Of a DNA stretch of 64,000 bases, positions 1 through 64,000 are shown one piece after another; within the stretch, counting starts at the first letter, position 1, and the number at the start of each line of letters is the position of its first letter. The stretch is from positions 310,001-374,000 of the forward strand of contig CYUK01000003.1 in NCBI GenBank assembly GCA_001299455.1, in the 5' to 3' direction. The notes under the pieces are model-generated. The model was not told where the DNA came from and made no database searches. It saw nothing but the letters and a program-made list of their open reading frames with translations. Origin of the DNA: Clostridiales bacterium SIT11. Its GTDB lineage: Bacteria > Bacillota > Clostridia > Tissierellales > Peptoniphilaceae. The position numbers and the translations under genes are program-made.

Positions 1-1885
1 TAGTATACATTATTTCCAGTGCTATCAATACTATCGCAAGAATCGTAAACACTTTCAAACTAAAGACAGATAGATGTATATAAATAAGGCAACTAATCAA
101 TAAGCTGATAAGTACAGTCAATGCTTGAGTTGATAAAAATATTTTGTTTTTTTCAAAAATGCTATAGCCAAGAATTGTCTTTAATACAAATTCTTTACGA
201 CGCAAAAAGTACTGCATTCTTATTATAAAAGCTAAAATCAAAAAGTTTAAGCCTAAAAATAGCAGGTTCATAAATAATAACATTGTCGTATTACGTCGTA
301 TATTATTCAACTCAAATGTAAATACATCATATATGTTTGTTCGTTTTGCTATTTGATTTTCTAACTGAAACTTCTCAATTAGTTCTTCATATTCTTGCCC
401 ACTTAAATCATAGGGTGTTGAATAGGCATAATAGAGCCTAGCATCCGCATTTATGGTTGAGATCCCCATGTTTCTTGTTTCTAAAATTACTAGAGGAGAC
501 TCTAATAGAACACTTCGGAGCAAACTGTTGGTATCATTGATTGCTATAATTTCTATCTTGTCCTTATATTTTACGTAATCAATTTTACTATTGGACGGAT
601 AGTATAGCTCTAGAATTCTTTCTATCTCCTCCTTTGTATAATCAGATAATTCAGATTGGTAAAAAACAGCCAAGTCTGTTCCTTCTTTTAAGTCATGGAG
701 AGGTAGCTGTATCTCTTGCTCCTCTAATGCTTTTTTATTTACTAATATGGATTCCAGCCCACCTAAATTTCTTGAAAAATTAAACATCAACATTGAACGT
801 TCATAATATTTGTCGTTTAAGTATTTATGAAGGAGGGCTGTATCGTCGGTATTATCTATATCTTTCCCCAAGGAATTATCAAGTCGGTAATTTAATTGAT
901 AGTAGGAATATTCTTTATGATTTTCAAAAAAAGGTTTCTGCTTAGCATAGTCTAACCCGTTTTTTATAATCAATCCATTGCTGTACATTAACTGTATTAA
1001 AATCAATAGGATAAGAACTCGAACTCCGTATGAAATCTTTACTACAGTATTATTGTTTTCTGCACGAATCCCAGTTTTTTCAATTTTATTTGCTGTTATT
1101 ATATAGAGTAGCAAGGCCAGTAATAACTGTAAACTATATGCAATAGCTAAATAGTATCTTATGTATTCTAAGTAATAGAATCTCTTTATAAAAAGGTATA
1201 GGATAGCTGTAATCATACCCAAAATAAGCTGATCTTTTAAAAATAATTTCAAATTGCTTTTTACTATATCCACACCTTGTATAAGCTTTATATAGTTTTC
1301 TTTTTTGCTAATTTGCAGTTCGAATGTAGTTATCAAAATGAGGACAAGATAAACAATTGACAGCACGAGAAGAGTTTTGTTCCTCAATGTATTGGATTTT
1401 CCATAGTAATTTGGGAATCCTCCCCCGTATTGATCGATAAGTTCTTTTTTAAACTCTCTTATTTGGGTTAAATCTTCGACATCATTGGTGAAGAACAATA
1501 CTTTTAAGGAATCTACATTCTCTAGTTCTTTCCAATCATGGAATATAACCTCTGCTTCACCTGCTACTAGACTATTATAAACACCTTTTTTATTAAATAT
1601 TTTTTGAAGTTTTTTAAGTCCAATTTCATTAACATAGATATGATACTCTTTTCGTTTTTCTTTTGGTAACTTGTTTTCTAAAGCAAAAATTCCTAAATTA
1701 TATTTTTCTGCTATGTCTACAAAATCTTTTTTTGCAACACTTAAATCCTCTACTTGATTAACAGCAAAAGTACAGTTAATATAATCATCAGAAAAGCTAT
1801 CTAAATTATAAATATATAATTCTCCTAAAATCAGGAAAGAAATGATGACGCATATGCTATATACTATAATTTTTATTTTTCTCAT
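1..1885 (-). CDS. DUF1430-type bacteriocin-associated integral membrane protein, 3' end cut by window edge
   Basis: An open frame runs from an ATG at 1885 to the window edge, 628 codons without a stop. A GGGGTG ribosome-binding site precedes the ATG and a TATAAT lies at 1916-1921. The protein starts MRKIKIIVYS with one N-terminal membrane segment (about residues 6-28). A soluble extracytoplasmic region follows, then a cluster of membrane segments (about 165-265), a second large soluble region, and further membrane segments near the end. Layout and length match the putative immunity/transport membrane proteins found beside lactococcin 972-like bacteriocins and an ABC ATPase (TIGR01654/DUF1430), which resemble FtsX/MacB permeases in topology. 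No bacteriocin or ATPase gene is visible; they would lie beyond the left edge. The coding sequence is more AT-rich than the ftsH block beside it, compatible with accessory origin. Family assignment is from pattern recognition. Confidence 0.72.
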   Translation of the reverse strand, partial: MRKIKIIVYSICVIISFLILGELYIYNLDSFSDDYINCTFAVNQVEDLSVAKKDFVDIAEKYNLGIFALENKLPKEKRKEYHIYVNEIGLKKLQKIFNKKGVYNSLVAGEAEVIFHDWKELENVDSLKVLFFTNDVEDLTQIREFKKELIDQYGGGFPNYYGKSNTLRNKTLLVLSIVYLVLILITTFELQISKKENYIKLIQGVDIVKSNLKLFLKDQLILGMITAILYLFIKRFYYLEYIRYYLAIAYSLQLLLALLLYIITANKIEKTGIRAENNNTVVKISYGVRVLILLILIQLMYSNGLIIKNGLDYAKQKPFFENHKEYSYYQLNYRLDNSLGKDIDNTDDTALLHKYLNDKYYERSMLMFNFSRNLGGLESILVNKKALEEQEIQLPLHDLKEGTDLAVFYQSELSDYTKEEIERILELYYPSNSKIDYVKYKDKIEIIAINDTNSLLRSVLLESPLVILETRNMGISTINADARLYYAYSTPYDLSGQEYEELIEKFQLENQIAKRTNIYDVFTFELNNIRRNTTMLLFMNLLFLGLNFLILAFIIRMQYFLRRKEFVLKTILGYSIFEKNKIFLSTQALTVLISLLISCLIYIHLSVFSLKVFTILAIVLIALEIMYT

Positions 1886-1915
1886 GACATAGCACCCCTT
1901 TTACTTTAATCTTTT

Positions 1916-1921
1916 ATTATA
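1916..1921 (-). promoter_or_regulatory. -10 box TATAAT for the DUF1430-type gene
   Basis: On the minus strand TATAAT is followed about 30 nt later by the GGGGTG ribosome-binding site and the ATG at 1885. No good -35 hexamer is seen at 17 nt. Confidence 0.4.
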
Positions 1922-2051
1922 TGATACCCTGTTTTTCTGAGAATAACCACTACATTACACATTTTATAGTCTATTCTTTTCCTATTGTTGTTTTGTATTT
2001 ATATAGAACCTTTTTAATTATCCTCCTAGGGTCCTAGAAGCCTAAAATAAG

Positions 2052-2128
2052 AAAAAAACAGGCCTAGAGCTGGGTCTTTCAAGCTAGACTATGACATCCA
2101 ACTTGAAAGGCCCCTCTAGGTCCTGTCC
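2052..2128 (-). terminator. Intrinsic terminator after ftsH
   Basis: Reading minus, a long imperfect hairpin pairs the ACAGGACCTAGAG arm and the following CTTTCAAG with CTTGAAAG and CTCTAGGCCTGT. It ends in a run of seven T. It closes the ftsH transcript and insulates it from the DUF1430-type gene. Confidence 0.8.
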
Positions 2129-2140
2129 TTTTTATTTCTC

Positions 2141-4096
2141 TTATTCTTCTCTAGGCCCTTCTTCCCTGGGCTCTTGATTTTCCTTCTTACCTTCTGCCTT
2201 TTTCAAGGCCTCTTTGGCTTCAGGGGAAATATCTTCTTCCTTAAAGGTATCTGTTTCCTCGGCATTGTAGTCCGGTTCTACAGTCCCTTCAAAGAGGTCA
2301 TCAAATTCCTTGCGGTTGATGGTTTCCTTTTCTAAAAGAGCTTCAGAAACTCGAAGGAGCTTGTCCATATTTTCCTTTAGCAAGTTTTCAGAAGTTTCGT
2401 AGGCCTCATCAATAATCGCCTTGACTTCTTGGTCAATCTTAGAAGCTGTGTCATCGGAAAATTGCCGTCCCCGGCTGAAGTCTCGACCCATAAAAACTTG
2501 TTCATCATCTGTTCCATAGGTAATTGTTCCAAGTTCCTTGGTCATCCCGTATTGGGTTACCATGGCCCGGGCAATTTTTGTGGCCCGTTCAATATCATTG
2601 GAAGCCCCTGTGGAAATATCATCTAAAACTAGGGATTCAGCCACCCGGCCTCCCAGGAGACTGACAAGATGTTCCTTCATTTGTCCCTTGGTCATAAAGG
2701 ACTGGTCTTCTTCCGGTAGATAGGCGGTAAAGCCTCCAGCGGCCCCCCTTGGAATAATGGTAATCAAGTGGACAGGGTCGTGGTTGGGTAGGAGTTTGGA
2801 CACCACGGCATGGCCTGCTTCGTGGACAGCCGTTAATTTCCGTTCTTTTTCAGAAACCACCTTAGACTTTTTGGCCGGTCCTGCTTGGACCTTAATGCTG
2901 GCTTCTTCAATATCTTCCATGTGGATGGAAGTTTGGTTATTTCTAGCTGCCAGTAAGGCCGCTTCATTCATGAGGTTTTCCAGGTCCGCCGGAGTAAAAC
3001 CAGGCGTCCTCTTGGCAACCACCTTCAGGTTGACATCTGAGTCCAGAGGTTTTTTTCGGGAGTGAATATTTAAAATTTCTTCCCGGCCCCGGATATCTGG
3101 CCGGCCAACAGTAATGGTCCGGTCAAAACGACCTGGCCTTAAAAGGGCTGGGTCTAGAATATCGGCCCGGTTGGTGGCCGCCATGACAATAACTCCTTCA
3201 TTGGTTCCAAAGCCATCCATTTCAACTAAGAGTTGGTTTAGGGTTTGTTCCCGTTCGTCATGGCCTCCGCCGACACCAGCTCCCCGAATCCGCCCTACGG
3301 CGTCAATTTCATCAATAAAAATAATACAGGGAGCCATTTTTTTGGCGTTATCAAAGAGGTCCCGGACCCGGCTGGCCCCGACCCCAACAAACATTTCTAC
3401 AAAATCAGAACCAGAAATAGTAAAGAAGGGGACCTTGGCTTCCCCAGCCACGGCCTTGGAAAGGTAGGTCTTTCCTGTTCCTGGAGGTCCTACCATGAGG
3501 ACACCCTTGGGAATTCTAGCTCCCATCTTAATAAATTTCCTAGGATTTTTTAGAAAATCGACAATTTCTGTCAGTTCTTCCTTTTCCTCTTGAAGCCCTG
3601 CCACATCAGCAAAGGTAACAGTGGACATTTCATCGTCCTTTAACTGCTTGGCCTTGCTCTTGCCAAAGTTCATCATCCGGCCGCCTCCGCCGGAACCTTG
3701 GGCATTGCGCATAAAGCTATACCAAAAGAAAACCATAGCCCCCATTAAAAGTAGGGAGGGCAAAATATTCATCCAACGAGCAGATGTTTCTTCCGGAACT
3801 CCTTGGACAGTTAAGTCTCCCTTGTCAACCAAGGGCTTTACATAACTCGTATAAAAGCTATCCTCTGCTCCACTGGGAATCGTGGAAGCAAAAGTTTTAT
3901 TCTCTTTAGTTCTTCCCTTGACACTTCTTTCATTAATTTTTATGGATTCAACCTCTCCAGATTTTAGGGTTTCCACCATTTCATTATAATTAATTTCTGA
4001 TACTGCCTGACTTGGAGGACTAATAAATTTATAGGCTGCAAGTAAAAGTAATAGTAGTACAATATAAAAGCTTGCACCACTCTTTCTTCTGTTCAA
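2141..4096 (-). CDS. ftsH: ATP-dependent zinc metalloprotease FtsH
   Basis: Membrane-anchored AAA+ protease that degrades misfolded membrane proteins and short-lived regulators. An N-terminal membrane segment, an extracytoplasmic domain and a second segment (about 112-128) are followed by the AAA module with Walker A GPPGTGKT (about 203-210), Walker B IIFIDEID (about 258-265) and the SRH. The M41 peptidase domain carries the zinc motif HEAGH (about 425-429). The C-tail is acidic and lysine-rich. The longest frame begins at an ATG at 4114, but AGGAGG lies inside that extension and sits 7 nt before a TTG at 4096, so I choose TTG ([10 protein letters not shown]). It is the last gene of the tilS-hpt-ftsH run, as in Bacillus, and is followed by a strong terminator. 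Confidence 0.95.
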
Positions 4097-4159
4097 TAGA
4101 CTTCCTCCTAACATTTCTTTTAGGCCTATTATATCATAGGTCCAAAGAGAGATTCAATC

Positions 4160-4708
4160 TTAAGAATAGACCTCCGGCTTTAGGATTCCAATATAGGGAA
4201 GGTTCCGGTAGGTTTCGTTAAAGTCCAGGCCATAACCTACAACAAAGTGGTCCGGTATATCTCGGCCAATGTATTTCACTTCAATTTCCCTGGTCCTCCG
4301 GTCTGGCTTGTTTAAAAGAGTGACTAATTCTACAGACTTGGCCCCTCTGGATAAGAGAAGGTTTTTCAGGTAAAAAAGAGTGTTCCCTGAATCAATAATA
4401 TCTTCCACAATTAAGATATCCCGGTCTTCCACAGTGGCATCCAGGTCCTTTAAAATCCGAACTTCCCCTGTGGATTTAGAACTTTGACCATAGCTGGACA
4501 CAGCCATAAAGTCAATGGTTAAATCCAAGGGAATGGCTTGGATTAGGTCCGACATAAAGGGACAGGCTCCCTTTAAAATTCCAATAAGCAAGGGCCGTTT
4601 CCCCTTGTAATCCTTGGTAATTCTTTCCCCTAATTTTTTGGTTAAGGAAATAATTTCTTCTTTTGCTACAAGAACTTCTAAAATATCCTCTTCTAATTCG
4701 TGGCGCAT
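4160..4708 (-). CDS. hpt: Hypoxanthine-guanine phosphoribosyltransferase
   Basis: Purine salvage enzyme converting hypoxanthine or guanine plus PRPP to IMP or GMP in the cytosol. 182 aa is the usual bacterial HPRT length. The PRPP-binding motif VEDIIDSGNTL is present (about 101-111), as is the flexible-loop region SSYG (about 72-75) and the C-terminal nucleobase-binding segment with VGYGLDFNETYRNLPYIG. The start ATG follows GAAAGGA, and the first 16 nt overlap the end of tilS, which implies translational coupling. The tilS-hpt-ftsH order is conserved in Bacillota. Confidence 0.95.
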   Translation of the reverse strand: MRHELEEDILEVLVAKEEIISLTKKLGERITKDYKGKRPLLIGILKGACPFMSDLIQAIPLDLTIDFMAVSSYGQSSKSTGEVRILKDLDATVEDRDILIVEDIIDSGNTLFYLKNLLLSRGAKSVELVTLLNKPDRRTREIEVKYIGRDIPDHFVVGYGLDFNETYRNLPYIGILKPEVYS

Positions 4709-6003
4709 GTTTTTTCCTTTCTGACAACAAGTCGTTTCCCCTCACGAGTCCAATGGTCACTTTTTTTCTGACCTAGGGCATAAATTTCTTTTCCTACTAA
4801 AACCTCTACTTGGTCTCGAAAGGGCTTGGGAACCTTCCTATCTTGGAGGAGATCTTTTACCTTTAGATTTTTCCCATTCACCTCTATCCGGTCTCCAGGT
4901 TCCCTGGACCGGATGGTCAAGTTTTCTCCTTCATCTAAAACCAGACCTTCTTCGCCAGGTTTCCTTGTAAGGTACACTTGGTAGACACCAAAGTCTCCTC
5001 GATTTTCTCCCAGCTTCAAGGTCATAGGCCTTAATTTTTGTCCTTTTTCATAAAAAATTAAGTCTTCATAGGCCCTCTCCACCCTGAGGCCCACCAGGTC
5101 CAGGCCCTTCCCAGAAGGAAAGTCTAAACACCTGTCCAGGTCCTTTAAATGGCCATAGGATAGGTTTTTTAGGCCTGTCTTAGCTAGATCTTCAAAAATT
5201 TTCCGATAAAGCCTATAGCGGAGAGCTGGGTCTAGGTCCCTTAAGTCCTTAACAGCTACTTGAGCCGCTCCAAAATCAATCCGGACCCTTTCCTGAAAAA
5301 TTTGATCTACTTTTTTTGTAAAATACAGGCGGTCCAGACTAGATAAGTCTCCTAGGCGAACCAGGGCCTCCTTGGCCTTGGGGTTGACCTCCTTCATTCT
5401 AGGCAGAACTTGGTGGCGGAGGTAGTTTCTAGTGTAATCATCCTGAATATTAGTAGAATCCAGGCAGTAGTCCTGGCCCAGGTTTTCTAGGTAGGCTATA
5501 ATTTCCCTCCGCCGGGTCTTTAAGAGAGGCCGGATTAAGGGCCCCTCTTTCATGGTCATCCCCTGGAGGCCATCAGGACCTGTCCCCCGGAGAATCCGGT
5601 GGAGGATGGTTTCTGCCTGGTCTTCATAATTATGGGCCAGGACCACCTTCCCCCTAGGGCCTGCCTGGGCCCTTAAAAAATTATGACGTAAAATCCGGCC
5701 AGCTTCTTCTTCACTGAGGCCCTTTTCCCGGGCATAGGCCGGCATGTTGACATAGCCCCAAATAAAGGGATAGCCCTTTTTGAGGGCCCAGTCTCTCACA
5801 AAGGCCAGGTCCCGGTCTGCTTCCCCTCCCCTAAGACCATGGTGGACATGGCAAAAGACCAGGTCAAAGTCCAGGTCTTGGTTTAAATCAACTAAAAGGC
5901 AGGCCAAGGCCATGGAATCCGGCCCTCCAGACAAGCCGAGAACACACCGGTCCCCCTCTTCAATTAAATGTAAACTTTGAATCCTAGCAAGTAGATCTTC
6001 CAT
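4693..6003 (-). CDS. tilS: tRNA(Ile)-lysidine synthetase
   Basis: Modifies C34 of the CAU-anticodon tRNA-Ile to lysidine, so that it reads AUA. The N-terminal N-type ATP-pyrophosphatase P-loop SGGPDS is at about residues 26-31, followed by the HxxHHGLRG segment and a C-terminal TilS substrate-binding domain ending in a basic tail. A TTG four codons upstream (6015) is possible. The ATG at 6003 is preferred because GAGGG sits 6 nt before it and the TTG lies within that ribosome-binding site. The gene follows a palindromic terminator and overlaps hpt by 16 nt. Confidence 0.93.
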   Translation of the reverse strand: MEDLLARIQSLHLIEEGDRCVLGLSGGPDSMALACLLVDLNQDLDFDLVFCHVHHGLRGGEADRDLAFVRDWALKKGYPFIWGYVNMPAYAREKGLSEEEAGRILRHNFLRAQAGPRGKVVLAHNYEDQAETILHRILRGTGPDGLQGMTMKEGPLIRPLLKTRRREIIAYLENLGQDYCLDSTNIQDDYTRNYLRHQVLPRMKEVNPKAKEALVRLGDLSSLDRLYFTKKVDQIFQERVRIDFGAAQVAVKDLRDLDPALRYRLYRKIFEDLAKTGLKNLSYGHLKDLDRCLDFPSGKGLDLVGLRVERAYEDLIFYEKGQKLRPMTLKLGENRGDFGVYQVYLTRKPGEEGLVLDEGENLTIRSREPGDRIEVNGKNLKVKDLLQDRKVPKPFRDQVEVLVGKEIYALGQKKSDHWTREGKRLVVRKEKTCATN

Positions 6004-6018
6004 CCTAGCCCTCAAGAG

Positions 6019-6044
6019 AAAAAGTGATAGCTAGCTATCACTTT
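6019..6044 (-). terminator. Palindromic terminator between yabR and tilS
   Basis: A perfect inverted repeat with 12-nt arms (AAAGTGATAGCT, positions 6021-6044) immediately follows the yabR stop. On the minus strand it runs into five T. The T-run is short, so some readthrough into tilS is likely. Confidence 0.6.
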
Positions 6045-6046
6045 CC

Positions 6047-6445
6047 TTACTTTCTCCATTTTCCATTGCCCCGACTGTTGTTTCTTTGTCGAACAGACTC
6101 AATTTTTTCATTGGATTCCTTTAAAAACTTGGCCATCTTGTCCTCAAAAGATAAGTCCTTGGGCTCCTCTTTTTTCATCCAATTAATGTCCATAGGTTTT
6201 TTGTTTTCCTTAGGTGGGTTGGCCTTTTTTATGGACAGGCCGATTTTTCCATCCTTGTCCACATTGACCACCTTGACCTTGACCTTTTGTCCCTTTTCCA
6301 GAAAATCCTCTACCTTTTCCACATAGTCATTGGAAATCTCTGAAATATGGACTAGGCCACTGTCCTCCCCAATTTGGACAAAGGCACCAAATTTGGTAAT
6401 CCCTGTAACAACACCTTCCACAACATCGTTTACTTTTAATGACAA
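6047..6445 (-). CDS. yabR: S1-domain RNA-binding protein, YabR-like
   Basis: 132 aa. Residues 1-70 form a single S1 OB-fold (GDV-like start [21 protein letters not shown], then GLVHISEIS, ending at KIGLSIKKA). A low-complexity, charged tail (PPKENKKP ... [11 protein letters not shown]) follows. Proteins of this type (general stress protein 13/YabR) bind ribosomes or RNA. The gene sits between divIC and tilS exactly as in Bacillus, but the spoIIE gene that follows yabR in sporeformers is missing. A TTG start is used (6445), with GGGGG about 10 nt upstream inside the end of divIC. Confidence 0.85.
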
Positions 6446-6448
6446 GTT

Positions 6449-6766
6449 TTATTTTCCCCCTTCATAATCTCCTTGAACATCTTCCTTATCCTTATTTTCA
6501 TCAACAAAAACAATCTCCCTAGGTTTTACCATGCCTAGGTCCTTTCTGGCAACTTCTTCCACATAATCCATAGAATCGGACTTCTTAATTTCTCGAGTCA
6601 AGGACTCGATACTGGTGGTTAACGTCTGAATCGATTGTTCATTTTCTAAGACTTCCCTTTGCCGGTCCATCCTGAGCTTGCTTGCATCCACCACCCGGTA
6701 GACCAAGCTTCCACAGAGAATGAGGCCAATAAGTAAGATAAGTCCTCCCTTTTTTTGCCTTTTCAT
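6449..6766 (-). CDS. divIC: Septum formation initiator DivIC/FtsB family
   Basis: Small bitopic cell-division protein. It has a short basic cytoplasmic N-terminus (MKRQKKGG), one membrane segment (about residues 8-24), a coiled-coil region rich in Leu/Glu (about 30-65) and the family motif with VEEVARKDLGMVKPREIVFV. It would act with FtsL and DivIB at the septum. Two other starts lie 2-3 codons upstream (GTG at 6775, ATG at 6772). I choose the ATG at 6766 from spacing to GGGTGA. Its position between rqcP and yabR matches the divIC locus of Bacillus. Confidence 0.85.
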   Translation of the reverse strand: MKRQKKGGLILLIGLILCGSLVYRVVDASKLRMDRQREVLENEQSIQTLTTSIESLTREIKKSDSMDYVEEVARKDLGMVKPREIVFVDENKDKEDVQGDYEGGK

Positions 6767-6822
6767 TTTCATCACCCATTTATATTCATTATCACATGTT
6801 TAGGTGGAATTAGCAAGGCTTC

Positions 6823-7062
6823 TTATAAAGTTTCATACATGGATTGGGCCTCATTTTTTCCAACATGTTCCCTTAGGTCCAAGACCCGGACCTTCAAGGT
6901 CCCCTCTCCTAGACTTAACTCAATGGTGTCGTCAATGGCCACATCATCTCCAGGCTTTGCCGTCTTTCCATTGATTTTCACCCGGCCGCCGGCACAGGCT
7001 TCCTTGGCAACAGTCCTTCTTTTTATAATTCTGGATACTTTTAAAAATTTATCGATGCGCAT
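6823..7062 (-). CDS. rqcP: S4-domain RNA-binding protein RqcP (YabO)
   Basis: Ribosome-associated quality-control factor that supports C-terminal alanine tailing by RqcH on stalled 50S subunits; known from Bacillus YabO. Translated from 7062, the 79-aa protein begins MRIDKFLKVSRIIKRRT, the canonical S4 helix, and continues with GGRVKINGKTAKPGDDVAIDD. AAAGGAG lies 5 nt before this ATG. A longer in-frame ATG at 7110 would force translation through the hup terminator hairpin, so I reject it. It heads the rqcP-divIC-yabR run. Confidence 0.9.
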   Translation of the reverse strand: MRIDKFLKVSRIIKRRTVAKEACAGGRVKINGKTAKPGDDVAIDDTIELSLGEGTLKVRVLDLREHVGKNEAQSMYETL

Positions 7063-7075
7063 AAAACTCCTTTTT

Positions 7076-7106
7076 GAAAAAAGACACTTGCTAAGCAAGT
7101 GCCTTT
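7076..7106 (-). terminator. Intrinsic terminator after hup
   Basis: On minus, CACTTGC pairs with GCAAGTG around a TTA loop and is followed by six T. It lies between the hup stop and the rqcP ribosome-binding site and reduces transcription of rqcP relative to hup. Confidence 0.8.
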
Positions 7107-7109
7107 CCA

Positions 7110-7388
7110 TTACTTATTTACAGCTTCTTTTAAAGCCTTCCCAGCACGAAATACTGGAGCCTTGCTAGCTGGAATCTTAATGACTTCTTCAGGGTTCCGA
7201 GGATTACGTCCTTCACGAGCTTTTCTTTGACGAACTTCAAAAGTTCCGAAACCAACAAGTTGTACTTTTTCTCCCTTAGCTAAAGCTTCTTGAACAGCTG
7301 AAAGAAAGCCGTTTAATGCATTTTCTGCATCTTTCTTTGTTAATTGAGAGCTTTGTGCGATGCTTGCAACTAATTCAGATTTGTTCAT
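7110..7388 (-). CDS. hup: Histone-like DNA-binding protein HU
   Basis: 92-aa nucleoid protein of the HU/IHF family that bends DNA non-specifically as a dimer. It shows the full family pattern: MNKSELVASIA start, dimerisation helices, VQLVGFGTFEVRQRKAREGRNPRNPEEV in the beta arm, and a closing PVFRAGKALKEAVNK. AGGAGG precedes the ATG. It lies 27 nt after yabN/mazG and is followed by its own strong terminator, consistent with a highly expressed gene. No second HU/IHF gene is seen in the window. Confidence 0.95.
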   Translation of the reverse strand: MNKSELVASIAQSSQLTKKDAENALNGFLSAVQEALAKGEKVQLVGFGTFEVRQRKAREGRNPRNPEEVIKIPASKAPVFRAGKALKEAVNK

Positions 7389-7415
7389 AATTTTCTTTCC
7401 TCCTAAAATAATGCA

Positions 7416-8840
7416 TTATTTTTCTATTTTCCTCACTTGACTCCAAAGTTCCTTCAGGTCCTTTGAATCTAAATGTTGAAAATCCAAATTTTTCTTTTCT
7501 GCTACTTTTTCCATTTCCCAGACTTGACCAATGACACGGTCTATCACTTGGTTCATGGTTTGTTCACTAGATATGTTTAAATAATAGCACAGAATGACTG
7601 TAGTGTACAGTAGCTTGCCAATATCTTCCTCTAATTTTTCAGATTTCTGGTCTAAATCTTCCCTGATGGAGGCTAAAGTATCCTCCAGGTCCTTTAGAAT
7701 ATCTCCAGAATCTCCAAAACAATCTAAGACTTGGTCTAGTTTACCACAGACTTTCTGACCTCGCAAGAGACTAGGGAGACCTTTTATATTTTCCAAGCGC
7801 TGAGAAAGGGTCCGGTCTGCTCTTGCTTCCTGGTCCTTTAGCTGGTCCCAGCGGTCTGGATTATAGTCTAGGCCCTTAAAGACATGGGGATGGCGGTAAA
7901 TCAACTTGTTGGTCACCTTGCTGGTGATGTCATAAAAGTTAAACTCCCCATTTTCAAAGGCAATTTGACTGTGGAAGTAGACCTGGAAGAGGACATCTCC
8001 CAATTCTTCTACCATGTGGTCTAAATCTCCTTCTCGAATGGCATCCACTGCTTCATAGGCCTCTTCTAAAAGGTTGTCTGTAATACTTTCATGGGTTTGG
8101 GCCAGGTCCCAGGGGCAACCATTCCGGCTTCGCAGCCTTTCCATTAACTTGGCCAGGTCCTGTTCATTTTTCCGTAAGCCTTCAAGCTTGGGAACAAATA
8201 AACTGGTCTGGTGGTTGACCTCCAGGCGGTCTATCTGATACACAGGTAGGCTTTGGACGCTTTCTGTCTCTAAGCCTGCATCAGTAATCAGAGAAACCAC
8301 ATGGTCATCCCCATAAATTTCTCCTAGACTTAATTTTAAGTCTGTTAAAATCCGCTGGTTATAGACCTGGGTCACCAAGGTATTGACATGAAAATTAAAG
8401 TCCGTCCAGTGAAATTGGTCTCCATCAATTAAGTGGAAGCCCTCCACAGGGTCCGCCTTGACTAGGGCCAAGACAGGCTCAATAAAGGAAAGACCTTGAA
8501 TTATTTCATAGTCCTTGGAATCCAAGCGCTCCATAAGCAGCTTGACTGTTTTTTCTGCAATCAAGGGACTTCCCGGTACAAAGTAGTTAATGTCTCCCTC
8601 TTCCCTGGCAGAGACCAGGTGGTCATAAATTGTTTCGTAAATTTCAGCAAAGGAGTCTAGCTCTTCATACAAGTGGTCAAAACTTTGGTAGGCAATCCCC
8701 TGTTTTTTAAAATATGCTTTTGTTTCATGATGGTCTGTCCTTAAGAAATTCCGTCGAGGCTTTTCCATGGCCTCTAGGGCTTTCTTTGTCAGCATAGATT
8801 CATCTGCCGGCCCAAGACCAATGATAAAAATTTTTCCCAT
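7416..8840 (-). CDS. mazG: Tetrapyrrole-methylase-like/MazG fusion protein (YabN type)
   Basis: 474-aa two-domain protein as in Bacillus YabN. Residues 1-215 are a SAM-dependent tetrapyrrole-methylase-like fold starting MGKIFIIGLGPADESML with the VPGSPLIAEKT segment. Residues about 225-470 are a MazG nucleotide pyrophosphohydrolase with RLRSRNGCPWDLAQTHESI, the metal-binding EEAYE and EELGDVLFQVYFHS helices, and a second degenerate MazG half. It presumably removes non-canonical NTPs. TTAGGAGA precedes the ATG and an own promoter lies at 8862-8890. The neighbours prsA and hup keep the Bacillus order. Confidence 0.92.
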   Translation of the reverse strand: MGKIFIIGLGPADESMLTKKALEAMEKPRRNFLRTDHHETKAYFKKQGIAYQSFDHLYEELDSFAEIYETIYDHLVSAREEGDINYFVPGSPLIAEKTVKLLMERLDSKDYEIIQGLSFIEPVLALVKADPVEGFHLIDGDQFHWTDFNFHVNTLVTQVYNQRILTDLKLSLGEIYGDDHVVSLITDAGLETESVQSLPVYQIDRLEVNHQTSLFVPKLEGLRKNEQDLAKLMERLRSRNGCPWDLAQTHESITDNLLEEAYEAVDAIREGDLDHMVEELGDVLFQVYFHSQIAFENGEFNFYDITSKVTNKLIYRHPHVFKGLDYNPDRWDQLKDQEARADRTLSQRLENIKGLPSLLRGQKVCGKLDQVLDCFGDSGDILKDLEDTLASIREDLDQKSEKLEEDIGKLLYTTVILCYYLNISSEQTMNQVIDRVIGQVWEMEKVAEKKNLDFQHLDSKDLKELWSQVRKIEK

Positions 8841-8861
8841 ACGAATCTCCTAACCATATGT

Positions 8862-8890
8862 ATTTTACTAGATTCCAATGATTTTGTCTA
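8862..8890 (-). promoter_or_regulatory. Promoter of yabN/mazG-hup
   Basis: On minus, TAGACA (8885-8890), a 17-nt spacer and TAAAAT (8862-8867) lie between the prsA terminator and the mazG start. Each hexamer differs from consensus at one position. Confidence 0.65.
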
Positions 8891-8923
8891 GCCAAAAGGG
8901 CAAACTTTCCCAAAATTTAGCCA

Positions 8924-8961
8924 TAAAAAAGCCCTCCCAGACTTTTTTTCCGGAAAGGCTT
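8924..8961 (-). terminator. Intrinsic terminator after prsA
   Basis: On minus, AGCCTTTCC pairs with GGGAGGGCT (two G-U pairs) around a 13-nt A-rich loop, then six T. It ends the glmU-to-prsA transcript. Confidence 0.75.
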
Positions 8962-8988
8962 GTCTTTTTTAGGTCTTTTTTTCAATTT

Positions 8989-10032
8989 TTACTCGGTTTT
9001 TGCATTTTCTTCTGTGGTGTTTTGGGCTTGTTCTTGACCTTGAGGGTTGTTTTGTCCTTTTTTGGTGATTTTTTCCATTCCCTTGGGAAGGGGCACTTCT
9101 TCTTTTAAGTCCACATAGGTCTTCACTTTTTTGTTATTTTCAATCCGACGGAGTTCTTCCTTGACCTTTTCTTGCTTAACTTGGTCCTTAATGTTATCTT
9201 TTACATCTTTGAAGGAATTTTTCACGTCATTGACCTTAATGATGTGGTAGCCAAATTGGGATTTTACTGGTTCAGAAATTTCTCCCTTCTTCATGGAGAA
9301 GGCCTTGTCTTCAAATTCTTTGACCATTTGTCCCTTGCCAAAGTAGCCTAGGGACCCGCCGTTTTCACCAGAAGCCTTGTCAATGGATTTTTCCTTGGCC
9401 AAATCTTCAAACTTTGCCCCATCCTTAAGTTTCTTTTCAATTTCCTTGGCTTCTTTTTCTGTCTTTACAAGAATATGAGAAGCATCTACTTGGGCCAGCT
9501 CATCTTGGTGGTCCTTATAGTATTTTTCCAAGTCCTTGTCTGTGACCTTTACTTGGTCTTGGAGATGGGTATAGTATTTTTCCATCATCATTCTATTTTT
9601 AATGTTCTTCCTTAAAAAGTCTTCTGTCATATTTTCTGCTTCCAGGGCCTTTTTAAAGTTTTCTTCTCCGCCGTATTGGGCCTTCATATTTTCAATGGTC
9701 CGGTCTACGTCGGCATCTTTAATTTCAATTTTTGCATCCTTAGAGTCTTGTTCAACCATCTTTAATTGTTCAAGATTTTTAAGGACCATTTCCTTTAAGG
9801 CTTCGTCCACAGTTTGGGACTTGCCTTGCATTACTTTTTCCTTTAGGTAGTCTTCCCCATATTGGTTTACAATAAGGTTTCTTTGGGTCCAATATTCTCT
9901 TTGAAATTCTTCCATGGGAATCTCTTCCCCATCTACTTTCGCTGCCACACCGGCAGGTTTTTGGCCGCAAGCCGTTAAAAGCATGGCTAGGGCGAACAAA
10001 CTTACTAGAAGCACGCGTGCTTTTCTTTTCAT
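8989..10032 (-). CDS. prsA: Foldase lipoprotein PrsA, parvulin-type peptidyl-prolyl isomerase
   Basis: Extracytoplasmic membrane-anchored foldase. The chosen start (MKRKARVLLV) gives a signal peptide with lipobox LLTAC, the Cys being the lipidated residue (about position 22). The N-terminal SurA-like chaperone region spans about 30-180. The parvulin PPIase domain is about 185-275, with ASHILVKTEKEA and GGSLGYFGKGQMVKEFEDKAF ... QFGYHIIKV. The C-tail is Q/N-rich and low in complexity. A GTG at 10056 would add 8 residues in front of the signal peptide. AAAGGA 8 nt before the ATG at 10032 supports the shorter start. It lies 34 nt behind mfd. Confidence 0.92.
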   Translation of the reverse strand: MKRKARVLLVSLFALAMLLTACGQKPAGVAAKVDGEEIPMEEFQREYWTQRNLIVNQYGEDYLKEKVMQGKSQTVDEALKEMVLKNLEQLKMVEQDSKDAKIEIKDADVDRTIENMKAQYGGEENFKKALEAENMTEDFLRKNIKNRMMMEKYYTHLQDQVKVTDKDLEKYYKDHQDELAQVDASHILVKTEKEAKEIEKKLKDGAKFEDLAKEKSIDKASGENGGSLGYFGKGQMVKEFEDKAFSMKKGEISEPVKSQFGYHIIKVNDVKNSFKDVKDNIKDQVKQEKVKEELRRIENNKKVKTYVDLKEEVPLPKGMEKITKKGQNNPQGQEQAQNTTEENAKTE

Positions 10033-10065
10033 AATCGACATCCTTTCTTTTTCCACTCTCTTTAA

Positions 10066-13000
10066 TTATACATGATTCTGTGAAATCTTTGTGAAATCTC
10101 TCTGTTTTTTAAGGGTTTTTAAGGTTTTCTCAATGGCATTTAGGGGATTTTTCACCTCTTTAAAGTGGATATAGGAATCCTTGCCCAGGGAAAAGAAAAC
10201 CTGGTCTCGATACATTTGCTTTAATTCATTGAGGCTGGCTAGGTCTGGTTTCAGGCCCGGAGCAAAGTTTACTTGGAGGCTCTTGTCCTTTTGGACAATA
10301 CTTTCCACGCCTAGTCTTCCACTTAGGCTCCGGTAGAGGCTGACCTTTAAGAGGTTTAACACATCCCTTGGCGGGTCTCCAAAGCGGTCAATGAGTTCAT
10401 CTAAGAGGTCTTCGTAATCTTCCTCATCTTCCAGGCTGGCCATTTTTTTATAAATTTCCAGCCTTTGGGAGCTGTCCTTAATATAGGACTTGTCAATATA
10501 GGCATCCATGGCCAGGTCTAGGTTGCTTTCAATTTGACTTTCAGGGTCTTCGCCCTTTAGGTTGGCAATGGCTTCTTTTAAATACTTGACATAGAGGTCG
10601 TAGCCTATGGCGTCAATATGGCCACTTTGCTTGCTCCCTAAGATAGACCCCGACCCACGAATTTCCAGGTCCCGCATGGCAATTTTAAAGCCGGACCCAA
10701 ATTCTGTAAATTCCTTAATGGCCTGGAGACGCTTCTCCGCCAGTTCACTAATAGAGACATTTTTTTCATAGGTCAGGTAACAATAGGCAATACGGTTAGA
10801 CCGGCCAATCCGCCCCCGGAGCTGGTAGAGCTGGGAAAGACCTAGGTGGTTGGCCTGGTAGACAATCATGGTGTTGGCATTTTTTACGTCCATGCCTGTT
10901 TCAATAATGGTAGAGCAAAGAAGAACGTCAATTTCTCCATTAAAGAAGTCGAGCATGGTGTTTTCCAGCTGGCTTTCAGACATTTGCCCATTGGCCATGG
11001 CAAAGGTCACTTCTGGCACCAGTTTTTTCAGCTGGTCCAGCTTGGACTCCATACTGGCCACCTTGTTGTAAACCAAGTAGACCTGGCCTCCCCTTTCCAC
11101 TTCCTTTAAAATGGCTTCCCGAACCATATAGTCATTTTGCTCCACTACATAGGTTTGGATGGGAAACCGCTCCTCCGGAGGCTCGTTAATGACGCTCATA
11201 TCCCGGATGCCTACCATGGACATTTGGAGGGTCCGAGGAATAGGAGTCGCCGTAAGGGTCAAAGTGTCCACATTTTCTTTGAGCATCTTTAAGGCTTCCT
11301 TGTGGCGGACACCAAAACGCTGCTCTTCGTCAATAATTAAGAGACCTAGGTCCTTAAAACGGATGTCCTTGGACAGGAGACGGTGGGTTCCGATAATCAT
11401 ATCCAACCGTCCTTCTTTTAAAGCCTTTAAATCTTCCTTTTGCTCTTTAGCTGTCCGAAAACGGGAGAGGACGGAAAGGGAAACAGGAAAGTCTGCAAAC
11501 CGTTCTTTCACTGTATTGTAGTGCTGCTGGGCCAGGATGGTGGTGGGAACTAAAAAGGCCACTTGCTTGCCATCTAAGATTGCCTTAAAAGCCGCCCGAA
11601 GGGCCACCTCTGTCTTTCCATAGCCTACATCGGCACAGAGGAGCCGGTCCATGGGCTTCTTGGATTCCATATCCCTTTTAATTTCCCGAGAAGCTTCTAT
11701 TTGGCCGTCTGTTGGTTCATAAATAAAGGCATCTTCAAATTCTCTTTGCCAGGTATCATCCTTGGAAAAGGCAAAGCCCCGGGCCTGGTCTCTCCGGGCA
11801 TAGAGGTCAATTAAGTCCTGGGCCATGACTTCCACAGCCTTTTTGGCCTTAATCTTAGTCCGGTTCCATTCCGGGCTATTTAAGCGGTTAATCCGAGGAG
11901 GAACCCCGTCTTTTCCAATAAATTTGTGGATAACATTGAGCTGGTCCATGGGAAGAAAAAGCTGATCTCCTCCCCGGTAGGAAATATTAATATAGTCCTT
12001 TTTAATTCCTTGGACTACCAATTCCTTGGTCCCTACATATTCTCCAATCCCATGAGATTCATGGACCACATAATCCCCAATTTTTAAGTCTTCAAAGTTT
12101 AAAGCCTTGGTCTTTTTCTTGACCTTCTTTTTCCTTTTTCCCTGACCATAAATTTCCCCATGGTTGAGGATAATATAGTCCTCATCTATGGCTTCATAGC
12201 CTGTATGGATGGATCCGGGACAAATAGTGACCCCTTCTTTAAGGAGACCTTCCCGGTCTTCTTTTAGGCGGACAGAAAAGTGGTTTTCTGTCAGATAGTC
12301 TAAAAGTTCCTGGCACCTTTCCTTGCTGCCGCCAAAAATCAGGACTTGCTTGTCTCTGTTTTGGTAGTCCGCAATTTCTTCTAAAAATAAGTCCATCCGC
12401 CCCTTGTATTGGATGGCCGACTTCATGGCAAAGTTCACCCGGTGGGAGCTAGGAAGGTCCCGGATAGAGGGAATGGCTCCCTGACCTAGGATCAGGTCTA
12501 GACTCTTTAAGACCTTCAGGACTTCTTCCTTACTGAGAAGGAGGTCCAGGTGCCCTGGAAGGATTTCTCCCAAGGAAAGCATTTCTTGGAACTCTTCTTT
12601 TTCCTTTAAGTATTTTTCTTCAATATGACTTAGGCCTCGGATTCCATCATCTAGGAAAACCAGGGGTCTTTCCTTGAAATAGTCAAGAAGAGAACTTTTT
12701 AGGGAGGGCCTTAAATAGGGAAGAAGGAGGTCCGGATTGGACACTTGCCCATTTTCCTTGAGCTCTTCCAGGTAGGGCAGGAATTTTTCTTCCTGGCGTC
12801 CAGGTCCTTGGCCTCCCCTGGCCATATCTTTTTCCATGGCCTTCACAAGACCAGGAATATCTTCTTTTCCGTAGAGAAATTCTCCATAGGGATAGATGGT
12901 CACTTCTTCTTCCTGGTCCAGGGACCGCTGGGTCAAAACATCAAAACTCCGGATAGAGTCCACTTCTGTGTCAAAAAATTCCAGGCGGAGGGGCTGGTCT

Positions 13001-13557
13001 TGGTGGCCATAGATATCAATAAGGCCCCCTCTCTTGGAAAATTGTCCCCGACCTTCCACTTGTTGGACCCGTTCGTAGCCTAGACCTACTAAATCTTCTA
13101 CCAGCTGGTCCAGGTCCAAGTCTTCTCCTAGGACAATTTTTAGGGCCTTGTCTTGGAAAATACCCACTTCCAGGAAGGGATCTCCCAGGGCTTCAATACT
13201 GGTGACAAGTATCCTGCACTGGCCTTCAACAAGGGCCACCAGAGCCTTAAGTCGGCTTCCCCACTTGGACCGGCTGGACACGGCCTTGGGGAATAAAAAG
13301 ACTTCTTTTTTTGGAAGAAAGTAGACCCCCTCTCTTGTGAGAAGTTGTATACTTTCATAGACTTCCCGGGCTGCCAGTTCATTTTTACAGAGGACAAGAA
13401 GGGGCCGGTCCAGGTCTTGGTTTAAGCTATAGACCAGGTGGTCTACCCCACCTGGCACCAGACCATAGGCCGTAATCGGAAAAGTCCCCTTCATAATAAA
13501 GTCTTTTTCTTCTTTATATGCCCTTGTTTCCTCCATTAGGTCCACAAAGAAATCCAT
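10066..13557 (-). CDS. mfd: Transcription-repair coupling factor
   Basis: Displaces stalled RNA polymerase and recruits UvrA to template-strand lesions. About 1163 aa. It has a UvrB-like N-terminal region, an RNA-polymerase interaction (CarD-like) domain around KIGDYVVHESHGIGEYVG (about 505-520), and RecG-like SF2 motor motifs: Walker A ADVGYGKTEVALRAAF, the DEEQ box in LLIIDEEQRFG, TATPIPRTLQ, and the QLRGRIGRS motif VI region. A C-terminal TRCF domain follows. A longer frame reaches 13605, but GGAGGTGAGT directly precedes the ATG at 13557, so I choose that. uvrA and uvrB are also in this window. Confidence 0.95.
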   Translation of the reverse strand: MDFFVDLMEETRAYKEEKDFIMKGTFPITAYGLVPGGVDHLVYSLNQDLDRPLLVLCKNELAAREVYESIQLLTREGVYFLPKKEVFLFPKAVSSRSKWGSRLKALVALVEGQCRILVTSIEALGDPFLEVGIFQDKALKIVLGEDLDLDQLVEDLVGLGYERVQQVEGRGQFSKRGGLIDIYGHQDQPLRLEFFDTEVDSIRSFDVLTQRSLDQEEEVTIYPYGEFLYGKEDIPGLVKAMEKDMARGGQGPGRQEEKFLPYLEELKENGQVSNPDLLLPYLRPSLKSSLLDYFKERPLVFLDDGIRGLSHIEEKYLKEKEEFQEMLSLGEILPGHLDLLLSKEEVLKVLKSLDLILGQGAIPSIRDLPSSHRVNFAMKSAIQYKGRMDLFLEEIADYQNRDKQVLIFGGSKERCQELLDYLTENHFSVRLKEDREGLLKEGVTICPGSIHTGYEAIDEDYIILNHGEIYGQGKRKKKVKKKTKALNFEDLKIGDYVVHESHGIGEYVGTKELVVQGIKKDYINISYRGGDQLFLPMDQLNVIHKFIGKDGVPPRINRLNSPEWNRTKIKAKKAVEVMAQDLIDLYARRDQARGFAFSKDDTWQREFEDAFIYEPTDGQIEASREIKRDMESKKPMDRLLCADVGYGKTEVALRAAFKAILDGKQVAFLVPTTILAQQHYNTVKERFADFPVSLSVLSRFRTAKEQKEDLKALKEGRLDMIIGTHRLLSKDIRFKDLGLLIIDEEQRFGVRHKEALKMLKENVDTLTLTATPIPRTLQMSMVGIRDMSVINEPPEERFPIQTYVVEQNDYMVREAILKEVERGGQVYLVYNKVASMESKLDQLKKLVPEVTFAMANGQMSESQLENTMLDFFNGEIDVLLCSTIIETGMDVKNANTMIVYQANHLGLSQLYQLRGRIGRSNRIAYCYLTYEKNVSISELAEKRLQAIKEFTEFGSGFKIAMRDLEIRGSGSILGSKQSGHIDAIGYDLYVKYLKEAIANLKGEDPESQIESNLDLAMDAYIDKSYIKDSSQRLEIYKKMASLEDEEDYEDLLDELIDRFGDPPRDVLNLLKVSLYRSLSGRLGVESIVQKDKSLQVNFAPGLKPDLASLNELKQMYRDQVFFSLGKDSYIHFKEVKNPLNAIEKTLKTLKKQRDFTKISQNHV

Positions 13558-13585
13558 ACTCACCTCCACTCGAAAAGCCCAAGTC

Positions 13586-14167
13586 CTAGGACTTGAGCTC
13601 ATCAATCTTTCCGTTATAATGATTCATACTATGGGAAATCCCATTTTTCAATATATCCAGGCAGGCATCCTTGGCCCGGTCCATGGTCTTGTCTATCAAA
13701 ACCTGGTCTTCCTTGGAAAATCGAGCTAGGATAAATTTTGCCAGGTCTTCTCCAGGATGTTTTTTCCCCACCCCAATTTTTATCCGGGGAAAATCTTGGG
13801 ATCCTAAAGAAGAAATAATGGACTTCATCCCGTTATGGGTTCCGGCAGACCCCTTTGGCTTAATCCGCACTTCTCCAAAGGCAATGTCAATATCGTCCAC
13901 CAGGACCAAAACATCTTCTATATCTATTTTAAAATAGGAAACAAATTGGCCTACAGCTCGCCCACTGGCATTCATATAGGTCTGGGGCTTTAATAAAAAA
14001 ATCTTTTCTCCCTGGTAATTTCCCTGGCCATAGAGTCCCTGGTCCTTGACCTTATTAATGGGGATGCCTAGGTCCTCGCCCAGGCGGTCCAGGGTTTCAA
14101 AACCAACATTATGCCTTGTGTGTACATAGTCTTTCCCTGGATTTCCCAGGCCTACAATTAACTTCAA
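13586..14167 (-). CDS. pth: Peptidyl-tRNA hydrolase
   Basis: Recycles tRNA from prematurely released peptidyl-tRNA. 193 aa with the family start MKLIVGLGNPGKDYVHTRHNVGF, where the His of the TRHNVGF box is the catalytic residue. It also has FLLKPQTYMNASGRAV, VLVDDIDIAFGEVRIKPKGSAGTHNGMKSI and FPRIKIGVGK. The start codon is TTG, with AAGGTG upstream. It lies 8 nt behind prs and ends in AAGTCCTAG, part of a short palindrome that I do not count as a terminator. Confidence 0.95.
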   Translation of the reverse strand: MKLIVGLGNPGKDYVHTRHNVGFETLDRLGEDLGIPINKVKDQGLYGQGNYQGEKIFLLKPQTYMNASGRAVGQFVSYFKIDIEDVLVLVDDIDIAFGEVRIKPKGSAGTHNGMKSIISSLGSQDFPRIKIGVGKKHPGEDLAKFILARFSKEDQVLIDKTMDRAKDACLDILKNGISHSMNHYNGKIDELKS

Positions 14168-14175
14168 GGCACACC

Positions 14176-15126
14176 TTAATCAAACATGGCGGATACAGAA
14201 GAGTTGGCATTGATTCTTGAAATGGCATCGGCAAAGACCTTGGCCACACTGACCACTTCAATGGCCCGTCCCTTTTTTTCTTCCGGTAGTTCAATGGTGT
14301 CGGTAATGACAAATTTTTCTAGAACAGAAGCATCCAAGCGTTCTAGGGCAGGACCGGAAAGGACGCCGTGGGTGGCGCACCCGTAGACCTTCTTGGCTCC
14401 CCGGTCTTGGAGGGCCTTGGCTGCTTGACAGATGGTTCCGGCTGTATCTACAATATCGTCAATTAAAATACAATTTTTTCCGGAAATATCCCCAATAATG
14501 TTCATCACTTCAGATTCATTGGGACGTGGCCGTCTTTTTTCAATAATGGCAATAGGAAGGTTCAGGTGGTTGGAGAAATTCCTTGCCCGGGTGACCCCTC
14601 CCAAGTCTGGGCTGACCACAACAAAGTCCCCTTCTTTTACAATCTCCTTAAAGTAATCGGCTAGGTAGGGAATGGCCGACAAGTGGTCTACTGGAATATC
14701 AAAATAGCCTTGGATTTGTCCTGCATGAAGGTCCATGCAGACAATCCGGTCTGCACCAGCTGTTGTAATTAAGTCTGCAATGAGTTTTGCTGTAATGGGC
14801 TCCCTAGCCTTGGTCTTCCGGTCTTGACGAGCATAGCCATAGTAGGGAATCACTGCATTTATCCGACCAGCTGAAGCCCTTTTAAGGGCATCCATTAAAA
14901 TCAAAAGTTCCATTAAGTTATTGTTTACAGGGCTTGACGTGGATTGGATGACATAAACATCCTTGCCCCGGACTGTTTCTCCAATACCAATATTAATTTC
15001 CCCATCAGAAAAAGTTCGGACTACACAGTCCCCTGGAGTGATTCCCAGGTGGTCACAAATTCTTTCTACTAAAGGGTCATTGGAATTTCCCGTAAAAACA
15101 ATAATATCTCCGTAACTTTGACTCAT
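14176..15126 (-). CDS. prs: Ribose-phosphate pyrophosphokinase
   Basis: Makes PRPP from ribose 5-phosphate and ATP, feeding purine, pyrimidine, NAD, His and Trp synthesis; hpt in this window uses the product. 316 aa, standard class I length. The PRPP-binding loop CILIDDIVDTAGTICQAA and the PPase signature around RIVCMDLHAGQIQGYFDIPVD are present, with the flexible catalytic loop IEKRRPRPNESEVMNI. AGGAGG precedes the ATG. It sits between glmU and pth as in Bacillus (without the ctc gene). Confidence 0.96.
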   Translation of the reverse strand: MSQSYGDIIVFTGNSNDPLVERICDHLGITPGDCVVRTFSDGEINIGIGETVRGKDVYVIQSTSSPVNNNLMELLILMDALKRASAGRINAVIPYYGYARQDRKTKAREPITAKLIADLITTAGADRIVCMDLHAGQIQGYFDIPVDHLSAIPYLADYFKEIVKEGDFVVVSPDLGGVTRARNFSNHLNLPIAIIEKRRPRPNESEVMNIIGDISGKNCILIDDIVDTAGTICQAAKALQDRGAKKVYGCATHGVLSGPALERLDASVLEKFVITDTIELPEEKKGRAIEVVSVAKVFADAISRINANSSVSAMFD

Positions 15127-15135
15127 CTCTTCCTC

Positions 15136-16518
15136 CTATTTGTCTTCTAAGCCCAGTCTTTCGGCCCAGCCATCAATATTCTTTTGCTTATCCCGTTCAA
15201 TGGATAGCTGTCCCTTCCCAACTTTTTTTGTAATCGTAGAACCGGCGGCAATGTATCCATAGTCTTCTACTTGGACAGGAGCCACCAGGTTGGCATTGGA
15301 TCCAATAAAGGCGTGATCCCCTACTTCCGTATGGAACTTCTCCTTGCCATTGTAGTTGACAAAAATACTTCCACAACCTATATTCACATCTTCTCCTACC
15401 TTGGCATCTCCAATATAGGCCAGGTGTCCTGCCTTTGTTCCTTCCCCTAAACTTGCATTCTTTACTTCTACAAAGTTTCCAATCTTCACATGCTTTCCAA
15501 TATGAGACTTGGGACGTAAGTGGGCATAGGGCCCAAGCTTGGTATGGTCTTCAACAACACTTTCTTCAATTAAAACATTGTCCACGACCACATGGTCCCC
15601 AATTTGAGAATCTACAATCCGGGTGGTCCCATAGAGGGTGCAAGCTTGTCCAATCCTGGTCTTCCCTTGGAGGATGACTCCAGGATAAATCACTGTATCT
15701 GGCCCAATTTCCACATCTGCTTCCACAATGGTGGTTTCTGGATTTAAAAAAGTCACGCCATTTTCCATGTGCTTTTCATTGATTCTTTGCCGCAAAATTG
15801 TTTCCACATGGGAGAGCTGAACCCTGGAGTTAATCCCCAACATTTCTCTGGAGTCCTTTAAAATATAGGCCCCTACTTTTTTCCCCTGCTCATTTAAAAT
15901 TTTAATGGCATCGGTTAAATAAAGCTCTCCTTGGGCATTGTCACTTTCCAGGTGCTTTAAGGCCTCTTTTAAGGCACCTCCATTAAAGGTAAAAATTCCG
16001 GAGTTTACTTCTTGAACGGCCTTTTCCTTGTCATCGGCATCTTTTTCTTCCACAATTTTTTCAATACTGGAATTTTCCTTCCGGATAATCCGGCCGTAGC
16101 CAAAGGGATTTTTTAAATTGGCCGTTAGAACACAGGCATCATAATTTCCCTTTTTATGGTAGCAAATTAAACTTTTTAAGGTTTCTTCACTAATTAAAGG
16201 CGTATCCCCTGTTAATATAGTGACCGTATCCTCTTTATTTACTTCGCTCAAGCCTTGCATAACGGCAAAACCCGTTCCATAGGGTTGGCCATCTCCAATG
16301 GGCTGTTCTTTAATGACCACATCTTGGTCTTTTAAATGGGCATCTACCAAATCATGTCTATGCCCTGTTACTACAATTGTCTTATCACTTCCAGCTAGCT
16401 TGGCACTTTTAATGACATAGTCAATAATAGGCTTGCCCCCAATTTTATGGAGAACCTTGGCTTGCTTGGATTTCATTCTAGTTCCCTCTCCGGCAGCTAG
16501 AACTATTGAAACATTCAT
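15136..16518 (-). CDS. glmU: Bifunctional N-acetylglucosamine-1-P uridyltransferase / glucosamine-1-P acetyltransferase
   Basis: Makes UDP-GlcNAc for peptidoglycan. The N-terminal pyrophosphorylase domain (about 1-230) has the signature LAAGEGTRMKSKQAKVLHKIGGKP and YGTGFAVMQG. The C-terminal left-handed beta-helix (about 250-450) is built from hexapeptide repeats such as IGPDTVIYPGVIL and IGNFVEVKNASLGEGTKAGHLAYIGDA, which carries the acetyltransferase active-site His. 460 aa is normal. GAGGTG precedes the ATG. It is the first gene of the glmU-prs-pth-mfd-prsA transcript and has its own extended -10 promoter. Confidence 0.96.
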   Translation of the reverse strand: MNVSIVLAAGEGTRMKSKQAKVLHKIGGKPIIDYVIKSAKLAGSDKTIVVTGHRHDLVDAHLKDQDVVIKEQPIGDGQPYGTGFAVMQGLSEVNKEDTVTILTGDTPLISEETLKSLICYHKKGNYDACVLTANLKNPFGYGRIIRKENSSIEKIVEEKDADDKEKAVQEVNSGIFTFNGGALKEALKHLESDNAQGELYLTDAIKILNEQGKKVGAYILKDSREMLGINSRVQLSHVETILRQRINEKHMENGVTFLNPETTIVEADVEIGPDTVIYPGVILQGKTRIGQACTLYGTTRIVDSQIGDHVVVDNVLIEESVVEDHTKLGPYAHLRPKSHIGKHVKIGNFVEVKNASLGEGTKAGHLAYIGDAKVGEDVNIGCGSIFVNYNGKEKFHTEVGDHAFIGSNANLVAPVQVEDYGYIAAGSTITKKVGKGQLSIERDKQKNIDGWAERLGLEDK

Positions 16519-16550
16519 AATTCACCTCTTTGTTTCCTTCATTCTTTTTT

Positions 16551-16585
16551 ATTATAGCAAATATAGGCCTATAAGTCTTCTTATC
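16551..16585 (-). promoter_or_regulatory. Extended -10 promoter of the glmU operon
   Basis: On minus, TGCTATAAT (TATAAT at 16551-16556) lies 33 nt before glmU. The -35 region is weak. A TATAGGCCTATA palindrome occupies the spacer; its role is unknown. Confidence 0.55.
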
Positions 16586-16632
16586 TCCGGAAAGAAATTC
16601 TCTTTTTCTTTTAAAAATCTTTAAAGATTCAT

Positions 16633-16655
16633 AAAAAAACCCGGCCGAAGCCGAG
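16633..16655 (-). terminator. Intrinsic terminator after the amino-acid ABC transporter operon
   Basis: On minus, CTCGGC pairs with GCCGGG around a stable TTCG tetraloop and is followed by seven T. Confidence 0.9.
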
Positions 16656-16659
16656 TATT

Positions 16660-17382
16660 TTAAACTACTTTTGATAAGAAGTCCTTGGTCCTTTCCTCTT
16701 GTGGATGGTCGAAAATTTCTTCTGGACTTCCTTCTTCCAGGATGACTCCCTGGTCCATAAAGAGAATCCGGTCTCCTACTTCTCGGGCAAAGCCCATTTC
16801 ATGGGTGACCACAACCATGGTCATCCCCTCCCGGGCCAAGTCCTTCATAACGTCCAGGACTTCTCCTACCATTTCTGGGTCCAGGGCCGATGTAGGTTCG
16901 TCAAATAAGAGGACTTTTGGATCCATACAAAGAGCCCTGACAATGGCAATCCTTTGTTTTTGTCCCCCGGACAAGGAAGCTGGATAGGCATCCTTTTTTT
17001 CTAAAAGACCCACTCGATCTAGGAGGTCTAGGGCCTTTTTCTTATTTTCTTCTTCCCCTCGTCCCTTGACAAGTTTCGGAGCCAGGGTCAAGTTTTCTAA
17101 AACCGTCTTATGGGGAAAGAGGTTAAAGTGTTGAAAAACCATGCCCATTTCTTCCCGGACCTTGTTAATATCTGTATCCTTGGAGGTAATATCTTTTCCA
17201 TCTACAAGGATTTGTCCTCCACTGGCTTCTTCCAAGCCATTTAAACACCGAAGGAAGGTGGATTTTCCAGATCCTGAGGGTCCAATGACAACAACAACTT
17301 CTCCATCTGCAATGGAGGCGGAGATATCTTTTAAAACCAAGTTATCCCCAAATTTTTTGGATAGATTTTTAACCGTTATCAC
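16660..17382 (-). CDS. Polar amino acid ABC transporter ATP-binding protein
   Basis: Cytosolic ATPase of the GlnQ/HisP class that powers uptake through the adjacent permease. Walker [10 protein letters not shown] is at about 31-39, followed by the Q-loop ([12 protein letters not shown]), the ABC signature LSGGQKQR, Walker B VLLFDEP, the D-loop SALDPE and the switch His ([10 protein letters not shown]). The longest frame starts with TTG at 17403, but AAAGGAGG lies inside it. GTG at 17382 gives [12 protein letters not shown], the usual family start. It overlaps the permease gene by 14 nt. The substrate cannot be read from the sequence. Confidence 0.93.
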
Positions 17383-18055
17383 TTGCTTGTAACCTCCTTT
17401 CAAACCTTCCTAGAAGCTTAGAGATTCCATAGGTGAGGATGAAGTAAATGACCGCCACATAGAAATAGGGCTCAAAGGCCTTATAGGTAGATCCCCGAAT
17501 GGCTTCTGCATAGTACATCATATCGTGAAGGGCCACAATGGACACAACAGCGGATTCCTTAATTAAGGTGACAAATTCATTGCCCAGGGCCGGCAAAATA
17601 TTTTTAATGGCCTGGGGCATAATAATATAAGTCATGGTTTGTTTTTCTGTTAACCCTAAGGACCGGGCTGCTTCTTCCTGGCCCTTGTTAATACTTTGGA
17701 TTCCGGCCCGGATGATTTCAGAAACATAGGCTCCGGAGTTTAGGCACATGGGGATGGTGGCCAAGAAAAGCTTGTTCCGTAAAAAGGCCAGGTCCGGTGG
17801 AATCACATTTAACATGGAGTAGACAAAAAGTGTAATTTGAACAATTAGAGGGGTCCCTCGGATAATTTCTACAACAGCTGTTGTAAATTTCCTTAAGACT
17901 GGGGACTTACTCCGACGCCCTAGGGCTAAAAGACTCCCTACCAAGGCCCCAAAAATAACCCCAATTAAGGATAAAAGCAAGGTCAGCTTCAGGCCCTGTA
18001 GATAGTCTGGCAAATATTTACTTATAAAGAGTAGACGTTTTTGTAAAAAGTCCAT
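17369..18055 (-). CDS. Polar amino acid ABC transporter permease
   Basis: 228-aa inner-membrane permease of the HisM/GlnP family. About five hydrophobic segments are visible, with the EAA loop [35 protein letters not shown] (about 133-167) that docks to the ATPase. It probably forms a homodimer, since only one permease gene is present. GGAGG stands before the ATG. It lies between the binding-protein gene and the ATPase gene and overlaps the latter. Confidence 0.92.
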
Positions 18056-18071
18056 AATACCTCCTTAAATG

Positions 18072-18094
18072 AAAAACTCCCTATACGGGAGTTT
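18072..18094 (-). terminator. Attenuator-type hairpin between binding protein and permease genes
   Basis: On minus, AAACTCCC pairs with GGGAGTTT across a short loop, overlapping the binding-protein stop codon and followed by a short T-run. This arrangement normally lowers permease/ATPase mRNA relative to the binding protein. Confidence 0.65.
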
Positions 18095-18926
18095 ATTTCA
18101 ACTCTTGAGCTTCTTCATTGGAAAGTTGTGTGTAGTGATCTAATTCTTCTTTCATCTTTCCAGAGTCTGCCCAATCTTTGATGACTTCATTTATAATCTT
18201 TATAAGGTCTTCATTTCCCTTAGCCACGCCAACGGCCATGCTATCTTCTTCTTCAAAACCAACGTCTTGGTAAAGTAAGTCGTCATTTAATTGAGCAAAT
18301 TGGGTTCCTGTAGATCCTGCAACGATCATGGCATCAATGGCCTTGTTTTTTAATTCCAAGACAATGTTGTTACTGTTGGTCATACCTTCGTATTCCGCGC
18401 CCTTTAACTCTGTTGCTAAATTTTCTTGCAAGCTTCCAAGTTGGGCTGCAACCTTTGCTCCCTTAAAATCGTTTTTTGACTTGTATTTTTCTGCATCTTC
18501 CTTGCGGATTAAAACGCCTTGGCTTCCACCATGGTAGGGTTCACTAAAGTCAATGACTTCTTTCCGTTCTTCATTGGCGGCCAGGCCTGAAATGGCAATG
18601 TCCACATCTCCAGCCTTTAAAGAAGGAATAATTCCGTTAAAAGCCATGTCTTGGACTTTCAGTTTCACACCTAATTTATCTGCAACGGCTTGTCCCAGGG
18701 CAATATCAAAGCCCACAACTTGGGTATTGCCATCCTTGTCCTTAGACAACCATTCATAGGGAGGATAATCGGCACTGGTTCCCAGGACAATTTCCCCTTC
18801 TTTTTTAATCTTACTTAAGCTTGGACCGTCTCCGGAGCCTTCCTTACTTTCCTTGGAATTTCCACAAGCAACTAAGCTCAGCACTAATACAACAATCAAT
18901 AAACTTGAACATACTTTTTTTAACAT
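18093..18926 (-). CDS. Polar amino acid ABC transporter substrate-binding lipoprotein
   Basis: 277-aa extracytoplasmic receptor of the SBP_bac_3 family. A signal peptide ends in lipobox LSLVAC (Cys about 21). The mature part begins after a Gly/Ser/Lys linker and shows GEIVLGTSADYPPYEW, VVGFDIALGQAVADKLGVKLKVQDMAFNGIIPSLKAGDVDIAISGLAANEERKEVIDFSEPY, which holds the typical carboxylate and amino-group contacts. GAGG precedes the ATG. It is the first gene of the three-gene operon and follows a long leader. Binding specificity is not readable. Confidence 0.93.
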   Translation of the reverse strand: MLKKVCSSLLIVVLVLSLVACGNSKESKEGSGDGPSLSKIKKEGEIVLGTSADYPPYEWLSKDKDGNTQVVGFDIALGQAVADKLGVKLKVQDMAFNGIIPSLKAGDVDIAISGLAANEERKEVIDFSEPYHGGSQGVLIRKEDAEKYKSKNDFKGAKVAAQLGSLQENLATELKGAEYEGMTNSNNIVLELKNKAIDAMIVAGSTGTQFAQLNDDLLYQDVGFEEEDSMAVGVAKGNEDLIKIINEVIKDWADSGKMKEELDHYTQLSNEEAQELK

Positions 18927-18934
18927 TTTTTACC

Positions 18935-19105
18935 TCTTTTCTGTTATCTAACCAACGAGCTTACAGAAAAGATCTTCTCATGGATTTGGAGTGGGTCTGT
19001 CCCTGTAAGCTCCAAAAACTCTTGCATGACAACTTGGGCATCAAGATTAAGGCCTCCTTTTGTTTAATTTATGATAATGGTCTTATTATACAACTCTTTA
19101 CCAGG
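18935..19105 (-). promoter_or_regulatory. Promoter, internal palindrome and structured leader of the amino-acid transporter operon
   Basis: Reading minus from 19114: TTGCTT, an 18-nt spacer and TATAAT. The perfect palindrome CTTTACC-A-GGTAAAG lies within the spacer, where a repressor would block polymerase. The transcript then has about 140 nt of leader. A perfect 10-nt inverted repeat GAGCTTACAG/CTGTAAGCTC encloses about 40 nt, including a GGG-ACAGA-CCC hairpin. A well-placed AGGAGG precedes TTG-ATG opening a 26-codon frame. A second frame (18944-19027, 27 aa) has protein-like composition but no ribosome-binding site. I do not recognise a known riboswitch; a leader peptide or cis-regulatory RNA is possible. 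Confidence 0.5.
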
Positions 19106-19142
19106 TAAAAGCAAGGACTTTTTTATTCTTTTTTCTTTTCTC

Positions 19143-19949
19143 TTAATAAAGAGTCATGGGAATTAGTTTTTTCTCCTTGGCTTTTTCTTCTATAGGTTTC
19201 TTTTCTACTGGCTTCGCCTGGTTTTTGCCTTCTTTTTTTTCTGGCTTTTGTCCTGGTTTTACATGTTCCACAATTTGCCGAACTCCCATCTTAGCCAGCT
19301 CTTGGTCCGTCCCAATATAAACCGGCGCTCCCAGGAGAACCTTGGGGAAGACGTAGGTTTCCACATCATAGTTAAACATCCGGATACAGCCATTGGAAAC
19401 AGATTGGCCAATTTGATGGGGTTTAATGGTTCCATGGATACCATAGCCAGACTTTCCTGGAATCTTTAGGCCCATCCATCGTTCTCCCAGGGGATTGTTA
19501 GGTGAATTGGCAGGAACGGGAGTGTACTTGCCTCCCATGCCACCCCAGGCTGGGTTGACATGCTTATTTTGAATCCTTGCCTTGCCAGATGGCGTGGGGG
19601 TTCCTGGACCTCCTAGGCAGACAGGATACTTGCCAATAGACCTTGTCCCTTGGTAGAGGGTTAGGGTGTGTCTGGACTTGTTAATGGCAATCCAAATCCC
19701 CTTGCTAGGCGGATTTTTAATAAGGTCATAGACCGCCAGATTTTTATTGGTGAGCATATCCTGGGTTTGGCTGTTTAAGCCGCCTGTCACAGGAAGGTTG
19801 TTTTGGGCTTGAAACCTCTTAATTTCTGCAATTCTTGTGACTCCCTTGGCCTGGGTAAAGTTGTTGGGCCGCATCCATTGGGCAAAACTGGTCATGGGCA
19901 GGGCCACAAGACTTAAGGCCACAAGGCCTATCTTTAAAAATTTACGCAT
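19143..19949 (-). CDS. Secreted L,D-transpeptidase (YkuD family)
   Basis: Peptidoglycan-crosslinking enzyme outside the membrane. A Sec signal peptide (about 1-23) is followed by a short peptidoglycan-binding-like segment (IAEIKRFQAQNNLPVTGGLNSQTQDML). The YkuD catalytic domain (about 85-215) carries the motif HGTIKPHQIGQSVSNGCIRM, with catalytic His and Cys. The last ~45 residues are Lys/Glu/Pro-rich and probably interact with the wall. TAGGAGGA precedes the ATG. It lies 8 nt behind uvrA, perhaps simply co-transcribed with the repair genes. Confidence 0.9.
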   Translation of the reverse strand: MRKFLKIGLVALSLVALPMTSFAQWMRPNNFTQAKGVTRIAEIKRFQAQNNLPVTGGLNSQTQDMLTNKNLAVYDLIKNPPSKGIWIAINKSRHTLTLYQGTRSIGKYPVCLGGPGTPTPSGKARIQNKHVNPAWGGMGGKYTPVPANSPNNPLGERWMGLKIPGKSGYGIHGTIKPHQIGQSVSNGCIRMFNYDVETYVFPKVLLGAPVYIGTDQELAKMGVRQIVEHVKPGQKPEKKEGKNQAKPVEKKPIEEKAKEKKLIPMTLY

Positions 19950-19957
19950 GCTTCCTC

Positions 19958-22774
19958 CTATAATATTTTCTTTAAAAACTGTCCTGTATAGGACTCTTCC
20001 ACTTGGGCCAGGTCTTCCGGACTTCCTGTGGCCACCACTTGGCCACCGCCATCGCCCCCTTCTGGACCCAGGTCAATAATATGGTCAGCCACCTTAATAA
20101 CATCCAGGTTGTGTTCAATCACTACAACCGTGTTTCCTCCATCTACCAGGCGGTTTAGAACTTGGACTAACTTATGGACATCGTACATGTGGAGGCCTGT
20201 TGTGGGCTCATCCAAGATGTAGAGGGTCCGACCTGTCGATCTTTTGGATAATTCCGTGGCCAGCTTAATTCTTTGGGCTTCTCCTCCGGAAAGTTGGGTG
20301 GAGGGCTGACCTAGAGTGATGTAGCCAAGGCCCACATCCATAAGAGTTTGGAGTTTTCGGACAATTCTTGGATGGTTTTCAAAAAAGTCCAGGGCTTCTT
20401 CTACTGTTAAATCCAAAACATCGGAAATATTTTTCCCCTTGTAGTGGACTTCTAGAGTTTCTCTGTTGTAGCGCTTGCCCTTGCAAACTTCACAGGGAAC
20501 GTAGACGTCTGGTAAAAAGTGCATTTCCACCTTTATAATACCATCTCCCTTACAGGCTTCGCAACGGCCACCTTTCACATTAAAGGAAAACCGCCCCTTT
20601 TTATAGCCCCGCATCTTGGCCTCATTGGTCATGGCAAAAAGGTCCCGGATCAGGTCAAAGGTCCCTGTATAGGTGGCTGGGTTGGACCGAGGAGTCCGGC
20701 CAATAGGACTTTGGTCTATATCTACAATTTTATCAATGGCTTCCAGGCCCTTAATTTCCTTATATTTTCCAGGTTTCACCCGAGATTGGTTGACTTTTTG
20801 CTGGAGGGCCTTTAAGAGAACTTCATTGACCAGGGAAGACTTGCCAGACCCACTGACTCCTGTAACAGCTATAAATTTCCCCAAAGGAAAATCTACGTCA
20901 ATGGACTTCAGATTGTTTTCTGCCGCTCCCTTAACCTGAATGACTTCTCCTGAACCCGGTCTCCGGTCCTTGGGAATGGGAATAAACTTTTCTCCCTTTA
21001 AATAGGCTCCTGTAATGGATTCAGGGCAGGTTTTGATTTCTTCTGCATCTCCCTGGCAAACCAGGTGACCTCCCTTGACGCCAGCTCCTGGGCCAATGTC
21101 AATAATTTGGTCTGCAGCATACATGGTATCCTCATCATGTTCCACTACCAGGAGGGTGTTGCCAATATTTGTCAGGTCTCTTAGGGTCTTTAAGAGCATG
21201 GCATTGTCTCTTTGGTGGAGGCCAATAGAAGGCTCATCCAAAACATAAATAACCCCTACTAGGGCCGACCCAATTTGAGTGGCCAGGCGGATTCTTTGGG
21301 CTTCGCCTCCTGATAGGGACCCGGCCATCCGAGCCAGGGTCAGGTAGGAAAGACCTACATTATCTAAGAAAGATAGGCGGGCAATAATTTCCTTTAAAAT
21401 ATTTTCCGCTATAATGCTTTCTTTTTCCGATAGGGTCAGACCCTTGAAAAATTCCAAGGCCTTTGTAATGGACAGTTGGGTAGCTTCATGAATATTTAAC
21501 CCTCCCACCTTTACAGACAAGAGACTTTCTTTTAATCTGGCTCCATGGCAGCTAGGACAGGGAATATCTGCCATAAAGTCGTCAATCCGGTCCATCATCC
21601 GGTCAGACTTGGTTTCCAAATACCGTCTTTTTAGGTTCTTCAAAATTCCTTCAAAGGGCCCGGAGTATTTTTTCCTTCCTGAAAAATAGGAATCATAGGA
21701 AATGGTGATATTGGTACTTGTCCCTTCCATGAGGTCCTGCATAAAACTTTCTGGCAGGTCCTTGACCGGAGTGGTGATACTGACCCCTTCTTTTTTGGCC
21801 AAGGCCTTAATCATTTCATAATAATAGGTTCCATCACTGTTGGAGTAGCAGGAAATGGCCCCTTCCTTAATGGACAGGTCTTTGTTGGGAATAATTAAGT
21901 CCGGATCCGGTTCCTTGGAATAGCCAATCCCGTTACAGGTTGGACAAGCTCCAACCGGGCTATTAAAGGAAAAAGACCGGGGACTGATTTCTTCAATAAC
22001 AATTCCACAATGGGGGCAGGATAATTTTGTTGAAAAAACCAGGGGTTCTTCCTGGCCCAAGACATCCACATGGACCAGACCGTTACCTATTTCCACAGCA
22101 AGTTCCAGGGAATCTGCCAGGCGGGACTCAATTCCTTCTTTAATAATCAGCCGGTCTACCACTGTTTCAATGGTGTGCTTTTGGTTTTTATTGAGGTCAG
22201 GAATTTCTTCAATGGTGTAAAATTCTCCATCCACCCGGAGGCGGATGTAGCCGTCTTTTTTAATTTGGTCCAGGACCTTCTGGTGCATGCCCTTTCTTTC
22301 CACGACATTGGGCCCCAGAATTTGAATCTTGGTCCTTTCCTCTAAAGACATAATCTTGTCTACCATTTGGTCAATACTGTAGGAGGTAATTTCTCTTCCA
22401 CATTTTGGACAGTAGGGGTGGCCCACCCGGGCATAGAGAAGGCGTAAATAGTCATAAATTTCTGTGACCGTCCCCACTGTGGACCTGGGATTTTTAGATG
22501 TGGTTTTTTGGTCAATGGAAATGCTTGGGCTCATGCCTGTAATTTCATCGACTTCTGGCTTGTCCATTTGCCCTAGGAACTGGCGAGCATAGGAAGACAG
22601 ACTTTCCACATACCGCCTTTGGCCCTCGGCATAAATGGTATCAAAGGCCAGAGAGGACTTTCCAGACCCAGAAAGGCCAGTAATGACCACAAATTCATTC
22701 CTGGGAATTTTGACATCTATATTTTTTAAGTTATGCTGTCTTGCTCCCCGTATAGAAATATAGGAATCCTTCAT
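19958..22774 (-). CDS. uvrA: Excinuclease ABC subunit A
   Basis: Damage-recognition ATPase of nucleotide excision repair. 938 aa, with two ABC modules: Walker [12 protein letters not shown] (about 33) and [11 protein letters not shown] (about 645), plus two LSGGEAQRI signatures. Zinc-binding Cys pairs are all intact: [39 protein letters not shown]. It overlaps uvrB by 4 nt (ATGA), so the two are translationally coupled; the third subunit gene uvrC is not in this window. Confidence 0.97.
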
Positions 22775-24756
22775 GCATCCTCCTCTTCTAATTTTTTCTT
22801 TATTTCTACTTTTAATTCTGTAATCTTATCTCGAATTTCTGCTGCCTTTTCAAAGTCCAGTTCTTCCGCTGCCCGGTACATTTCCGGTGTCAAGTTTTTA
22901 ATCATTTCTTCAATTTCAGAAACATCAAATTCATCCCCGTAGTCTGCTGTCTCTTCGGCAGCCACTGTAGCCGCAATAATATCCCGAACACTCTTTTTCA
23001 CAGATGTGGGAGTAATGCCATGTTCTTTGTTAAAAGCCTCTTGGATCTCCCGTCGACGATTGGTTTCATCAATAGTCACCCGCATGGAGTCAGTAATGGT
23101 GTCTCCGTACATGACCACCTCTCCGTTGACATTCCGGGCTGCCCGGCCGGCCGTTTGGATTAGAGAAGTTTCTGACCGTAAAAAGCCTTCCTTGTCTGCA
23201 TCTAAAATGGAGACCAGGCTCACTTCCGGTATATCTAAACCCTCTCTTAGAAGGTTAATCCCCACTAAAACATCATAGACTCCCAGTCTTAAGTCTCTGA
23301 TAATTTCCATCCGTTCAATGGTATCAATATCCGAGTGCATATAGGTTACTTTAATATTGAGACCTTTAAGGTAATCTGTCAAGTCTTCTGCCATTTTCTT
23401 GGTCAAGGTTGTAATCAGGACCCGTTCCTTTTTTGCTACCCGGTCTTGGATGTCATCGACAATGGAGTCAATTTGATGGTCTGTGGGCCGGACAGTAATT
23501 TTTGGATCTAAAAGGCCTGTGGGCCGGATAATTTGTTCCACAATTTCCTTGGAATGGTCCCGCTCATAGGGGCCTGGCGTGGCGGAAACATAGAGGCATT
23601 GGTGCATCATCTGCTCAAACTCTGTAAACCGCATGGGCCGGTTGTCCAGGGCGGACGGCAGGCGAAATCCATAGTCCACCAGAGTGGTCTTTCTGGACCG
23701 GTCCCCATTGTACATACCGCCAATTTGAGGAATGGTCACATGGGACTCGTCAATAATCGTTAAAAAATCCTTGGGAAAATAGTCAATGAGGGTGTACGGC
23801 TTAGATCCAGGAGCCCTGGCGGACAAGTGGCGGGAATAGTTTTCTATTCCTGAGCAAAAGCCCATTTCTTGCAACATTTCCAAGTCATACCGAGTCCTTT
23901 GCTCCAGTCTTTGGGCCTCCAAAAGTTTGTCTTGATCCTTGAGTTCTGTCAATCTTTCTTCCAATTCCTCTTCTATGGTGACAATGGCCCTTTTGACCTT
24001 TTCTTCTGAAGTGGCAAAGTGAGAAGCAGGGAAAATGGAAATGTGGTTTCTATAGCCTACCACTTCCCCTGTCAAGGCATTGACTTCTGTAATCCGGTCG
24101 ATCTCATCTCCAAAAAATTCAACCCGGTAGGAATTCTCTGAAGATGCCGCCGGGAAGATTTCTAAAATATCCCCCCGAACCCGGAAGGTTCCCCGGACAA
24201 AGTTGACGTCATTGCGGACATATTGGATGTCCACCAGCTTGGACATGACTTCATTCCGGTCTCGGACCATGCCTGGCCGGAGACTGACCACAAGATTTTC
24301 GTAGTCAATCGGGTCTCCCAGGCCATAGATACAGGAAACACTGGCCACAATAATGACGTCTTTTCGTTCAAACAAGCTCATGGTGGCACTGTGGCGGAGC
24401 TTGTCAATTTCATCATTAATGGAGGCATCCTTTTCTATAAAGGTGTCCGTTTGGGGAACATAGGCTTCTGGTTGGTAGTAATCATAGTAGGAGACAAAAT
24501 ACTCCACTGCATTTTCCGGAAAAAATTCCTTAAATTCACTGGCCAGTTGGTAGGCCAGAGTTTTATTATGGGCAATGACCAGAGTTGGCTTTTGGACTCT
24601 TTCTATGACCTTGGCCATGGTAAAGGTCTTGCCAGACCCTGTAACCCCCTTAAGGGTTTGGTGCCGGTCCCCTTCTTCAATCCCCTTGGCCAGCTTATCA
24701 ATAGCCTGGGGTTGGTCCCCCATGGGCTCAAAGGGGGCATGTACTTTAAATTCCAT
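22771..24756 (-). CDS. uvrB: Excinuclease ABC subunit B
   Basis: Central helicase-like subunit that verifies damage and recruits UvrC. 661 aa. It has Walker A GVTGSGKT (about 38-45), the damage-probing beta-hairpin [16 protein letters not shown] (about 92-107), DEAD-box equivalent DESH, helicase motifs V/VI ([23 protein letters not shown]) and the C-terminal UVR motif [15 protein letters not shown] for UvrC contact. AGAGG precedes the ATG. It is the first gene of uvrB-uvrA. Confidence 0.97.
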
Positions 24757-24780
24757 ATTTGCCTCTTTTCTATAGACTAG

Positions 24781-24811
24781 GAAAAGCTATCTAGTCTTCT
24801 AGATAGCTTTG
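24781..24811 (-). terminator. Intrinsic terminator after ctpA
   Basis: On minus, AAAGCTATCTAG pairs with CTAGATAGCTTTT around a short loop just past the ctpA stop. Confidence 0.85.
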
Positions 24812-24812
24812 C

Positions 24813-25982
24813 TTAATTCTTATCTTTTAAAAGGTCAACCGCCTTCTGGAGTTGTTTGTCTTCCTTGTAAAAGTTCAGGCCAATCCCCTTGGCATTAGGG
24901 TCCAGGTCCACTTTCACATCTGGGGCGATTCCCTTCTTATCAATACTTACCCCATTTGGCGTAAAATATTCAGCTACAGTCAGTTTTATTCCATCTCCAC
25001 CGGGAAAGGTCTTTACAATTTGAATGACGCCCTTACCATAGGACTGGTCTCCTACAAGTGTAGCCCTCTTATGGTCCTTTAAGGCTCCAGCCAAAATTTC
25101 ACTGGCAGAGGCAGACCCCTTATTCATTAAAACCACCATGGGGAGGTCCAAGGCTTTTTCATCGGATTCTACCTTGTCTACAATCTTGCCTTCCCGGTCC
25201 TTGGCTGAAACAATCAGTCCCTTGCCCAAAAGCTGGTCGGCAATTTCTGTGGCTCCATCCATGACACCACCAGGGTTTCCCCTAAGGTCTAAAATCAAAC
25301 CCTTGGTATTTTCATCGACAACCTTTTTGACATGGTTGGAAAATTCTTCCGCCGTATGGTCTGAAAATTGTTGGATGCCAATATAGGCCAGGTTTCCCTC
25401 TAATTTTTGAGAAATCACTGTGTCCAGACTGATTTTTTTCCGGACCAGGGTCAGAGTCTTGATACCTTCATCTTTCTTTAAAATTTGCAGGTCCACCTTT
25501 GTGTCTTCCTTGCCCTTCATAGCTTCTACAGCCTGGGACAGGTTTTCTCCCCGGTAGTCCTTGCCATTGACCTTAATAATCTTATCTCCAGTAGTAATGC
25601 CTGCCTTATCTGCCGGTGAATCCTTAATAGCAGAAACTACCGTAATGAGGTCATCGTCTCCCGGAGCCAGGACCATACCTACACCATAGAAGCTGGCTTG
25701 GGTAAAATCCATCAGGTCTTGCATTTCTTTTTTTGTATAGTATTCGGAATAAGGATCTTCCAAAGAAGCTACGATTCCCTTTAACTGTCCTGTATAAAAC
25801 TTCTTTTCATCTACCTTCCGCAAGTAATTTTTCTTGATAAAGGTCTTCAGATACTGCATTTTTATAGCTTCTTGGGGGCTTAAATCATTTCCAAAGACAG
25901 TTTCCCTCTTGGCCAGGTAAAAAGTCATCCCATTGGTCAAGAGTAAAACCGCTAGGATAATTCCAATCCAGCGTTTTTTCAC
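24813..25982 (-). CDS. ctpA: C-terminal processing peptidase (S41 family)
   Basis: Membrane-anchored serine protease facing outward. One N-terminal membrane segment (about 5-24) is followed by a PDZ domain (about 95-170, GVGMVLAPGDDDLITVVSAIKDSPADKAGI) and the S41 catalytic domain. The domain has the oxyanion strand LILDLRGNPGGVMDGA and the catalytic Ser/Lys in NKGSASASEILAGALKDHKRATLVGDQSYGKG. The start is GTG at 25982 with AGAGG 5 nt upstream. Genes for an EnvC-like peptidase and FtsEX lie just upstream, the usual Bacillota association of cell-wall hydrolase control with CtpA. Confidence 0.93.
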   Translation of the reverse strand: MKKRWIGIILAVLLLTNGMTFYLAKRETVFGNDLSPQEAIKMQYLKTFIKKNYLRKVDEKKFYTGQLKGIVASLEDPYSEYYTKKEMQDLMDFTQASFYGVGMVLAPGDDDLITVVSAIKDSPADKAGITTGDKIIKVNGKDYRGENLSQAVEAMKGKEDTKVDLQILKKDEGIKTLTLVRKKISLDTVISQKLEGNLAYIGIQQFSDHTAEEFSNHVKKVVDENTKGLILDLRGNPGGVMDGATEIADQLLGKGLIVSAKDREGKIVDKVESDEKALDLPMVVLMNKGSASASEILAGALKDHKRATLVGDQSYGKGVIQIVKTFPGGDGIKLTVAEYFTPNGVSIDKKGIAPDVKVDLDPNAKGIGLNFYKEDKQLQKAVDLLKDKN

Positions 25983-26012
25983 AAAAACCTCTTTCTATTG
26001 ACTCTCTTTCCC

Positions 26013-27290
26013 TTATAGGTAGCCCAGAGGATTTACAGCCTTTCCTCCCACCCGGACTTCAAAGTGGCAGTGGGGGCCTGTAGACCGGCCTGTGGACCCT
26101 ACTAGGGAAATGACTTGTCCTTGGCTTACTTGTTGGCCTACCCGGACCTTTAAGCTGGAGTTATGGGCATAGACAGTCACCTTGTCTCCGTGGTCAATCA
26201 TAACCACATTCCCATAAGAACCAAGATAACTTGCTGTAATGACTACTCCGGCCTTAGCCGCATGGACTGGAGTTCCTGCCGGAGCTGGAATATCACAACC
26301 GGAGTGGAATTTCCGCGTTCCTAAAACAGGATGGACCCGGTAACCAAAGGGAGAGGAAATTCTGGAATAACCAGACAAGGGCCACATTAATCTTCCACCA
26401 CTGGGGATTTGCACAGGGGCTATTTCTGGTCTTTGGGCAACCGCTCCTGAAGAGGATTGTTGCCGGTTGGATCTTGTCTTTGACCTAGCCGCCCTTTGGG
26501 CTTGGCGCTTAGCTTCTTGCTTGCGCAGGTCTTCCAGCCTTTTTTGCTCGCTAATATCTGACCGAATTTGGTTGATTCTTCTTTCCAGCTCTTGCTCTTC
26601 TCTCTGCATGGCATCGTAGTCTTCTTCATAAAGAGACAAGTTGCTTTCAAGATTGGTCATATAGGTATGTTTGGCCGCATTGGCACTTTCCAAGGCCGCC
26701 TTCTTACTTTCGACTTGAGCTTGTTCCTTCTTTAATTCAGCTTGCTTATTTTCCAAGCTTTGCTTCTTTTCATGGATAATGTCCACTTGTTCCTTAATAT
26801 GGGCCACTAGTTTTCTGTCTTGCTTATTTATGGCACTGACTAGCTCCACATTGGAGAGGAAGGTTTCCATATTTTCAGAGTTTAATAGGACTTCCAAGTA
26901 GCCAACGTCTCCATTGACATACATAACCTTAATCCTTTGGGCAAAGGCATCTTGGGAAGCTTTGAGTTTTGCTTGAGCTTCTTCCAATTCCTTTTGGGCC
27001 ACTTGGATTTCCTCTTCCAGGCTGGAAATCCTGGCCAAGACATTGGATAAGTCTTCACTGGCCTTGGTAATAGACGCATCTAAGGCAGCAATTTCATTTT
27101 CCACTTGGGCCACTTGACTCTTTGTAGAATTAATGGATTCTTGCTTTTGTGTAATCTTTGCTTCTACAGCCTTCTTGTCTTGCATCACTTGATTCAAATC
27201 TTTTTGAGATGCATAGACAAAACCTGGCGTCAATGTCCCCACCATAAGTAACGTACAAAGGCCCCTTTTGAGCCATTCTTTATGTTCCAC
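26013..27290 (-). CDS. EnvC-like coiled-coil M23 peptidase
   Basis: Extracytoplasmic peptidoglycan endopeptidase or activator. A signal peptide (about 1-28, LMVGTLTPGFVYA) is followed by a long coiled coil (about 30-255) of the kind that docks to FtsX, a basic linker rich in Arg/Gln/Ser, and an M23 (LytM) domain (about 300-425). The domain keeps the zinc ligands: HSGCDIPAPAGTPV (H..D) and HCHFEVRVGG (HxH). The presence of ligands suggests a catalytically active enzyme rather than a degenerate EnvC. A GTG start has AGGAGG 7 nt upstream. It lies 10 nt behind ftsX. Confidence 0.9.
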   Translation of the reverse strand: MEHKEWLKRGLCTLLMVGTLTPGFVYASQKDLNQVMQDKKAVEAKITQKQESINSTKSQVAQVENEIAALDASITKASEDLSNVLARISSLEEEIQVAQKELEEAQAKLKASQDAFAQRIKVMYVNGDVGYLEVLLNSENMETFLSNVELVSAINKQDRKLVAHIKEQVDIIHEKKQSLENKQAELKKEQAQVESKKAALESANAAKHTYMTNLESNLSLYEEDYDAMQREEQELERRINQIRSDISEQKRLEDLRKQEAKRQAQRAARSKTRSNRQQSSSGAVAQRPEIAPVQIPSGGRLMWPLSGYSRISSPFGYRVHPVLGTRKFHSGCDIPAPAGTPVHAAKAGVVITASYLGSYGNVVMIDHGDKVTVYAHNSSLKVRVGQQVSQGQVISLVGSTGRSTGPHCHFEVRVGGKAVNPLGYL

Positions 27291-27300
27291 TTATACCCTC

Positions 27301-28203
27301 CTAAACATCTAAATGTCTCGTCACTGATATAATACTTCCTAAATATCCTATGCCCATGCCTAAACTGGCTAAAATAATAGCTAGGTCTAGGGACAAACTG
27401 CGGTCCGGGCTAAAGAGTCCAATCCCCAATACATTGATGAGCTGAGGATTAAACCGATTAAACACAAATTGATAGGCAAAAAATAAAACCAAGGTTGCCA
27501 AAAGCCCTGCAAAAAGGCCAAATAAGATGCCTTCAACTAGGAAGGGCCCTCGGATATAGTAATTGTTGGCCCCAACATAGCGCATAATTTGAATTTCCTT
27601 GCTCCGGTTTTGTAGGGCGATCCGAATGGTGTTGTGGATAAGGACCATAGAAATAATAAAGAGGACTGTAATAATCCCGGCCCCTCCATAGCGAACTCCC
27701 TGGTAGACCTTTAACATCCGGTTGACTAGGTCATTGTAGTATTGGACCTTGTAGACCCCATCCATTTTTTCCGATTGCTTGGCCACCCTGTAGCCGTTGT
27801 CTAAATTTTTTAAATGAAGGGTAAAGGAAACAGGTAGGGGGTTGTTGGGGAGCCCCTCTAAAATATATTCATCTCCCTTTAACCGGTCCTTCATATCTTC
27901 TAGGGCCTGGTCCTTGGAGGTATAGTCCACCTTGGTGACCCCCTCCATATTTTGGAAGTTTTTTCCCAAATTTTGGATTTGGTCTTCGGTCAAACCATCA
28001 TCTAGGAAAACCACAATTTTTTGTAGTTTTTCCCCTGATTCATGGACAATTTCTTCTACATTTAAAACCAAAAGGGAAATAATCCCAAAAATAATCAGTA
28101 CAAAGGTAATGGATACAATAGAAGCTGTGGTCATTCCAAAGTTCCGCCACATTCCTACGAACCCTTCTCGAAGTATATTTTTAATTTGTCTTAGGGTTCT
28201 CAT
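27301..28203 (-). CDS. ftsX: Cell division ABC-type permease FtsX
   Basis: Membrane partner of FtsE. An N-terminal cytoplasmic stretch leads to membrane segment 1 (about 20-45), then an extracytoplasmic domain (about 50-160) that would hold the coiled coil of the M23 protein, then three more segments in the C-terminal FtsX domain. 300 aa from the chosen ATG. The open frame extends 13 codons upstream to 28242 inside ftsE. ATG at 28203 (MRTLRQIKNILREG) is the usual FtsX start and has AGGA in front. It overlaps ftsE by 23 nt. Confidence 0.92.
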   Translation of the reverse strand: MRTLRQIKNILREGFVGMWRNFGMTTASIVSITFVLIIFGIISLLVLNVEEIVHESGEKLQKIVVFLDDGLTEDQIQNLGKNFQNMEGVTKVDYTSKDQALEDMKDRLKGDEYILEGLPNNPLPVSFTLHLKNLDNGYRVAKQSEKMDGVYKVQYYNDLVNRMLKVYQGVRYGGAGIITVLFIISMVLIHNTIRIALQNRSKEIQIMRYVGANNYYIRGPFLVEGILFGLFAGLLATLVLFFAYQFVFNRFNPQLINVLGIGLFSPDRSLSLDLAIILASLGMGIGYLGSIISVTRHLDV

Positions 28204-28876
28204 AATATCCTGCACTTTCCTTATCTGATACAAGGTTTCCATGGTCTAAGGTCACAACACGTTTTTCCATGGCGTCCACGATTTCTCTGGCGTGGGTGGC
28301 CATGACCACAGTAACCCCTTCCTTGTTAATGCTGTCTAGGGCCCGCATAATATCTTCAGCTGTTTCATAGTCCAAGTTTCCTGTAGGTTCATCACAAACC
28401 AAAATTTTTGGTCTATGAACCATGGCCCGGGCAATACTCACTCTTTGGGCTTCCCCACCGGATAGCTGGTTGGGGTAATCATTGCCCCGATTTTCTAAGT
28501 AGACTCTTTCCAGGACTTCTTGGACCCGACTCTTAATTTCTTTTTTCCCAATGCCTGTCATTTCCAAGGCATAGGCTATATTTTCAAAAACCGTTTTTTT
28601 GGGTAAAAGCCGGTTGTCCTGGAAGACAACCCCCACCTGGCGGCGGAGTTTGGGAATGCGAAATTTAGGCATGGCCGTAATGTCTGTATCCCCTAAAAGT
28701 ATGGACCCCTTGCTCACTTGTTCTTCTCGAATTAGGAGCTTGACCATGGTGGACTTTCCTGCACCACTGGGTCCAATCAAAAAGACAAAGTCTCCAGAGG
28801 GAATTTCAAGGCTTACATCACTGAGAGCCACAACTCCATTTTTATATTCTTTATAAACATGATTGAAAACAATCAA
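28181..28876 (-). CDS. ftsE: Cell division ATP-binding protein FtsE
   Basis: Cytosolic ATPase that energises FtsX-controlled wall hydrolysis. 231 aa. Walker A GPSGAGKST (about 34-42), Q-loop VFQDNRLLP, signature LSGGEAQRV, Walker B ILVCDEPTGNLD, switch HATHAREIVD-type His (MATHAREIV). A TTG start at 28876 has AGGAGG 6 nt upstream; no ATG is better placed. It is the first gene of ftsE-ftsX-M23 peptidase-ctpA. Confidence 0.94.
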   Translation of the reverse strand: MIVFNHVYKEYKNGVVALSDVSLEIPSGDFVFLIGPSGAGKSTMVKLLIREEQVSKGSILLGDTDITAMPKFRIPKLRRQVGVVFQDNRLLPKKTVFENIAYALEMTGIGKKEIKSRVQEVLERVYLENRGNDYPNQLSGGEAQRVSIARAMVHRPKILVCDEPTGNLDYETAEDIMRALDSINKEGVTVVMATHAREIVDAMEKRVVTLDHGNLVSDKESAGYYENPKTN

Positions 28877-28910
28877 AAGAATCCTCCTTAAGTACTATAT
28901 TCTTCAACTT

Positions 28911-28924
28911 TATATTATAATATA
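28911..28924. promoter_or_regulatory. Symmetric -10 element in the ftsE / folate gene divergent region
   Basis: TATATTATAATATA is a palindrome holding TATAAT on both strands, between the divergent ftsE and 5-formyl-THF cyclo-ligase genes. -35 sequences are poor in both directions, so promoter direction is uncertain; position suits ftsE better. Confidence 0.4.
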
Positions 28925-29014
28925 AGTAGGACATAAATGAAACAATTTTGTTAAAATTTGTTACTTTTTTGTTACTTTTTTAGAAAATGTTTGGAAAAAT
29001 AGAAAAGAGAGCCT

Positions 29015-29587
29015 ATGAATAAAAAACTTTTACGCAAAAAACTCATCCAAGATAGAAAACCCCTCCTGGCCCAGGGCCAAGATGCTTTTAAAAAGGAGTT
29101 CCTAGACTTTATGGAGTCCCTGCCTCCCTTAAAAATCTTTAGCTACTATAGCCTGGAAGATGAAGTCCCTACAAAAGATGCCCTTCTAAAGACCTGCCAC
29201 TACCATGAAATTTTCATTCCCAAGTGCCTGCCTGGAAGAAAAATGGTCCCCTGCCCCCTAAGGTCCCCAGAGGACTTAATCCTAGGTGCCTTTGATATTC
29301 CAGAAAGCAAGGAGCCGCCCTATGACGGTCCCCTGGACCTAATCCTAGTTCCCGGCTTGGCCTTTACCCTTGAAGGCTACCGGATGGGCTATGGAGGAGG
29401 CTACTATGACCGGTTTTTAAAAAAATCTTCCGCCTTTAGCCTAGGTCTCTGCCTGGAAGGCCAAATCAAAGACCAGCTTCCTTTAGAAGACCACGACCAG
29501 CCAGTCCAGGCTCTTTTTACAGAAAAGGGCCTTCGGGAGATAAAAAATGGGGACAAGGCTTTTCAATCCTTCTTAAGTAGACTATAA
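29015..29587 (+). CDS. 5-formyltetrahydrofolate cyclo-ligase
   Basis: Converts 5-formyl-THF to 5,10-methenyl-THF with ATP, returning a storage or inhibitory folate to the active pool. 190 aa. The N-terminal KKLLRKKLIQDRK Lys/Arg motif, the EDEVPT region and the diagnostic C-terminal GYRMGYGGGYYDRFL (about 126-140) are all present. AAAGAGAG precedes the ATG. It is one of only two plus-strand genes and is followed 25 nt later by the CofE-like gene, probably one transcript. Confidence 0.93.
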   Translation: MNKKLLRKKLIQDRKPLLAQGQDAFKKEFLDFMESLPPLKIFSYYSLEDEVPTKDALLKTCHYHEIFIPKCLPGRKMVPCPLRSPEDLILGAFDIPESKEPPYDGPLDLILVPGLAFTLEGYRMGYGGGYYDRFLKKSSAFSLGLCLEGQIKDQLPLEDHDQPVQALFTEKGLREIKNGDKAFQSFLSRL

Positions 29588-29612
29588 TATTTATAGGAAT
29601 AGGAGGAGTTAG

Positions 29613-30794
29613 ATGAACCGTTATATTGGAACAACCGTCCGCGGTATTCGTACACCGATTATTAAACAAGGTGACGATCTTATTAATATTGTTGTAGATT
29701 CACTGGACCGGGCTGCCCAGTCTGAAAATATTGCCTTCCGTGACAGGGATGTCATTGCTGTTACAGAATCTTTAGTAGCTAGAGCCCAAGGAAACTATTG
29801 TACTACTGAAGAAATTGCAGAAGATGTTCGCAAGAAATACCAAGGCCCCATTGGCCTAGTCTTCCCTATTTTAAGTCGGAACCGTTTTTCTATCTTATTA
29901 AAGGGAATTGCCCAAGCTGGCAGAAAGCTCCATATTTTGCTTTCCTATCCAGCCGATGAAGTGGGTAACCACTTAATTTTACCGGAAGCCCTCTACGAAA
30001 GTAAGGTCAACCCCTATACAGATGTCCTGGAAGAAGAAGACTTCCGCCGTATTTTTGGAAGCCTAAAACACACTTTTACAGGCATTGACTATGTGGACCT
30101 CTACCATGAAATTGCTAAAAATACGGATGTGGAAATCCACTTTGGAAATGACCCCCGGGCCATCCTCAAGTATTGTGACGATGTCCTAGTGGCCAGCATC
30201 CACACCCGGGACCGGTTAAAGACCATGCTCAAAGAAGCTGGTGCCAAGACGGTTTATGGCCTAGACGACCTGATGAATGAACCTGGCCCCACAGGAGGCT
30301 ACAATGAAGACTACGGTCTTTTAGGGTCTAACTTAAGTAATGACCATACTGTTAAACTCTTCCCTAGAGATGCACAAGATTTTGCAGAAACCCTCCAAGA
30401 AAAAATCCAAGCAAAAACAGGCCGGCAAGTGGAAGTCCTGGTCTATGGAGATGGTGCCTTTAAGGACCCCATTGGAAAAATTTGGGAACTGGCAGACCCT
30501 GTAGTCTCTCCTGGCTTCACCAAGGGTCTTATTGGAACTCCCCATGAAATAAAAATGAAGTATGTGGCCGACAACCAGTTGGAAGGTCTTTCAGAAAATG
30601 AAGCCTATGAAGTCTTAAAGGAAAAAATTAAGACCAAGCCCAGCTCTCTTGTCACTTCTGATGAAGCTTTGGGAACAACGCCTAGAAACTTAACCGACCT
30701 TTTAGGGTCCCTAAGTGACTTAACTTCCGGATCTGGAGACAAGGGAACCCCTGTTGTTTGGATTCAAGGTTACTTTGATTCCTATGTTGATTGA
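29613..30794 (+). CDS. CofE-like F420-0:gamma-glutamyl ligase family protein
   Basis: 393-aa cytosolic protein of the CofE fold (PF01996-like). The N-terminus with TTVRGIRTPIIKQGDDL, the acidic metal/GTP-site region DRDVIAVTESLVARAQGNY, and later HTRDRLKTMLKEAGAKTVYGLDDL and VLVYGDGAFKDPIGKIWELADPVVSPGFT fit the family version found in many anaerobic Bacillota that do not make F420. The real substrate there is not known; a glutamyl- or amino-acyl-ligase role on another acceptor (e.g. folate) is only a guess from the preceding folate gene. AGGAGG precedes the ATG. Confidence 0.75.
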   Translation: MNRYIGTTVRGIRTPIIKQGDDLINIVVDSLDRAAQSENIAFRDRDVIAVTESLVARAQGNYCTTEEIAEDVRKKYQGPIGLVFPILSRNRFSILLKGIAQAGRKLHILLSYPADEVGNHLILPEALYESKVNPYTDVLEEEDFRRIFGSLKHTFTGIDYVDLYHEIAKNTDVEIHFGNDPRAILKYCDDVLVASIHTRDRLKTMLKEAGAKTVYGLDDLMNEPGPTGGYNEDYGLLGSNLSNDHTVKLFPRDAQDFAETLQEKIQAKTGRQVEVLVYGDGAFKDPIGKIWELADPVVSPGFTKGLIGTPHEIKMKYVADNQLEGLSENEAYEVLKEKIKTKPSSLVTSDEALGTTPRNLTDLLGSLSDLTSGSGDKGTPVVWIQGYFDSYVD

Positions 30795-30808
30795 TTTTTA
30801 AAAAGTAA

Positions 30809-30848
30809 GAAATCCCACAGTCTTCTACAGACTTGTGGGATTTTTCTA
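30809..30848 (+). terminator. Intrinsic terminator after the CofE-like gene
   Basis: AAATCCCACA-GTC pairs with GAC-TTGTGGGATTT around a 7-nt loop and ends in a T-run on plus. Confidence 0.9.
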
Positions 30849-30867
30849 TTTTTACCCTTGTTACCAT

Positions 30868-30908
30868 CAAAAAAGTTGGAGTCCTTCTATCCTGGGCTCC
30901 AACTTTTC
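30868..30908 (-). terminator. Intrinsic terminator after rnfB
   Basis: On minus, AAAAGTTGGAG pairs perfectly with CTCCAACTTTT around a 15-nt loop, followed by more T. It sits back to back with the plus-strand terminator. Confidence 0.9.
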
Positions 30909-30924
30909 TCTAAATTTTACAGTT

Positions 30925-31836
30925 TTAGTTCGTTTCTTTTTCTACATCGGCTGCTTTTGCTGCAGCGGCTGCAGTGGCTTCTTGTTTTTTGGCAGCGGCC
31001 TTTTTCTTGGCAGCTTCCTTCATCTTTTCTACTCGTTCAGGATATTCTACAAAGATAGCTCCTGTTGGGCACTTAGAAGCACAAATTCCGCAGTTAATGC
31101 ACTTGTCATAGTCTATCTTGGCCAGGTTATTTTCTACGTGAATTGCATCCTTAGGACAGTTCTTTTCACAGATGCCACAACCAATACATCCAATGGAGCA
31201 ATTGGTCCGGACAACTTTTCCTGGGTCATTTGTAGAGCATTTGACTTCTGTCTTTTGTTTATAGGGCATTAAACCAATAATTCCCTTAGGACAGATTTCA
31301 ATACATTTTTTACAAGCCACACATTTTTCCTTGTCGACTTGGGCTATCCCATCAACAAGGTGGATGGCATCAAATTCACAGACAGCTGTACAGGTTCCGC
31401 CACCTAGGCAGCCAGCACCACAAGCTTTTGAGCCGCCAACATAGTCGCCAATTAACCGGCAGTCTACTAGACCATTGTAGTCATATTTTTGTTTTGCCTT
31501 GGCACAATCTCCTTGGCAGCGAACAACGGCAACTTCCCGGTCCACATTTCCAGCATTGACTCCCATAATGTCGGCTACTTTATCAGCTACTTCTTGGCCA
31601 CCAATAGCACAGCCATTGACAGGGGCTTCTCCGGAAGCAATGGCTGTTGCCATCCCTTCACAACCTGGATACCCGCAAGCACCACAGTTGGCTCCTGGAA
31701 GAGCATCCAAAATATTTACGACTCTAGGATCCATTTCTACATAAAAGACCCGGGAAGCAATACTTAATAGGACTCCAAAAGCACCGCCTAAAATTGCTAA
31801 CACGATTGCGGCACGAATAATATCTTGTACTAACAT
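30925..31836 (-). CDS. rnfB: Ion-translocating ferredoxin:NAD oxidoreductase subunit B
   Basis: Iron-sulfur subunit thought to receive electrons from reduced ferredoxin. 303 aa. One N-terminal membrane helix (about 5-27) is followed by the 4Fe-4S motif ANCGACGYPGCEGMATAIA with a later Cys (about 48-75), then paired 4Fe-4S ferredoxin motifs such as CVACKKCIEICPKG, CIGCGICEKNCPKD and CINCGICASKCPTG. The C-tail is Lys/Ala-rich and low in complexity. It is the last gene of the rnfCDGEAB operon, followed by a strong terminator. Confidence 0.95.
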   Translation of the reverse strand: MLVQDIIRAAIVLAILGGAFGVLLSIASRVFYVEMDPRVVNILDALPGANCGACGYPGCEGMATAIASGEAPVNGCAIGGQEVADKVADIMGVNAGNVDREVAVVRCQGDCAKAKQKYDYNGLVDCRLIGDYVGGSKACGAGCLGGGTCTAVCEFDAIHLVDGIAQVDKEKCVACKKCIEICPKGIIGLMPYKQKTEVKCSTNDPGKVVRTNCSIGCIGCGICEKNCPKDAIHVENNLAKIDYDKCINCGICASKCPTGAIFVEYPERVEKMKEAAKKKAAAKKQEATAAAAAKAADVEKETN

Positions 31837-31848
31837 GGACGCCTCCTT

Positions 31849-32427
31849 TTATACCAATCCCGAAAAGCCGGAAAAGGCCATAGCCATTAGTCCTGCTGAA
31901 ATCAGGGCAATGGGAACACCTTGAAGGGCCTTAGGTAAGTCTACGAGTTCAAGCCGTTCTCTTAGGGCGGCCATTAAGATTAAGGCAATAGAGAAACCAA
32001 CAGATGCTCCAAAGCCGGAGAAGAGGGTTTCAATAAAGTTGTAATCATTTTGAATGTTTAATACAGTTACCCCCAAAACAACACAGTTGGTTGTAATTAA
32101 GGGAAGGTAAACCCCCATGGCCGTATAGAGGGCCGGGCTTGATTTCTTTATAACCATTTCAACAAATTGCACTAAAGATGCAATAACTAAAATAAATACA
32201 ATAGTTTGTAAGTACTCAAGACCTAGAGTGTCTAGGATAAAGCGTTGAAGAATCCAAGTAATTGCTGAGGCAAAAACGACAACAAAGGTTACAGCAACCC
32301 CCATTCCCAAGGCCGTATCCACTTTAGAGGATACACCTAAGAAAGGACAAATACCTAAGAATTGAGCAAAAACATAGTTATTTACTAAAATTGTACTAAC
32401 AAGAATAACAAAAATTGAATTTAACAT
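31849..32427 (-). CDS. rnfA: Rnf complex subunit A
   Basis: 192-aa integral membrane protein with about six helices, of the RnfA/NqrE family. With RnfE it forms the membrane core holding a 2Fe-2S cluster between symmetric Cys residues: here NYVFAQFLGICPFLGVSS (about 17-34) and TTNCVVLGV (about 112-120). AGGAGG precedes the ATG and 9 nt separate it from rnfE. Confidence 0.95.
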   Translation of the reverse strand: MLNSIFVILVSTILVNNYVFAQFLGICPFLGVSSKVDTALGMGVAVTFVVVFASAITWILQRFILDTLGLEYLQTIVFILVIASLVQFVEMVIKKSSPALYTAMGVYLPLITTNCVVLGVTVLNIQNDYNFIETLFSGFGASVGFSIALILMAALRERLELVDLPKALQGVPIALISAGLMAMAFSGFSGLV

Positions 32428-32436
32428 GGTTTCCTC

Positions 32437-33039
32437 CTAGGCTTTTTCTTCTCTTTTTTTCATAATATTACGAAATGCAGCAATCAAAAATCCAAGTAGG
32501 ATAAAGGCACCAGCTGGTGCTACTAAAAATCCAATGCCAGGATAGGATTCTGGGAAAATTCTTGTACCTAAAAGTTCTCCGGAACCGAAGAGTTCCCGAA
32601 CAAAACCCATACATACAACAGCTATCGTGTAGCCAAGTCCTGTTCCCAATCCATCTACAAAAGATGGGAGAACCTTGTTTTGGTAGGCAAAGCCTTCTGC
32701 TTCCCCTAGGATACAGCAGTTTACTACGATTAGAGGAAGGAAAATCCCTAGAGCTTCATAAATTGGTTGGGCATAGGCATGAAGGACCATTTCAACTAAA
32801 GTTACAAATGTTGCAATAACAACGATAAAGGCTGGAATCCGGACTTTATCTGGAATTACCTTTCGTAGAGCCGAAACAACAGTATTGGACATGATCAATA
32901 CAAAGGTTACAGCAACCCCCATGGCAATAGCATTTGTCAGGGTATTGGTTACGGCCAAGGTTGAACATAGACCAATCAACTGCATGAAAATGGGGTTATT
33001 TTTAAACATCCCATTGGATAGTACTTTACTTAATTTCAT
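32437..33039 (-). CDS. rnfE: Rnf complex subunit E
   Basis: 200-aa integral membrane protein of the RnfE/NqrD family, inverted-topology partner of RnfA. LIGLCSTLAVTNT (about 21-33) and VVNCCILGEAEGFA (about 105-118) supply the conserved Cys pair for the intramembrane 2Fe-2S cluster; about six helices. AGGAGG precedes the ATG. It lies between rnfG and rnfA in the standard clostridial order. Confidence 0.95.
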   Translation of the reverse strand: MKLSKVLSNGMFKNNPIFMQLIGLCSTLAVTNTLTNAIAMGVAVTFVLIMSNTVVSALRKVIPDKVRIPAFIVVIATFVTLVEMVLHAYAQPIYEALGIFLPLIVVNCCILGEAEGFAYQNKVLPSFVDGLGTGLGYTIAVVCMGFVRELFGSGELLGTRIFPESYPGIGFLVAPAGAFILLGFLIAAFRNIMKKREEKA

Positions 33040-33048
33040 GGTAACCTC

Positions 33049-33627
33049 CTACTTTTTCAGTTCATTTTGGTAGAAGTCGATGACCTTATTGATTCCTTCT
33101 AAGGCACCCTTAGATGTAATGGTAGCCCCAGTCATCATCATAACTTCATCGTCCCCTTCCCCTGTAGGCGTTCCCTTAACAGGTTGGGCAATAGACTTTC
33201 CTACATAGCTTTCAGCATATTCTGGTTCAGAAATCCGGCTCCCAAAGCCTGGTGTTTCACTGTTTCCAATGTTTCTAAACCCTGCCATAGTATCATCATT
33301 TAAAAGACCAACAGCATTGGTAAATTGGCCACCATATCCATAACCATAGTAGTTAATTCCATAACCTACATCCTTGCCATCTTTTTTAGCAACAAAGACA
33401 TCGGCAATATCAGGATATTTTTCTTGGAGGCTGGCCAACTTCTTTTCATCAAAGTGTTCAAAGTCATCTGCCTTATCCCCATAAATTTCTCTATAGGACT
33501 CTAAGGTCGTTTCCAATTCTTGCTGTGCAATAATCACACTGGTGTAGTGGTTTACTGTCGCCAAAATAAGACCTGAGATTGTAGCAATAATTAATAGGAC
33601 AGCTCCTAATCGAAGAGATTCTTTCAT
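33049..33627 (-). CDS. rnfG: Rnf complex subunit G, covalent flavoprotein
   Basis: 192 aa. One N-terminal membrane anchor (about 8-28) and an extracytoplasmic FMN-binding domain. The flavinylation motif TGATITSKG is at about 166-174; its last Thr (about 171) is the expected phosphoester attachment site for FMN. Attachment needs an ApbE flavin transferase, which is not in this window. It lies 11 nt behind rnfD. Confidence 0.94.
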   Translation of the reverse strand: MKESLRLGAVLLIIATISGLILATVNHYTSVIIAQQELETTLESYREIYGDKADDFEHFDEKKLASLQEKYPDIADVFVAKKDGKDVGYGINYYGYGYGGQFTNAVGLLNDDTMAGFRNIGNSETPGFGSRISEPEYAESYVGKSIAQPVKGTPTGEGDDEVMMMTGATITSKGALEGINKVIDFYQNELKK

Positions 33628-33638
33628 GATTTCACCTC

Positions 33639-34583
33639 TTATGCTTTCTTAGGACCGTAGGCTTCTCCTACAGTTAATTTATCAATCAAAGGCGTACAAA
33701 CATTCATTAGGAGGATGGAGTAGGATACACCTTCTGGCATACCACCCTTTGCCCGAATTAAGGCCGTTACAAAGGCAGCCCCAAGAGCAAAAATCAATCT
33801 TCCCTTTTTCGTCATTGGTGAAGAGGAGTAGTCTGTTGCCATAAAGAAGGCACCTAACATTAACCCACCACCTAACACTTCGTAGGGGATCATATCTGGC
33901 TTAATTCCTAAAATCATAAGAAAAATTGCTGTTGCCAAGATATAAACAACTGGTGTTCTCCAGTCAATGACCTTGCGAATAATTAAGTAAATTCCACCAA
34001 GTAGAAGGGCAATGGCACAAGTTTCACCAATAACCCCACCAATATTCCCTGTTGCCATATCAGCAAGTTGGGGTAATTCTCCAGTTCCTGATTTTAGGAT
34101 TTGTAGGGGAGTGGCCCCAGTCATCCCAGCAGGATCTAAATAAGTGGTCATGTATTTTGGCCAAGATGCCATTAACATAACCCGGGCAGCCAAGGCTGGG
34201 TTCATAAAGTTCCCACCAATACCACCAAAACATTCTTTAACGATAATAATTGCAAAGATTCCACCAAAGGCCACCATCCAGAGGGGTGCTTGGGCTGGAA
34301 CGTTAAAAGCCAATAAAATTCCTGTAACCACAGCAGATAAGTCTCCAATTTGGCTAGGTTTGTGCATTAATTTTTGAAAAACATATTCTGAACCTACACA
34401 GGAAAGAATGGCTACTGCCAAAATGGCTAAACTATAAAAACCAAAAAAATAAACGGAGGCAATCGCAGCTGGAACTAAAGCGATAATCACATCCAGCATA
34501 ATTCTTTGTACTGTATCACCGGACCGAATATGTGGTGCTAGAGATACAAAATATTCTCCACTGTTTCTCATATTTTTATCCAT
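33639..34583 (-). CDS. rnfD: Rnf complex subunit D, covalent flavoprotein
   Basis: 314-aa polytopic membrane subunit (RnfD/NqrB family), about nine helices, probably part of the Na+ or H+ path. The flavinylation site lies in GMTGATPLQILKSG (about 153-166), matching the conserved S/T-G-A-T-P loop. GGGGGATTACA precedes the ATG. 11 nt separate it from rnfC. Which ion is pumped cannot be told from this sequence alone. Confidence 0.95.
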   Translation of the reverse strand: MDKNMRNSGEYFVSLAPHIRSGDTVQRIMLDVIIALVPAAIASVYFFGFYSLAILAVAILSCVGSEYVFQKLMHKPSQIGDLSAVVTGILLAFNVPAQAPLWMVAFGGIFAIIIVKECFGGIGGNFMNPALAARVMLMASWPKYMTTYLDPAGMTGATPLQILKSGTGELPQLADMATGNIGGVIGETCAIALLLGGIYLIIRKVIDWRTPVVYILATAIFLMILGIKPDMIPYEVLGGGLMLGAFFMATDYSSSPMTKKGRLIFALGAAFVTALIRAKGGMPEGVSYSILLMNVCTPLIDKLTVGEAYGPKKA

Positions 34584-34594
34584 TGTAATCCCCC

Positions 34595-35929
34595 TTACTT
34601 CTTACTACCCATACGAATTTCCCGTTTTGCTAATTTCACAGACTGGGATAAGTTTCGTTTTGCAGGGCATACAAAGGAACAGATACCACATTCCATACAT
34701 TGGTCTGCGTGTAACTCTTGGGCAAGATCTACACGATTCTTTAGAATGGCTGCATTAATATCTGTTGGGTTGATGTTTGCTGGGCAGTGGTCTACGCATC
34801 GAGAACACTTAATACAGGGAGATTCCTCTGTAGCTGGTCTTTCTTCTTCTGTGAAAACCAAAATCCCAGATGTTGTTTTTGTAATGGGGCTGTCTAAGTC
34901 AAAGACAGACTTTCCAGTCATAGGACCACCACAGATAATTTCAATGTAGTTATCCTTTAATCCACCACAAAAATCGAGAATGTCCCCTACTCTTGTACCA
35001 ATGGGAACCAGGATGTTCTTCGGTGTATTAATCCCAGAACCACTCACTGTAATAACCCGTTCAAAAGAAGGAAGCCCCTTGGCAACAGCGTTGTAGAAGG
35101 CAAGACTTGTTCCCACGTTGGTTAACATAACTCCCACGTCATTGGTAACCCCATTTTGTGGAACAATCCGGTCAACAACAGCTTCGGACATTCTTTTAGA
35201 ATCCCCTTGAGGATATTTTGTTTTACAACCGGCAATCTTTAAATCCTTCCAATCTGGATTGTTAGCAATCCGATTTTCTAGATCTGAAATGGCATCCGGT
35301 TTGTTTTCTTCAATAGCTATGTAGGCTTCCTTAGTATGATACAAGTCTGCAAATAGCTTTAGGCTGGACAACAAATCGTCTGACTTTTCCAACATAATCC
35401 GATGGTCACAAGTCAAGAAAGGTTCACATTCAGCCCCATTTAAGATAACAATATCCAAAAGGGGATCTTCACTCTTCAACTTGGCATGGAGGGGAAAACC
35501 TGCGCCACCCATTCCGACGATACCTGCTTTTTTGACAAATTTCATTAAATCGTCAATATTAGCTGTATCGAAGTTTTCAAAAGGATGGAGATCTTCGTCC
35601 ATGGTGTTTTGTCCATCTGATTGAATGGAAACACATACACAATAGCGACCGTCAGCAGTATATCGTTTTTCTATAGCGATGACTTCACCAGATACACTGG
35701 CGTGAACATCAGCAGAGATAAACGCATCTGCCGTTCCCACGACTTGTCCCACCTTTACATGATCCCCTACCGACACTGTTGGGCTACAGGGAGCACCAAT
35801 GTGTTGGCTCATAGGAATATGCACCACTTCCGGTTGGTCTATCCGTTCTATGGGACAGGCTTCTGTGAGGGATTTGTGCTCATCCATGTGAACACCTCCC
35901 ACGGAAAACGTGAGATTTTTTAGATTCAT
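34595..35929 (-). CDS. rnfC: Rnf complex subunit C
   Basis: Peripheral NADH/FMN and 4Fe-4S subunit. 444 aa from the chosen ATG. N-terminal barrel-sandwich region (HIGAPCSPTVSVGDHVKVGQ), NADH/FMN-binding Rossmann-like core (GMGGAGFPLHAKL, ILNGAECEPFLTCDHRIM), SLBB domain, then two 4Fe-4S motifs CIKCSRCVDHCP and CMECGICSFVCP. A GTG three codons upstream (35938) is possible; GAGGTG 8 nt before the ATG favours 35929. It is the first gene of rnfCDGEAB. Confidence 0.94.
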   Translation of the reverse strand: MNLKNLTFSVGGVHMDEHKSLTEACPIERIDQPEVVHIPMSQHIGAPCSPTVSVGDHVKVGQVVGTADAFISADVHASVSGEVIAIEKRYTADGRYCVCVSIQSDGQNTMDEDLHPFENFDTANIDDLMKFVKKAGIVGMGGAGFPLHAKLKSEDPLLDIVILNGAECEPFLTCDHRIMLEKSDDLLSSLKLFADLYHTKEAYIAIEENKPDAISDLENRIANNPDWKDLKIAGCKTKYPQGDSKRMSEAVVDRIVPQNGVTNDVGVMLTNVGTSLAFYNAVAKGLPSFERVITVSGSGINTPKNILVPIGTRVGDILDFCGGLKDNYIEIICGGPMTGKSVFDLDSPITKTTSGILVFTEEERPATEESPCIKCSRCVDHCPANINPTDINAAILKNRVDLAQELHADQCMECGICSFVCPAKRNLSQSVKLAKREIRMGSKK

Positions 35930-35991
35930 TCTTTTCACCTCTTCATTTTAGTTAAAGCTACATTTTGTTAAAAATATCTTAAACTAATAAC

Positions 35992-36020
35992 ATTATAACA
36001 CTCTTGTGAATCAATGTATA
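35992..36020 (-). promoter_or_regulatory. Promoter of the rnf operon
   Basis: On minus, TATACA, a 17-nt spacer and an extended -10 TGTTATAAT (TATAAT at 35992-35997), about 60 nt before rnfC. Confidence 0.6.
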
Positions 36021-36540
36021 TTGAGATTTTAAAAAGTTGCCGGGATTTTTTGAAATATTTTGAATTATAAACCTTTTCCTAACTGAATTACTTAATTATT
36101 TTGAATTTTTTTAATAATTTATTCTTTAATTAGTTTTTGTCCATTTTTTATAAATTTTATTGAAGTTCTATTTGACAAGCCCATTTCCTCTTGTCCACTT
36201 TTTTCCTGACTTTTATATGAACACTTTTTATAGGCAAGCGATTTAGTTTTTAAAAAGTGTTGTAGGTTTTTGGGAGAACAAAAGGAAAGAAAGTAACTAT
36301 TACTGGAGATTATTTCTAGAAAGATTTTCTTCAGAAAAATAGTCTGTCTATAAACTTTCGTACCTGTTTTCCTTTCAAAATTTCTTGTAGCACAAATTAC
36401 AAACTAAAAAATTTATTTCTTACTCTACTTGGAAAAGTTGCGGCAAACTGTCTGTATAAAGTCTCACTTTCATCCGTCCCTTTATTTTACTATCATGTCT
36501 TATCATTAGCTAGTTCGTGTACATTTCTATAGGTTTTTCA
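36021..36540. other. AT-rich non-coding gap between rnfC and hicB
   Basis: About 520 nt with no convincing gene. It is visibly richer in A/T than the flanks. It contains an 11-nt perfect inverted repeat (AACACTTTTTA at 36220-36230 and its complement at 36251-36261) with a 20-nt loop, and scattered TTGACA-like words without matching -10 boxes. It could hold a small RNA, or be decayed sequence next to the toxin-antitoxin genes. Confidence 0.5.
36220..36261. repeat. 11-nt inverted repeat in the rnfC-hicB gap
   Basis: AACACTTTTTA and TAAAAAGTGTT are exact complements separated by 20 nt. There is no gene whose end it marks; function unknown. Confidence 0.5.
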
Positions 36541-36542
36541 TT

Positions 36543-36571
36543 AAAAAAGACGACTTGAGTGTCGTCTTTTC
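36543..36571 (-). terminator. Intrinsic terminator after hicB
   Basis: On minus, AAAAGACGAC pairs with GTCGTCTTTT around a 6-nt loop, followed by more T, 12 nt past the hicB stop. Confidence 0.9.
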
Positions 36572-36582
36572 TTACCAGGCTT

Positions 36583-36981
36583 TTATAAGTTCAGATAATT
36601 TTTTAATGCCGCTTGTAAAATCTGTGAATAATTTACTTGTTCTTTTTCTGCAATATCATTTAGCCATTTGGGGATTGTCAACGTCTTTTTAATTGACTTA
36701 CTTTCAATCCTATCTCGGACTAATGGCATCCAGACCTCAACTAAGCTGACTGTTTCATTCTCTTTTGTTTTAATCAACGTGTCTTCATATTCTGGAATTT
36801 CTCGACCCATTTGTTCACGTTCATATAAAACAAGACCTAGCACATCTTTTGCATTGTATAAGGCTTCCTTGAATGTTTTTCCATCTGTAAAAGCTTCTTC
36901 AATGTCGGGGAAGTGTACGTAAAATAAATCTTCTTCATTTGAATACCGTATAATACAAGGGAAGCAATAACTTTCTTTCAT
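36583..36981 (-). CDS. hicB: HicB-type antitoxin
   Basis: 132-aa antitoxin and autorepressor. The N-terminal HicB fold is MKESYCFPCIIRYSNEEDLFYVHFPDIEEAFTDGKTFKEALYNAKDVLGL (about 1-50). The C-terminal ~35 residues (KSIKKTLTIPKWLNDIAEKEQVNYSQILQAALKNYL) form a ribbon-helix-helix DNA-binding domain. The longest frame starts at a TTG (36996) that overlaps the ribosome-binding site; GGAGG 8 nt before ATG 36981 sets the start. It lies 36 nt behind hicA, in the toxin-first order, and probably binds the palindrome in the hicA promoter. Confidence 0.9.
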   Translation of the reverse strand: MKESYCFPCIIRYSNEEDLFYVHFPDIEEAFTDGKTFKEALYNAKDVLGLVLYEREQMGREIPEYEDTLIKTKENETVSLVEVWMPLVRDRIESKSIKKTLTIPKWLNDIAEKEQVNYSQILQAALKNYLNL

Positions 36982-37017
36982 TCGTAAAACCTCCAATCTA
37001 TAGTCAAGTTGTAGGGG

Positions 37018-37209
37018 CTAAAATCTTAGCCCCGTAATCCTAGAAATATTAGTTACTGTGCCAGATGGAATGTCTTTTTCTGTGCATTTGATAGGACAAC
37101 TTTTCCCATCTTTCACATAGATTTCATGTGAACCTGTTGTGTGGTCATACAGCCAACCATTCTTTTTAAGGATTTTTACAACTTTTCTGTAAGGCTGTGT
37201 TTTGGCCAT
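37018..37209 (-). CDS. hicA: HicA-type mRNA interferase toxin
   Basis: 63-aa double-stranded-RNA-binding-fold toxin (YcfA family). It shows the family pattern RKVVKILKKNGW, then TTGSHEIYVKDGK with the catalytic His (about 28), and DIPSGTVTNISRITGL at the C-terminus. Translation-independent RNA cleavage is the known role in the family. ATG at 37209 has AGGAGG 8-9 nt upstream; a TTG two codons earlier (37215) is too close to it. It is the first gene of the hicAB operon, under a consensus promoter. Confidence 0.9.
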   Translation of the reverse strand: MAKTQPYRKVVKILKKNGWLYDHTTGSHEIYVKDGKSCPIKCTEKDIPSGTVTNISRITGLRF

Positions 37210-37233
37210 AAACAATACCTCCTTACATAAACT

Positions 37234-37262
37234 ATTATATACGTATTTAAAATACGTGTCAA
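37234..37262 (-). promoter_or_regulatory. Consensus hicAB promoter with operator palindrome in the spacer
   Basis: On minus: TTGACA (37257-37262), exactly 17 nt, TATAAT (37234-37239). Both hexamers match consensus perfectly. The spacer holds the palindrome ACGTATTT-A-AAATACGT (37241-37257), ideally placed for HicB repression. Confidence 0.88.
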
Positions 37263-37319
37263 TATGCTCATCGAGTTTTCCCTTTTGTTTTTATTTTTCC
37301 ATCCAGTTATGAACACCAC

Positions 37320-37360
37320 AAAAGCCCGCAACTGTCTAAAATGAACAGCTACGGGCCTTT
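37320..37360 (-). terminator. Intrinsic terminator after tRNA-Leu
   Basis: On minus, GCCCGTAGCTGT pairs with ACAGTTGCGGGC (one mismatch-type pair) around a 9-nt loop, then TTTT. It closes the macrodomain-to-tRNA transcript. Confidence 0.8.
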
Positions 37361-37375
37361 ATGACAAAGTATAAA

Positions 37376-37462
37376 TGGTGCGGAGAAAGGGACTTGAACC
37401 CTCACGTGATGACTCACACATGCCCCTCAAACATGCCTGTCTGCCGATTCCAGCACCTCCGC
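37376..37462 (-). tRNA. tRNA-Leu (anticodon GAG)
   Basis: 87 nt including an encoded CCA. The acceptor GCGGAGG pairs with TCTCCGC plus discriminator A. A long class II variable arm, the T loop GGTTCAAGTCC, and an anticodon stem CATGT/GCATG around TTGAGGG give anticodon GAG, reading CUC/CUU. Its first G is also the last base of the TAG stop of the upstream peptide-binding-protein gene. With no promoter between, the tRNA must be processed from that mRNA. Confidence 0.95.
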
Positions 37463-39156
37463 TAATCCTGAAACTCCTTAGGAATATAGGAATCCTTCAC
37501 ATTTGAATATAAATCGTAAATGGAAGGGTCCAGGTTCCTACGCACCCTCTTGTCCTTTAACAGAACGGCTTCTTTATAGAAGAGGGGAACATAGGGACAA
37601 TCCCTATAGAAAAGCTCAGTGATATTATTATAAAGACTTTTTTCGTCTTCGTCAACACTTTGTAAAGATATTTTTTGCAAAACTTGGTCCATTTCTTGAT
37701 TTTGGTAGCGGGCAATGTTGGTCCCTCCAATGGCTCCGGAGTAAAGTAAGCTGGCTAAATCCGGGCTTGGGGTCATTTGAACTCCCACTAGGGCCAGGTC
37801 AAAGTTTCCTTGACTTAAATTTGCCTGAAAATTTTCCCAATCTTCTTTTTCCTTTTCCTTGTCCACTTCTTTTTTTGTGTCCACTGGTGGATAGGCTGGA
37901 TAGGCATCTAGCCCCATCCTCCGTAGGTCATCAATAATTAAATCTACTGTGGCCTTTCGAGTGTAATCTGTAGAATTGGTGGTAATGCCTAGGCGGAGAC
38001 TTCCTCCATCTGGAAGGGTGAAAAAGCCCTGGTCATTTTCCTTAAAACCGGCATCTTCTAAAATTTTCCTAGCAGTTTCTAAATTATAGTAGATATGTCC
38101 CTTAATATACTTCCCATACTTGGATTTTGGGTGGACTAGGGAGCTGGTTTGGACAGCCTTTCCTAGGTAGAGGGAGTTAATAATCCGTTCTTTGTTAATT
38201 CCCCGATGAATGGCCTGGCGGAGGGCCCGGCCACTTTCTCCTTGGAACTTTTCCAGGCTAGTGTTGATGGCCAAAAATTCTAACTGGTTACTGGCCATGT
38301 GTTCCAGGCGAATCCGATGGGTGGTTTGGTACTTATCCCAGTCGTAGCCTGCATTAATGGACAGGTCTACTTGGCCTGTTTCCAGGGCATTTTCCCCCTG
38401 GTCCTTGCCGTTTAAGATTTTCCCATAAATTTTATCAATGTAGGCTGGCCGCCCCCAATAGTTGGGATTTTTTTCCAGGACCCATTCTTTTAAGGAATCT
38501 CCTTGGAGGTAGCGAAAGGGTCCGCTTCCTACCAGGGGGAAATTTTCATTTTCCAGCATTTGGTCTTGGGTCAAGAGGTGGCTGGGAAGGATGGGAAAGG
38601 TCAGCATTTGTAGGACATTCCTGTAGGGCTTGTTAAATTGAAAGTCTACATTCCGCTCGTCAAAGGCCACAGCCCGGGCAAAGGTCTGGGGATCAAAGGC
38701 CTGGCAGCTGGTAATGGAGTGACGAAAGAGGTTGACGTAGGGGTTGTCCCCAGGAAGCTTTCGGATAGCATTAAAGGTGTCGGCCACATCATAGGCTGTA
38801 AGGGCCTGGCCATCCTGCCAGCGAATGCCTTCTTTTAAGGTGACGGTCAAAGTATAGCCATCTTCTGAATATTCCACATGCTCGGCTAAGTTTTTCTTGT
38901 AGTTTCCCAGGGCGTCGGGAATAAAGAGAGAATCATAGATGAGTTTGGAAAAATAATAGTAGTCTGTGTTTTTTGTAAGGAGTGGATTGACATTTTCCAT
39001 GTGGGTCAAGGGAATTTCTAGAGTTCCTCCACTAACAGGGCCTGTGTCCACCAGCTGGTCTTCTGAAATTTCCTTAATTTGAATATTTTTGCCAGGAGAG
39101 CAGGCTCCACAAAGAAGGACCAGGCAGAGGAGGTAAAGAACTTTTTTCCTCTTCAT
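37462..39156 (-). CDS. Peptide/oligopeptide ABC transporter substrate-binding lipoprotein
   Basis: 564-aa SBP family 5 receptor (OppA/DppA-like). Signal peptide with lipobox LCGAC (Cys about 19). It has GTLEIPLTHMENVNPLL, then YTLTVTLKEGIRWQDGQALTAYDVADTFNAI, the family signature region, and PYVPLFYKEAVLLKDKRVRR near the end. No permease or ATPase genes adjoin it; it is an orphan receptor in a transcript with coaE and polA. Its ATG overlaps the coaE stop by 4 nt, and its stop overlaps the tRNA-Leu gene by one base. Confidence 0.9.
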   Translation of the reverse strand: MKRKKVLYLLCLVLLCGACSPGKNIQIKEISEDQLVDTGPVSGGTLEIPLTHMENVNPLLTKNTDYYYFSKLIYDSLFIPDALGNYKKNLAEHVEYSEDGYTLTVTLKEGIRWQDGQALTAYDVADTFNAIRKLPGDNPYVNLFRHSITSCQAFDPQTFARAVAFDERNVDFQFNKPYRNVLQMLTFPILPSHLLTQDQMLENENFPLVGSGPFRYLQGDSLKEWVLEKNPNYWGRPAYIDKIYGKILNGKDQGENALETGQVDLSINAGYDWDKYQTTHRIRLEHMASNQLEFLAINTSLEKFQGESGRALRQAIHRGINKERIINSLYLGKAVQTSSLVHPKSKYGKYIKGHIYYNLETARKILEDAGFKENDQGFFTLPDGGSLRLGITTNSTDYTRKATVDLIIDDLRRMGLDAYPAYPPVDTKKEVDKEKEKEDWENFQANLSQGNFDLALVGVQMTPSPDLASLLYSGAIGGTNIARYQNQEMDQVLQKISLQSVDEDEKSLYNNITELFYRDCPYVPLFYKEAVLLKDKRVRRNLDPSIYDLYSNVKDSYIPKEFQD

Positions 39157-39737
39157 AGTCTTGCCAGCTCCTTATCTAGCTGGCCCAGGGTGTCGTCTGG
39201 GGTCTTGGAATTATCAATAATCACATTGGCAAAGCACTTTTTAGTGTCCAAGTCCATTTGGGCATGAATTTTTTCCAGGGCATAGGCTTCATCAATTTCG
39301 TCTCTTTCCATGAGCCTTTGGACCTGGATGTGTCTAGGAACCCAGACCAGCCAGATTTCATCATAGTCCAGGGCTCCCGGCGCATCCATGGTTTCAATTA
39401 AAAGGGGCAGGTCAATAAAACAGGTCCCTTGGATTTTAGAAAGGTCTTTCCGAATGGCTTCTAAAATAGCTGGATGCATCAGTTGGTTTAGCCGTCTTCT
39501 TTGGTCCTCCTGGGCAAAAACCAGGCGGCCCATTTTTTCCCGATCCAGGCGACCATCCACGACCATGCCGGGAAAGGCTTCTTCAATTTTTTCTAAAAAC
39601 TGGGCCTCTTCCTGTAGATTTTTGGCCACCTCATCCCCATCAATCAGGGGAAAACCTGCCTGCTTTATATAGGAAGAAACCAAGGATTTCCCCGAGGCAA
39701 TCCCTCCTGTTAAGCCAATAATTTTATTTTGCTTCAT
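39153..39737 (-). CDS. coaE: Dephospho-CoA kinase
   Basis: Last step of coenzyme A synthesis: phosphorylates the 3'-OH of dephospho-CoA. 194 aa from ATG 39737 (MKQNKIIGLTGGIASGKS). The P-loop GGIASGKS is at about 11-18, the substrate region GFPLIDGDEVAKNL follows, and the lid has RLMERDEIDEAYALEKIHAQMD. The open frame extends 8 codons upstream into polA; GGAGAG 7 nt before 39737 and the usual family start support the shorter form. It overlaps polA by 14 nt. Confidence 0.93.
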   Translation of the reverse strand: MKQNKIIGLTGGIASGKSLVSSYIKQAGFPLIDGDEVAKNLQEEAQFLEKIEEAFPGMVVDGRLDREKMGRLVFAQEDQRRRLNQLMHPAILEAIRKDLSKIQGTCFIDLPLLIETMDAPGALDYDEIWLVWVPRHIQVQRLMERDEIDEAYALEKIHAQMDLDTKKCFANVIIDNSKTPDDTLGQLDKELARL

Positions 39738-42360
39738 ACCAACTCTCTCCACTTGATACATCGACCTTTAAAGGAATACTTAAATCGGCAGCTGATTCCA
39801 TTAAGTCCACTAATTCTTTTTTACATGCTTCCACCTGGTCCTTGTCCACTTCAATTAAGAGCTCATCGTGGATTTGCAGGAGGAGTCTGGCCTTGATCTT
39901 GGATTCTTTTAAGGCTCGGTAGACCCGGACCATGGCAATTTTAATAATATCTGCTGCAGATCCTTGGATAGGCGTGTTTAAGGCCACCCGTTCTCCAAAG
40001 CTCCGGATATTAAAGTTCTTAGCCTGGAGTTCTGGAATATACCGCCGCCTGTGGAAGATGGTTTCCACATAGCCCTGGTCTTTACCAACTTTTTTTATCT
40101 CTTCCATAAAGTCTTGGACTTGACTGAAGTTTTTTAAATAGGCGTCAATATAGTCGCGAGCTTCCTTCCTGGGAATATCCAAGTCTCGGGACAGGCCATA
40201 GTCACTGATTCCATAGACAATCCCAAAATTTACCGCCTTGGCCTGACGTCTTTGAAGGGGGGTTACCTGGTCCTTGTCCACGTGGAAGACTTGGGCTGCT
40301 GTAGTCCTGTGGATATCTTCTCCCCGGTGAAAGGCCTCCAGCATGTGGGGGTCTTGGGAAATATGAGCCAGGATTCTCAGCTCAATTTGGGAATAGTCTC
40401 CATCGACAAAGGCACAGCCTTCCTTGGCCACAAAGGCTTTTCGAATTAAACGGCCTTCCGCGGTCCGGACGGGAATATTTTGCAGGTTGGGGTCGTTACT
40501 GGAAATCCGTCCTGTAGCTGTGTTGGTTTGGTTAAAGGTGGAGTGAATCCGTCCATCTTCTCCTATGAGGTCAATTAAACTGTCTAAATAGGTACTCTTC
40601 AGCTTGGATAGGGACCGGTAGCGTAAAATAGCTTCAATGATTTCTCCCTCGCCCCGTAATTTTTCCAAGACTTCCACAGAGGTGGAATAGCCTGTCTTGG
40701 TTTTTTTAATCACCGGCATTCCCATTTTTTCAAAGAGGACTTCTCCCAGTTGCTTGGGGGAGTTGAGGTTAAAGTCTTCTCCCGATAGGTCCATGACCTT
40801 TTGCCGTAAATCTTCAATTTCTCCTTGGATTTGGTCATTAATTTCCCTTAACACATCGGCATCCACTTGAATGCCAGTCACTTCCATAGAGGCCAAGACT
40901 TCACAGAGGGGAAGTTCAATGTCTTTGAAGAGGTGGACCATTTCCTGGTCTTCAATCTTTTTCATTTGCTGGTCTTTAAACCGCCAGATTCCTTGGCAAA
41001 CCAAGGCACCATAGGTTTTTAAATCTTCCAGATCACAGTCTTCCAGGGCCTTTTTCTTCTTTCCCTTCCCTGTAATTTCTTCCAGGGAGTCCATTTGCTC
41101 TCCAAGATATTCCTGGTATAGACCTTGGATGGAATAGTCACTTTGACCGGGATTAATTAAATATTGGGCCACTTGGCTATCAAAGGCCATATTTTCTCCT
41201 GGCAGGTCTTCACTTAAAAGATAGGTCCAGGCCGCCTTTAAGCCATGGGTATATTTTTCATGGCTGCTGGCAAAGAGCTTGGCCAGGTCTTCCTTGTTTT
41301 CTTCCAGGTTTCGGACAAGCAAAGTGTCTGTATCCCTTCCTTGGAGGGCCAGGAAAAAGGGCTTGTAGCCTTGGTAGACAGGACCTTCTTGTAAAAAGTA
41401 GTAGGAAAAGTCCTGGTCCTTTAAGGCTTCATAGGCTTCTTTCATTTCCACTTCTCGAATGGTCTTTGTCTCTGCCTGGTCTTCCACCCGGTTTTCTTGG
41501 TATTTTTCAGGAAGTCTCTTTAAAAGGCTGTCAAATTCATAGGTCAAATAAAGGTTTTTTAGGGCTTCATAGTCATAGGCCTGGACTCTTAAATCTTCCA
41601 AGCTATGGTCCAAGGGCACATTGGTGACAATAGTCCCTAATTTTTTAGACATATAGGCCTGGGCCTTGTTGTCCCGAATTTTTTCTCCAGTCTTTCCCTT
41701 CAGGTCATCTGCATGGGCATAGAGGCCATCCATGGTTCCATATTCCTTGAGTAATTTTAAGCCTGTCTTTTCCCCAATGCCGGGAATTCCTGGAATGTTG
41801 TCCGAGGAATCTCCCTTAAGACCCTTGAGGTCAATCATTTGGTCCGGAGTCAGACCATATTCTTCCTTTAGCCGGTCCAGGTCATAGGCCTGGGTTTGGC
41901 TAATGCCTTTTTTGGTTAAATGAACTACAGACTGGTCATCAATAAGCTGGAGATAGTCCCGGTCCCCTGTGAGGTAGAGGACTTGGACTCCTTCCCTACC
42001 AGCCATCTTTCCTAGGGTTCCGGCCAGGTCATCGGCTTCAAACTTGGGACTGTCCAAGGTCACCACGTGCATATAGTCCAAGACCTTTCGGATAATAGGC
42101 CATTGCTGGTCCAGTTCCGAAGGAGTCTTTTCCCGGGTTCCCTTGTAGTCCTTGTAGGATTCATGACGGAAGGTCTTGCCCTTTTGGTCAAAACAAACCA
42201 CCACATAGTCTGGGTCCACTTTTTCCTTAAAGTTTTCAAACATGGACACAAAACCGTAGACGGCGTTAGTATAAAGTCCTTCCTTGGTCGTCAACAGGGG
42301 AAGGGCATAAAAGGCCCGAAAAAACAGGGAAGACCCATCCACAATTAACAACTTTTTCAT
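39724..42360 (-). CDS. polA: DNA polymerase I
   Basis: Repair and Okazaki-fragment maturation polymerase. 878 aa. The 5'-3' exonuclease/FEN domain (about 1-290) keeps its acidic residues (VDGSSLFFRAFYA, VVVCFDQKG, EADDLAGTL, TGDRDYLQL, KGLKGDSSDNIPGIPGIG). The polymerase domain has DGDYSQIELRILAHIS (motif A), RRQAKAVNFGIVYGISDYGL (motif B) and LLQIHDELLIEV (motif C). The middle 3'-5' exonuclease-like domain lacks the Asp-x-Glu and other metal ligands (for example THGLKAAWTYL in place of the ExoII Asp), so proofreading is probably inactive, as in Bacillus-type enzymes. Confidence 0.96.
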   Translation of the reverse strand: MKKLLIVDGSSLFFRAFYALPLLTTKEGLYTNAVYGFVSMFENFKEKVDPDYVVVCFDQKGKTFRHESYKDYKGTREKTPSELDQQWPIIRKVLDYMHVVTLDSPKFEADDLAGTLGKMAGREGVQVLYLTGDRDYLQLIDDQSVVHLTKKGISQTQAYDLDRLKEEYGLTPDQMIDLKGLKGDSSDNIPGIPGIGEKTGLKLLKEYGTMDGLYAHADDLKGKTGEKIRDNKAQAYMSKKLGTIVTNVPLDHSLEDLRVQAYDYEALKNLYLTYEFDSLLKRLPEKYQENRVEDQAETKTIREVEMKEAYEALKDQDFSYYFLQEGPVYQGYKPFFLALQGRDTDTLLVRNLEENKEDLAKLFASSHEKYTHGLKAAWTYLLSEDLPGENMAFDSQVAQYLINPGQSDYSIQGLYQEYLGEQMDSLEEITGKGKKKKALEDCDLEDLKTYGALVCQGIWRFKDQQMKKIEDQEMVHLFKDIELPLCEVLASMEVTGIQVDADVLREINDQIQGEIEDLRQKVMDLSGEDFNLNSPKQLGEVLFEKMGMPVIKKTKTGYSTSVEVLEKLRGEGEIIEAILRYRSLSKLKSTYLDSLIDLIGEDGRIHSTFNQTNTATGRISSNDPNLQNIPVRTAEGRLIRKAFVAKEGCAFVDGDYSQIELRILAHISQDPHMLEAFHRGEDIHRTTAAQVFHVDKDQVTPLQRRQAKAVNFGIVYGISDYGLSRDLDIPRKEARDYIDAYLKNFSQVQDFMEEIKKVGKDQGYVETIFHRRRYIPELQAKNFNIRSFGERVALNTPIQGSAADIIKIAMVRVYRALKESKIKARLLLQIHDELLIEVDKDQVEACKKELVDLMESAADLSIPLKVDVSSGESWYEAK

Positions 42361-42863
42361 TGCTTTACTCCCAATTTCTTGGCTTCTTCAAGGGCCCTTT
42401 CTAAAAGTTCATCGGAAAATAAAACTAGGTAGACTTCTTCAAAATAATGTTCTTCCTTGTCCAAACTTTCAATGGCAATGTCCAGGCACTCGTCTAAAGG
42501 GTAACCATAGACGCCACCAGAAATTAAGGGGAAGGCCAGGGTCTTGACATCATGAGTCTTGGCTAGATTAATGGAGGAAGCGTAGGCCTTTTCCAAGAGT
42601 TCCTTCTCTCCTTGCTTGCCATCCTTGTAAATGGGCCCTACAGTATGGATAACATAGAGGGCATCTAAGTCGTAGCCCATGGTAATCCGGGCCTCTCCTG
42701 TAGGACAGCCGCCAATGGACCGGCAGGCTTCTAAAAGTTCCGGACCAGCCGCTTCATGGATAGCACCATCTACACCGCCTCCTCCTAAAAGGCTGGGGTT
42801 GGCTGCGTTGACAATGGCATCCACATCGTACTTGGTAATATCTCCTTTTTCTATATGAAACAT
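42357..42863 (-). CDS. Macrodomain ADP-ribose-binding/hydrolase protein
   Basis: 168 aa from ATG 42863, a single macro domain of the MacroD/YmdB type. IVNAANPSLLGGGGVDGAIHEAAGPEL (about 20-46) holds the ADP-ribose-binding Asn and catalytic loop; CPTGEARITMGYDL, YVIHTVGPIY and FPLISGGVYGYP form the remaining binding loops. Such proteins hydrolyse O-acetyl-ADP-ribose or remove ADP-ribose from protein. AAAGGAGG lies 6 nt before ATG 42863; the longer frame (42887) contains it. It overlaps polA by 4 nt and heads that operon. Confidence 0.92.
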   Translation of the reverse strand: MFHIEKGDITKYDVDAIVNAANPSLLGGGGVDGAIHEAAGPELLEACRSIGGCPTGEARITMGYDLDALYVIHTVGPIYKDGKQGEKELLEKAYASSINLAKTHDVKTLAFPLISGGVYGYPLDECLDIAIESLDKEEHYFEEVYLVLFSDELLERALEEAKKLGVKQ

Positions 42864-42908
42864 AAGATCCTCCTTTAGGGTATACAAATAACTTCTCTAA
42901 TTAATCTT

Positions 42909-42914
42909 ATTATA
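42909..42914 (-). promoter_or_regulatory. Extended -10 promoter of macrodomain-polA-coaE-SBP-tRNA
   Basis: On minus, TGCTATAAT sits about 46 nt before the macrodomain ATG, downstream of the hydF terminator. The -35 region is weak. Confidence 0.55.
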
Positions 42915-42946
42915 GCAGAAAGGCCGGACTTCGCCTATGAATCCAA

Positions 42947-42982
42947 GAAAAAAGCCGGTGGGAGAAATCCCAACCGACTTAA
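42947..42982 (-). terminator. Intrinsic terminator after hydF
   Basis: On minus, AGTCGG-TTGGGA pairs with TCCCA-CCGGCT around a short loop, then six T; the stem overlaps the hydF stop codon. Confidence 0.85.
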
Positions 42983-44109
42983 TAAACTACTTTATCTAAA
43001 ATTCCCTGGTATTTTGCTAAGACCAAGCCATAATTGGTCATGGGAACTCCCTGGTCTTCTGCCTGGTAAAGGCGGGAGAGAACCTGCCTCCGGTTAAACA
43101 TACAGGCTCCACAGGAAATAACCAAATCATAGCTGGACAAGTCTTCTGGAAAATCCAGGCCCCGGGAAAAATCAATTCTCAACTTTTCTCCTAAATGTTT
43201 TTTCAAGAGTCTAGGAATTTTTACCCGGCCAATATCCTCTTCCATGGGGGCATGGGTACAGGCTTCTGCCATTAAAATTCGACTTTCTTCATTTAAAGAG
43301 TCCAGGGTTTGAGCTCCCTTTAAAAAAGCCTGGATGTCCCCCTTGTAGCGGGCAAGGAGGATGGAAAAACTTGTAAGCCGAATATCTTTATCTTTTACCA
43401 AGTCCCAAACCTGGCTAAAGGCCTGGGAGTCTGTAATAATCAAGTCCGGCTTTTCTTTTAAGGCTTCCAAAGAAGATGCCAGAGTTTCCGGTTTACAGGC
43501 ATGGATAAGGCAGTTTTTGTCCAAGAGTTCTCGGATGGTCATGACCTGGGGCAGGATGAGCCGGCCCTTGGGGGCCTGGATGTCCTGGGGCATGACTAGG
43601 ACCACCTGGTCTTTTTCCTGGACCAAGCCATCTAAAAGTCCTGGTTCCTCTGTTTCTGCCAGGTCCTGGGCTATGGCCTTTAAAATGACTTCCTTTTTAA
43701 AAGGCAGGACCGGATAAGGGAGGCTTTCCTTTTTTAGAGAATCCATGGGCCCATTTTCCACTAGAAAGACCCGTTTTTTCTTTTCTTTCATCAGGTCTAA
43801 AAGGTCCTGGTCTAGGTCTCCGTCCCGGGCCAAGACTAGGCAAAGGTCACACTCTTCTAAAACCTGCCGGCTCCTCTTAGTCCGGGCCTCACTTAAGCTG
43901 GTGTCATCATAGAGGCCGGCGGTATCAATAAAGAGGCAGGGGCCCAAGCCAGGAACCTCCATGGCCTTGTAGACAGGGTCTGTTGTGGTCCCTGCTTTTT
44001 CAGATACGATAGAGTAGTCCTGGTCTAGCAGCCTGTTAAACAAGGTGGACTTTCCTGCATTGGGCGCCCCAAAAATCCCTACATGCTTTTGGTTCCCTCT
44101 ATTTTCCAT
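42979..44109 (-). CDS. hydF: [FeFe]-hydrogenase maturation GTPase HydF
   Basis: Scaffold on which the 2Fe subcluster is assembled before transfer to the hydrogenase. 376 aa. The N-terminal GTPase domain has the P-loop GAPNAGKST (about 15-23), the G3 region DTAGLYD and switch Thr residues (TTTDP). A dimerisation domain follows, then the C-terminal 4Fe-4S domain with the C-x-H pair in EACTHAPMEED and the later CGAC. All ligands are present. It lies one nucleotide after the hydG stop. Confidence 0.95.
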   Translation of the reverse strand: MENRGNQKHVGIFGAPNAGKSTLFNRLLDQDYSIVSEKAGTTTDPVYKAMEVPGLGPCLFIDTAGLYDDTSLSEARTKRSRQVLEECDLCLVLARDGDLDQDLLDLMKEKKKRVFLVENGPMDSLKKESLPYPVLPFKKEVILKAIAQDLAETEEPGLLDGLVQEKDQVVLVMPQDIQAPKGRLILPQVMTIRELLDKNCLIHACKPETLASSLEALKEKPDLIITDSQAFSQVWDLVKDKDIRLTSFSILLARYKGDIQAFLKGAQTLDSLNEESRILMAEACTHAPMEEDIGRVKIPRLLKKHLGEKLRIDFSRGLDFPEDLSSYDLVISCGACMFNRRQVLSRLYQAEDQGVPMTNYGLVLAKYQGILDKVVY

Positions 44110-44110
44110 A

Positions 44111-45526
44111 CTAGAACCTAAAGTCCCTTTGGCCAGCCATGATTTTTTCTAGATAGTCACCAGCTCTTTCCTTGACCTTGGGATTGGGAATAAATTCCAT
44201 ATTTTCTGCAATGACCTTTTGTCCTAATTCTCGAGTTTTAGGGCTGGCATAGTCTTGAAGATATTCTTCCAGGGTCAAAAGAGCATTGGGGTGGCAGCAG
44301 TTAATAATTTGTCCTGACTTTAAGAGGGACATAAACCGATCTCCTGTCCGCCCTTCCCTGTAGCAAGCTGTACAGAAACTGGGAATATGACCTAGTTCCA
44401 GTAACCAGTAAACCACTTCTTCCAGGCTCCGGTGGTCTGACACATCAAATTGGGCAGATGTGGGATCTTCTTCTTCATTGACATAGCCTCCTACAGAAGT
44501 CCTGGATCCTCCGGAAATTTGAGAAATCCCAAGTTCCAAGACCTTTTCCCGGACCTTTTGGGATTCTCTTGTGGAAATAATCATTCCTGTATAGGGAACA
44601 GCCAGGCGGATAATAGCCACAATTTTTTCAAACATTTCATCAGGAATGGATTCATCAAAGCTATCTGGATCAATGTCATCAGCTGGACAAACCCGGGGAA
44701 CAGAAATGGTATGGGGACCACAATTGTAGGTGGCTTCCAAGTGTTCTGCATGCATTAAAAGACCTACCAAGTCGTATTGGTAGTTGTTAATCCCAAAGAG
44801 AACTCCAATCCCTACATCATCAATCCCCCCTTGGTTGGCCCGATCCATGGCTTCTGTATGGTAGCGGTAGGAAGACTTAGGTCCTTGGGGATGGAGACGT
44901 TCATAATTTTCCTTGTGGTAGGTTTCTTGGAAGAGAATATAAGTCCCAATCCCAGCATCCTTTAGTTTCCGATAGGCATCCACTTCTGTAGCTGCAATAT
45001 TTACATTGACCCGGCGGATGGACCCGTTGCGGTGCTTGGTGGTGTAAATGGTGTTAATACTTTCTAAAATATATTCCAGGGGGTTGTTCACTGGGTCTTC
45101 CCCAGCTTCTAAAGCCAACCGCTTGTGGCCCATATCTTGAAGGGCAATAACTTCCTTACGAATTTCTTCTTGGCTTAATTTTACCCGGCGGATATTCTTA
45201 TTTTTTTGGTGGTAGGGACAGTAAACACATTGGTTCACACAGTAGTTTGATAGATATAGGGGGGCAAAGAGGACAATCCGGTTTCCGTAAAATTTCTTTT
45301 TAATGGCCCGGGCTGTGTCCTTAATGGCCTTGGTCACATCTTCATCTTCGTTTAAAAGTAAAATCGCCGCTTGTCTATGGTCTAGACCTTTAGCTTTTTT
45401 AGCCTCTTCCAGGATATCCAAGGCCAGTTGATGGTCCTTGCTGGCCTTTCTCGCCTCTTCTAGTGTTTCTAAAATTTCTTCATGGTTGATAAAATCTTCT
45501 GCATATGTTGATTTTTTATTATACAT
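44111..45526 (-). CDS. hydG: [FeFe]-hydrogenase maturation radical SAM tyrosine lyase HydG
   Basis: Splits tyrosine to make the CO and CN ligands of the H-cluster. 471 aa. The radical SAM motif CVNQCVYC (Cys about 96, 100, 103) is in a TIM barrel. The diagnostic C-terminal second-cluster region has FCTACYREGRTGDRFMSLLKSGQIINCCHPNALLTLEEYL, which distinguishes HydG from ThiH. It overlaps hydE by 8 nt. Confidence 0.96.
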   Translation of the reverse strand: MYNKKSTYAEDFINHEEILETLEEARKASKDHQLALDILEEAKKAKGLDHRQAAILLLNEDEDVTKAIKDTARAIKKKFYGNRIVLFAPLYLSNYCVNQCVYCPYHQKNKNIRRVKLSQEEIRKEVIALQDMGHKRLALEAGEDPVNNPLEYILESINTIYTTKHRNGSIRRVNVNIAATEVDAYRKLKDAGIGTYILFQETYHKENYERLHPQGPKSSYRYHTEAMDRANQGGIDDVGIGVLFGINNYQYDLVGLLMHAEHLEATYNCGPHTISVPRVCPADDIDPDSFDESIPDEMFEKIVAIIRLAVPYTGMIISTRESQKVREKVLELGISQISGGSRTSVGGYVNEEEDPTSAQFDVSDHRSLEEVVYWLLELGHIPSFCTACYREGRTGDRFMSLLKSGQIINCCHPNALLTLEEYLQDYASPKTRELGQKVIAENMEFIPNPKVKERAGDYLEKIMAGQRDFRF

Positions 45527-46586
45527 TTTTCACCTCAAAATCACCTCTGGACATGACCACTTCATAGCCCATGTCTGCCATTAGCTTTTTTAAATCTTCA
45601 AGATTTTCCCCTGCCTCCACCTTAAAGCAGGCCTTGTTATTGTAGAGAGAGTAGTCCTCCCGATTTTTGGCCGGCGTCAAATTTGGCATGTAGACGTTGG
45701 CTCCTCCATCAATGGCCCGGTCCCGTCCCCTGTGGGATAGGGTGTTTAGGCTGGTGGTGGCCGGAATATTGGCATTGGGGAGCATCAGCCGGAGAATGTG
45801 GATTAAAAATACTGTTAAGTCCACACTTCCCGGGGCCTCCTTCCCAAAGGGAGTGTCCTCATGGGGAACATAGGGCCCAATCCCCACCATTTCCGGTTGG
45901 AGGTCCTGAATAAAAAGCAGGTCTTCTACAATTGTTTCCTTGCTTTGGTAGGGACTGCCTACCATAATTCCTGTGCCCGTTTGGTAGCCTAGGCTCTTCA
46001 AGTCCCGAAGGCACTGGATCCTCCGGTCCAGGTCCATTTCCTCTGGATGGAGCTTCCTGTAGTGGGCCTTATTTCTTGTTTCATGGCGTAAAAGAAACCG
46101 GTCGGCCCCAGCTTCCTTAAAGGCCTTGTAGTCTTCATAGCTCCATTCCCCTATGGACAGGGTCAGGGCTGCCTGGGGATTGTGGGCCTTGACTGCCCGG
46201 ATAATCTCCAGGTAAAAGTCTCGGTCATTCCGAGGGTCTTCTCCTCCTTGGAGGACAAAGGTTTGAAAACCCAGTTGACTTCCAAAGTCCACCGCCTCTA
46301 AAATTTCTTCCATAGACAAGTGGTAGCGGTGGAGATTTTTATTCCCCCGGCGGATGCCACAGTAATAGCAATTGTTCTTACAGATATTGGAAATTTCAAT
46401 GAGTCCCCGGATGTAGATTTTCCGGTGGAAGTGTTTTTCCATTTCTGCCCGAGCCAAGTCTCTTAACTGGTCTTGAACTTCCTTTTGATGATTTAAGAGT
46501 TGTAAGTATTCTTCCCTTTCCAGTCGATGGCTAGACTGGAGTTTTTCTATAATTTGATTTAATTCCTTACGCATTGGTGTTGGCAT
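45519..46586 (-). CDS. hydE: [FeFe]-hydrogenase maturation radical SAM enzyme HydE
   Basis: Radical SAM enzyme of the BioB-like class that acts on the HydG product on the way to the azadithiolate-bridged cluster. 355 aa. Motif CKNNCYYC (Cys about 69, 73, 76) follows EISNI, then GIRRGNKNLHRY and the GGEDPRND segment of the SAM site. It overlaps the preceding small regulator gene by 20 nt; a second ATG (46574) is possible, and neither has a strong ribosome-binding site, so coupling is likely. Confidence 0.95.
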   Translation of the reverse strand: MPTPMRKELNQIIEKLQSSHRLEREEYLQLLNHQKEVQDQLRDLARAEMEKHFHRKIYIRGLIEISNICKNNCYYCGIRRGNKNLHRYHLSMEEILEAVDFGSQLGFQTFVLQGGEDPRNDRDFYLEIIRAVKAHNPQAALTLSIGEWSYEDYKAFKEAGADRFLLRHETRNKAHYRKLHPEEMDLDRRIQCLRDLKSLGYQTGTGIMVGSPYQSKETIVEDLLFIQDLQPEMVGIGPYVPHEDTPFGKEAPGSVDLTVFLIHILRLMLPNANIPATTSLNTLSHRGRDRAIDGGANVYMPNLTPAKNREDYSLYNNKACFKVEAGENLEDLKKLMADMGYEVVMSRGDFEVKNV

Positions 46587-46821
46587 AAGCTGTCTTTACA
46601 TGAACATGGGGAATCATTCCTAACTTACCTGAAAGGGCGTTAATATCATCTTCCTTCCCATCTACCATTAAGGAGATTAAAGAAAGATTCCTCTCAGGAT
46701 AGGGTAGCCCCATCCTTCCAATAATAATGGACCGAAAATCGTGTAAGAGTCGATTTAATTGGTCCACATTTTCCTGGGTGTTTTGGTTGACAACAACCGC
46801 AAGTATTGCAACTTTGTCCAT
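46567..46821 (-). CDS. TM1266-family iron-only hydrogenase system regulator
   Basis: 84-aa ACT-like/NikR-C-like protein. The pattern MDKVAILAVVVNQNTQENVDQLNRLLHDFRSIIIGRMGLPYPERNLSLISLMVDG is the usual one for the putative regulator found in front of hydE/hydG/hydF operons. Its biochemical function is not established. AGGAGG precedes the ATG. It is the first gene of the maturation operon and has an own promoter at 46885-46913. Confidence 0.88.
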   Translation of the reverse strand: MDKVAILAVVVNQNTQENVDQLNRLLHDFRSIIIGRMGLPYPERNLSLISLMVDGKEDDINALSGKLGMIPHVHVKTAYANTNA

Positions 46822-46884
46822 ACTCCCTCCTATCTAATCAATCCAGCAAGATAAACTCCTAGATTCATCAGAAAGTCCTCTCCT

Positions 46885-46913
46885 ATAATAACATGTTCTT
46901 GCAAGTTTGTTAA
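46885..46913 (-). promoter_or_regulatory. Promoter of the hydrogenase maturation operon
   Basis: On minus, TTAACA (46908-46913), 17 nt, TATTAT (46885-46890) with an upstream TG (extended -10), about 64 nt before the TM1266-like gene. Confidence 0.6.
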
Positions 46914-46934
46914 TATTCCTACAAAACTTTCTAC

Positions 46935-46965
46935 AAAAAAAGAGAAGTTCAATCCTTCTCTTTTT
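46935..46965 (-). terminator. Intrinsic terminator after the flavodoxin-like gene
   Basis: On minus, AAAAAGAGAAG pairs with CTTCTCTTTTT around a 7-nt loop and runs into further T. The stem includes the last codons and stop of the gene. Confidence 0.85.
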
Positions 46966-47515
46966 CCTCTGATCCTGTTAATTTTTTCAAAAAATACTTT
47001 CCCGCATCCTCCAGTTCTTCCGAGCTTGCCGGTCTCGCTGTAGAAAAAACCTGTAGCAACTGGTCTCTCAAAGATAAGTCCCGGTAGCCTGACTCCCGGG
47101 TTTGGGACTGGACATGGTTTAAAATAAAGTTTGGCATCATTTTGAGATAGCCATAAAAATTCGAGTGAATAGTCCCAGGGCAGACATAGGTCCCTAGGGA
47201 AGACTGTCCTACCAAAAGGCCATTTAAGTAACTTTTAAACTTTAGCTTAAAGTTGACCGTGTGACCACTGCCTGCTGTAGCAAATAAGCCCACTGGCTTT
47301 CCTTCAAAATTCTTCAAGTCCTTTGCCCAGGGAAGATAAAACCGTCCATAGCGGCAAGACCCTCCAACGAGGTAAAAATCCCCTTCCTGAGGGGCATCTC
47401 CCTTGTTCATGGCCTGGAGGTCTACAGAAACTTCTTCCTTTACTACCTGGTAAATTGCCTGGGCCATTTCTTTTGTGTTTTTGGACTTGGCCCCATAAAG
47501 AATAATCCCCTTCAC
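46949..47515 (-). CDS. Flavodoxin-like protein
   Basis: 188 aa. The N-terminal strand and phosphate loop ILYGAKSKNTKEMAQAI resemble a flavodoxin FMN-binding loop, followed by DFYLVGGSCRYGRFYLPW and VGLFATAGSGHTVNFKLKF in the other isoalloxazine loops. A C-terminal extension (about 150-188) is charged. No redox partner adjoins. The start is GTG at 47515 with GGAGGGG upstream. A low-potential electron carrier is plausible near the Hyd and Rnf genes, but this is inference. Confidence 0.75.
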   Translation of the reverse strand: MKGIILYGAKSKNTKEMAQAIYQVVKEEVSVDLQAMNKGDAPQEGDFYLVGGSCRYGRFYLPWAKDLKNFEGKPVGLFATAGSGHTVNFKLKFKSYLNGLLVGQSSLGTYVCPGTIHSNFYGYLKMMPNFILNHVQSQTRESGYRDLSLRDQLLQVFSTARPASSEELEDAGKYFLKKLTGSEEKEKD

Positions 47516-47728
47516 GACATCCCCTCCTATTTTTTCCTTTTTACCCTGATTCCTTCTTTCTTAATCAAAGGAAAGGAGCCCTTCCCTCATAATTTCTTAG
47601 AAAAATGAACAAAGCTTGGAATTTTTTCCTTAGGGCAAAACTTTTCCAGCCTTAGTTTAAGAATTATTTTTCTATAAAGCAAACAACAGATGAGGTCTCT
47701 TTTTCTCAAAAGATTCCTCACCTGCTTT
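47516..47728. other. AT-rich spacer between sortase and flavodoxin-like genes
   Basis: About 210 nt without a credible gene. I see no strong hairpin for the sortase transcript here. Confidence 0.4.
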
Positions 47729-48502
47729 TCATTCATCTTTATCTACTTCAATTCCATGGACTACCAGCCGATCTTTTACATCAGAGCAGGTAGACAGGGT
47801 CAGGAGTCGATATTTTCCTGGAGGCATCGGGGTGGAAAGGAGATTGTTTTTATTAATTCTCTTGATAAATTCTTCCCATTGGTTCCCTGGATAGTCTGGA
47901 TCCCTGTACTTATCATAGGCGGAGGTAGGGTAGACGGCTACAATTTTGTAGGTCTTCCGCCCTTCCGGTGTATCAATAAAAATATAGGGGTGGTCCTTAA
48001 CAAAGCTTTCTTCCTGAAACTTTTCCAAGTCATGGAAGACATGGCCACTGCGGACATTGTGGCCGTACAAGACGCTATTGGTATCTGTAAAGTCCGCCTT
48101 GTTCCGATAGTCTAAAAAGATGGTCCCAAAGGGATGGTAGTCCTTTTTATAGTTATGGTCGAGGTAAAAATCATTATCCCTTCCCTGAGCTATGGGAAAG
48201 TCAATTTCTGTCCCTGGAATTTGGATTTTCCCAATCATATCAGGATACTGGGCTTTTAAGGCTTGTAGGGCCTTTTGTTGGGGTCTTATAACTGGGCCTT
48301 CTGGTTTTTCTGTAGTTTCCTGGTCTGGCCCGTCTTTTTCTTCCTGGGACTCTTCTGCAGCAGAAGCCAGGATTTTTTGATATTCTTCCTGGTCTTTTTT
48401 AAAGTCCCTGTTGGACTTATAGTAGCTGCCAATCTTATAGCCGGAAAAAAGAATACAGAGAACGAGAATAATCTCAATGATTTTTATGATATTCTTCTTC
48501 AA
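47729..48502 (-). CDS. srtB: Class B sortase
   Basis: Membrane-anchored transpeptidase that attaches surface proteins to peptidoglycan. N-terminal membrane segment (about 5-27), an acidic linker (about 45-70), then the sortase barrel. Catalytic residues are visible: His in LYGHN, Cys in LSTC and Arg in DVKDRLVVHG (about 148, 239 and 245 from the TTG start). The GTG at 48511 is too close to AGGAG, so TTG 48502 (MKKNIIKIIE) is preferred, spacing 8. No LPxTG-type or NPQTN-type substrate gene is nearby. Confidence 0.9.
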   Translation of the reverse strand: MKKNIIKIIEIILVLCILFSGYKIGSYYKSNRDFKKDQEEYQKILASAAEESQEEKDGPDQETTEKPEGPVIRPQQKALQALKAQYPDMIGKIQIPGTEIDFPIAQGRDNDFYLDHNYKKDYHPFGTIFLDYRNKADFTDTNSVLYGHNVRSGHVFHDLEKFQEESFVKDHPYIFIDTPEGRKTYKIVAVYPTSAYDKYRDPDYPGNQWEEFIKRINKNNLLSTPMPPGKYRLLTLSTCSDVKDRLVVHGIEVDKDE

Positions 48503-48631
48503 GTTCTTCACTCCTAGAAATGTTTAAATCTTTATCTTTCAATGAAAATATGTACTGCCATTATATCCAGTCTTCCTGTTTTTGTAAACAGGGGCCTACT
48601 TATTTTTTTCCTAAATTTTCCCCGCCTAGTT

Positions 48632-48667
48632 TAAAAAGAGACAAGGAGGACTTCCTCCTTATCTCTA
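48632..48667 (-). terminator. Intrinsic terminator after the glyoxalase gene
   Basis: On minus, AGAGATAAGGAGG pairs with CCTCCTTGTCTCT (one G-U pair) around AAGT, then five T. Confidence 0.88.
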
Positions 48668-48695
48668 CTTAGCCTTTAAGCTTTCCGGCTTTTCC

Positions 48696-49073
48696 CTATT
48701 TTTCTCGAATGATTTCTGTCTTATAACCATCAGGGTCTTGAATAAAGAAGTAATGGGCTTCTTGACCAGGAAGACCAGACAGGTCTGTCACTAGATAGCC
48801 GGCTTCCTTTAACTGACTGTGGACTTTTTCCAAGTCCTTGGTGTAAAGGGCCATGTGACCATAGCCATCGCCTAAGTCATAGGGTCCGTGGCCATAATTA
48901 TAGGTTAATTCTAGCTGGGCCTGGGGACTTTCCTCCAAGGCCATGTAGACTAGGGTAAATTTCTTTTCTGGGAAGTCTTTTCTTTCCACTTCTTTGTAGC
49001 CTAGGGCTTCCTTGTAAAAGCGAATGGATGCATCCAAGTCTTGGACCCGAATACAGGTGTGGGCATACTTCAT
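48696..49073 (-). CDS. gloA: Glyoxalase I (lactoylglutathione lyase), VOC family
   Basis: 125 aa, the standard bacterial GlxI length. Two beta-alpha-beta-beta-beta modules carry the four metal ligands: His5, Glu55 (QLELTYN), His73 (GYGHMAL) and Glu120 (YKTEIIREK). It also has RFYKEALGYK and the family's PDGYKTEI ending. It detoxifies methylglyoxal as a thiol hemithioacetal; the thiol used by this host is unknown. GGAGG precedes the ATG. It stands alone between two terminators. Confidence 0.93.
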   Translation of the reverse strand: MKYAHTCIRVQDLDASIRFYKEALGYKEVERKDFPEKKFTLVYMALEESPQAQLELTYNYGHGPYDLGDGYGHMALYTKDLEKVHSQLKEAGYLVTDLSGLPGQEAHYFFIQDPDGYKTEIIREK

Positions 49074-49166
49074 TTTTTCCTCCTTAAATTTTATCTATTA
49101 TTTTTTTCTTCACATTTTTCTAAATTTATATTCTTGTGCTTACATGGGTCTAGTCTTGGGCATTTG

Positions 49167-49202
49167 AAAAAAGAAGTAAGATTTTTCGTCTTACTTCTTT
49201 TC
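49167..49202 (-). terminator. Intrinsic terminator after the second flavodoxin gene
   Basis: On minus, AAAAGAAGTAAGA pairs with TCTTACTTCTTTT around a 7-nt loop, followed by T. Confidence 0.9.
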
Positions 49203-49218
49203 CCATCCTTCTTAGCAC

Positions 49219-49695
49219 TTATTCTAGCCAGCCCTCTAGGTCTTCCTTGGTCACCTCTGTATTAAAGAGTCTTCCTTCTTTTATATTGACCTTGTCCCCA
49301 TACATTCCCTTTAAATTTTCCACAGCTGGTTCAATGGGAGAGGCTCCGGAACTGGCAAAGGGATAAACTTCCACTTGCCCCAAGTCTTCTTGGTCTAAAA
49401 AGCTCAAAATAGCGTGAGGGGCCACACCCCACCAAATGGGAAAACCAATGAGCAGGCGGTCATAGTCTTTTATCTTTTCTTCCAAAGCTTGCACTTCTGG
49501 CCTGGACTTTGGATTGGCCATTTCTAAGCTGGACCGGGATTCCTTGTCCTTCCAGTTTAAGTCTTCTTTACTGTAGGCTTTTTTCGGTTTAATTTCAACT
49601 AAGTCTCCTTGGACCAGTCCTTGAATTTCTCCAGCCCGGGCTTTTGTCCGGCCACTACAGGAAAAATAAGCGATTAGTGTTTTCTTTTTTGCCAT
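49219..49695 (-). CDS. Flavodoxin (flavodoxin_4-like)
   Basis: 158 aa from ATG 49695. N-terminus KTLIAYFSCSGRTKARAGEI holds the phosphate-binding loop of the NAD(P)H-quinone-oxidoreductase-like flavodoxins; YDRLLIGFPIWWGVAPHAILSFL and PFASSGASPIEPAVENL give the two FMN-ring loops. ATG 49704 is directly against AGGAG, whereas ATG 49695 has 9-nt spacing. No partner reductase is adjacent; the two ferritin genes lie upstream. Confidence 0.85.
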   Translation of the reverse strand: MAKKKTLIAYFSCSGRTKARAGEIQGLVQGDLVEIKPKKAYSKEDLNWKDKESRSSLEMANPKSRPEVQALEEKIKDYDRLLIGFPIWWGVAPHAILSFLDQEDLGQVEVYPFASSGASPIEPAVENLKGMYGDKVNIKEGRLFNTEVTKEDLEGWLE

Positions 49696-49744
49696 TGTCT
49701 TCATCTCCTAAGTAAAAGAAGCCCCTGAGGGCTCCTTAGTGTAT

Positions 49745-50233
49745 TTATCTTTGACCTAAAATAGAATCGATTTTTAAGAGGGCGGCCTTGTCATCGCCAG
49801 CGAATTTCACAAGGTCAATTAAGCCTCTAAAGCTGTCTTCTTCTTCTACTTGTTCATCAATGAATTTTCTTAAGAAGTTTTCTGCAGCAAAATGTTCATC
49901 TTTAATGGCAATTTTTAAGATGTCTTCAATGGATTCTGTAATCATTTGTTCGTGTTCCAATGCAGCTTCTAAAACGCTGAGAAGACCATCATATTCTGTT
50001 TTTTCTTCTTCAATCTTCCCAAGTTCTGCCTTTACTTCTATGCTATCTAAGAAGTTAATAAAGGCTTCTGCGTGTTCTAATTCTTCCTTGGCTTGCTTAG
50101 TCATCCAGCTAGCCGCTCCGGCATATTGTGCATCGTCAAGATAAATCCGCATGCCATTATATACATAGGCTGCATTGTATTCTAAAGTAACTTGTTTTTG
50201 TAGTGCTTGTTCTAATTTCTTACTTAATTTCAT
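49745..50233 (-). CDS. Non-heme ferritin
   Basis: Iron-storage ferroxidase forming a 24-mer shell. 162 aa from ATG 50233 (MKLSKKLEQALQKQ). Four-helix bundle with the ferroxidase ligands in LEYNAAY (Glu, about 17), KEELEHAEAF (Glu and His, about 50 and 53), LEHEQM and IDEQVEEED. The longer frame to 50269 spans the GGAGGG ribosome-binding site, 7 nt before the chosen ATG. It is clearly homologous to the gene 66 nt upstream, a tandem duplication that has diverged. Confidence 0.92.
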   Translation of the reverse strand: MKLSKKLEQALQKQVTLEYNAAYVYNGMRIYLDDAQYAGAASWMTKQAKEELEHAEAFINFLDSIEVKAELGKIEEEKTEYDGLLSVLEAALEHEQMITESIEDILKIAIKDEHFAAENFLRKFIDEQVEEEDSFRGLIDLVKFAGDDKAALLKIDSILGQR

Positions 50234-50299
50234 TGAAATCCCTCCATTATATTCATGAGCCCTTTTCATAAGCCCTTTCTATCGGTTTTCTTCTATTCC

Positions 50300-50794
50300 T
50301 TATTTTTCTCTAGTTCCTAAGATGCCGTCTACTTTAAAGATAGCCGCCTTGTCGTCGCCAGCTTTTTTCAATAATTCTAGAACATCTGTAAAGTGTTCTT
50401 CTTCTTCCACTTGTTCGTCTACATAAGTTCTCAAGAAGTTTTCTGCTTCATAGTTCTTTTCTTTGATGGCGATTTCCAAGATGGATTTAATGGATGCAGT
50501 AATTTCTTTTTCATGGGCAAGACCTGCTTCCCATACAGACACAAGGCCATCATAGTCTGTTGTTTGTCCTTCAATAGCGTGGATTTCTACTTGTCCATCA
50601 ACAGACTTAATAAAGTTAATGAAGTCTTCTGCATGGTGAACTTCTTCCCAAGTTTGAAGTTCCATCCATTTTGTTGCCCCGGGGGCGCCTAAGTCCTTAA
50701 GGTAAATCCGCATTCCATCATACTTATAAGCAGCTTCATATTCAAAAGCAACTTGTTTATTTAAAGCATCTTGTAATTTTTTACTTAATTCCAT
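50300..50794 (-). CDS. Non-heme ferritin
   Basis: 164 aa, same fold as the neighbouring ferritin. Ferroxidase residues FEYEAAY, WEEVHHAEDF, LAHEKEI and VDEQVEEEEHF are in place. It differs most between helices A and B (KDLGAPGATKWMELQTWEEV). GGAGGG precedes the ATG. It is first in the pair; the second copy follows with no terminator, so they are probably co-expressed. A TTAG-TCTGT-CTAA element upstream (50851-50863) resembles a metal-repressor operator, a weak inference. Confidence 0.92.
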   Translation of the reverse strand: MELSKKLQDALNKQVAFEYEAAYKYDGMRIYLKDLGAPGATKWMELQTWEEVHHAEDFINFIKSVDGQVEIHAIEGQTTDYDGLVSVWEAGLAHEKEITASIKSILEIAIKEKNYEAENFLRTYVDEQVEEEEHFTDVLELLKKAGDDKAAIFKVDGILGTREK

Positions 50795-50850
50795 TTTTTC
50801 CCTCCATAAATTGTTTATCGTTTCTCACTCACTCTTTATAATACCCAAAT

Positions 50851-50863
50851 TTAGACAGACTAA
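50851..50863 (-). promoter_or_regulatory. Possible metalloregulator half-palindrome upstream of ferritins
   Basis: On minus, TTAG-TCTGT-CTAA precedes a TATTAT/TATAAA region about 45-60 nt before the first ferritin gene. The arms are only 4 nt and the resemblance to DtxR/IdeR-type sites is loose. Confidence 0.25.
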
Positions 50864-50905
50864 CCATTTTTCTGAAAATACTTGCCTTCTTTTTCCAAAA
50901 TTCTC

Positions 50906-52159
50906 TTACAGGCTCCCTCGGATCACTTGTTTTCCTTCCTTAAAGATATAGTCCATTTTCTCCGGAGCAATATTTCGAATGGATTCCATCGGTGAATCCT
51001 TGAGAACGAGAAGGTCGGCATACTTTCCTTCTTCCAGGCTTCCTGTAATATCTCCTACCCCTAGCATGGCGGCCCCTTGGCTGGTGGCTGCCAAAATCGT
51101 ATCCATAATGGAAATATCTGCCTTTTCTACAAAAGAAATCATTTCTCCAATGGCCGTAATTCCATAGGGGGTGAGGCTGGAACAGAAAGAATCGGACCCA
51201 ATGGTCAAGCCAATTCCCTTTTCCTTGGCCTTCCGCAAATTAGAATAGACCCGGTTTAATTCTTTTTCTGCCACCGTTTCTCCAGGGTACTGGTCATGGA
51301 CTACTGGATTATAGGGGGGTTCATAGGTCTTAAACCATTCTTGTAAAAACTGGATTGTCGGGCAGAAATAAATCCCCTTTTGGGCCATAATGTCCAGGCA
51401 AGCATCGTTTAGAGTTTGCCCGTGGATAATTAAATGGACGCCGGCCTGGGCCGATGCCAAAGCACCACCATAGCCTTCTGCATGGGACCAGACAGGAATC
51501 CCCACCATGGCACATTCATCCACTACGGCCTGAATTTCTTCCAGGCTGTAGTGCTGGTCTAATTTTTGGTCCCAGCGCCAAATTCCCCCTCCAGTGGACC
51601 AGATTTTAATGGCATCTGGATTTTCCCGAAGCCTCCTCCGGACAGCCTTTCTTAGGTCCCAGGGACCGTCTACCCGCTCTGCCCAGGGATGGGACCAGTT
51701 ATTATAATCTAAGGGAAGCTCATGGCTATCTCCATGGCCTGATGTCCGGCAGAAACCCCGGCCTGTGGCCACAACCCGGGGGCCCATCATAACTCCTTTT
51801 TCCACCATGTCCCGGATGGGAATCCCATTATAGGAAATTTCTCCCACAGTGGTGAGGCCATTTTCTAGACATTCCTTGGCCTGTTGGACAGCAACCACAG
51901 TTTTTTGGACCGGACTTTCAAGAACCCAGTCCCGGTCCCGGTCTGTTAAGTTGCCGGAAAAGTGTAGGTGGCTGTCAATAAGACCCGGCATCAGGGTCTT
52001 CCCCTGACAGGAAATGACCTGGTAGCGGTCTTGGTCAAAGGATCGGTAGGGCCCTACATAGGCCAGCTTTTTTCCTTCAATCAAAACTAGGCTATCTTGG
52101 AGGGGGTCGCCTCCCAAGCCGTCAATTAATTCCCCATGAACCAGTGCAATATTTTTCAT
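50906..52159 (-). CDS. Metal-dependent amidohydrolase (imidazolonepropionase/prolidase-like)
   Basis: 417-aa cytosolic enzyme of the amidohydrolase superfamily. A small beta-sandwich at the N-terminus leads to PGLIDSHLHFSG (HxH metal ligands, about 61-63). The barrel follows with IKIWSTGG (bridging Lys), PVWSHAEG and HLIIHGQTL (His ligands), and TIGSDSF (Asp). The C-terminus ADLLVLKDSPMESI is typical of imidazolonepropionase- and Xaa-Pro-dipeptidase-like members. The substrate is not readable. GGGAGG precedes the ATG. Confidence 0.85.
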   Translation of the reverse strand: MKNIALVHGELIDGLGGDPLQDSLVLIEGKKLAYVGPYRSFDQDRYQVISCQGKTLMPGLIDSHLHFSGNLTDRDRDWVLESPVQKTVVAVQQAKECLENGLTTVGEISYNGIPIRDMVEKGVMMGPRVVATGRGFCRTSGHGDSHELPLDYNNWSHPWAERVDGPWDLRKAVRRRLRENPDAIKIWSTGGGIWRWDQKLDQHYSLEEIQAVVDECAMVGIPVWSHAEGYGGALASAQAGVHLIIHGQTLNDACLDIMAQKGIYFCPTIQFLQEWFKTYEPPYNPVVHDQYPGETVAEKELNRVYSNLRKAKEKGIGLTIGSDSFCSSLTPYGITAIGEMISFVEKADISIMDTILAATSQGAAMLGVGDITGSLEEGKYADLLVLKDSPMESIRNIAPEKMDYIFKEGKQVIRGSL

Positions 52160-52193
52160 AGAACCTCCCTTTCTTGTGTCAAAATCTCCTTCT

Positions 52194-52199
52194 ATTATA
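52194..52199 (-). promoter_or_regulatory. Extended -10 promoter of the amidohydrolase gene
   Basis: On minus, TGGTATAAT lies 35 nt before the ATG, between it and the upstream lipoprotein gene. Confidence 0.5.
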
Positions 52200-52223
52200 C
52201 CACAGGCCCTTCAATTAAAAGGG

Positions 52224-53084
52224 TTACTTCTTTTCCAAGGCCCATAAGTGCTTAACCTGGCCCTGGAGTTCTTCATAGGTCCAGTGGTGGCGAGAGTTTT
52301 GATAACTGTTGGGATCATTAATAATGTACTTTCCCTCTCCATCTAAGCCGGCTAAGGCCACCATGTGCCCATCTGTTGTAAAGTTCCCCTTCTTAAGACT
52401 CAAAATTCCAAACCCTCCCCGGGACAGAGTCCCTTGAATGGTCTTTAAGCTGGCATCTCGAACTGCCAGGGGATAGGCCTTCTCTAGGGAATCAAAGACC
52501 TTCCAAGAAGTATAGCCGTCTTGAATATTTCCTGTGTTCCTAATAAACTGGGCCATCTCTTGGGGGAAAGTCTCTATACCCAGGCCTGTCAGAACCATGG
52601 CAATGGATGTGGGGGCACAACCATAAGTCCCCATCAAGCCATTGGCATAGGGAAGGTAACCCCACCGCCGGTCCCATTGAAAATACAGGGGCAGGGGAGA
52701 CTCCAGGTCAAAATCTGAAGAAAGAGGGGCCAAGTCCGGCTGGTCTTTTAAGTAGCCTTCCACATAGGGCAGGGCTTCCCTCCGAGTTGCTGCCAAGCGA
52801 AGAAGCTTATCAGACAAGAAATTCTTATTTTCATTGACATAGGCATAGGCCGGGTCCTTTTGGGCCAAGCCTTCCAGCTGGCGGGCATAGGCCTTAATAT
52901 TAGGCACGGTATGGGCTGGTTCAGGATTTTTTATAGATTGTTTCACAGACTCTTGGTCTGGTAGATTGTTTTCTTTATCTAAGGCTGGCTTTGTCTCTTT
53001 CCCAGGGCCATGACAGGCTACTAGAGCCAGGAGGATGGCTAAACCTAGGGAAATTCGAAGCCATAAAGTCTTTCGTTTATTCAA
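52224..53084 (-). CDS. C39-like peptidase lipoprotein
   Basis: 286 aa. Signal peptide with lipobox ALVAC (Cys 24), a charged linker, then a peptidase_C39_2 domain: YFQWDRRWGYLPYANG, the nucleophile in YGCAPTSIAMVL (Cys about 156), the catalytic His in GHMVALAGLDG (about 240) and the NDPNS segment (about 256-260). Papain-fold proteins of this sort are surface cysteine peptidases or amidases; the substrate is unknown. A TTG start has GGAGG 7 nt upstream. Confidence 0.85.
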   Translation of the reverse strand: MNKRKTLWLRISLGLAILLALVACHGPGKETKPALDKENNLPDQESVKQSIKNPEPAHTVPNIKAYARQLEGLAQKDPAYAYVNENKNFLSDKLLRLAATRREALPYVEGYLKDQPDLAPLSSDFDLESPLPLYFQWDRRWGYLPYANGLMGTYGCAPTSIAMVLTGLGIETFPQEMAQFIRNTGNIQDGYTSWKVFDSLEKAYPLAVRDASLKTIQGTLSRGGFGILSLKKGNFTTDGHMVALAGLDGEGKYIINDPNSYQNSRHHWTYEELQGQVKHLWALEKK

Positions 53085-53186
53085 AAAATAGCCTCCTTTC
53101 TTTTGTATATACCCAATATTTGCGCCTAACTCTCTCTGTCCTGTATTATAGAACCTGGTTTTTTATTCCCAAAAAGTTTTTCCCAT

Positions 53187-53218
53187 AGAAAAACTGAAAC
53201 CCCTTAGGATTTCAGTTC
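53187..53218 (-). terminator. Intrinsic terminator after the transglutaminase-like gene
   Basis: On minus, AACTGAAATCC pairs with GGGTTTCAGTT around TAAG, followed by a T-run; the stem overlaps the stop codon. Confidence 0.85.
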
Positions 53219-54441
53219 TTTGTTTCTATAGAATAATCTTCCAAGGCCTTGGGGAAGTTTCCTTGCCAAGACCGGGTCTCCTTCATGGTTTCATCGCTTT
53301 TTAAGAAAAACATGTAGGGGTTGGTCCCATTGGTATCATCCCAGGTGGCATCTAGGTGGTACCACTTGCCATCTAGCCTGACCATATTCCATGCATGAGG
53401 CCCCTGGTAGGACCGAAAGTGCGCTGACCCACAAACCACATAGGATTCAAGGCCCACTTCCCGGCACATTAAATAAACTAGCTGGGCATAGGCCTGGCAG
53501 ACCCCCGTCTCATGATGGACAATACTTTCGGCTGTATGAACATCCACCCCCTGGTAGGTGGTTTCTTCCCCATTAAAGTAGCTGGTCTTTTCCAAAACTT
53601 CCTTGTGGATTTTCAAAATCTTTAAAAGGTCCCCATCTTCAGGACCAATTTCCCTTTGGGCCCAATTTTTAATATAGGCCTGGGTCCTTTGGGCCTGGAG
53701 GTCTGTGGACCGATAAGTCATGGTAAAATCCACCTTCTTGTCAGGCCAACTGGAATACTGAATATTCTTAAGACCTACTTGGGCTCCCAATTGCGATTGA
53801 ATTTGGGGTAAAATCCCCGAAACCTTGCCCCCTGTGTAAATAACCTGGATTTTCCGTGCCCGTTGCCTCATGGCGGAGTCTAAAACAGCCAGCAAGTCTT
53901 CCTGGTTCGAGCACCTTGGAATTTCACCAGGATGGTAGCCTGGAACCTTTAACTGGACCTGGCCATGACTCCAGGTCACTTCATAGCCTAAAACCTCTGA
54001 TAAAAACCGCAAAGGCACATAGGTCCTATTCTTATAGGCCTGGGCCGGAGCATCTAGGGAATAATTCTTTTTTACATAGACCCCTTGACTTGTCCACTCT
54101 TCCACTGTAGCCAGCTTGGAATTTAAGGCCATCTCCACCTTTTTCCCCTGGCCATCTAAAAGAAAACTTCCTGCCTTCCCAGGATTAGTCGGTGGTTGAT
54201 AGGTTACTGTAAAGCCCAACCTCTCCCCTAAATAGCGTACAGGGACCATGGTCCGGGAAACCCGGGCATCCACAAAAGCCGCCCCATAGTCTGGAGGAAT
54301 CTTTTCCAGTTTTCCATTAATAACAATTTTAGGCCGCTCCTTTAAGGCATAGTCCGGAAGATTTCCCTGGCTGTAGCTGGAGCTAGGAAGCAAACCCAGA
54401 CCCAAAAGGATGGATAAAATAAAACCCAAAACCCTATCCAT
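53212..54441 (-). CDS. Secreted protein with copper-amine-oxidase N-terminal-like domain and transglutaminase-like domain
   Basis: 409 aa. Signal peptide (about 1-25). Residues about 37-168 form a copper amine oxidase N-terminal-like (stalk) domain with VPVRYLGERLGFTV and YVPLRFLSEVLGYEV, a common surface module in Clostridia-like organisms. The C-terminal transglutaminase-like domain has its triad: Cys315 (GVCQAYAQ), His349 (PHAWNMVRL) and Asp364 (HLDATWDD). It is presumably a surface cysteine protease or crosslinking enzyme. AGAGAGG precedes the ATG. Confidence 0.88.
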   Translation of the reverse strand: MDRVLGFILSILLGLGLLPSSSYSQGNLPDYALKERPKIVINGKLEKIPPDYGAAFVDARVSRTMVPVRYLGERLGFTVTYQPPTNPGKAGSFLLDGQGKKVEMALNSKLATVEEWTSQGVYVKKNYSLDAPAQAYKNRTYVPLRFLSEVLGYEVTWSHGQVQLKVPGYHPGEIPRCSNQEDLLAVLDSAMRQRARKIQVIYTGGKVSGILPQIQSQLGAQVGLKNIQYSSWPDKKVDFTMTYRSTDLQAQRTQAYIKNWAQREIGPEDGDLLKILKIHKEVLEKTSYFNGEETTYQGVDVHTAESIVHHETGVCQAYAQLVYLMCREVGLESYVVCGSAHFRSYQGPHAWNMVRLDGKWYHLDATWDDTNGTNPYMFFLKSDETMKETRSWQGNFPKALEDYSIETKN

Positions 54442-54467
54442 TGTATTTTCCTCTCTTTTCCTTCAAG

Positions 54468-54493
54468 TAAATAGCCTTCCTCTGGCTATTTTT
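54468..54493. terminator. Hairpin after pncA
   Basis: AAATAGCC pairs with GGCTATTT around a 7-nt loop, touching the pncA stop. The better T-run is on the plus strand, so termination of the minus-strand transcript is uncertain. Confidence 0.4.
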
Positions 54494-55034
54494 ATTGGAT
54501 TTCGATTCCTTGTTTTTCAAGGTCCTCCAAGTTCTTTTTATGGTCTTCTAAGTCAATATAGCCTAGCAAGTCCTTTAAAAGGACCACAGACTTCCCTGCC
54601 TTTTGAAAGGCAAGAGCCGTTTCCCGGACACAGTATTCGCTGGCAATTCCTGCCAGATAAATCCTGTCCTCCAAGGCCTCCTTTAATTTTTCATCATAGC
54701 CATTCCGGGCTTCAAAGGCAGAATACTCTTCATACCGAGAATCCCGTCCCTTGTAGTAGGTATTTTTTAAAGTCGGCGTAAAAGCCGTCTCCTGAAATTT
54801 CTCACTTAGCTGGGCCCCAACAGACCCTGCCATACAGTGCCTAGGCCACAAGCCCCCTTGACTCTTGTAGCTCACATGGTTTTCCGGGTGAAAGTCTGCA
54901 CTGTAAAAGACCCGTAAATCCCCTTGGTGGTCCTGCAAAAACTGGACAATCTTCTCCACAGCCTGGGGCCCATTGGCCGCCGCCAAACTTCCATCAATAA
55001 AATCATTTTGACAATCAATAACCAGTAAATCCAT
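54492..55034 (-). CDS. pncA: Nicotinamidase
   Basis: Deamidates nicotinamide to nicotinate for NAD recycling. 180 aa of the isochorismatase-like fold. Catalytic triad Asp7 (VIDCQNDF), Lys95 (YYKGRDSR) and Cys135 (ASEYCVRETA). Metal ligands lie in ADFHPENH (Asp47, His49, His53). EEYSAFEA after the Lys is typical of PncA and argues against a generic isochorismatase. GGAGG precedes the ATG. Confidence 0.92.
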   Translation of the reverse strand: MDLLVIDCQNDFIDGSLAAANGPQAVEKIVQFLQDHQGDLRVFYSADFHPENHVSYKSQGGLWPRHCMAGSVGAQLSEKFQETAFTPTLKNTYYKGRDSRYEEYSAFEARNGYDEKLKEALEDRIYLAGIASEYCVRETALAFQKAGKSVVLLKDLLGYIDLEDHKKNLEDLEKQGIEIQ

Positions 55035-55217
55035 TCCAGCCTCCTTTTTCCTAATTATACCATACTTTGTTCATGTCTTTGAGGAGAAACGGATGTGCCC
55101 ATCTCATAGGAAGACTCCCTTTCTCTAGGAGTCCAACTTCCTCTTCATGATTCAGTCTGGACTATAACTACGGCAATTTTTTCCCTACTATCCATGCCAT
55201 ATCCTAGGCCAGCAGTC

Positions 55218-55412
55218 TTAATTTCCCCTATAGTTTTTATTTTCATTTTTGAAAATTTCCATAAGCTCATCCATATCTTCTTGACTTGCATATTTCCTAG
55301 CAAAAGTTCTGGCCGAACTTTTCGAGCCATTGTATCTTGCCTTTTCCGGATTTCTTTTTCTCCAATTTTGTGTAGCCCTTTTTTGTGCTTCACTTGTTTT
55401 TTTATCTTCCAA
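55218..55412 (-). CDS. Small basic protein, related to the neighbouring 66-aa protein
   Basis: 64 aa, predicted cytosolic. It begins MEDKKTSEAQKRATQNWRKR and continues with NPEKARYNGSKSSARTFARKYAS followed by an acidic helix EDMDELMEIFKNEN. A Lys/Arg-rich N-terminal half with an acidic C-terminal helix is the pattern of short phage- and plasmid-associated proteins in Bacillota; a nucleic-acid-binding role is a guess. TTG start with GGGGG about 7 nt upstream. The protein at 55504-55701 has the same layout (TSPAQARARDKWKEKNKEK), so the two are likely an old tandem duplication. Confidence 0.6.
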   Translation of the reverse strand: MEDKKTSEAQKRATQNWRKRNPEKARYNGSKSSARTFARKYASQEDMDELMEIFKNENKNYRGN

Positions 55413-55503
55413 GATAATCCCCCTTTTCTTCGTATACTTGTAAAGTCTTTCATGCGGTTCTTATAATGCATTCCCTTAAATATTTATTTTTATAGCCTTT
55501 TTA

Positions 55504-55701
55504 TCAGTCCTTAAAGTCTTTTGCCCTTTCCTCAATCCAAGCTTGAACTTCTTCTAACTCTTCTACACTCTCTACAAGGTCTTTTATATACTTTTTAGCA
55601 TGCGATTTAGAAACATACTTTTTTTGTTTCTCTTTATTCTTTTCTTTCCACTTATCCCTTGCCCTGGCTTGGGCTGGAGAAGTTTTTAAATCTTTTGTCA
55701 T
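55504..55701 (-). CDS. Small basic protein, related to the neighbouring 64-aa protein
   Basis: 65 aa from ATG 55701 (MTKDLKTSPAQARARDKWKE). Lys-rich N-terminal half, then KKYVSKSHAKKYIKDLVESV and an acidic helix EELEEVQAWIEERAK. GAGGGG about 9 nt upstream supports this start. The frame is open 22 codons further up, and that extension belongs to the interrupted HicB-like frame. It shares the T-S-x-A-Q-x-R-A opening with the next gene. Function unknown. Confidence 0.6.
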   Translation of the reverse strand: MTKDLKTSPAQARARDKWKEKNKEKQKKYVSKSHAKKYIKDLVESVEELEEVQAWIEERAKDFKD

Positions 55702-55971
55702 TTTCTCATCCCCTCTTTCCTTTTTATAAAAGTCCTCTAGTTTAATCCGTAAAAAGAATTCCAAACTTTTCTAGTGAATCAAAGTCTCCTTCGTTTGTAA
55801 ATCTTCTTCATAATCTTGAATAGCATTTTTAAAATCCTGGAATAATTCCTCCTCAGTTTCCCCACAAAAACCTATAACACAATCAACTCCTAAAATATTC
55901 CCGTAAAATTCCTTATCTTCTTCTATATAACTATATTTTCCAATATACCCATTATATTGAATATACTTCAA
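55702..55971 (-). pseudogene. HicB-like antitoxin gene interrupted by an amber codon
   Basis: The frame from 55971 encodes MKYIQYNGYIGKYSYIEEDK, then FYGNILGVDCVIGFCGETEEELFQDFKNAIQDYEEDLQ. This is the classical N-terminal HicB fold (Y-x-G/F-x-G-x-V/I pattern, then GE-x-x-EEL-x-x-F). After TKETLIH a TAG occurs at 55771-55773. The same frame continues KSLEFFLRIKLEDFYKKERG, which resembles the start of the HicB DNA-binding tail, before running into the next gene. No hicA partner adjoins. It may be a 66-aa functional short form or, more likely, a decayed antitoxin. Confidence 0.55.
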
Positions 55972-56275
55972 TAGTTCTCCTCCTTTCCATTCCTCACACT
56001 TTTCTTTGATGTCTTGAGCTCTCTGCCACCTAAAAACTTTTCCTTTGTATACTTTTTTAGAGCAAATAGATGAAGCCTTTCCCTAGCCTATAAGCCAGTT
56101 TTCTCCTCAGTCCATCTTGTAGTCCCTTAAAAAATTCAATCCACTTAATCTCCCCTATAGGCAAAAATAATTTAAAATAGAGCAAGTTTTCTTTACAATG
56201 TCTTGGTCATTTTCTCTTAGATTTATTTTTAGCACACCTACTAGACGTGTCTGAGAGAATAAATCTCTTGCCCTC
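55972..56275. other. Intergenic stretch without recognisable gene
   Basis: About 300 nt of AT-rich DNA between the HicB-like fragment and the tRNA-like element. Short frames here have neither ribosome-binding sites nor recognisable composition. Confidence 0.4.
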
Positions 56276-56352
56276 TGGTGAAAAGAGTAGGATTTGAACC
56301 TATGAGAAATTGGTTGGCAGCTAATTGTTCTACTCAACTTAGCTATACTTCC
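56276..56352 (-). tRNA. Degenerate tRNA-Gly(GCC)-like sequence
   Basis: 77 nt in perfect tRNA register: 7 + TA + 17-nt D arm + 1 + 5/7/5 anticodon arm + 5 + 5/7/5 T arm + 7 + A + encoded CCA. The T loop is TTCAAAT and the anticodon loop CTGCCAA gives GCC (Gly). Every stem has a defect: the acceptor GGAAGTA/TCTTTTC has one mismatch and two G-U pairs, the D stem has two mismatches, and the anticodon and T stems one each. Probably a pseudo-tRNA or a divergent mobile-element tRNA. Confidence 0.5.
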
Positions 56353-56439
56353 GTAAAAAATAAGCTTTTTAATATCATGCTTAGAACATGTATATAGATT
56401 AAAAAAGGAAATAATCAACAATTTTAGGACTTGTTTGGG

Positions 56440-56709
56440 TTACAGATTTCCTGTTTCTAAAATAAATTCTAATCTTGATAATCCACAATCCGGGTAATCA
56501 TCAAAATACTTATCTAATTCGAAAACCCGTTTAATTTCATACATCCAGCGTTTATTAGGTACATTTTCAGGAATTTTACTTTCAAAATACTGTCGTTTTT
56601 CTTCAAGTTCTTCTTTTGAATATTTTTTGCTGATAAATTTTCCATTTTCATAATTTAAATAATTTGACTTGTCATGTAAAAGTCTCCATTTTTCTTGGCT
56701 AATCAACAA
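56440..56709 (-). CDS. Hypothetical protein
   Basis: 89 aa, not recognised. It starts with TTG, GGAGG 6 nt upstream. The sequence is charged and helical with many aromatics (EKWRLLHDKSNYLNY, KRWMYEIKRVFELDKYFDDYPDC) and has neither signal peptide nor membrane segment. Size, composition and neighbourhood of other tiny genes recall immunity-type proteins of polymorphic toxin loci, but no motif proves it. Confidence 0.5.
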   Translation of the reverse strand: MLISQEKWRLLHDKSNYLNYENGKFISKKYSKEELEEKRQYFESKIPENVPNKRWMYEIKRVFELDKYFDDYPDCGLSRLEFILETGNL

Positions 56710-56891
56710 TCTCCACCTCCAATATTTTGTCAGTTTTATCTCTAATGTTCAAATTATCTTTTTAATAATTTTTTCATTGTCATAATTCTCTATGATATTG
56801 AATGATTTTATGTTTTTAATTCTCCCTTTTTGAATTAATGAATCATTAGGTGAATCGCCAATAAAACATACTACTTTATATAGTCAGTTGT
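56710..56891. other. AT-rich spacer, possible missing part of the ADP-ribosylglycohydrolase
   Basis: About 180 nt, strongly AT-rich, with no gene. The rest of the truncated ADP-ribosylglycohydrolase (about 170 residues) is not found here in any frame I could follow. Confidence 0.35.
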
Positions 56892-57170
56892 TCACTCTCC
56901 ATGATACTGTAATTCCAGATTATCAATTCCTCCTGTAAATTTACCGTCAAATGCCCATTGTCTGAATTTATCTCGTATATCATTTTCTTGAATAGATTTA
57001 CAGGTAGCCAAGTTCATACTTGTATCATCAGACCAAGTTCTCGGTTCTTGGTCCCAGGTTCTCCAACCTGTCATATCTCTACAAGTAAAGCTTCCCCTTT
57101 CCTTAAATTCAAAAGGAACGCCTAAAGCATCTCCAATAGCAAATCCATAAATTGCATTTTTAAGTGTCAT
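56892..57170 (-). pseudogene. N-terminal fragment of an ADP-ribosylglycohydrolase
   Basis: 92 codons from ATG 57170 (GGAGG 7 nt upstream). AIYGFAIGDALGVPFEFKER and PRTWSDDTSMNLATCKSI are the N-terminal metal-binding boxes of the DraG/ARH family (GDALG; S-D-D-T). A complete enzyme is roughly 250-300 aa. This frame ends after KFTGGIDNLELQYHGE, without the central region and the C-terminal metal-binding Asp box. It is therefore a truncated, presumably inactive copy. It overlaps the preceding small gene by 4 nt, so the cassette is still organised as an operon. Confidence 0.75.
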
Positions 57171-57415
57171 ATCCAATCCTCCAATTTATAACTTTTTGGA
57201 ATTCGTCCCTCTTTTTGGTACTTAATAAATTCTTCTTTTGTTAAAGTATTAATTTTAACTCCTTTAGGTATTTTTTTGTTACTATTAAATGGATTATCAA
57301 AAAATAATAATACTTCATCATCAGGAAGCCAATCTGGCCTCAATTGGTCTTCAGTTATCGAATTTACAATAGGAATATATCCATCAGGTTCATGTTTAAA
57401 TTGTTTTTTTGTCAT
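57167..57415 (-). CDS. Hypothetical protein
   Basis: 82 aa, not recognised. MTKKQFKHEPDGYIPIVNSI, then EDQLRPDWLPDDEVLLFFDNPFNSNKK and a C-terminus KYQKEGRIPKSYKLEDWI. Soluble, Pro/Asp-rich. GAGGT lies 9 nt before the ATG. It overlaps the upstream gene by 4 nt (ATGA) and the downstream ADP-ribosylglycohydrolase fragment by 4 nt. Possible immunity protein of a lost toxin module; no direct evidence. Confidence 0.55.
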   Translation of the reverse strand: MTKKQFKHEPDGYIPIVNSITEDQLRPDWLPDDEVLLFFDNPFNSNKKIPKGVKINTLTKEEFIKYQKEGRIPKSYKLEDWI

Positions 57416-57582
57416 TTTAACACTACCTCTAATAAAACTTTTAATTTACCTTTTTCTTCTTTCGATTTAAAATCAACATCATCACAAAATCTCGCATCAG
57501 CTAACTCTTTATTTGTGACTTCAAATGGGGAGTTTAGCTTACTTTTTCTATCAAAAAATTCTCTTAGTGTTTCATTTTTCAT
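57412..57582 (-). CDS. Hypothetical protein
   Basis: 56 aa from ATG 57582 (MKNETLREFFDRKSKLNSPF), GAGGAG 7 nt upstream. Charged, ending KEEKGKLKVLLEVVLK; not recognised. It is the first gene of an overlapping cassette (57582 to 56892), and its promoter region carries an orphan CRISPR-like repeat. Confidence 0.5.
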   Translation of the reverse strand: MKNETLREFFDRKSKLNSPFEVTNKELADARFCDDVDFKSKEEKGKLKVLLEVVLK

Positions 57583-57674
57583 AAGATCACTCCTCAATTA
57601 ATATCTTTAATATTAAATTATCATTTTCAAACCTAGCTTCTCTTAAATTAAATTTTACCATTCTACCTAATTAA

Positions 57675-57680
57675 ATTATA
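57675..57680 (-). promoter_or_regulatory. Extended -10 promoter of the small-gene cassette
   Basis: On minus, TGTTATAAT lies about 95 nt before the first gene of the cassette. The matching -35 position, 17 nt upstream, falls inside the orphan CRISPR repeat (57694-57721). Confidence 0.5.
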
Positions 57681-57693
57681 ACACGTTTCATTA

Positions 57694-57721
57694 GAATCAT
57701 CCCCACCTGTGCGGGTAAAGC
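57694..57721 (-). repeat. Orphan CRISPR-like repeat
   Basis: 28 nt matching the array repeat at all but two positions (GA for GG at the start, CACC for CGCC in the middle, plus-strand reading), same orientation as the array, 415 nt beyond the last array repeat. No second repeat follows at spacer distance on either side. It overlaps the promoter region of the small-gene cassette. Confidence 0.9.
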
Positions 57722-57763
57722 TAATTCCCTCCAATAAAAAAGTACACCAGTTATCGACATAAC

Positions 57764-57970
57764 TTATAGCTTTTTAATTGTTTCAATTTCGTCTTTAAAA
57801 AATGTATAAATCTGACCTTTTATTTTAAGGTCAATATTTTCTTTTTCATCTGGGTTGTCTTCTGCTGGGGTGTAGCTTGAACAAAATCCTTCAAACACAG
57901 TTCCATCCACATCTGTTAAAATTACTTGTTCTCCCCAACATTCCATTAAATTCATAATATTATTCTCCAT
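57764..57970 (-). CDS. Small protein, possibly with a Sm/SH3-like barrel
   Basis: 68 aa. WGEQVILTDVDGTVFEGFCSSYTPAEDNPDEKENIDLKI, then GQIYTFFKDEIETIKKL: alternating short hydrophobic strands with a DxDG turn, like small beta-barrel (LSm-type) proteins common in Bacillota. Function unknown. Starts at 57970 or 57955; GGAG 9 nt before 57955 makes the shorter start possible. It lies between the distal end of the CRISPR array and the orphan repeat, in the array's direction of transcription. Confidence 0.55.
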   Translation of the reverse strand: MENNIMNLMECWGEQVILTDVDGTVFEGFCSSYTPAEDNPDEKENIDLKIKGQIYTFFKDEIETIKKL

Positions 57971-58136
57971 TCTCTATATATGGTACAATATGTGTCCTTT
58001 TTTTCGAGTGATGTATAGCAAGCATATTTGTTTCTTTACCGGCTCATCTAGCATAGTCAATGTTTTTATCAACAATACAAATTTCAATGTGTGTTCTTCC
58101 GTGCCTATCTTTTTTCACTATCCCAGTACCAGCATA

Positions 58137-59384
58137 GGATCATCCCCGCCTGTGCGGGTAAAGCTTTAATTTTTCTCTTGTCTTTTTAGGAGTCTTAGGA
58201 TCATCCCCGCCTGTGCGGGTAAAGCTTTTAGAGAGTTTGAGCCCGAAAAGAACGAAGAGGATCATCCCCGCCTGTGCGGGTAAAGCTTAAATTACATTTC
58301 CTTAGAAAATCCAAGGCTGGGATCATCCCCGCCTGTGCGGGTAAAGCCTATAAAGTCTGCAAGACTAGTGTTTCCAACGGGGATCATCCCCGCGTGTGCG
58401 GGTAATGCGTATTTAATGATGTGATTAATGGGCTTCTGTTAGGATCATCCCCGCGTGTGCGGGTAATGCATATACCCTTCAAGGGTTTTTAAGCTGGGGT
58501 CAGGATCATCCCCGCGTGTGCGGGTAATGCAAGGTACAATGGTTTGTTTTACAGATGGTCGGGGGATCATCCCCGCCTGTGCGGGTAATGCAAGGGATAT
58601 ACAGATGATCCAATCATTAAGTGGGGATCATCCCCGCGTGTGCGGGTAATGCAAGGTACAATGGTTTGTTTTACAGATGGTCGGGGGATCATCCCCGCCT
58701 GTGCGGGTAAAGCATCAATCAGTTTCAACAAGTGGTACAGTCCCAAGGATCATCCCCGCCTGTGCGGGTAAAGCAAATTACCTTGATACAAATATGGACT
58801 ATCGTAGGGATCATCCCCGCCTGTGCGGGTAAAGCTTCACTTGATTATTTTCCGGATATATGCTAATAGGATCATCCCCGCCTGTGCGGGTAAAGCTTAT
58901 ATGGGAAACCTTTTAGTGGAAAAACCACAGGATCATCCCCGCCTGTGCGGGTAAAGCAAAAAATTTAGATGATGATCGAATAGAAGTTCAGGATCATCCC
59001 CGCCTGTGCGGGTAAAGCAGGGTTATATCAAACAAGGATATAATCAGGCCAGGATCATCCCCGCCTGTGCGGGTAAAGCACTAGAACTCACATATAATTT
59101 TTTTAAAGGATAGGATCATCCCCGCCTGTGCGGGTAAAGCTAGCTGAGCTAAGTCTTGGAATGTGTTCAATCAGGATCATCCCCGCCTGTGCGGGTAAAG
59201 CTTAAATTAACATTTTTGTTTGTCCCTACATACAGGATCATCCCCGCCTGTGCGGGTAAAGCGTTTTATGGACCAAGTAATTGACGATTGCCCTGGGATC
59301 ATCCCCGCCTGTGCGGGTAAAGCTTTAAAGGCCTTAGAAAGCCTTGTGTGGCCCCGGGATCATCCCCGCCTGTGCGGGTAAAGC
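58137..59384 (-). CRISPR. Type I-E CRISPR array, 21 repeats and 20 spacers
   Basis: 21 repeats of 28 nt at an exact 61-nt period (spacers all 33 nt), first at 58137, last at 59357-59384. On plus, each repeat begins GGATCATCCCC and ends GTGCGGGTAAAGC in the common form; the hairpin is CCCGC/GCGGG. The crRNA orientation is minus (reading GCTTTACCCGCAC...GATGATCC), the same strand as the cas genes, so the cas2-proximal end is the new end. Repeats 5-9 (58381-58652) are variants ending AATGC, four of them with CGCG in place of CGCC. Spacers 58531-58563 and 58653-58685 are identical. No interruption by insertion elements. Confidence 0.98.
58531..58685 (-). repeat. Duplicated spacer inside the CRISPR array
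   Basis: The 33-nt spacer beginning AAGGTACAATGG and ending GATGGTCGGG (plus) occurs at 58531-58563 and again at 58653-58685, with a different spacer between. The period is 122 nt, two repeat-spacer units. Confidence 0.95.
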
Positions 59385-59413
59385 ACTTAAGAATCCCAGT
59401 AAAATGCCCATTC
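59385..59413 (-). other. 29-nt gap between cas2 stop and first CRISPR repeat
   Basis: All non-coding sequence available for a leader. It ends, reading minus, in GGGATTCTTAAGT against the repeat. No promoter and no terminator are visible, so array transcription from the cas operon is likely. Confidence 0.7.
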
Positions 59414-60295
59414 CTATTTCCATATTTCCTGAAATTTATTTACTTTCTTGGAAAGTTGGTAGGTTAACTTTGCATCTTCTAAGGCCCGATGGGGCAATTC
59501 TTCCATCATCCCATAGCTTTCTAGGACGGTTTGGAGTTTGTAATTCTTCAAACCCTTCTTCTCCAGTTTAACATACTTCATTAAGTCATAGGTTTTATTT
59601 TTCAAACTTCCCATCCCCAGACTTTTTAAGGCCTGATTGATAAAGGCTATATCAAAAGAAAGGTTGTAGCCTACAAGGGCTCTGTCTCCTATAAAATCTA
59701 GGCTTTGCCTCAAGGCATCTTTTAAAGGGACTCCTTCTTCCTTGACCAAGGTCTCAGAAATTCCTGTTAAGTCTACAATATTTTTTGGAATTTTAATTCC
59801 TTCATTGATTAAAAAGGACTTTTCCTCAAGCCTTTCTCCTGAAGTTTTTACCAGGCCAATTTCTAGTATCTGGTTTTTAAAGGGATCTAGGCCATTGGTT
59901 TCAATATCTAGAACAACATAGTCCTTTCCTTCTTCTGCAGGTCTCTTCTTTAGGCCTTGAAATTTTCTAGCCTGATGAAATTTTGCCGCTGTGGATGGTT
60001 CTCTTTCTTCTTTACCTGCTTTAGCTAGGAGGACTAGGGGAATTCCTTCGTAATCTATGACCTGACGATAGTCATGGAGACTTTCAAAGTTATAGCCAAT
60101 CTCGTTGTTTGTGTGGTAGGAAAGGGTGGCTTCGCCAGTTTTTAAACTTTCCTTAACCCGCATCCAGAGTTGTTCCCGAATTTTTTTATTAAAGTTTCCC
60201 ACATAGACTCCTGTGGAAATTTCTTGCATCCACTTGCTCAAATCGCCTCTCAGGGAAGGAGGAGCATTTTTTAGGGTAATGACGGTAAAAGGCAT
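59414..60295 (-). CDS. cas2: Cas2e fused to a DEDDh (DnaQ-like) 3'-5' exonuclease
   Basis: 293 aa from ATG 60295 (MPFTVITLKNAPPSLRGDLS). Residues 1-95 are a type I-E Cas2 (TLKNAPPSLRG, GVYVGNFNKKIREQLW, NEIGYNFESLHDYR). A linker to about 120 is followed by a DnaQ-like exonuclease: Asp130/Glu132 (VLDIETNG), Asp215 (GYNLSFDIAF), His269/Asp274 (HRALEDAKL), so all five DEDDh residues are present. In the known Cas2-DnaQ fusions of other I-E systems the exonuclease trims prespacer 3' ends. A TTG at 60304 overlapping the cas1 stop is an alternative start. It is the last cas gene, 29 nt from the array. Confidence 0.93.
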   Translation of the reverse strand: MPFTVITLKNAPPSLRGDLSKWMQEISTGVYVGNFNKKIREQLWMRVKESLKTGEATLSYHTNNEIGYNFESLHDYRQVIDYEGIPLVLLAKAGKEEREPSTAAKFHQARKFQGLKKRPAEEGKDYVVLDIETNGLDPFKNQILEIGLVKTSGERLEEKSFLINEGIKIPKNIVDLTGISETLVKEEGVPLKDALRQSLDFIGDRALVGYNLSFDIAFINQALKSLGMGSLKNKTYDLMKYVKLEKKGLKNYKLQTVLESYGMMEELPHRALEDAKLTYQLSKKVNKFQEIWK

Positions 60296-60300
60296 AGAAA

Positions 60301-61856
<1,556 letters not shown>

Positions 61857-61876
<20 letters not shown>

Positions 61877-62591
61877 GGGAACCTCCTAAATAAGCCATGG
61901 GGTCATGGTCGGTATTCACATCTTGGTCTATGGCCAAAACAGTCATTCTTGCTTCTTTTCGGTAGGTAAACTGCCTGTTTTTTTGGGAAAAAGACCGAAT
62001 AGCATCTCTTCTAAACTTGGTATCTTGGCTATCAACTAAATGGCTTTCCACATAGATAGACAGGTGGTGGAAGTCTCTCATGGTCCTCTTGTAGCCAGGT
62101 CTTGCTTGCCAAGGATATTCCTTCAAGGCCTCAACCAGGGGTTGGTTCACCAGACCTAGGATAAAGTCATAGTTTGGAGGAGTTGACCTCCGCCCTAGGA
62201 AGGGCTGAAAGTACGGATTTTTCAAGGCATGAAAGAGGTCTTCCATCCACTGGTCATTTTCATGGCTTAGACCCACTAAAAAAATGGCATCTTCTAAATA
62301 GTACCGGTTGGTTACATAGTTTTTTTCAAAGGCTCCAGTTTTTGCCTTATATTTTCCTGCAATTTGATAGTCCCGTAAGAGGCGACCTCCCTGGTCCACA
62401 CGAACACCAAAGTCCAGGTCATTTAGGGCCCTGATTTTTTCGTCGTCTTCTCTCCGGTAGCCCAGACTTCCGGCCAAGAGGCCGAGGACACCACTTTTCG
62501 AGGGATGAAGGTCTGTTTGTCTGCTTTCAAAATAGGAGCTGGTCCCCCAGGACTGGAGGGGGGCTGCAAATTTTAAGAGAATTGTTTTCAA
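61857..62591 (-). CDS. cas5e: Type I-E Cascade subunit Cas5e
   Basis: 244 aa. It begins LLKFAAPLQSWGTSSYFESRQTDLHPSKSGVLGLLAGSLGYRR, the characteristic Cas5 (CasD) signature. It caps the 5' handle of the crRNA and contacts Cas8e. A TTG start has AGGGTGA 5 nt upstream; no ATG is available nearby. It lies 9 nt behind cas7e. Confidence 0.94.
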
Positions 62592-62600
62592 AGTATCACC

Positions 62601-63710
62601 CTAATCTTGGTTCACTTCTGGAAGGTAGGCTTGCATTTTTTCTTCAAAATCCTTTAGGAGGGCAGCCAGGCTGTCTTCTTCTATTCCCCCTTCTAAAACA
62701 GGTCCATCAAGGACTTGAGTATAGAGGGTAAAACAGGGTTTTTCTACAAATTTTTCCACCTTTTCATATTCCTTGTAGAGCTTGTCCAAGGATTTTTTTA
62801 CATAACCATCTTGGCTGTGGATTGCTTCTTCAAAGGCCGTTACCAAGTTTACAGGCCGGTCTTCCCTTAGGCTAACAACCAGGGCCTGGGGAAGGGTTTG
62901 GTTGGCAAAGGTGTTGACCTTACCTGTGGGTAGGGACTTGGCAAAAGCTTCAATGTAAAGTTTCAGTGTATTCAAGGTGTTGTCCTTGTCTTTAAGCTGC
63001 CTAGAGAGTTCATGGACAGAAACATTGGCATAGCGGTAGAGGGTGGAGGAATTGAATTCAATGGTCCCCAACATTCCTGCTCCTGCATTGTCTTCTGGAG
63101 CCAGGTCATCCACGGCGGTAAAAAAGTCAAATTCTGTTTGGACTGGATGGGTAGAAATGGCATGGGCTACCTGGGAAGAGGCATCTTCATTTAAGGAAGG
63201 ATTATCAGCCACCATCCGACCGAAAAGGGCAATGTCAATGGCAGGATTTTTCCTTAAAATTTCTGACAGGACCTTTTTGTCCAGGTCTTTTTGATCTAGT
63301 TTATTGTCTGCCCCCAGGTGGCTAACCACAACCTTGGCAAGTTTAATTGCTTGACTGTTGCCTAAAAAGAAGAGGGCCTTGACCTTTTTGTCGGAGGTTT
63401 TGATTCCCAGAGCATTAAAGGCAGTCTCTGCCAAGTCCAAGGCTTCTTCATCGGACATGTCTTTTTCTTTTTGGATTTTTTCCGCTAAGTAGCGGACTAC
63501 ATCCAGACTTCGTGTGCCCACATTGGCTGCATCACTTGTTTCTTTAAAATAGTCCCGCATGGCTTTTTTCCAAGATTGGGAGCTGACTCTAGCTCTTGTT
63601 ATCCCCCCATATTGGGCTGTCTTTGGACTTCCTGTGTCATCTCGGTTGATATTGGATGGGGGCAGGGTTTGAATGGCGTGGATATCTAAAAATAGGCGTT
63701 TATTTTGCAT
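62601..63710 (-). CDS. cas7e: Type I-E Cascade backbone subunit Cas7e (Cse4/CasC)
   Basis: 369 aa. RLFLDIHAIQTLPPSNINRDDTGSPKTAQYGGITRARVSSQSWKKAMRDYF is the diagnostic N-terminus. AIDIALFGRMVADNPSLNEDASSQVAHAISTHPVQTEFDFFTAVDDL and NTFANQTLPQALVVSLR follow. Six copies line the crRNA in known Cascades. It starts within the end of cse2 (11-nt overlap), GAGAGG 6 nt upstream. Confidence 0.96.
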   Translation of the reverse strand: MQNKRLFLDIHAIQTLPPSNINRDDTGSPKTAQYGGITRARVSSQSWKKAMRDYFKETSDAANVGTRSLDVVRYLAEKIQKEKDMSDEEALDLAETAFNALGIKTSDKKVKALFFLGNSQAIKLAKVVVSHLGADNKLDQKDLDKKVLSEILRKNPAIDIALFGRMVADNPSLNEDASSQVAHAISTHPVQTEFDFFTAVDDLAPEDNAGAGMLGTIEFNSSTLYRYANVSVHELSRQLKDKDNTLNTLKLYIEAFAKSLPTGKVNTFANQTLPQALVVSLREDRPVNLVTAFEEAIHSQDGYVKKSLDKLYKEYEKVEKFVEKPCFTLYTQVLDGPVLEGGIEEDSLAALLKDFEEKMQAYLPEVNQD

Positions 63711-64000
63711 TGTTTTCCTCTCCTTCTTTTTTCTTTTCTATATAATAGTAGGCTCTAGACCAGGTTGAACGAACTCCTTCTTCGTACCCTGAAATAAAGT
63801 AATACAGGTCTTTTCCAAGTTTTGGATAATTAATCCCCACCTCAGTTCGGGACTTAAGTAATTTGATAAGCTGCCTTAAATGATAGGTTAATTCTTCAAA
63901 ACTTGCAGAAGTCACCATAACATTAAACCGCCGGTCAATGGGAATTTTGTGGCCTTCTATCCTTAAAGCCCTTAAAGATTGGCCCAGGTTATCATACTTT
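63700..64000 (-). CDS. cse2: Type I-E Cascade small subunit Cse2, 5' end beyond the window
   Basis: About 99 C-terminal codons are present and the frame is open to the window edge, so the M at 63918 is internal. YDNLGQSLRALRIEG, then DRRFNVMVTSASFEELTYHLRQLIKLLKS matches the C-terminal helical domain of Cse2 (CasB), and it ends KKKEGEENNAK. cas8e and cas3 are expected further right. It overlaps cas7e by 11 nt. Confidence 0.92.
   Translation of the reverse strand, partial: KYDNLGQSLRALRIEGHKIPIDRRFNVMVTSASFEELTYHLRQLIKLLKSRTEVGINYPKLGKDLYYFISGYEEGVRSTWSRAYYYIEKKKEGEENNAK

Follow-up and report, generated by a model that had tools for sequence, protein, structure and literature searches.

Outside the type I-E CRISPR array of the genome studied here stands one further repeat, and the locus raises the question of whether this repeat is a regulatory element or a part of the array that has been set apart. 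The window, that is, the whole stretch of 64,000 nucleotides analysed (G000:C3:310001-374000), lies within a 1.76-Mb genome. The solo repeat occupies 57694-57721 on the minus strand, has the sequence GCTTTACCCGCACAGGTGGGGATGATTC, and matches the array consensus repeat, GCTTTACCCGCACAGGCGGGGATGATCC, at 26 of 28 positions, both differences being C>T. It is oriented as the array is, and the gap between it and the last array repeat (58137-58164) measures 415 nt (57722-58136), on the trailer side; similarity, orientation and distance are all as an earlier sequence-only reading had reported them. The next-best match within the window reaches 19/28, and 20 shuffles reach at most 20/28. The hairpin of the repeat is retained, with a G-U pair in place of a G-C pair and a folding energy of -7.9 kcal/mol, compared with -9.8 kcal/mol for the array consensus. 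On the whole, our analysis makes it likely that the solo repeat once belonged to the neighbouring type I-E array and was displaced when MuF-type phage DNA split the trailer of that array, and that it is not a regulatory device. The features on which this rests are as follows.

55504-56709, minus strand: remaining small-gene island, with a phrog_2277 86-aa ORF, a HicB-like fragment, a tRNA-like relic and an 89-aa ORF
56892-57176, minus strand: 5' fragment of an ADP-ribosylglycohydrolase gene (PF03747, E 4e-14)
57167-57415, minus strand: p82, an 82-aa gene of no known family, present in 4 of 130 genomes of the family and adjoining I-E repeats in 3 of them
57412-57582, minus strand: p61, a 56-aa ORF whose C-terminus resembles a short ORF before p82 in G062
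57675-57683, minus strand: TGTTATAAT, a possible extended -10 with a poor -35 position
57694-57721, minus strand: solo type I-E repeat (26/28), read as a former terminal-region repeat of the adjoining array
57722-58136, minus strand: 415-nt phage-derived unit, which replaces a 33-nt spacer between array repeat 21 and the solo repeat
57764-57970, minus strand: 68-aa gene of the phrog_1865 family, with a predicted Sm/Hfq-like fold, probably encoding an immunity-type protein
57963-58136, minus strand: 3' end of an Ntox50 (PF15542) toxin gene, with one in-frame stop
58137-59384, minus strand: type I-E CRISPR array of 21 repeats and 20 spacers of 33 nt
59414-60304, minus strand: cas2-DEDDh exonuclease fusion (trimmer-integrase type)
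60301-61239, minus strand: cas1
61241-63710, minus strand: cas6e, cas5 and cas7; cse2, cas8e and cas3 then follow to about window coordinate 68744

The type I-E locus is complete, with cas3, cas8e, cse2, cas7, cas5, cas6e, cas1 and the cas2-DEDDh exonuclease fusion, followed by the 21-repeat array. The leader end of the array adjoins cas2, and transcription proceeds leftwards, leaving the cas genes behind; the side of the solo repeat is the trailer end, which is the oldest. On this side the array has perfect repeats (58137-58347), which would be expected had the array originally ended further out. In sequence and orientation the solo repeat belongs to this array, while it departs from the regular 61-nt spacing, lying 443 nt from the previous repeat because the phage unit intervenes. 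A comparison with the sole congener (G001) concerns the whole region. In that genome the isochorismatase-type gene (window 54492-55034) abuts the gene found from window coordinate 69974 onward, and the small-gene island is missing as one block with the solo repeat, the array and the cas operon, in agreement with its belonging to the CRISPR locus. No uninterrupted version of the array is visible at this empty site. The comparison with relatives covers one genome per species, and an uninterrupted ancestor lacking the insert is not among them.

The 415-nt insert is phage DNA. Directly after repeat 21 it encodes the C-terminal half of an Ntox50 domain (PF15542, E 1.9e-6, a match above the cut-off in the genome's own DNA), and behind this lies the intact 68-aa gene, which matches phrog_1865 with E 9e-18 and whose product is predicted to fold as an Sm/Hfq-like barrel (pLDDT 92.6). 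Intact prophages of relatives (L112, L119) run portal, MuF-Ntox50, phrog_1865 and terminase, and the insert repeats the Ntox50 and phrog_1865 part of this order. The toxin domain is of a known MuF type, Ntox50 being among those reported for MuF proteins of temperate phages (PMC5576092); the MuF N-terminal domain behind a portal gene is intact in L112 and L119, and the window holds the 3' end of the gene only. MuF toxin genes are usually followed by a small ORF that probably confers immunity (PMC5576092), and the position of the 68-aa gene behind a MuF-Ntox50 gene makes its product probably an immunity-type protein. A search of NCBIfam found no immunity family, and the Pfam matches to ImmE5 and Endopep_inhib are weak and below the cut-off. 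Neither the 68-aa protein nor p82 has a match in the phage and viral collections, in which no close relatives of these phages were found, and at the DNA level the region has only the repeat and short matches in relatives. For p82 the structure prediction is of low confidence. Apart from Ntox50, the glycohydrolase fragment and the cas genes, the functions given here are called from position and family membership. In the small-gene island, the tRNA-like relic (window 56279-56352, minus strand) scores 31.7 bits with the Rfam tRNA model and is not called by ARAGORN.

The way in which the phage DNA meets the array is seen best at the left junction, which is flush: homology to the toxin gene of the prophage reference begins at nucleotide 1 after repeat 21. 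At the right junction of the insert the flanking DNA is non-coding, and flushness is judged for the left junction only. Thirteen protospacers of spacers in arrays of the family give the PAM as AA|Y, in which the pyrimidine (Y) directly follows the 28-nt repeat; 97% of 688 spacers start with T or C. In the prophage homologue L119 the sequence at the junction is GATAAA|TATGC, which is the correct PAM for this system. Flush left junctions (at most 3 nt from the repeat) occur in the window, in G023 and the second array of G097 (both at a MuF gene), in G020 (a portal gene) and in G062 (a 99-aa gene), and two repeats of G062 have flush junctions on the right side. Among the flush junctions, the PAM is clear in the window and in G023 (four homologues) and ambiguous in G020; homologues of the G097 junction and of the G062 R64 junction show no PAM. 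In G008 and G115, some trailer fragments stand off from the repeat edge or occupy the opposite strand. As phage DNA starts at the repeat edge, and beside the system's own PAM in the prophage homologue, the joining was probably CRISPR-specific and not a random insertion.

The same pattern is found in relatives, and many type I-E arrays among those examined in the family are broken at the trailer end. In Aedoeadaptatus coxii (G062), repeats of the G062 type bound four units behind the array, which are 360, 570, 393 and 372 nt long; three of these units, each headed by a repeat, hold p82 and the 5' end of an ADP-ribosylglycohydrolase gene. This is the gene pair that lies behind the solo repeat of the window, the p82 proteins being about 60% identical. 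The repeat stands at a non-homologous base in the two genomes, with DNA homology starting 236 nt behind it in the window and a few tens of nt behind it in G062. In G003 p82 lies just behind an array remnant, while G065 has an intact pair with no CRISPR nearby, its full-length glycohydrolase (259 aa) sitting behind p82. In G087 one unit, of 583 nt, contains a complete 98-aa gene, and another, of 573 nt, contains an Ntox50 end and phrog_1865. In related genera, MuF, portal or immunity-like fragments lie flush against or between repeats of the trailer end, and in G020 and G023 kilobases of phage DNA follow the last repeat. The recurrence of phage fragments at array trailer ends thus extends across several genera, and phage pieces were found only at these ends of arrays. 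Genome-wide, array trailer zones account for 5 of the 27 matches to phrog_1865, 5 of the 29 to Ntox50 and 3 of the 7 to the 99-aa family, where far below one would be expected from the length of these zones. None of the repeat-bounded units that we read (window, G062, G087 and G068) lacks a complete small ORF. A dN/dS of 0.10 between adjacent p82 copies of G062 suggests constraint on the gene, although this constraint could predate the capture. In the trailer zone of G008, beyond the phage fragments, stand two repeats whose hairpin is of another type, spaced 61 nt apart (L047 8373-8461, reverse strand). Behind the solo repeat of G068 lie tandem small paralogous genes of 57-79 aa and 72-73 aa families (L050 4779-5686, reverse strand), which are partly present in G073.

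The regulatory interpretation has to be weighed against these results. The sequence-only reading had placed the -35 element of an extended -10 promoter inside the repeat, driving three overlapping small genes. TGTTATAAT is indeed present and the -35 position does fall inside the repeat, but the hexamer there reads GGGATG (2/6); sites from a sigma-70 scan were no commoner than in shuffles, and TGTTATAAT was not among them. Read by eye, the solo repeats of G062 have no comparable promoter behind them. The three overlapping genes exist as described, except that the third (56892-57176) encodes only the N-terminal part of an ADP-ribosylglycohydrolase. That reading had also raised control by Cascade in the manner of CreTA, and we consider this together with CrePA and CreR, a crRNA-like repressor of cas genes (PMC12737573): an RNA from the repeat would guide Cascade to repress a nearby toxin promoter or the cas promoter. 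A near-intact repeat with its hairpin, the -10-like TGTTATAAT behind it and linked genes that include toxin or immunity remnants would all suit such an element. The test was taken from CreTA and CreR, in which positions 1-5 and 7-11 of the spacer-like sequence match a PAM-flanked promoter target (PMC8501985). For the 33 nt after the solo repeat, PAM-flanked targets are at chance level, both near the cassette (139 of 300 shuffles equal) and in the cas3 upstream region with the cas promoter (60 of 300 equal). The same test succeeds elsewhere, including in the same genome, so that two elements upstream of cas3 serve as positive controls. One lies outside the window at G000:C3:378982-379070 (L083 4982-5070, minus strand) and comprises a pair of degenerate repeats, matching at 18/28 and 20/28 and spaced 61 nt apart; its spacer-like sequence matches the cas3 upstream region at 1-5, 7-11 and 13-14 with the PAM AA|C. 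The other is a solitary repeat in G115 (L210 6731-6758, minus strand), the spacer sequence of which matches at 1-5, 7-11 and 13-16, again with AA|C. In both cases 0 of 300 shuffles are equal, and by their sequence both elements look like CreR. Compared with the degenerate repeats of the CreR-like element in its own genome, the solo repeat is little degenerated, and the second repeat of a canonical CreA is missing, as had already been noticed. Near the cassette and upstream of cas3 the solo repeat has no CreA or CreR target above chance, and we give a regulatory role of this kind hardly any credence.

Another possibility is that the repeat came with the phage, as an RNA anti-CRISPR (Racr) or solitary repeat unit (SRU) adjoining phage genes. 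The solo repeat does sit in phage-derived DNA, SRUs are known in phages (PMC10651486), and integration of viral DNA through SRUs has been proposed (PMC8616872). Against this, about 40 kb around the MuF regions of G006, G032, G025 and G074 contain no I-E-like repeat, and the phrog_1865 genes found away from arrays have none within 1.5 kb either. A phage-carried repeat would be unlinked to an array, while here the repeat's own array is 415 nt away and the phage modules examined are without a repeat. The solo repeats match the array type of each host, the types of the window and of G062 being different, and a viral contig search found the sequence on no viral contig. We therefore regard a phage origin of the repeat as highly improbable. 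The remaining suggestion of the sequence-only reading, a relic of an older array split by an insertion with the 68-aa gene, is the one that our results support, with the addition that the inserted DNA is of phage origin and flush against repeat 21.

Accepting that the solo repeat is displaced from the array, we turn to how the split would have arisen. MuF-type phage DNA, comprising the end of the toxin gene and the next small immunity-type gene, would have lodged between repeat 21 and the last repeat, taking the place of an ordinary spacer. The joining may be due to Cas1-Cas2, if these integrated a fragment of excessive length, or to a phage-matching spacer through which array and phage DNA recombined. 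Integration is a serious possibility, though we place it somewhat short of even chances, and it is favoured by the right-flush junctions in G062. In the other variant of the same explanation, a spacer matching the phage would have recombined with its protospacer and so fused phage DNA to the array, and later deletions would have left short pieces. This variant agrees with the PAM-bearing flush junctions on the left in the window and in G023 and with the kilobases of phage DNA past the last repeat in G020 and G023, and the restriction of phage pieces to trailer ends favours either recombination or long retention. In G062, however, the right-flush junctions (homology reaching 599/600 nt before the repeat) lack, by eye, a PAM-adjacent 33-nt spacer end. 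We rate this variant only slightly below integration. For the window we also considered a Campbell-type integration through one spacer; judged by eye, the right end does not fit it. An ordinary random insertion, or decay of a prophage at or inside the old array end, would need no involvement of CRISPR. Such insertions into arrays do occur, as the array of G128 is interrupted by a HigB/HigA-like pair (L049 6180-7591) and that of G093 by an IS21-type istA/istB pair (L077 4103-6300), both according to our own reading of the proteins; orphan toxin or immunity cassettes of this same kind are also found away from CRISPR (L113-L117), for example before tuf, showing that such cassettes can move without it. 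By our own estimate, a random insertion into a 61-nt repeat-spacer unit would give such a flush junction with a chance of about 5%, whereas five left junctions lie within 3 nt of the repeat edge, two right junctions are flush as well, and such cassettes are in strong excess at array trailers. A random origin is therefore improbable.

It is plausible that the intact small genes were kept for protection against phage toxins, although the divergence of p82 may predate the capture. A wider proposal would be that phage fragments of excessive length (about 360-740 nt) are at times acquired as gene-bearing "spacers" by I-E arrays whose integrase is a Cas2-exonuclease, and that intact anti-MuF immunity genes are then selected at the trailer. 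We consider this proposal doubtful as a whole; if it were true, the CRISPR locus would store protein immunity as well as RNA immunity. What appeared as a regulatory oddity leads to a recurring pattern, in which phage toxin or immunity fragments are joined at the edges of CRISPR repeats in several genera of one family. Should the CRISPR machinery do the joining, adaptive immunity would have a route to capture whole small genes; if the joining proceeds by spacer recombination, the pattern would be a by-product of phage targeting or self-targeting. In either case, a solitary repeat close to an array should be called a regulatory RNA only after flush phage fragments have been looked for beside it.

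Several known systems resemble parts of this locus. As in MuF polymorphic toxins (PMC5576092), an Ntox50 C-terminal domain is followed by a small gene, with portal and terminase adjoining the intact copies; the window differs in keeping only a 3' toxin fragment and the small gene, lodged in a CRISPR array. Orphan immunity gene clusters (PMC10470768, PMC12247911) are likewise banks of small immunity-like genes without toxins, acquired horizontally, while here the genes lie between CRISPR repeats at the array trailer and their immunity role is putative. With Racr and SRUs (PMC10651486) the locus shares a solitary repeat in phage-type DNA; its repeat is linked to an array, is typed like the host array and is absent from the phage modules examined. 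CreTA, the type VIII toxin-antitoxin system (PMC9458426, PMC8501985), and CreR (PMC12737573) also combine a type I cas locus and toxin-like genes with a nearby repeat that stands apart from the array, but the repeat of the window is without a spacer-like target and little degenerated, and a separate CreR-like element lies upstream of cas3. For the type I-E Cas1-Cas2/DEDDh trimmer-integrase a TT PAM is reported (PMC10284694), which corresponds to AA|Y on the other strand, and Cas2 of the window is likewise a Cas2-exonuclease fusion; fragments of several hundred nt do not figure as integration substrates in the part of that report drawn on here. There is also a likeness in form to arrays with degenerate terminal repeats or interruptions (PMC8047081), in which a mutated repeat at the trailer end is set off from the regular array by foreign DNA; in the present case the foreign DNA is a phage toxin/immunity-type fragment that lies flush at the repeat edge and recurs across genera.
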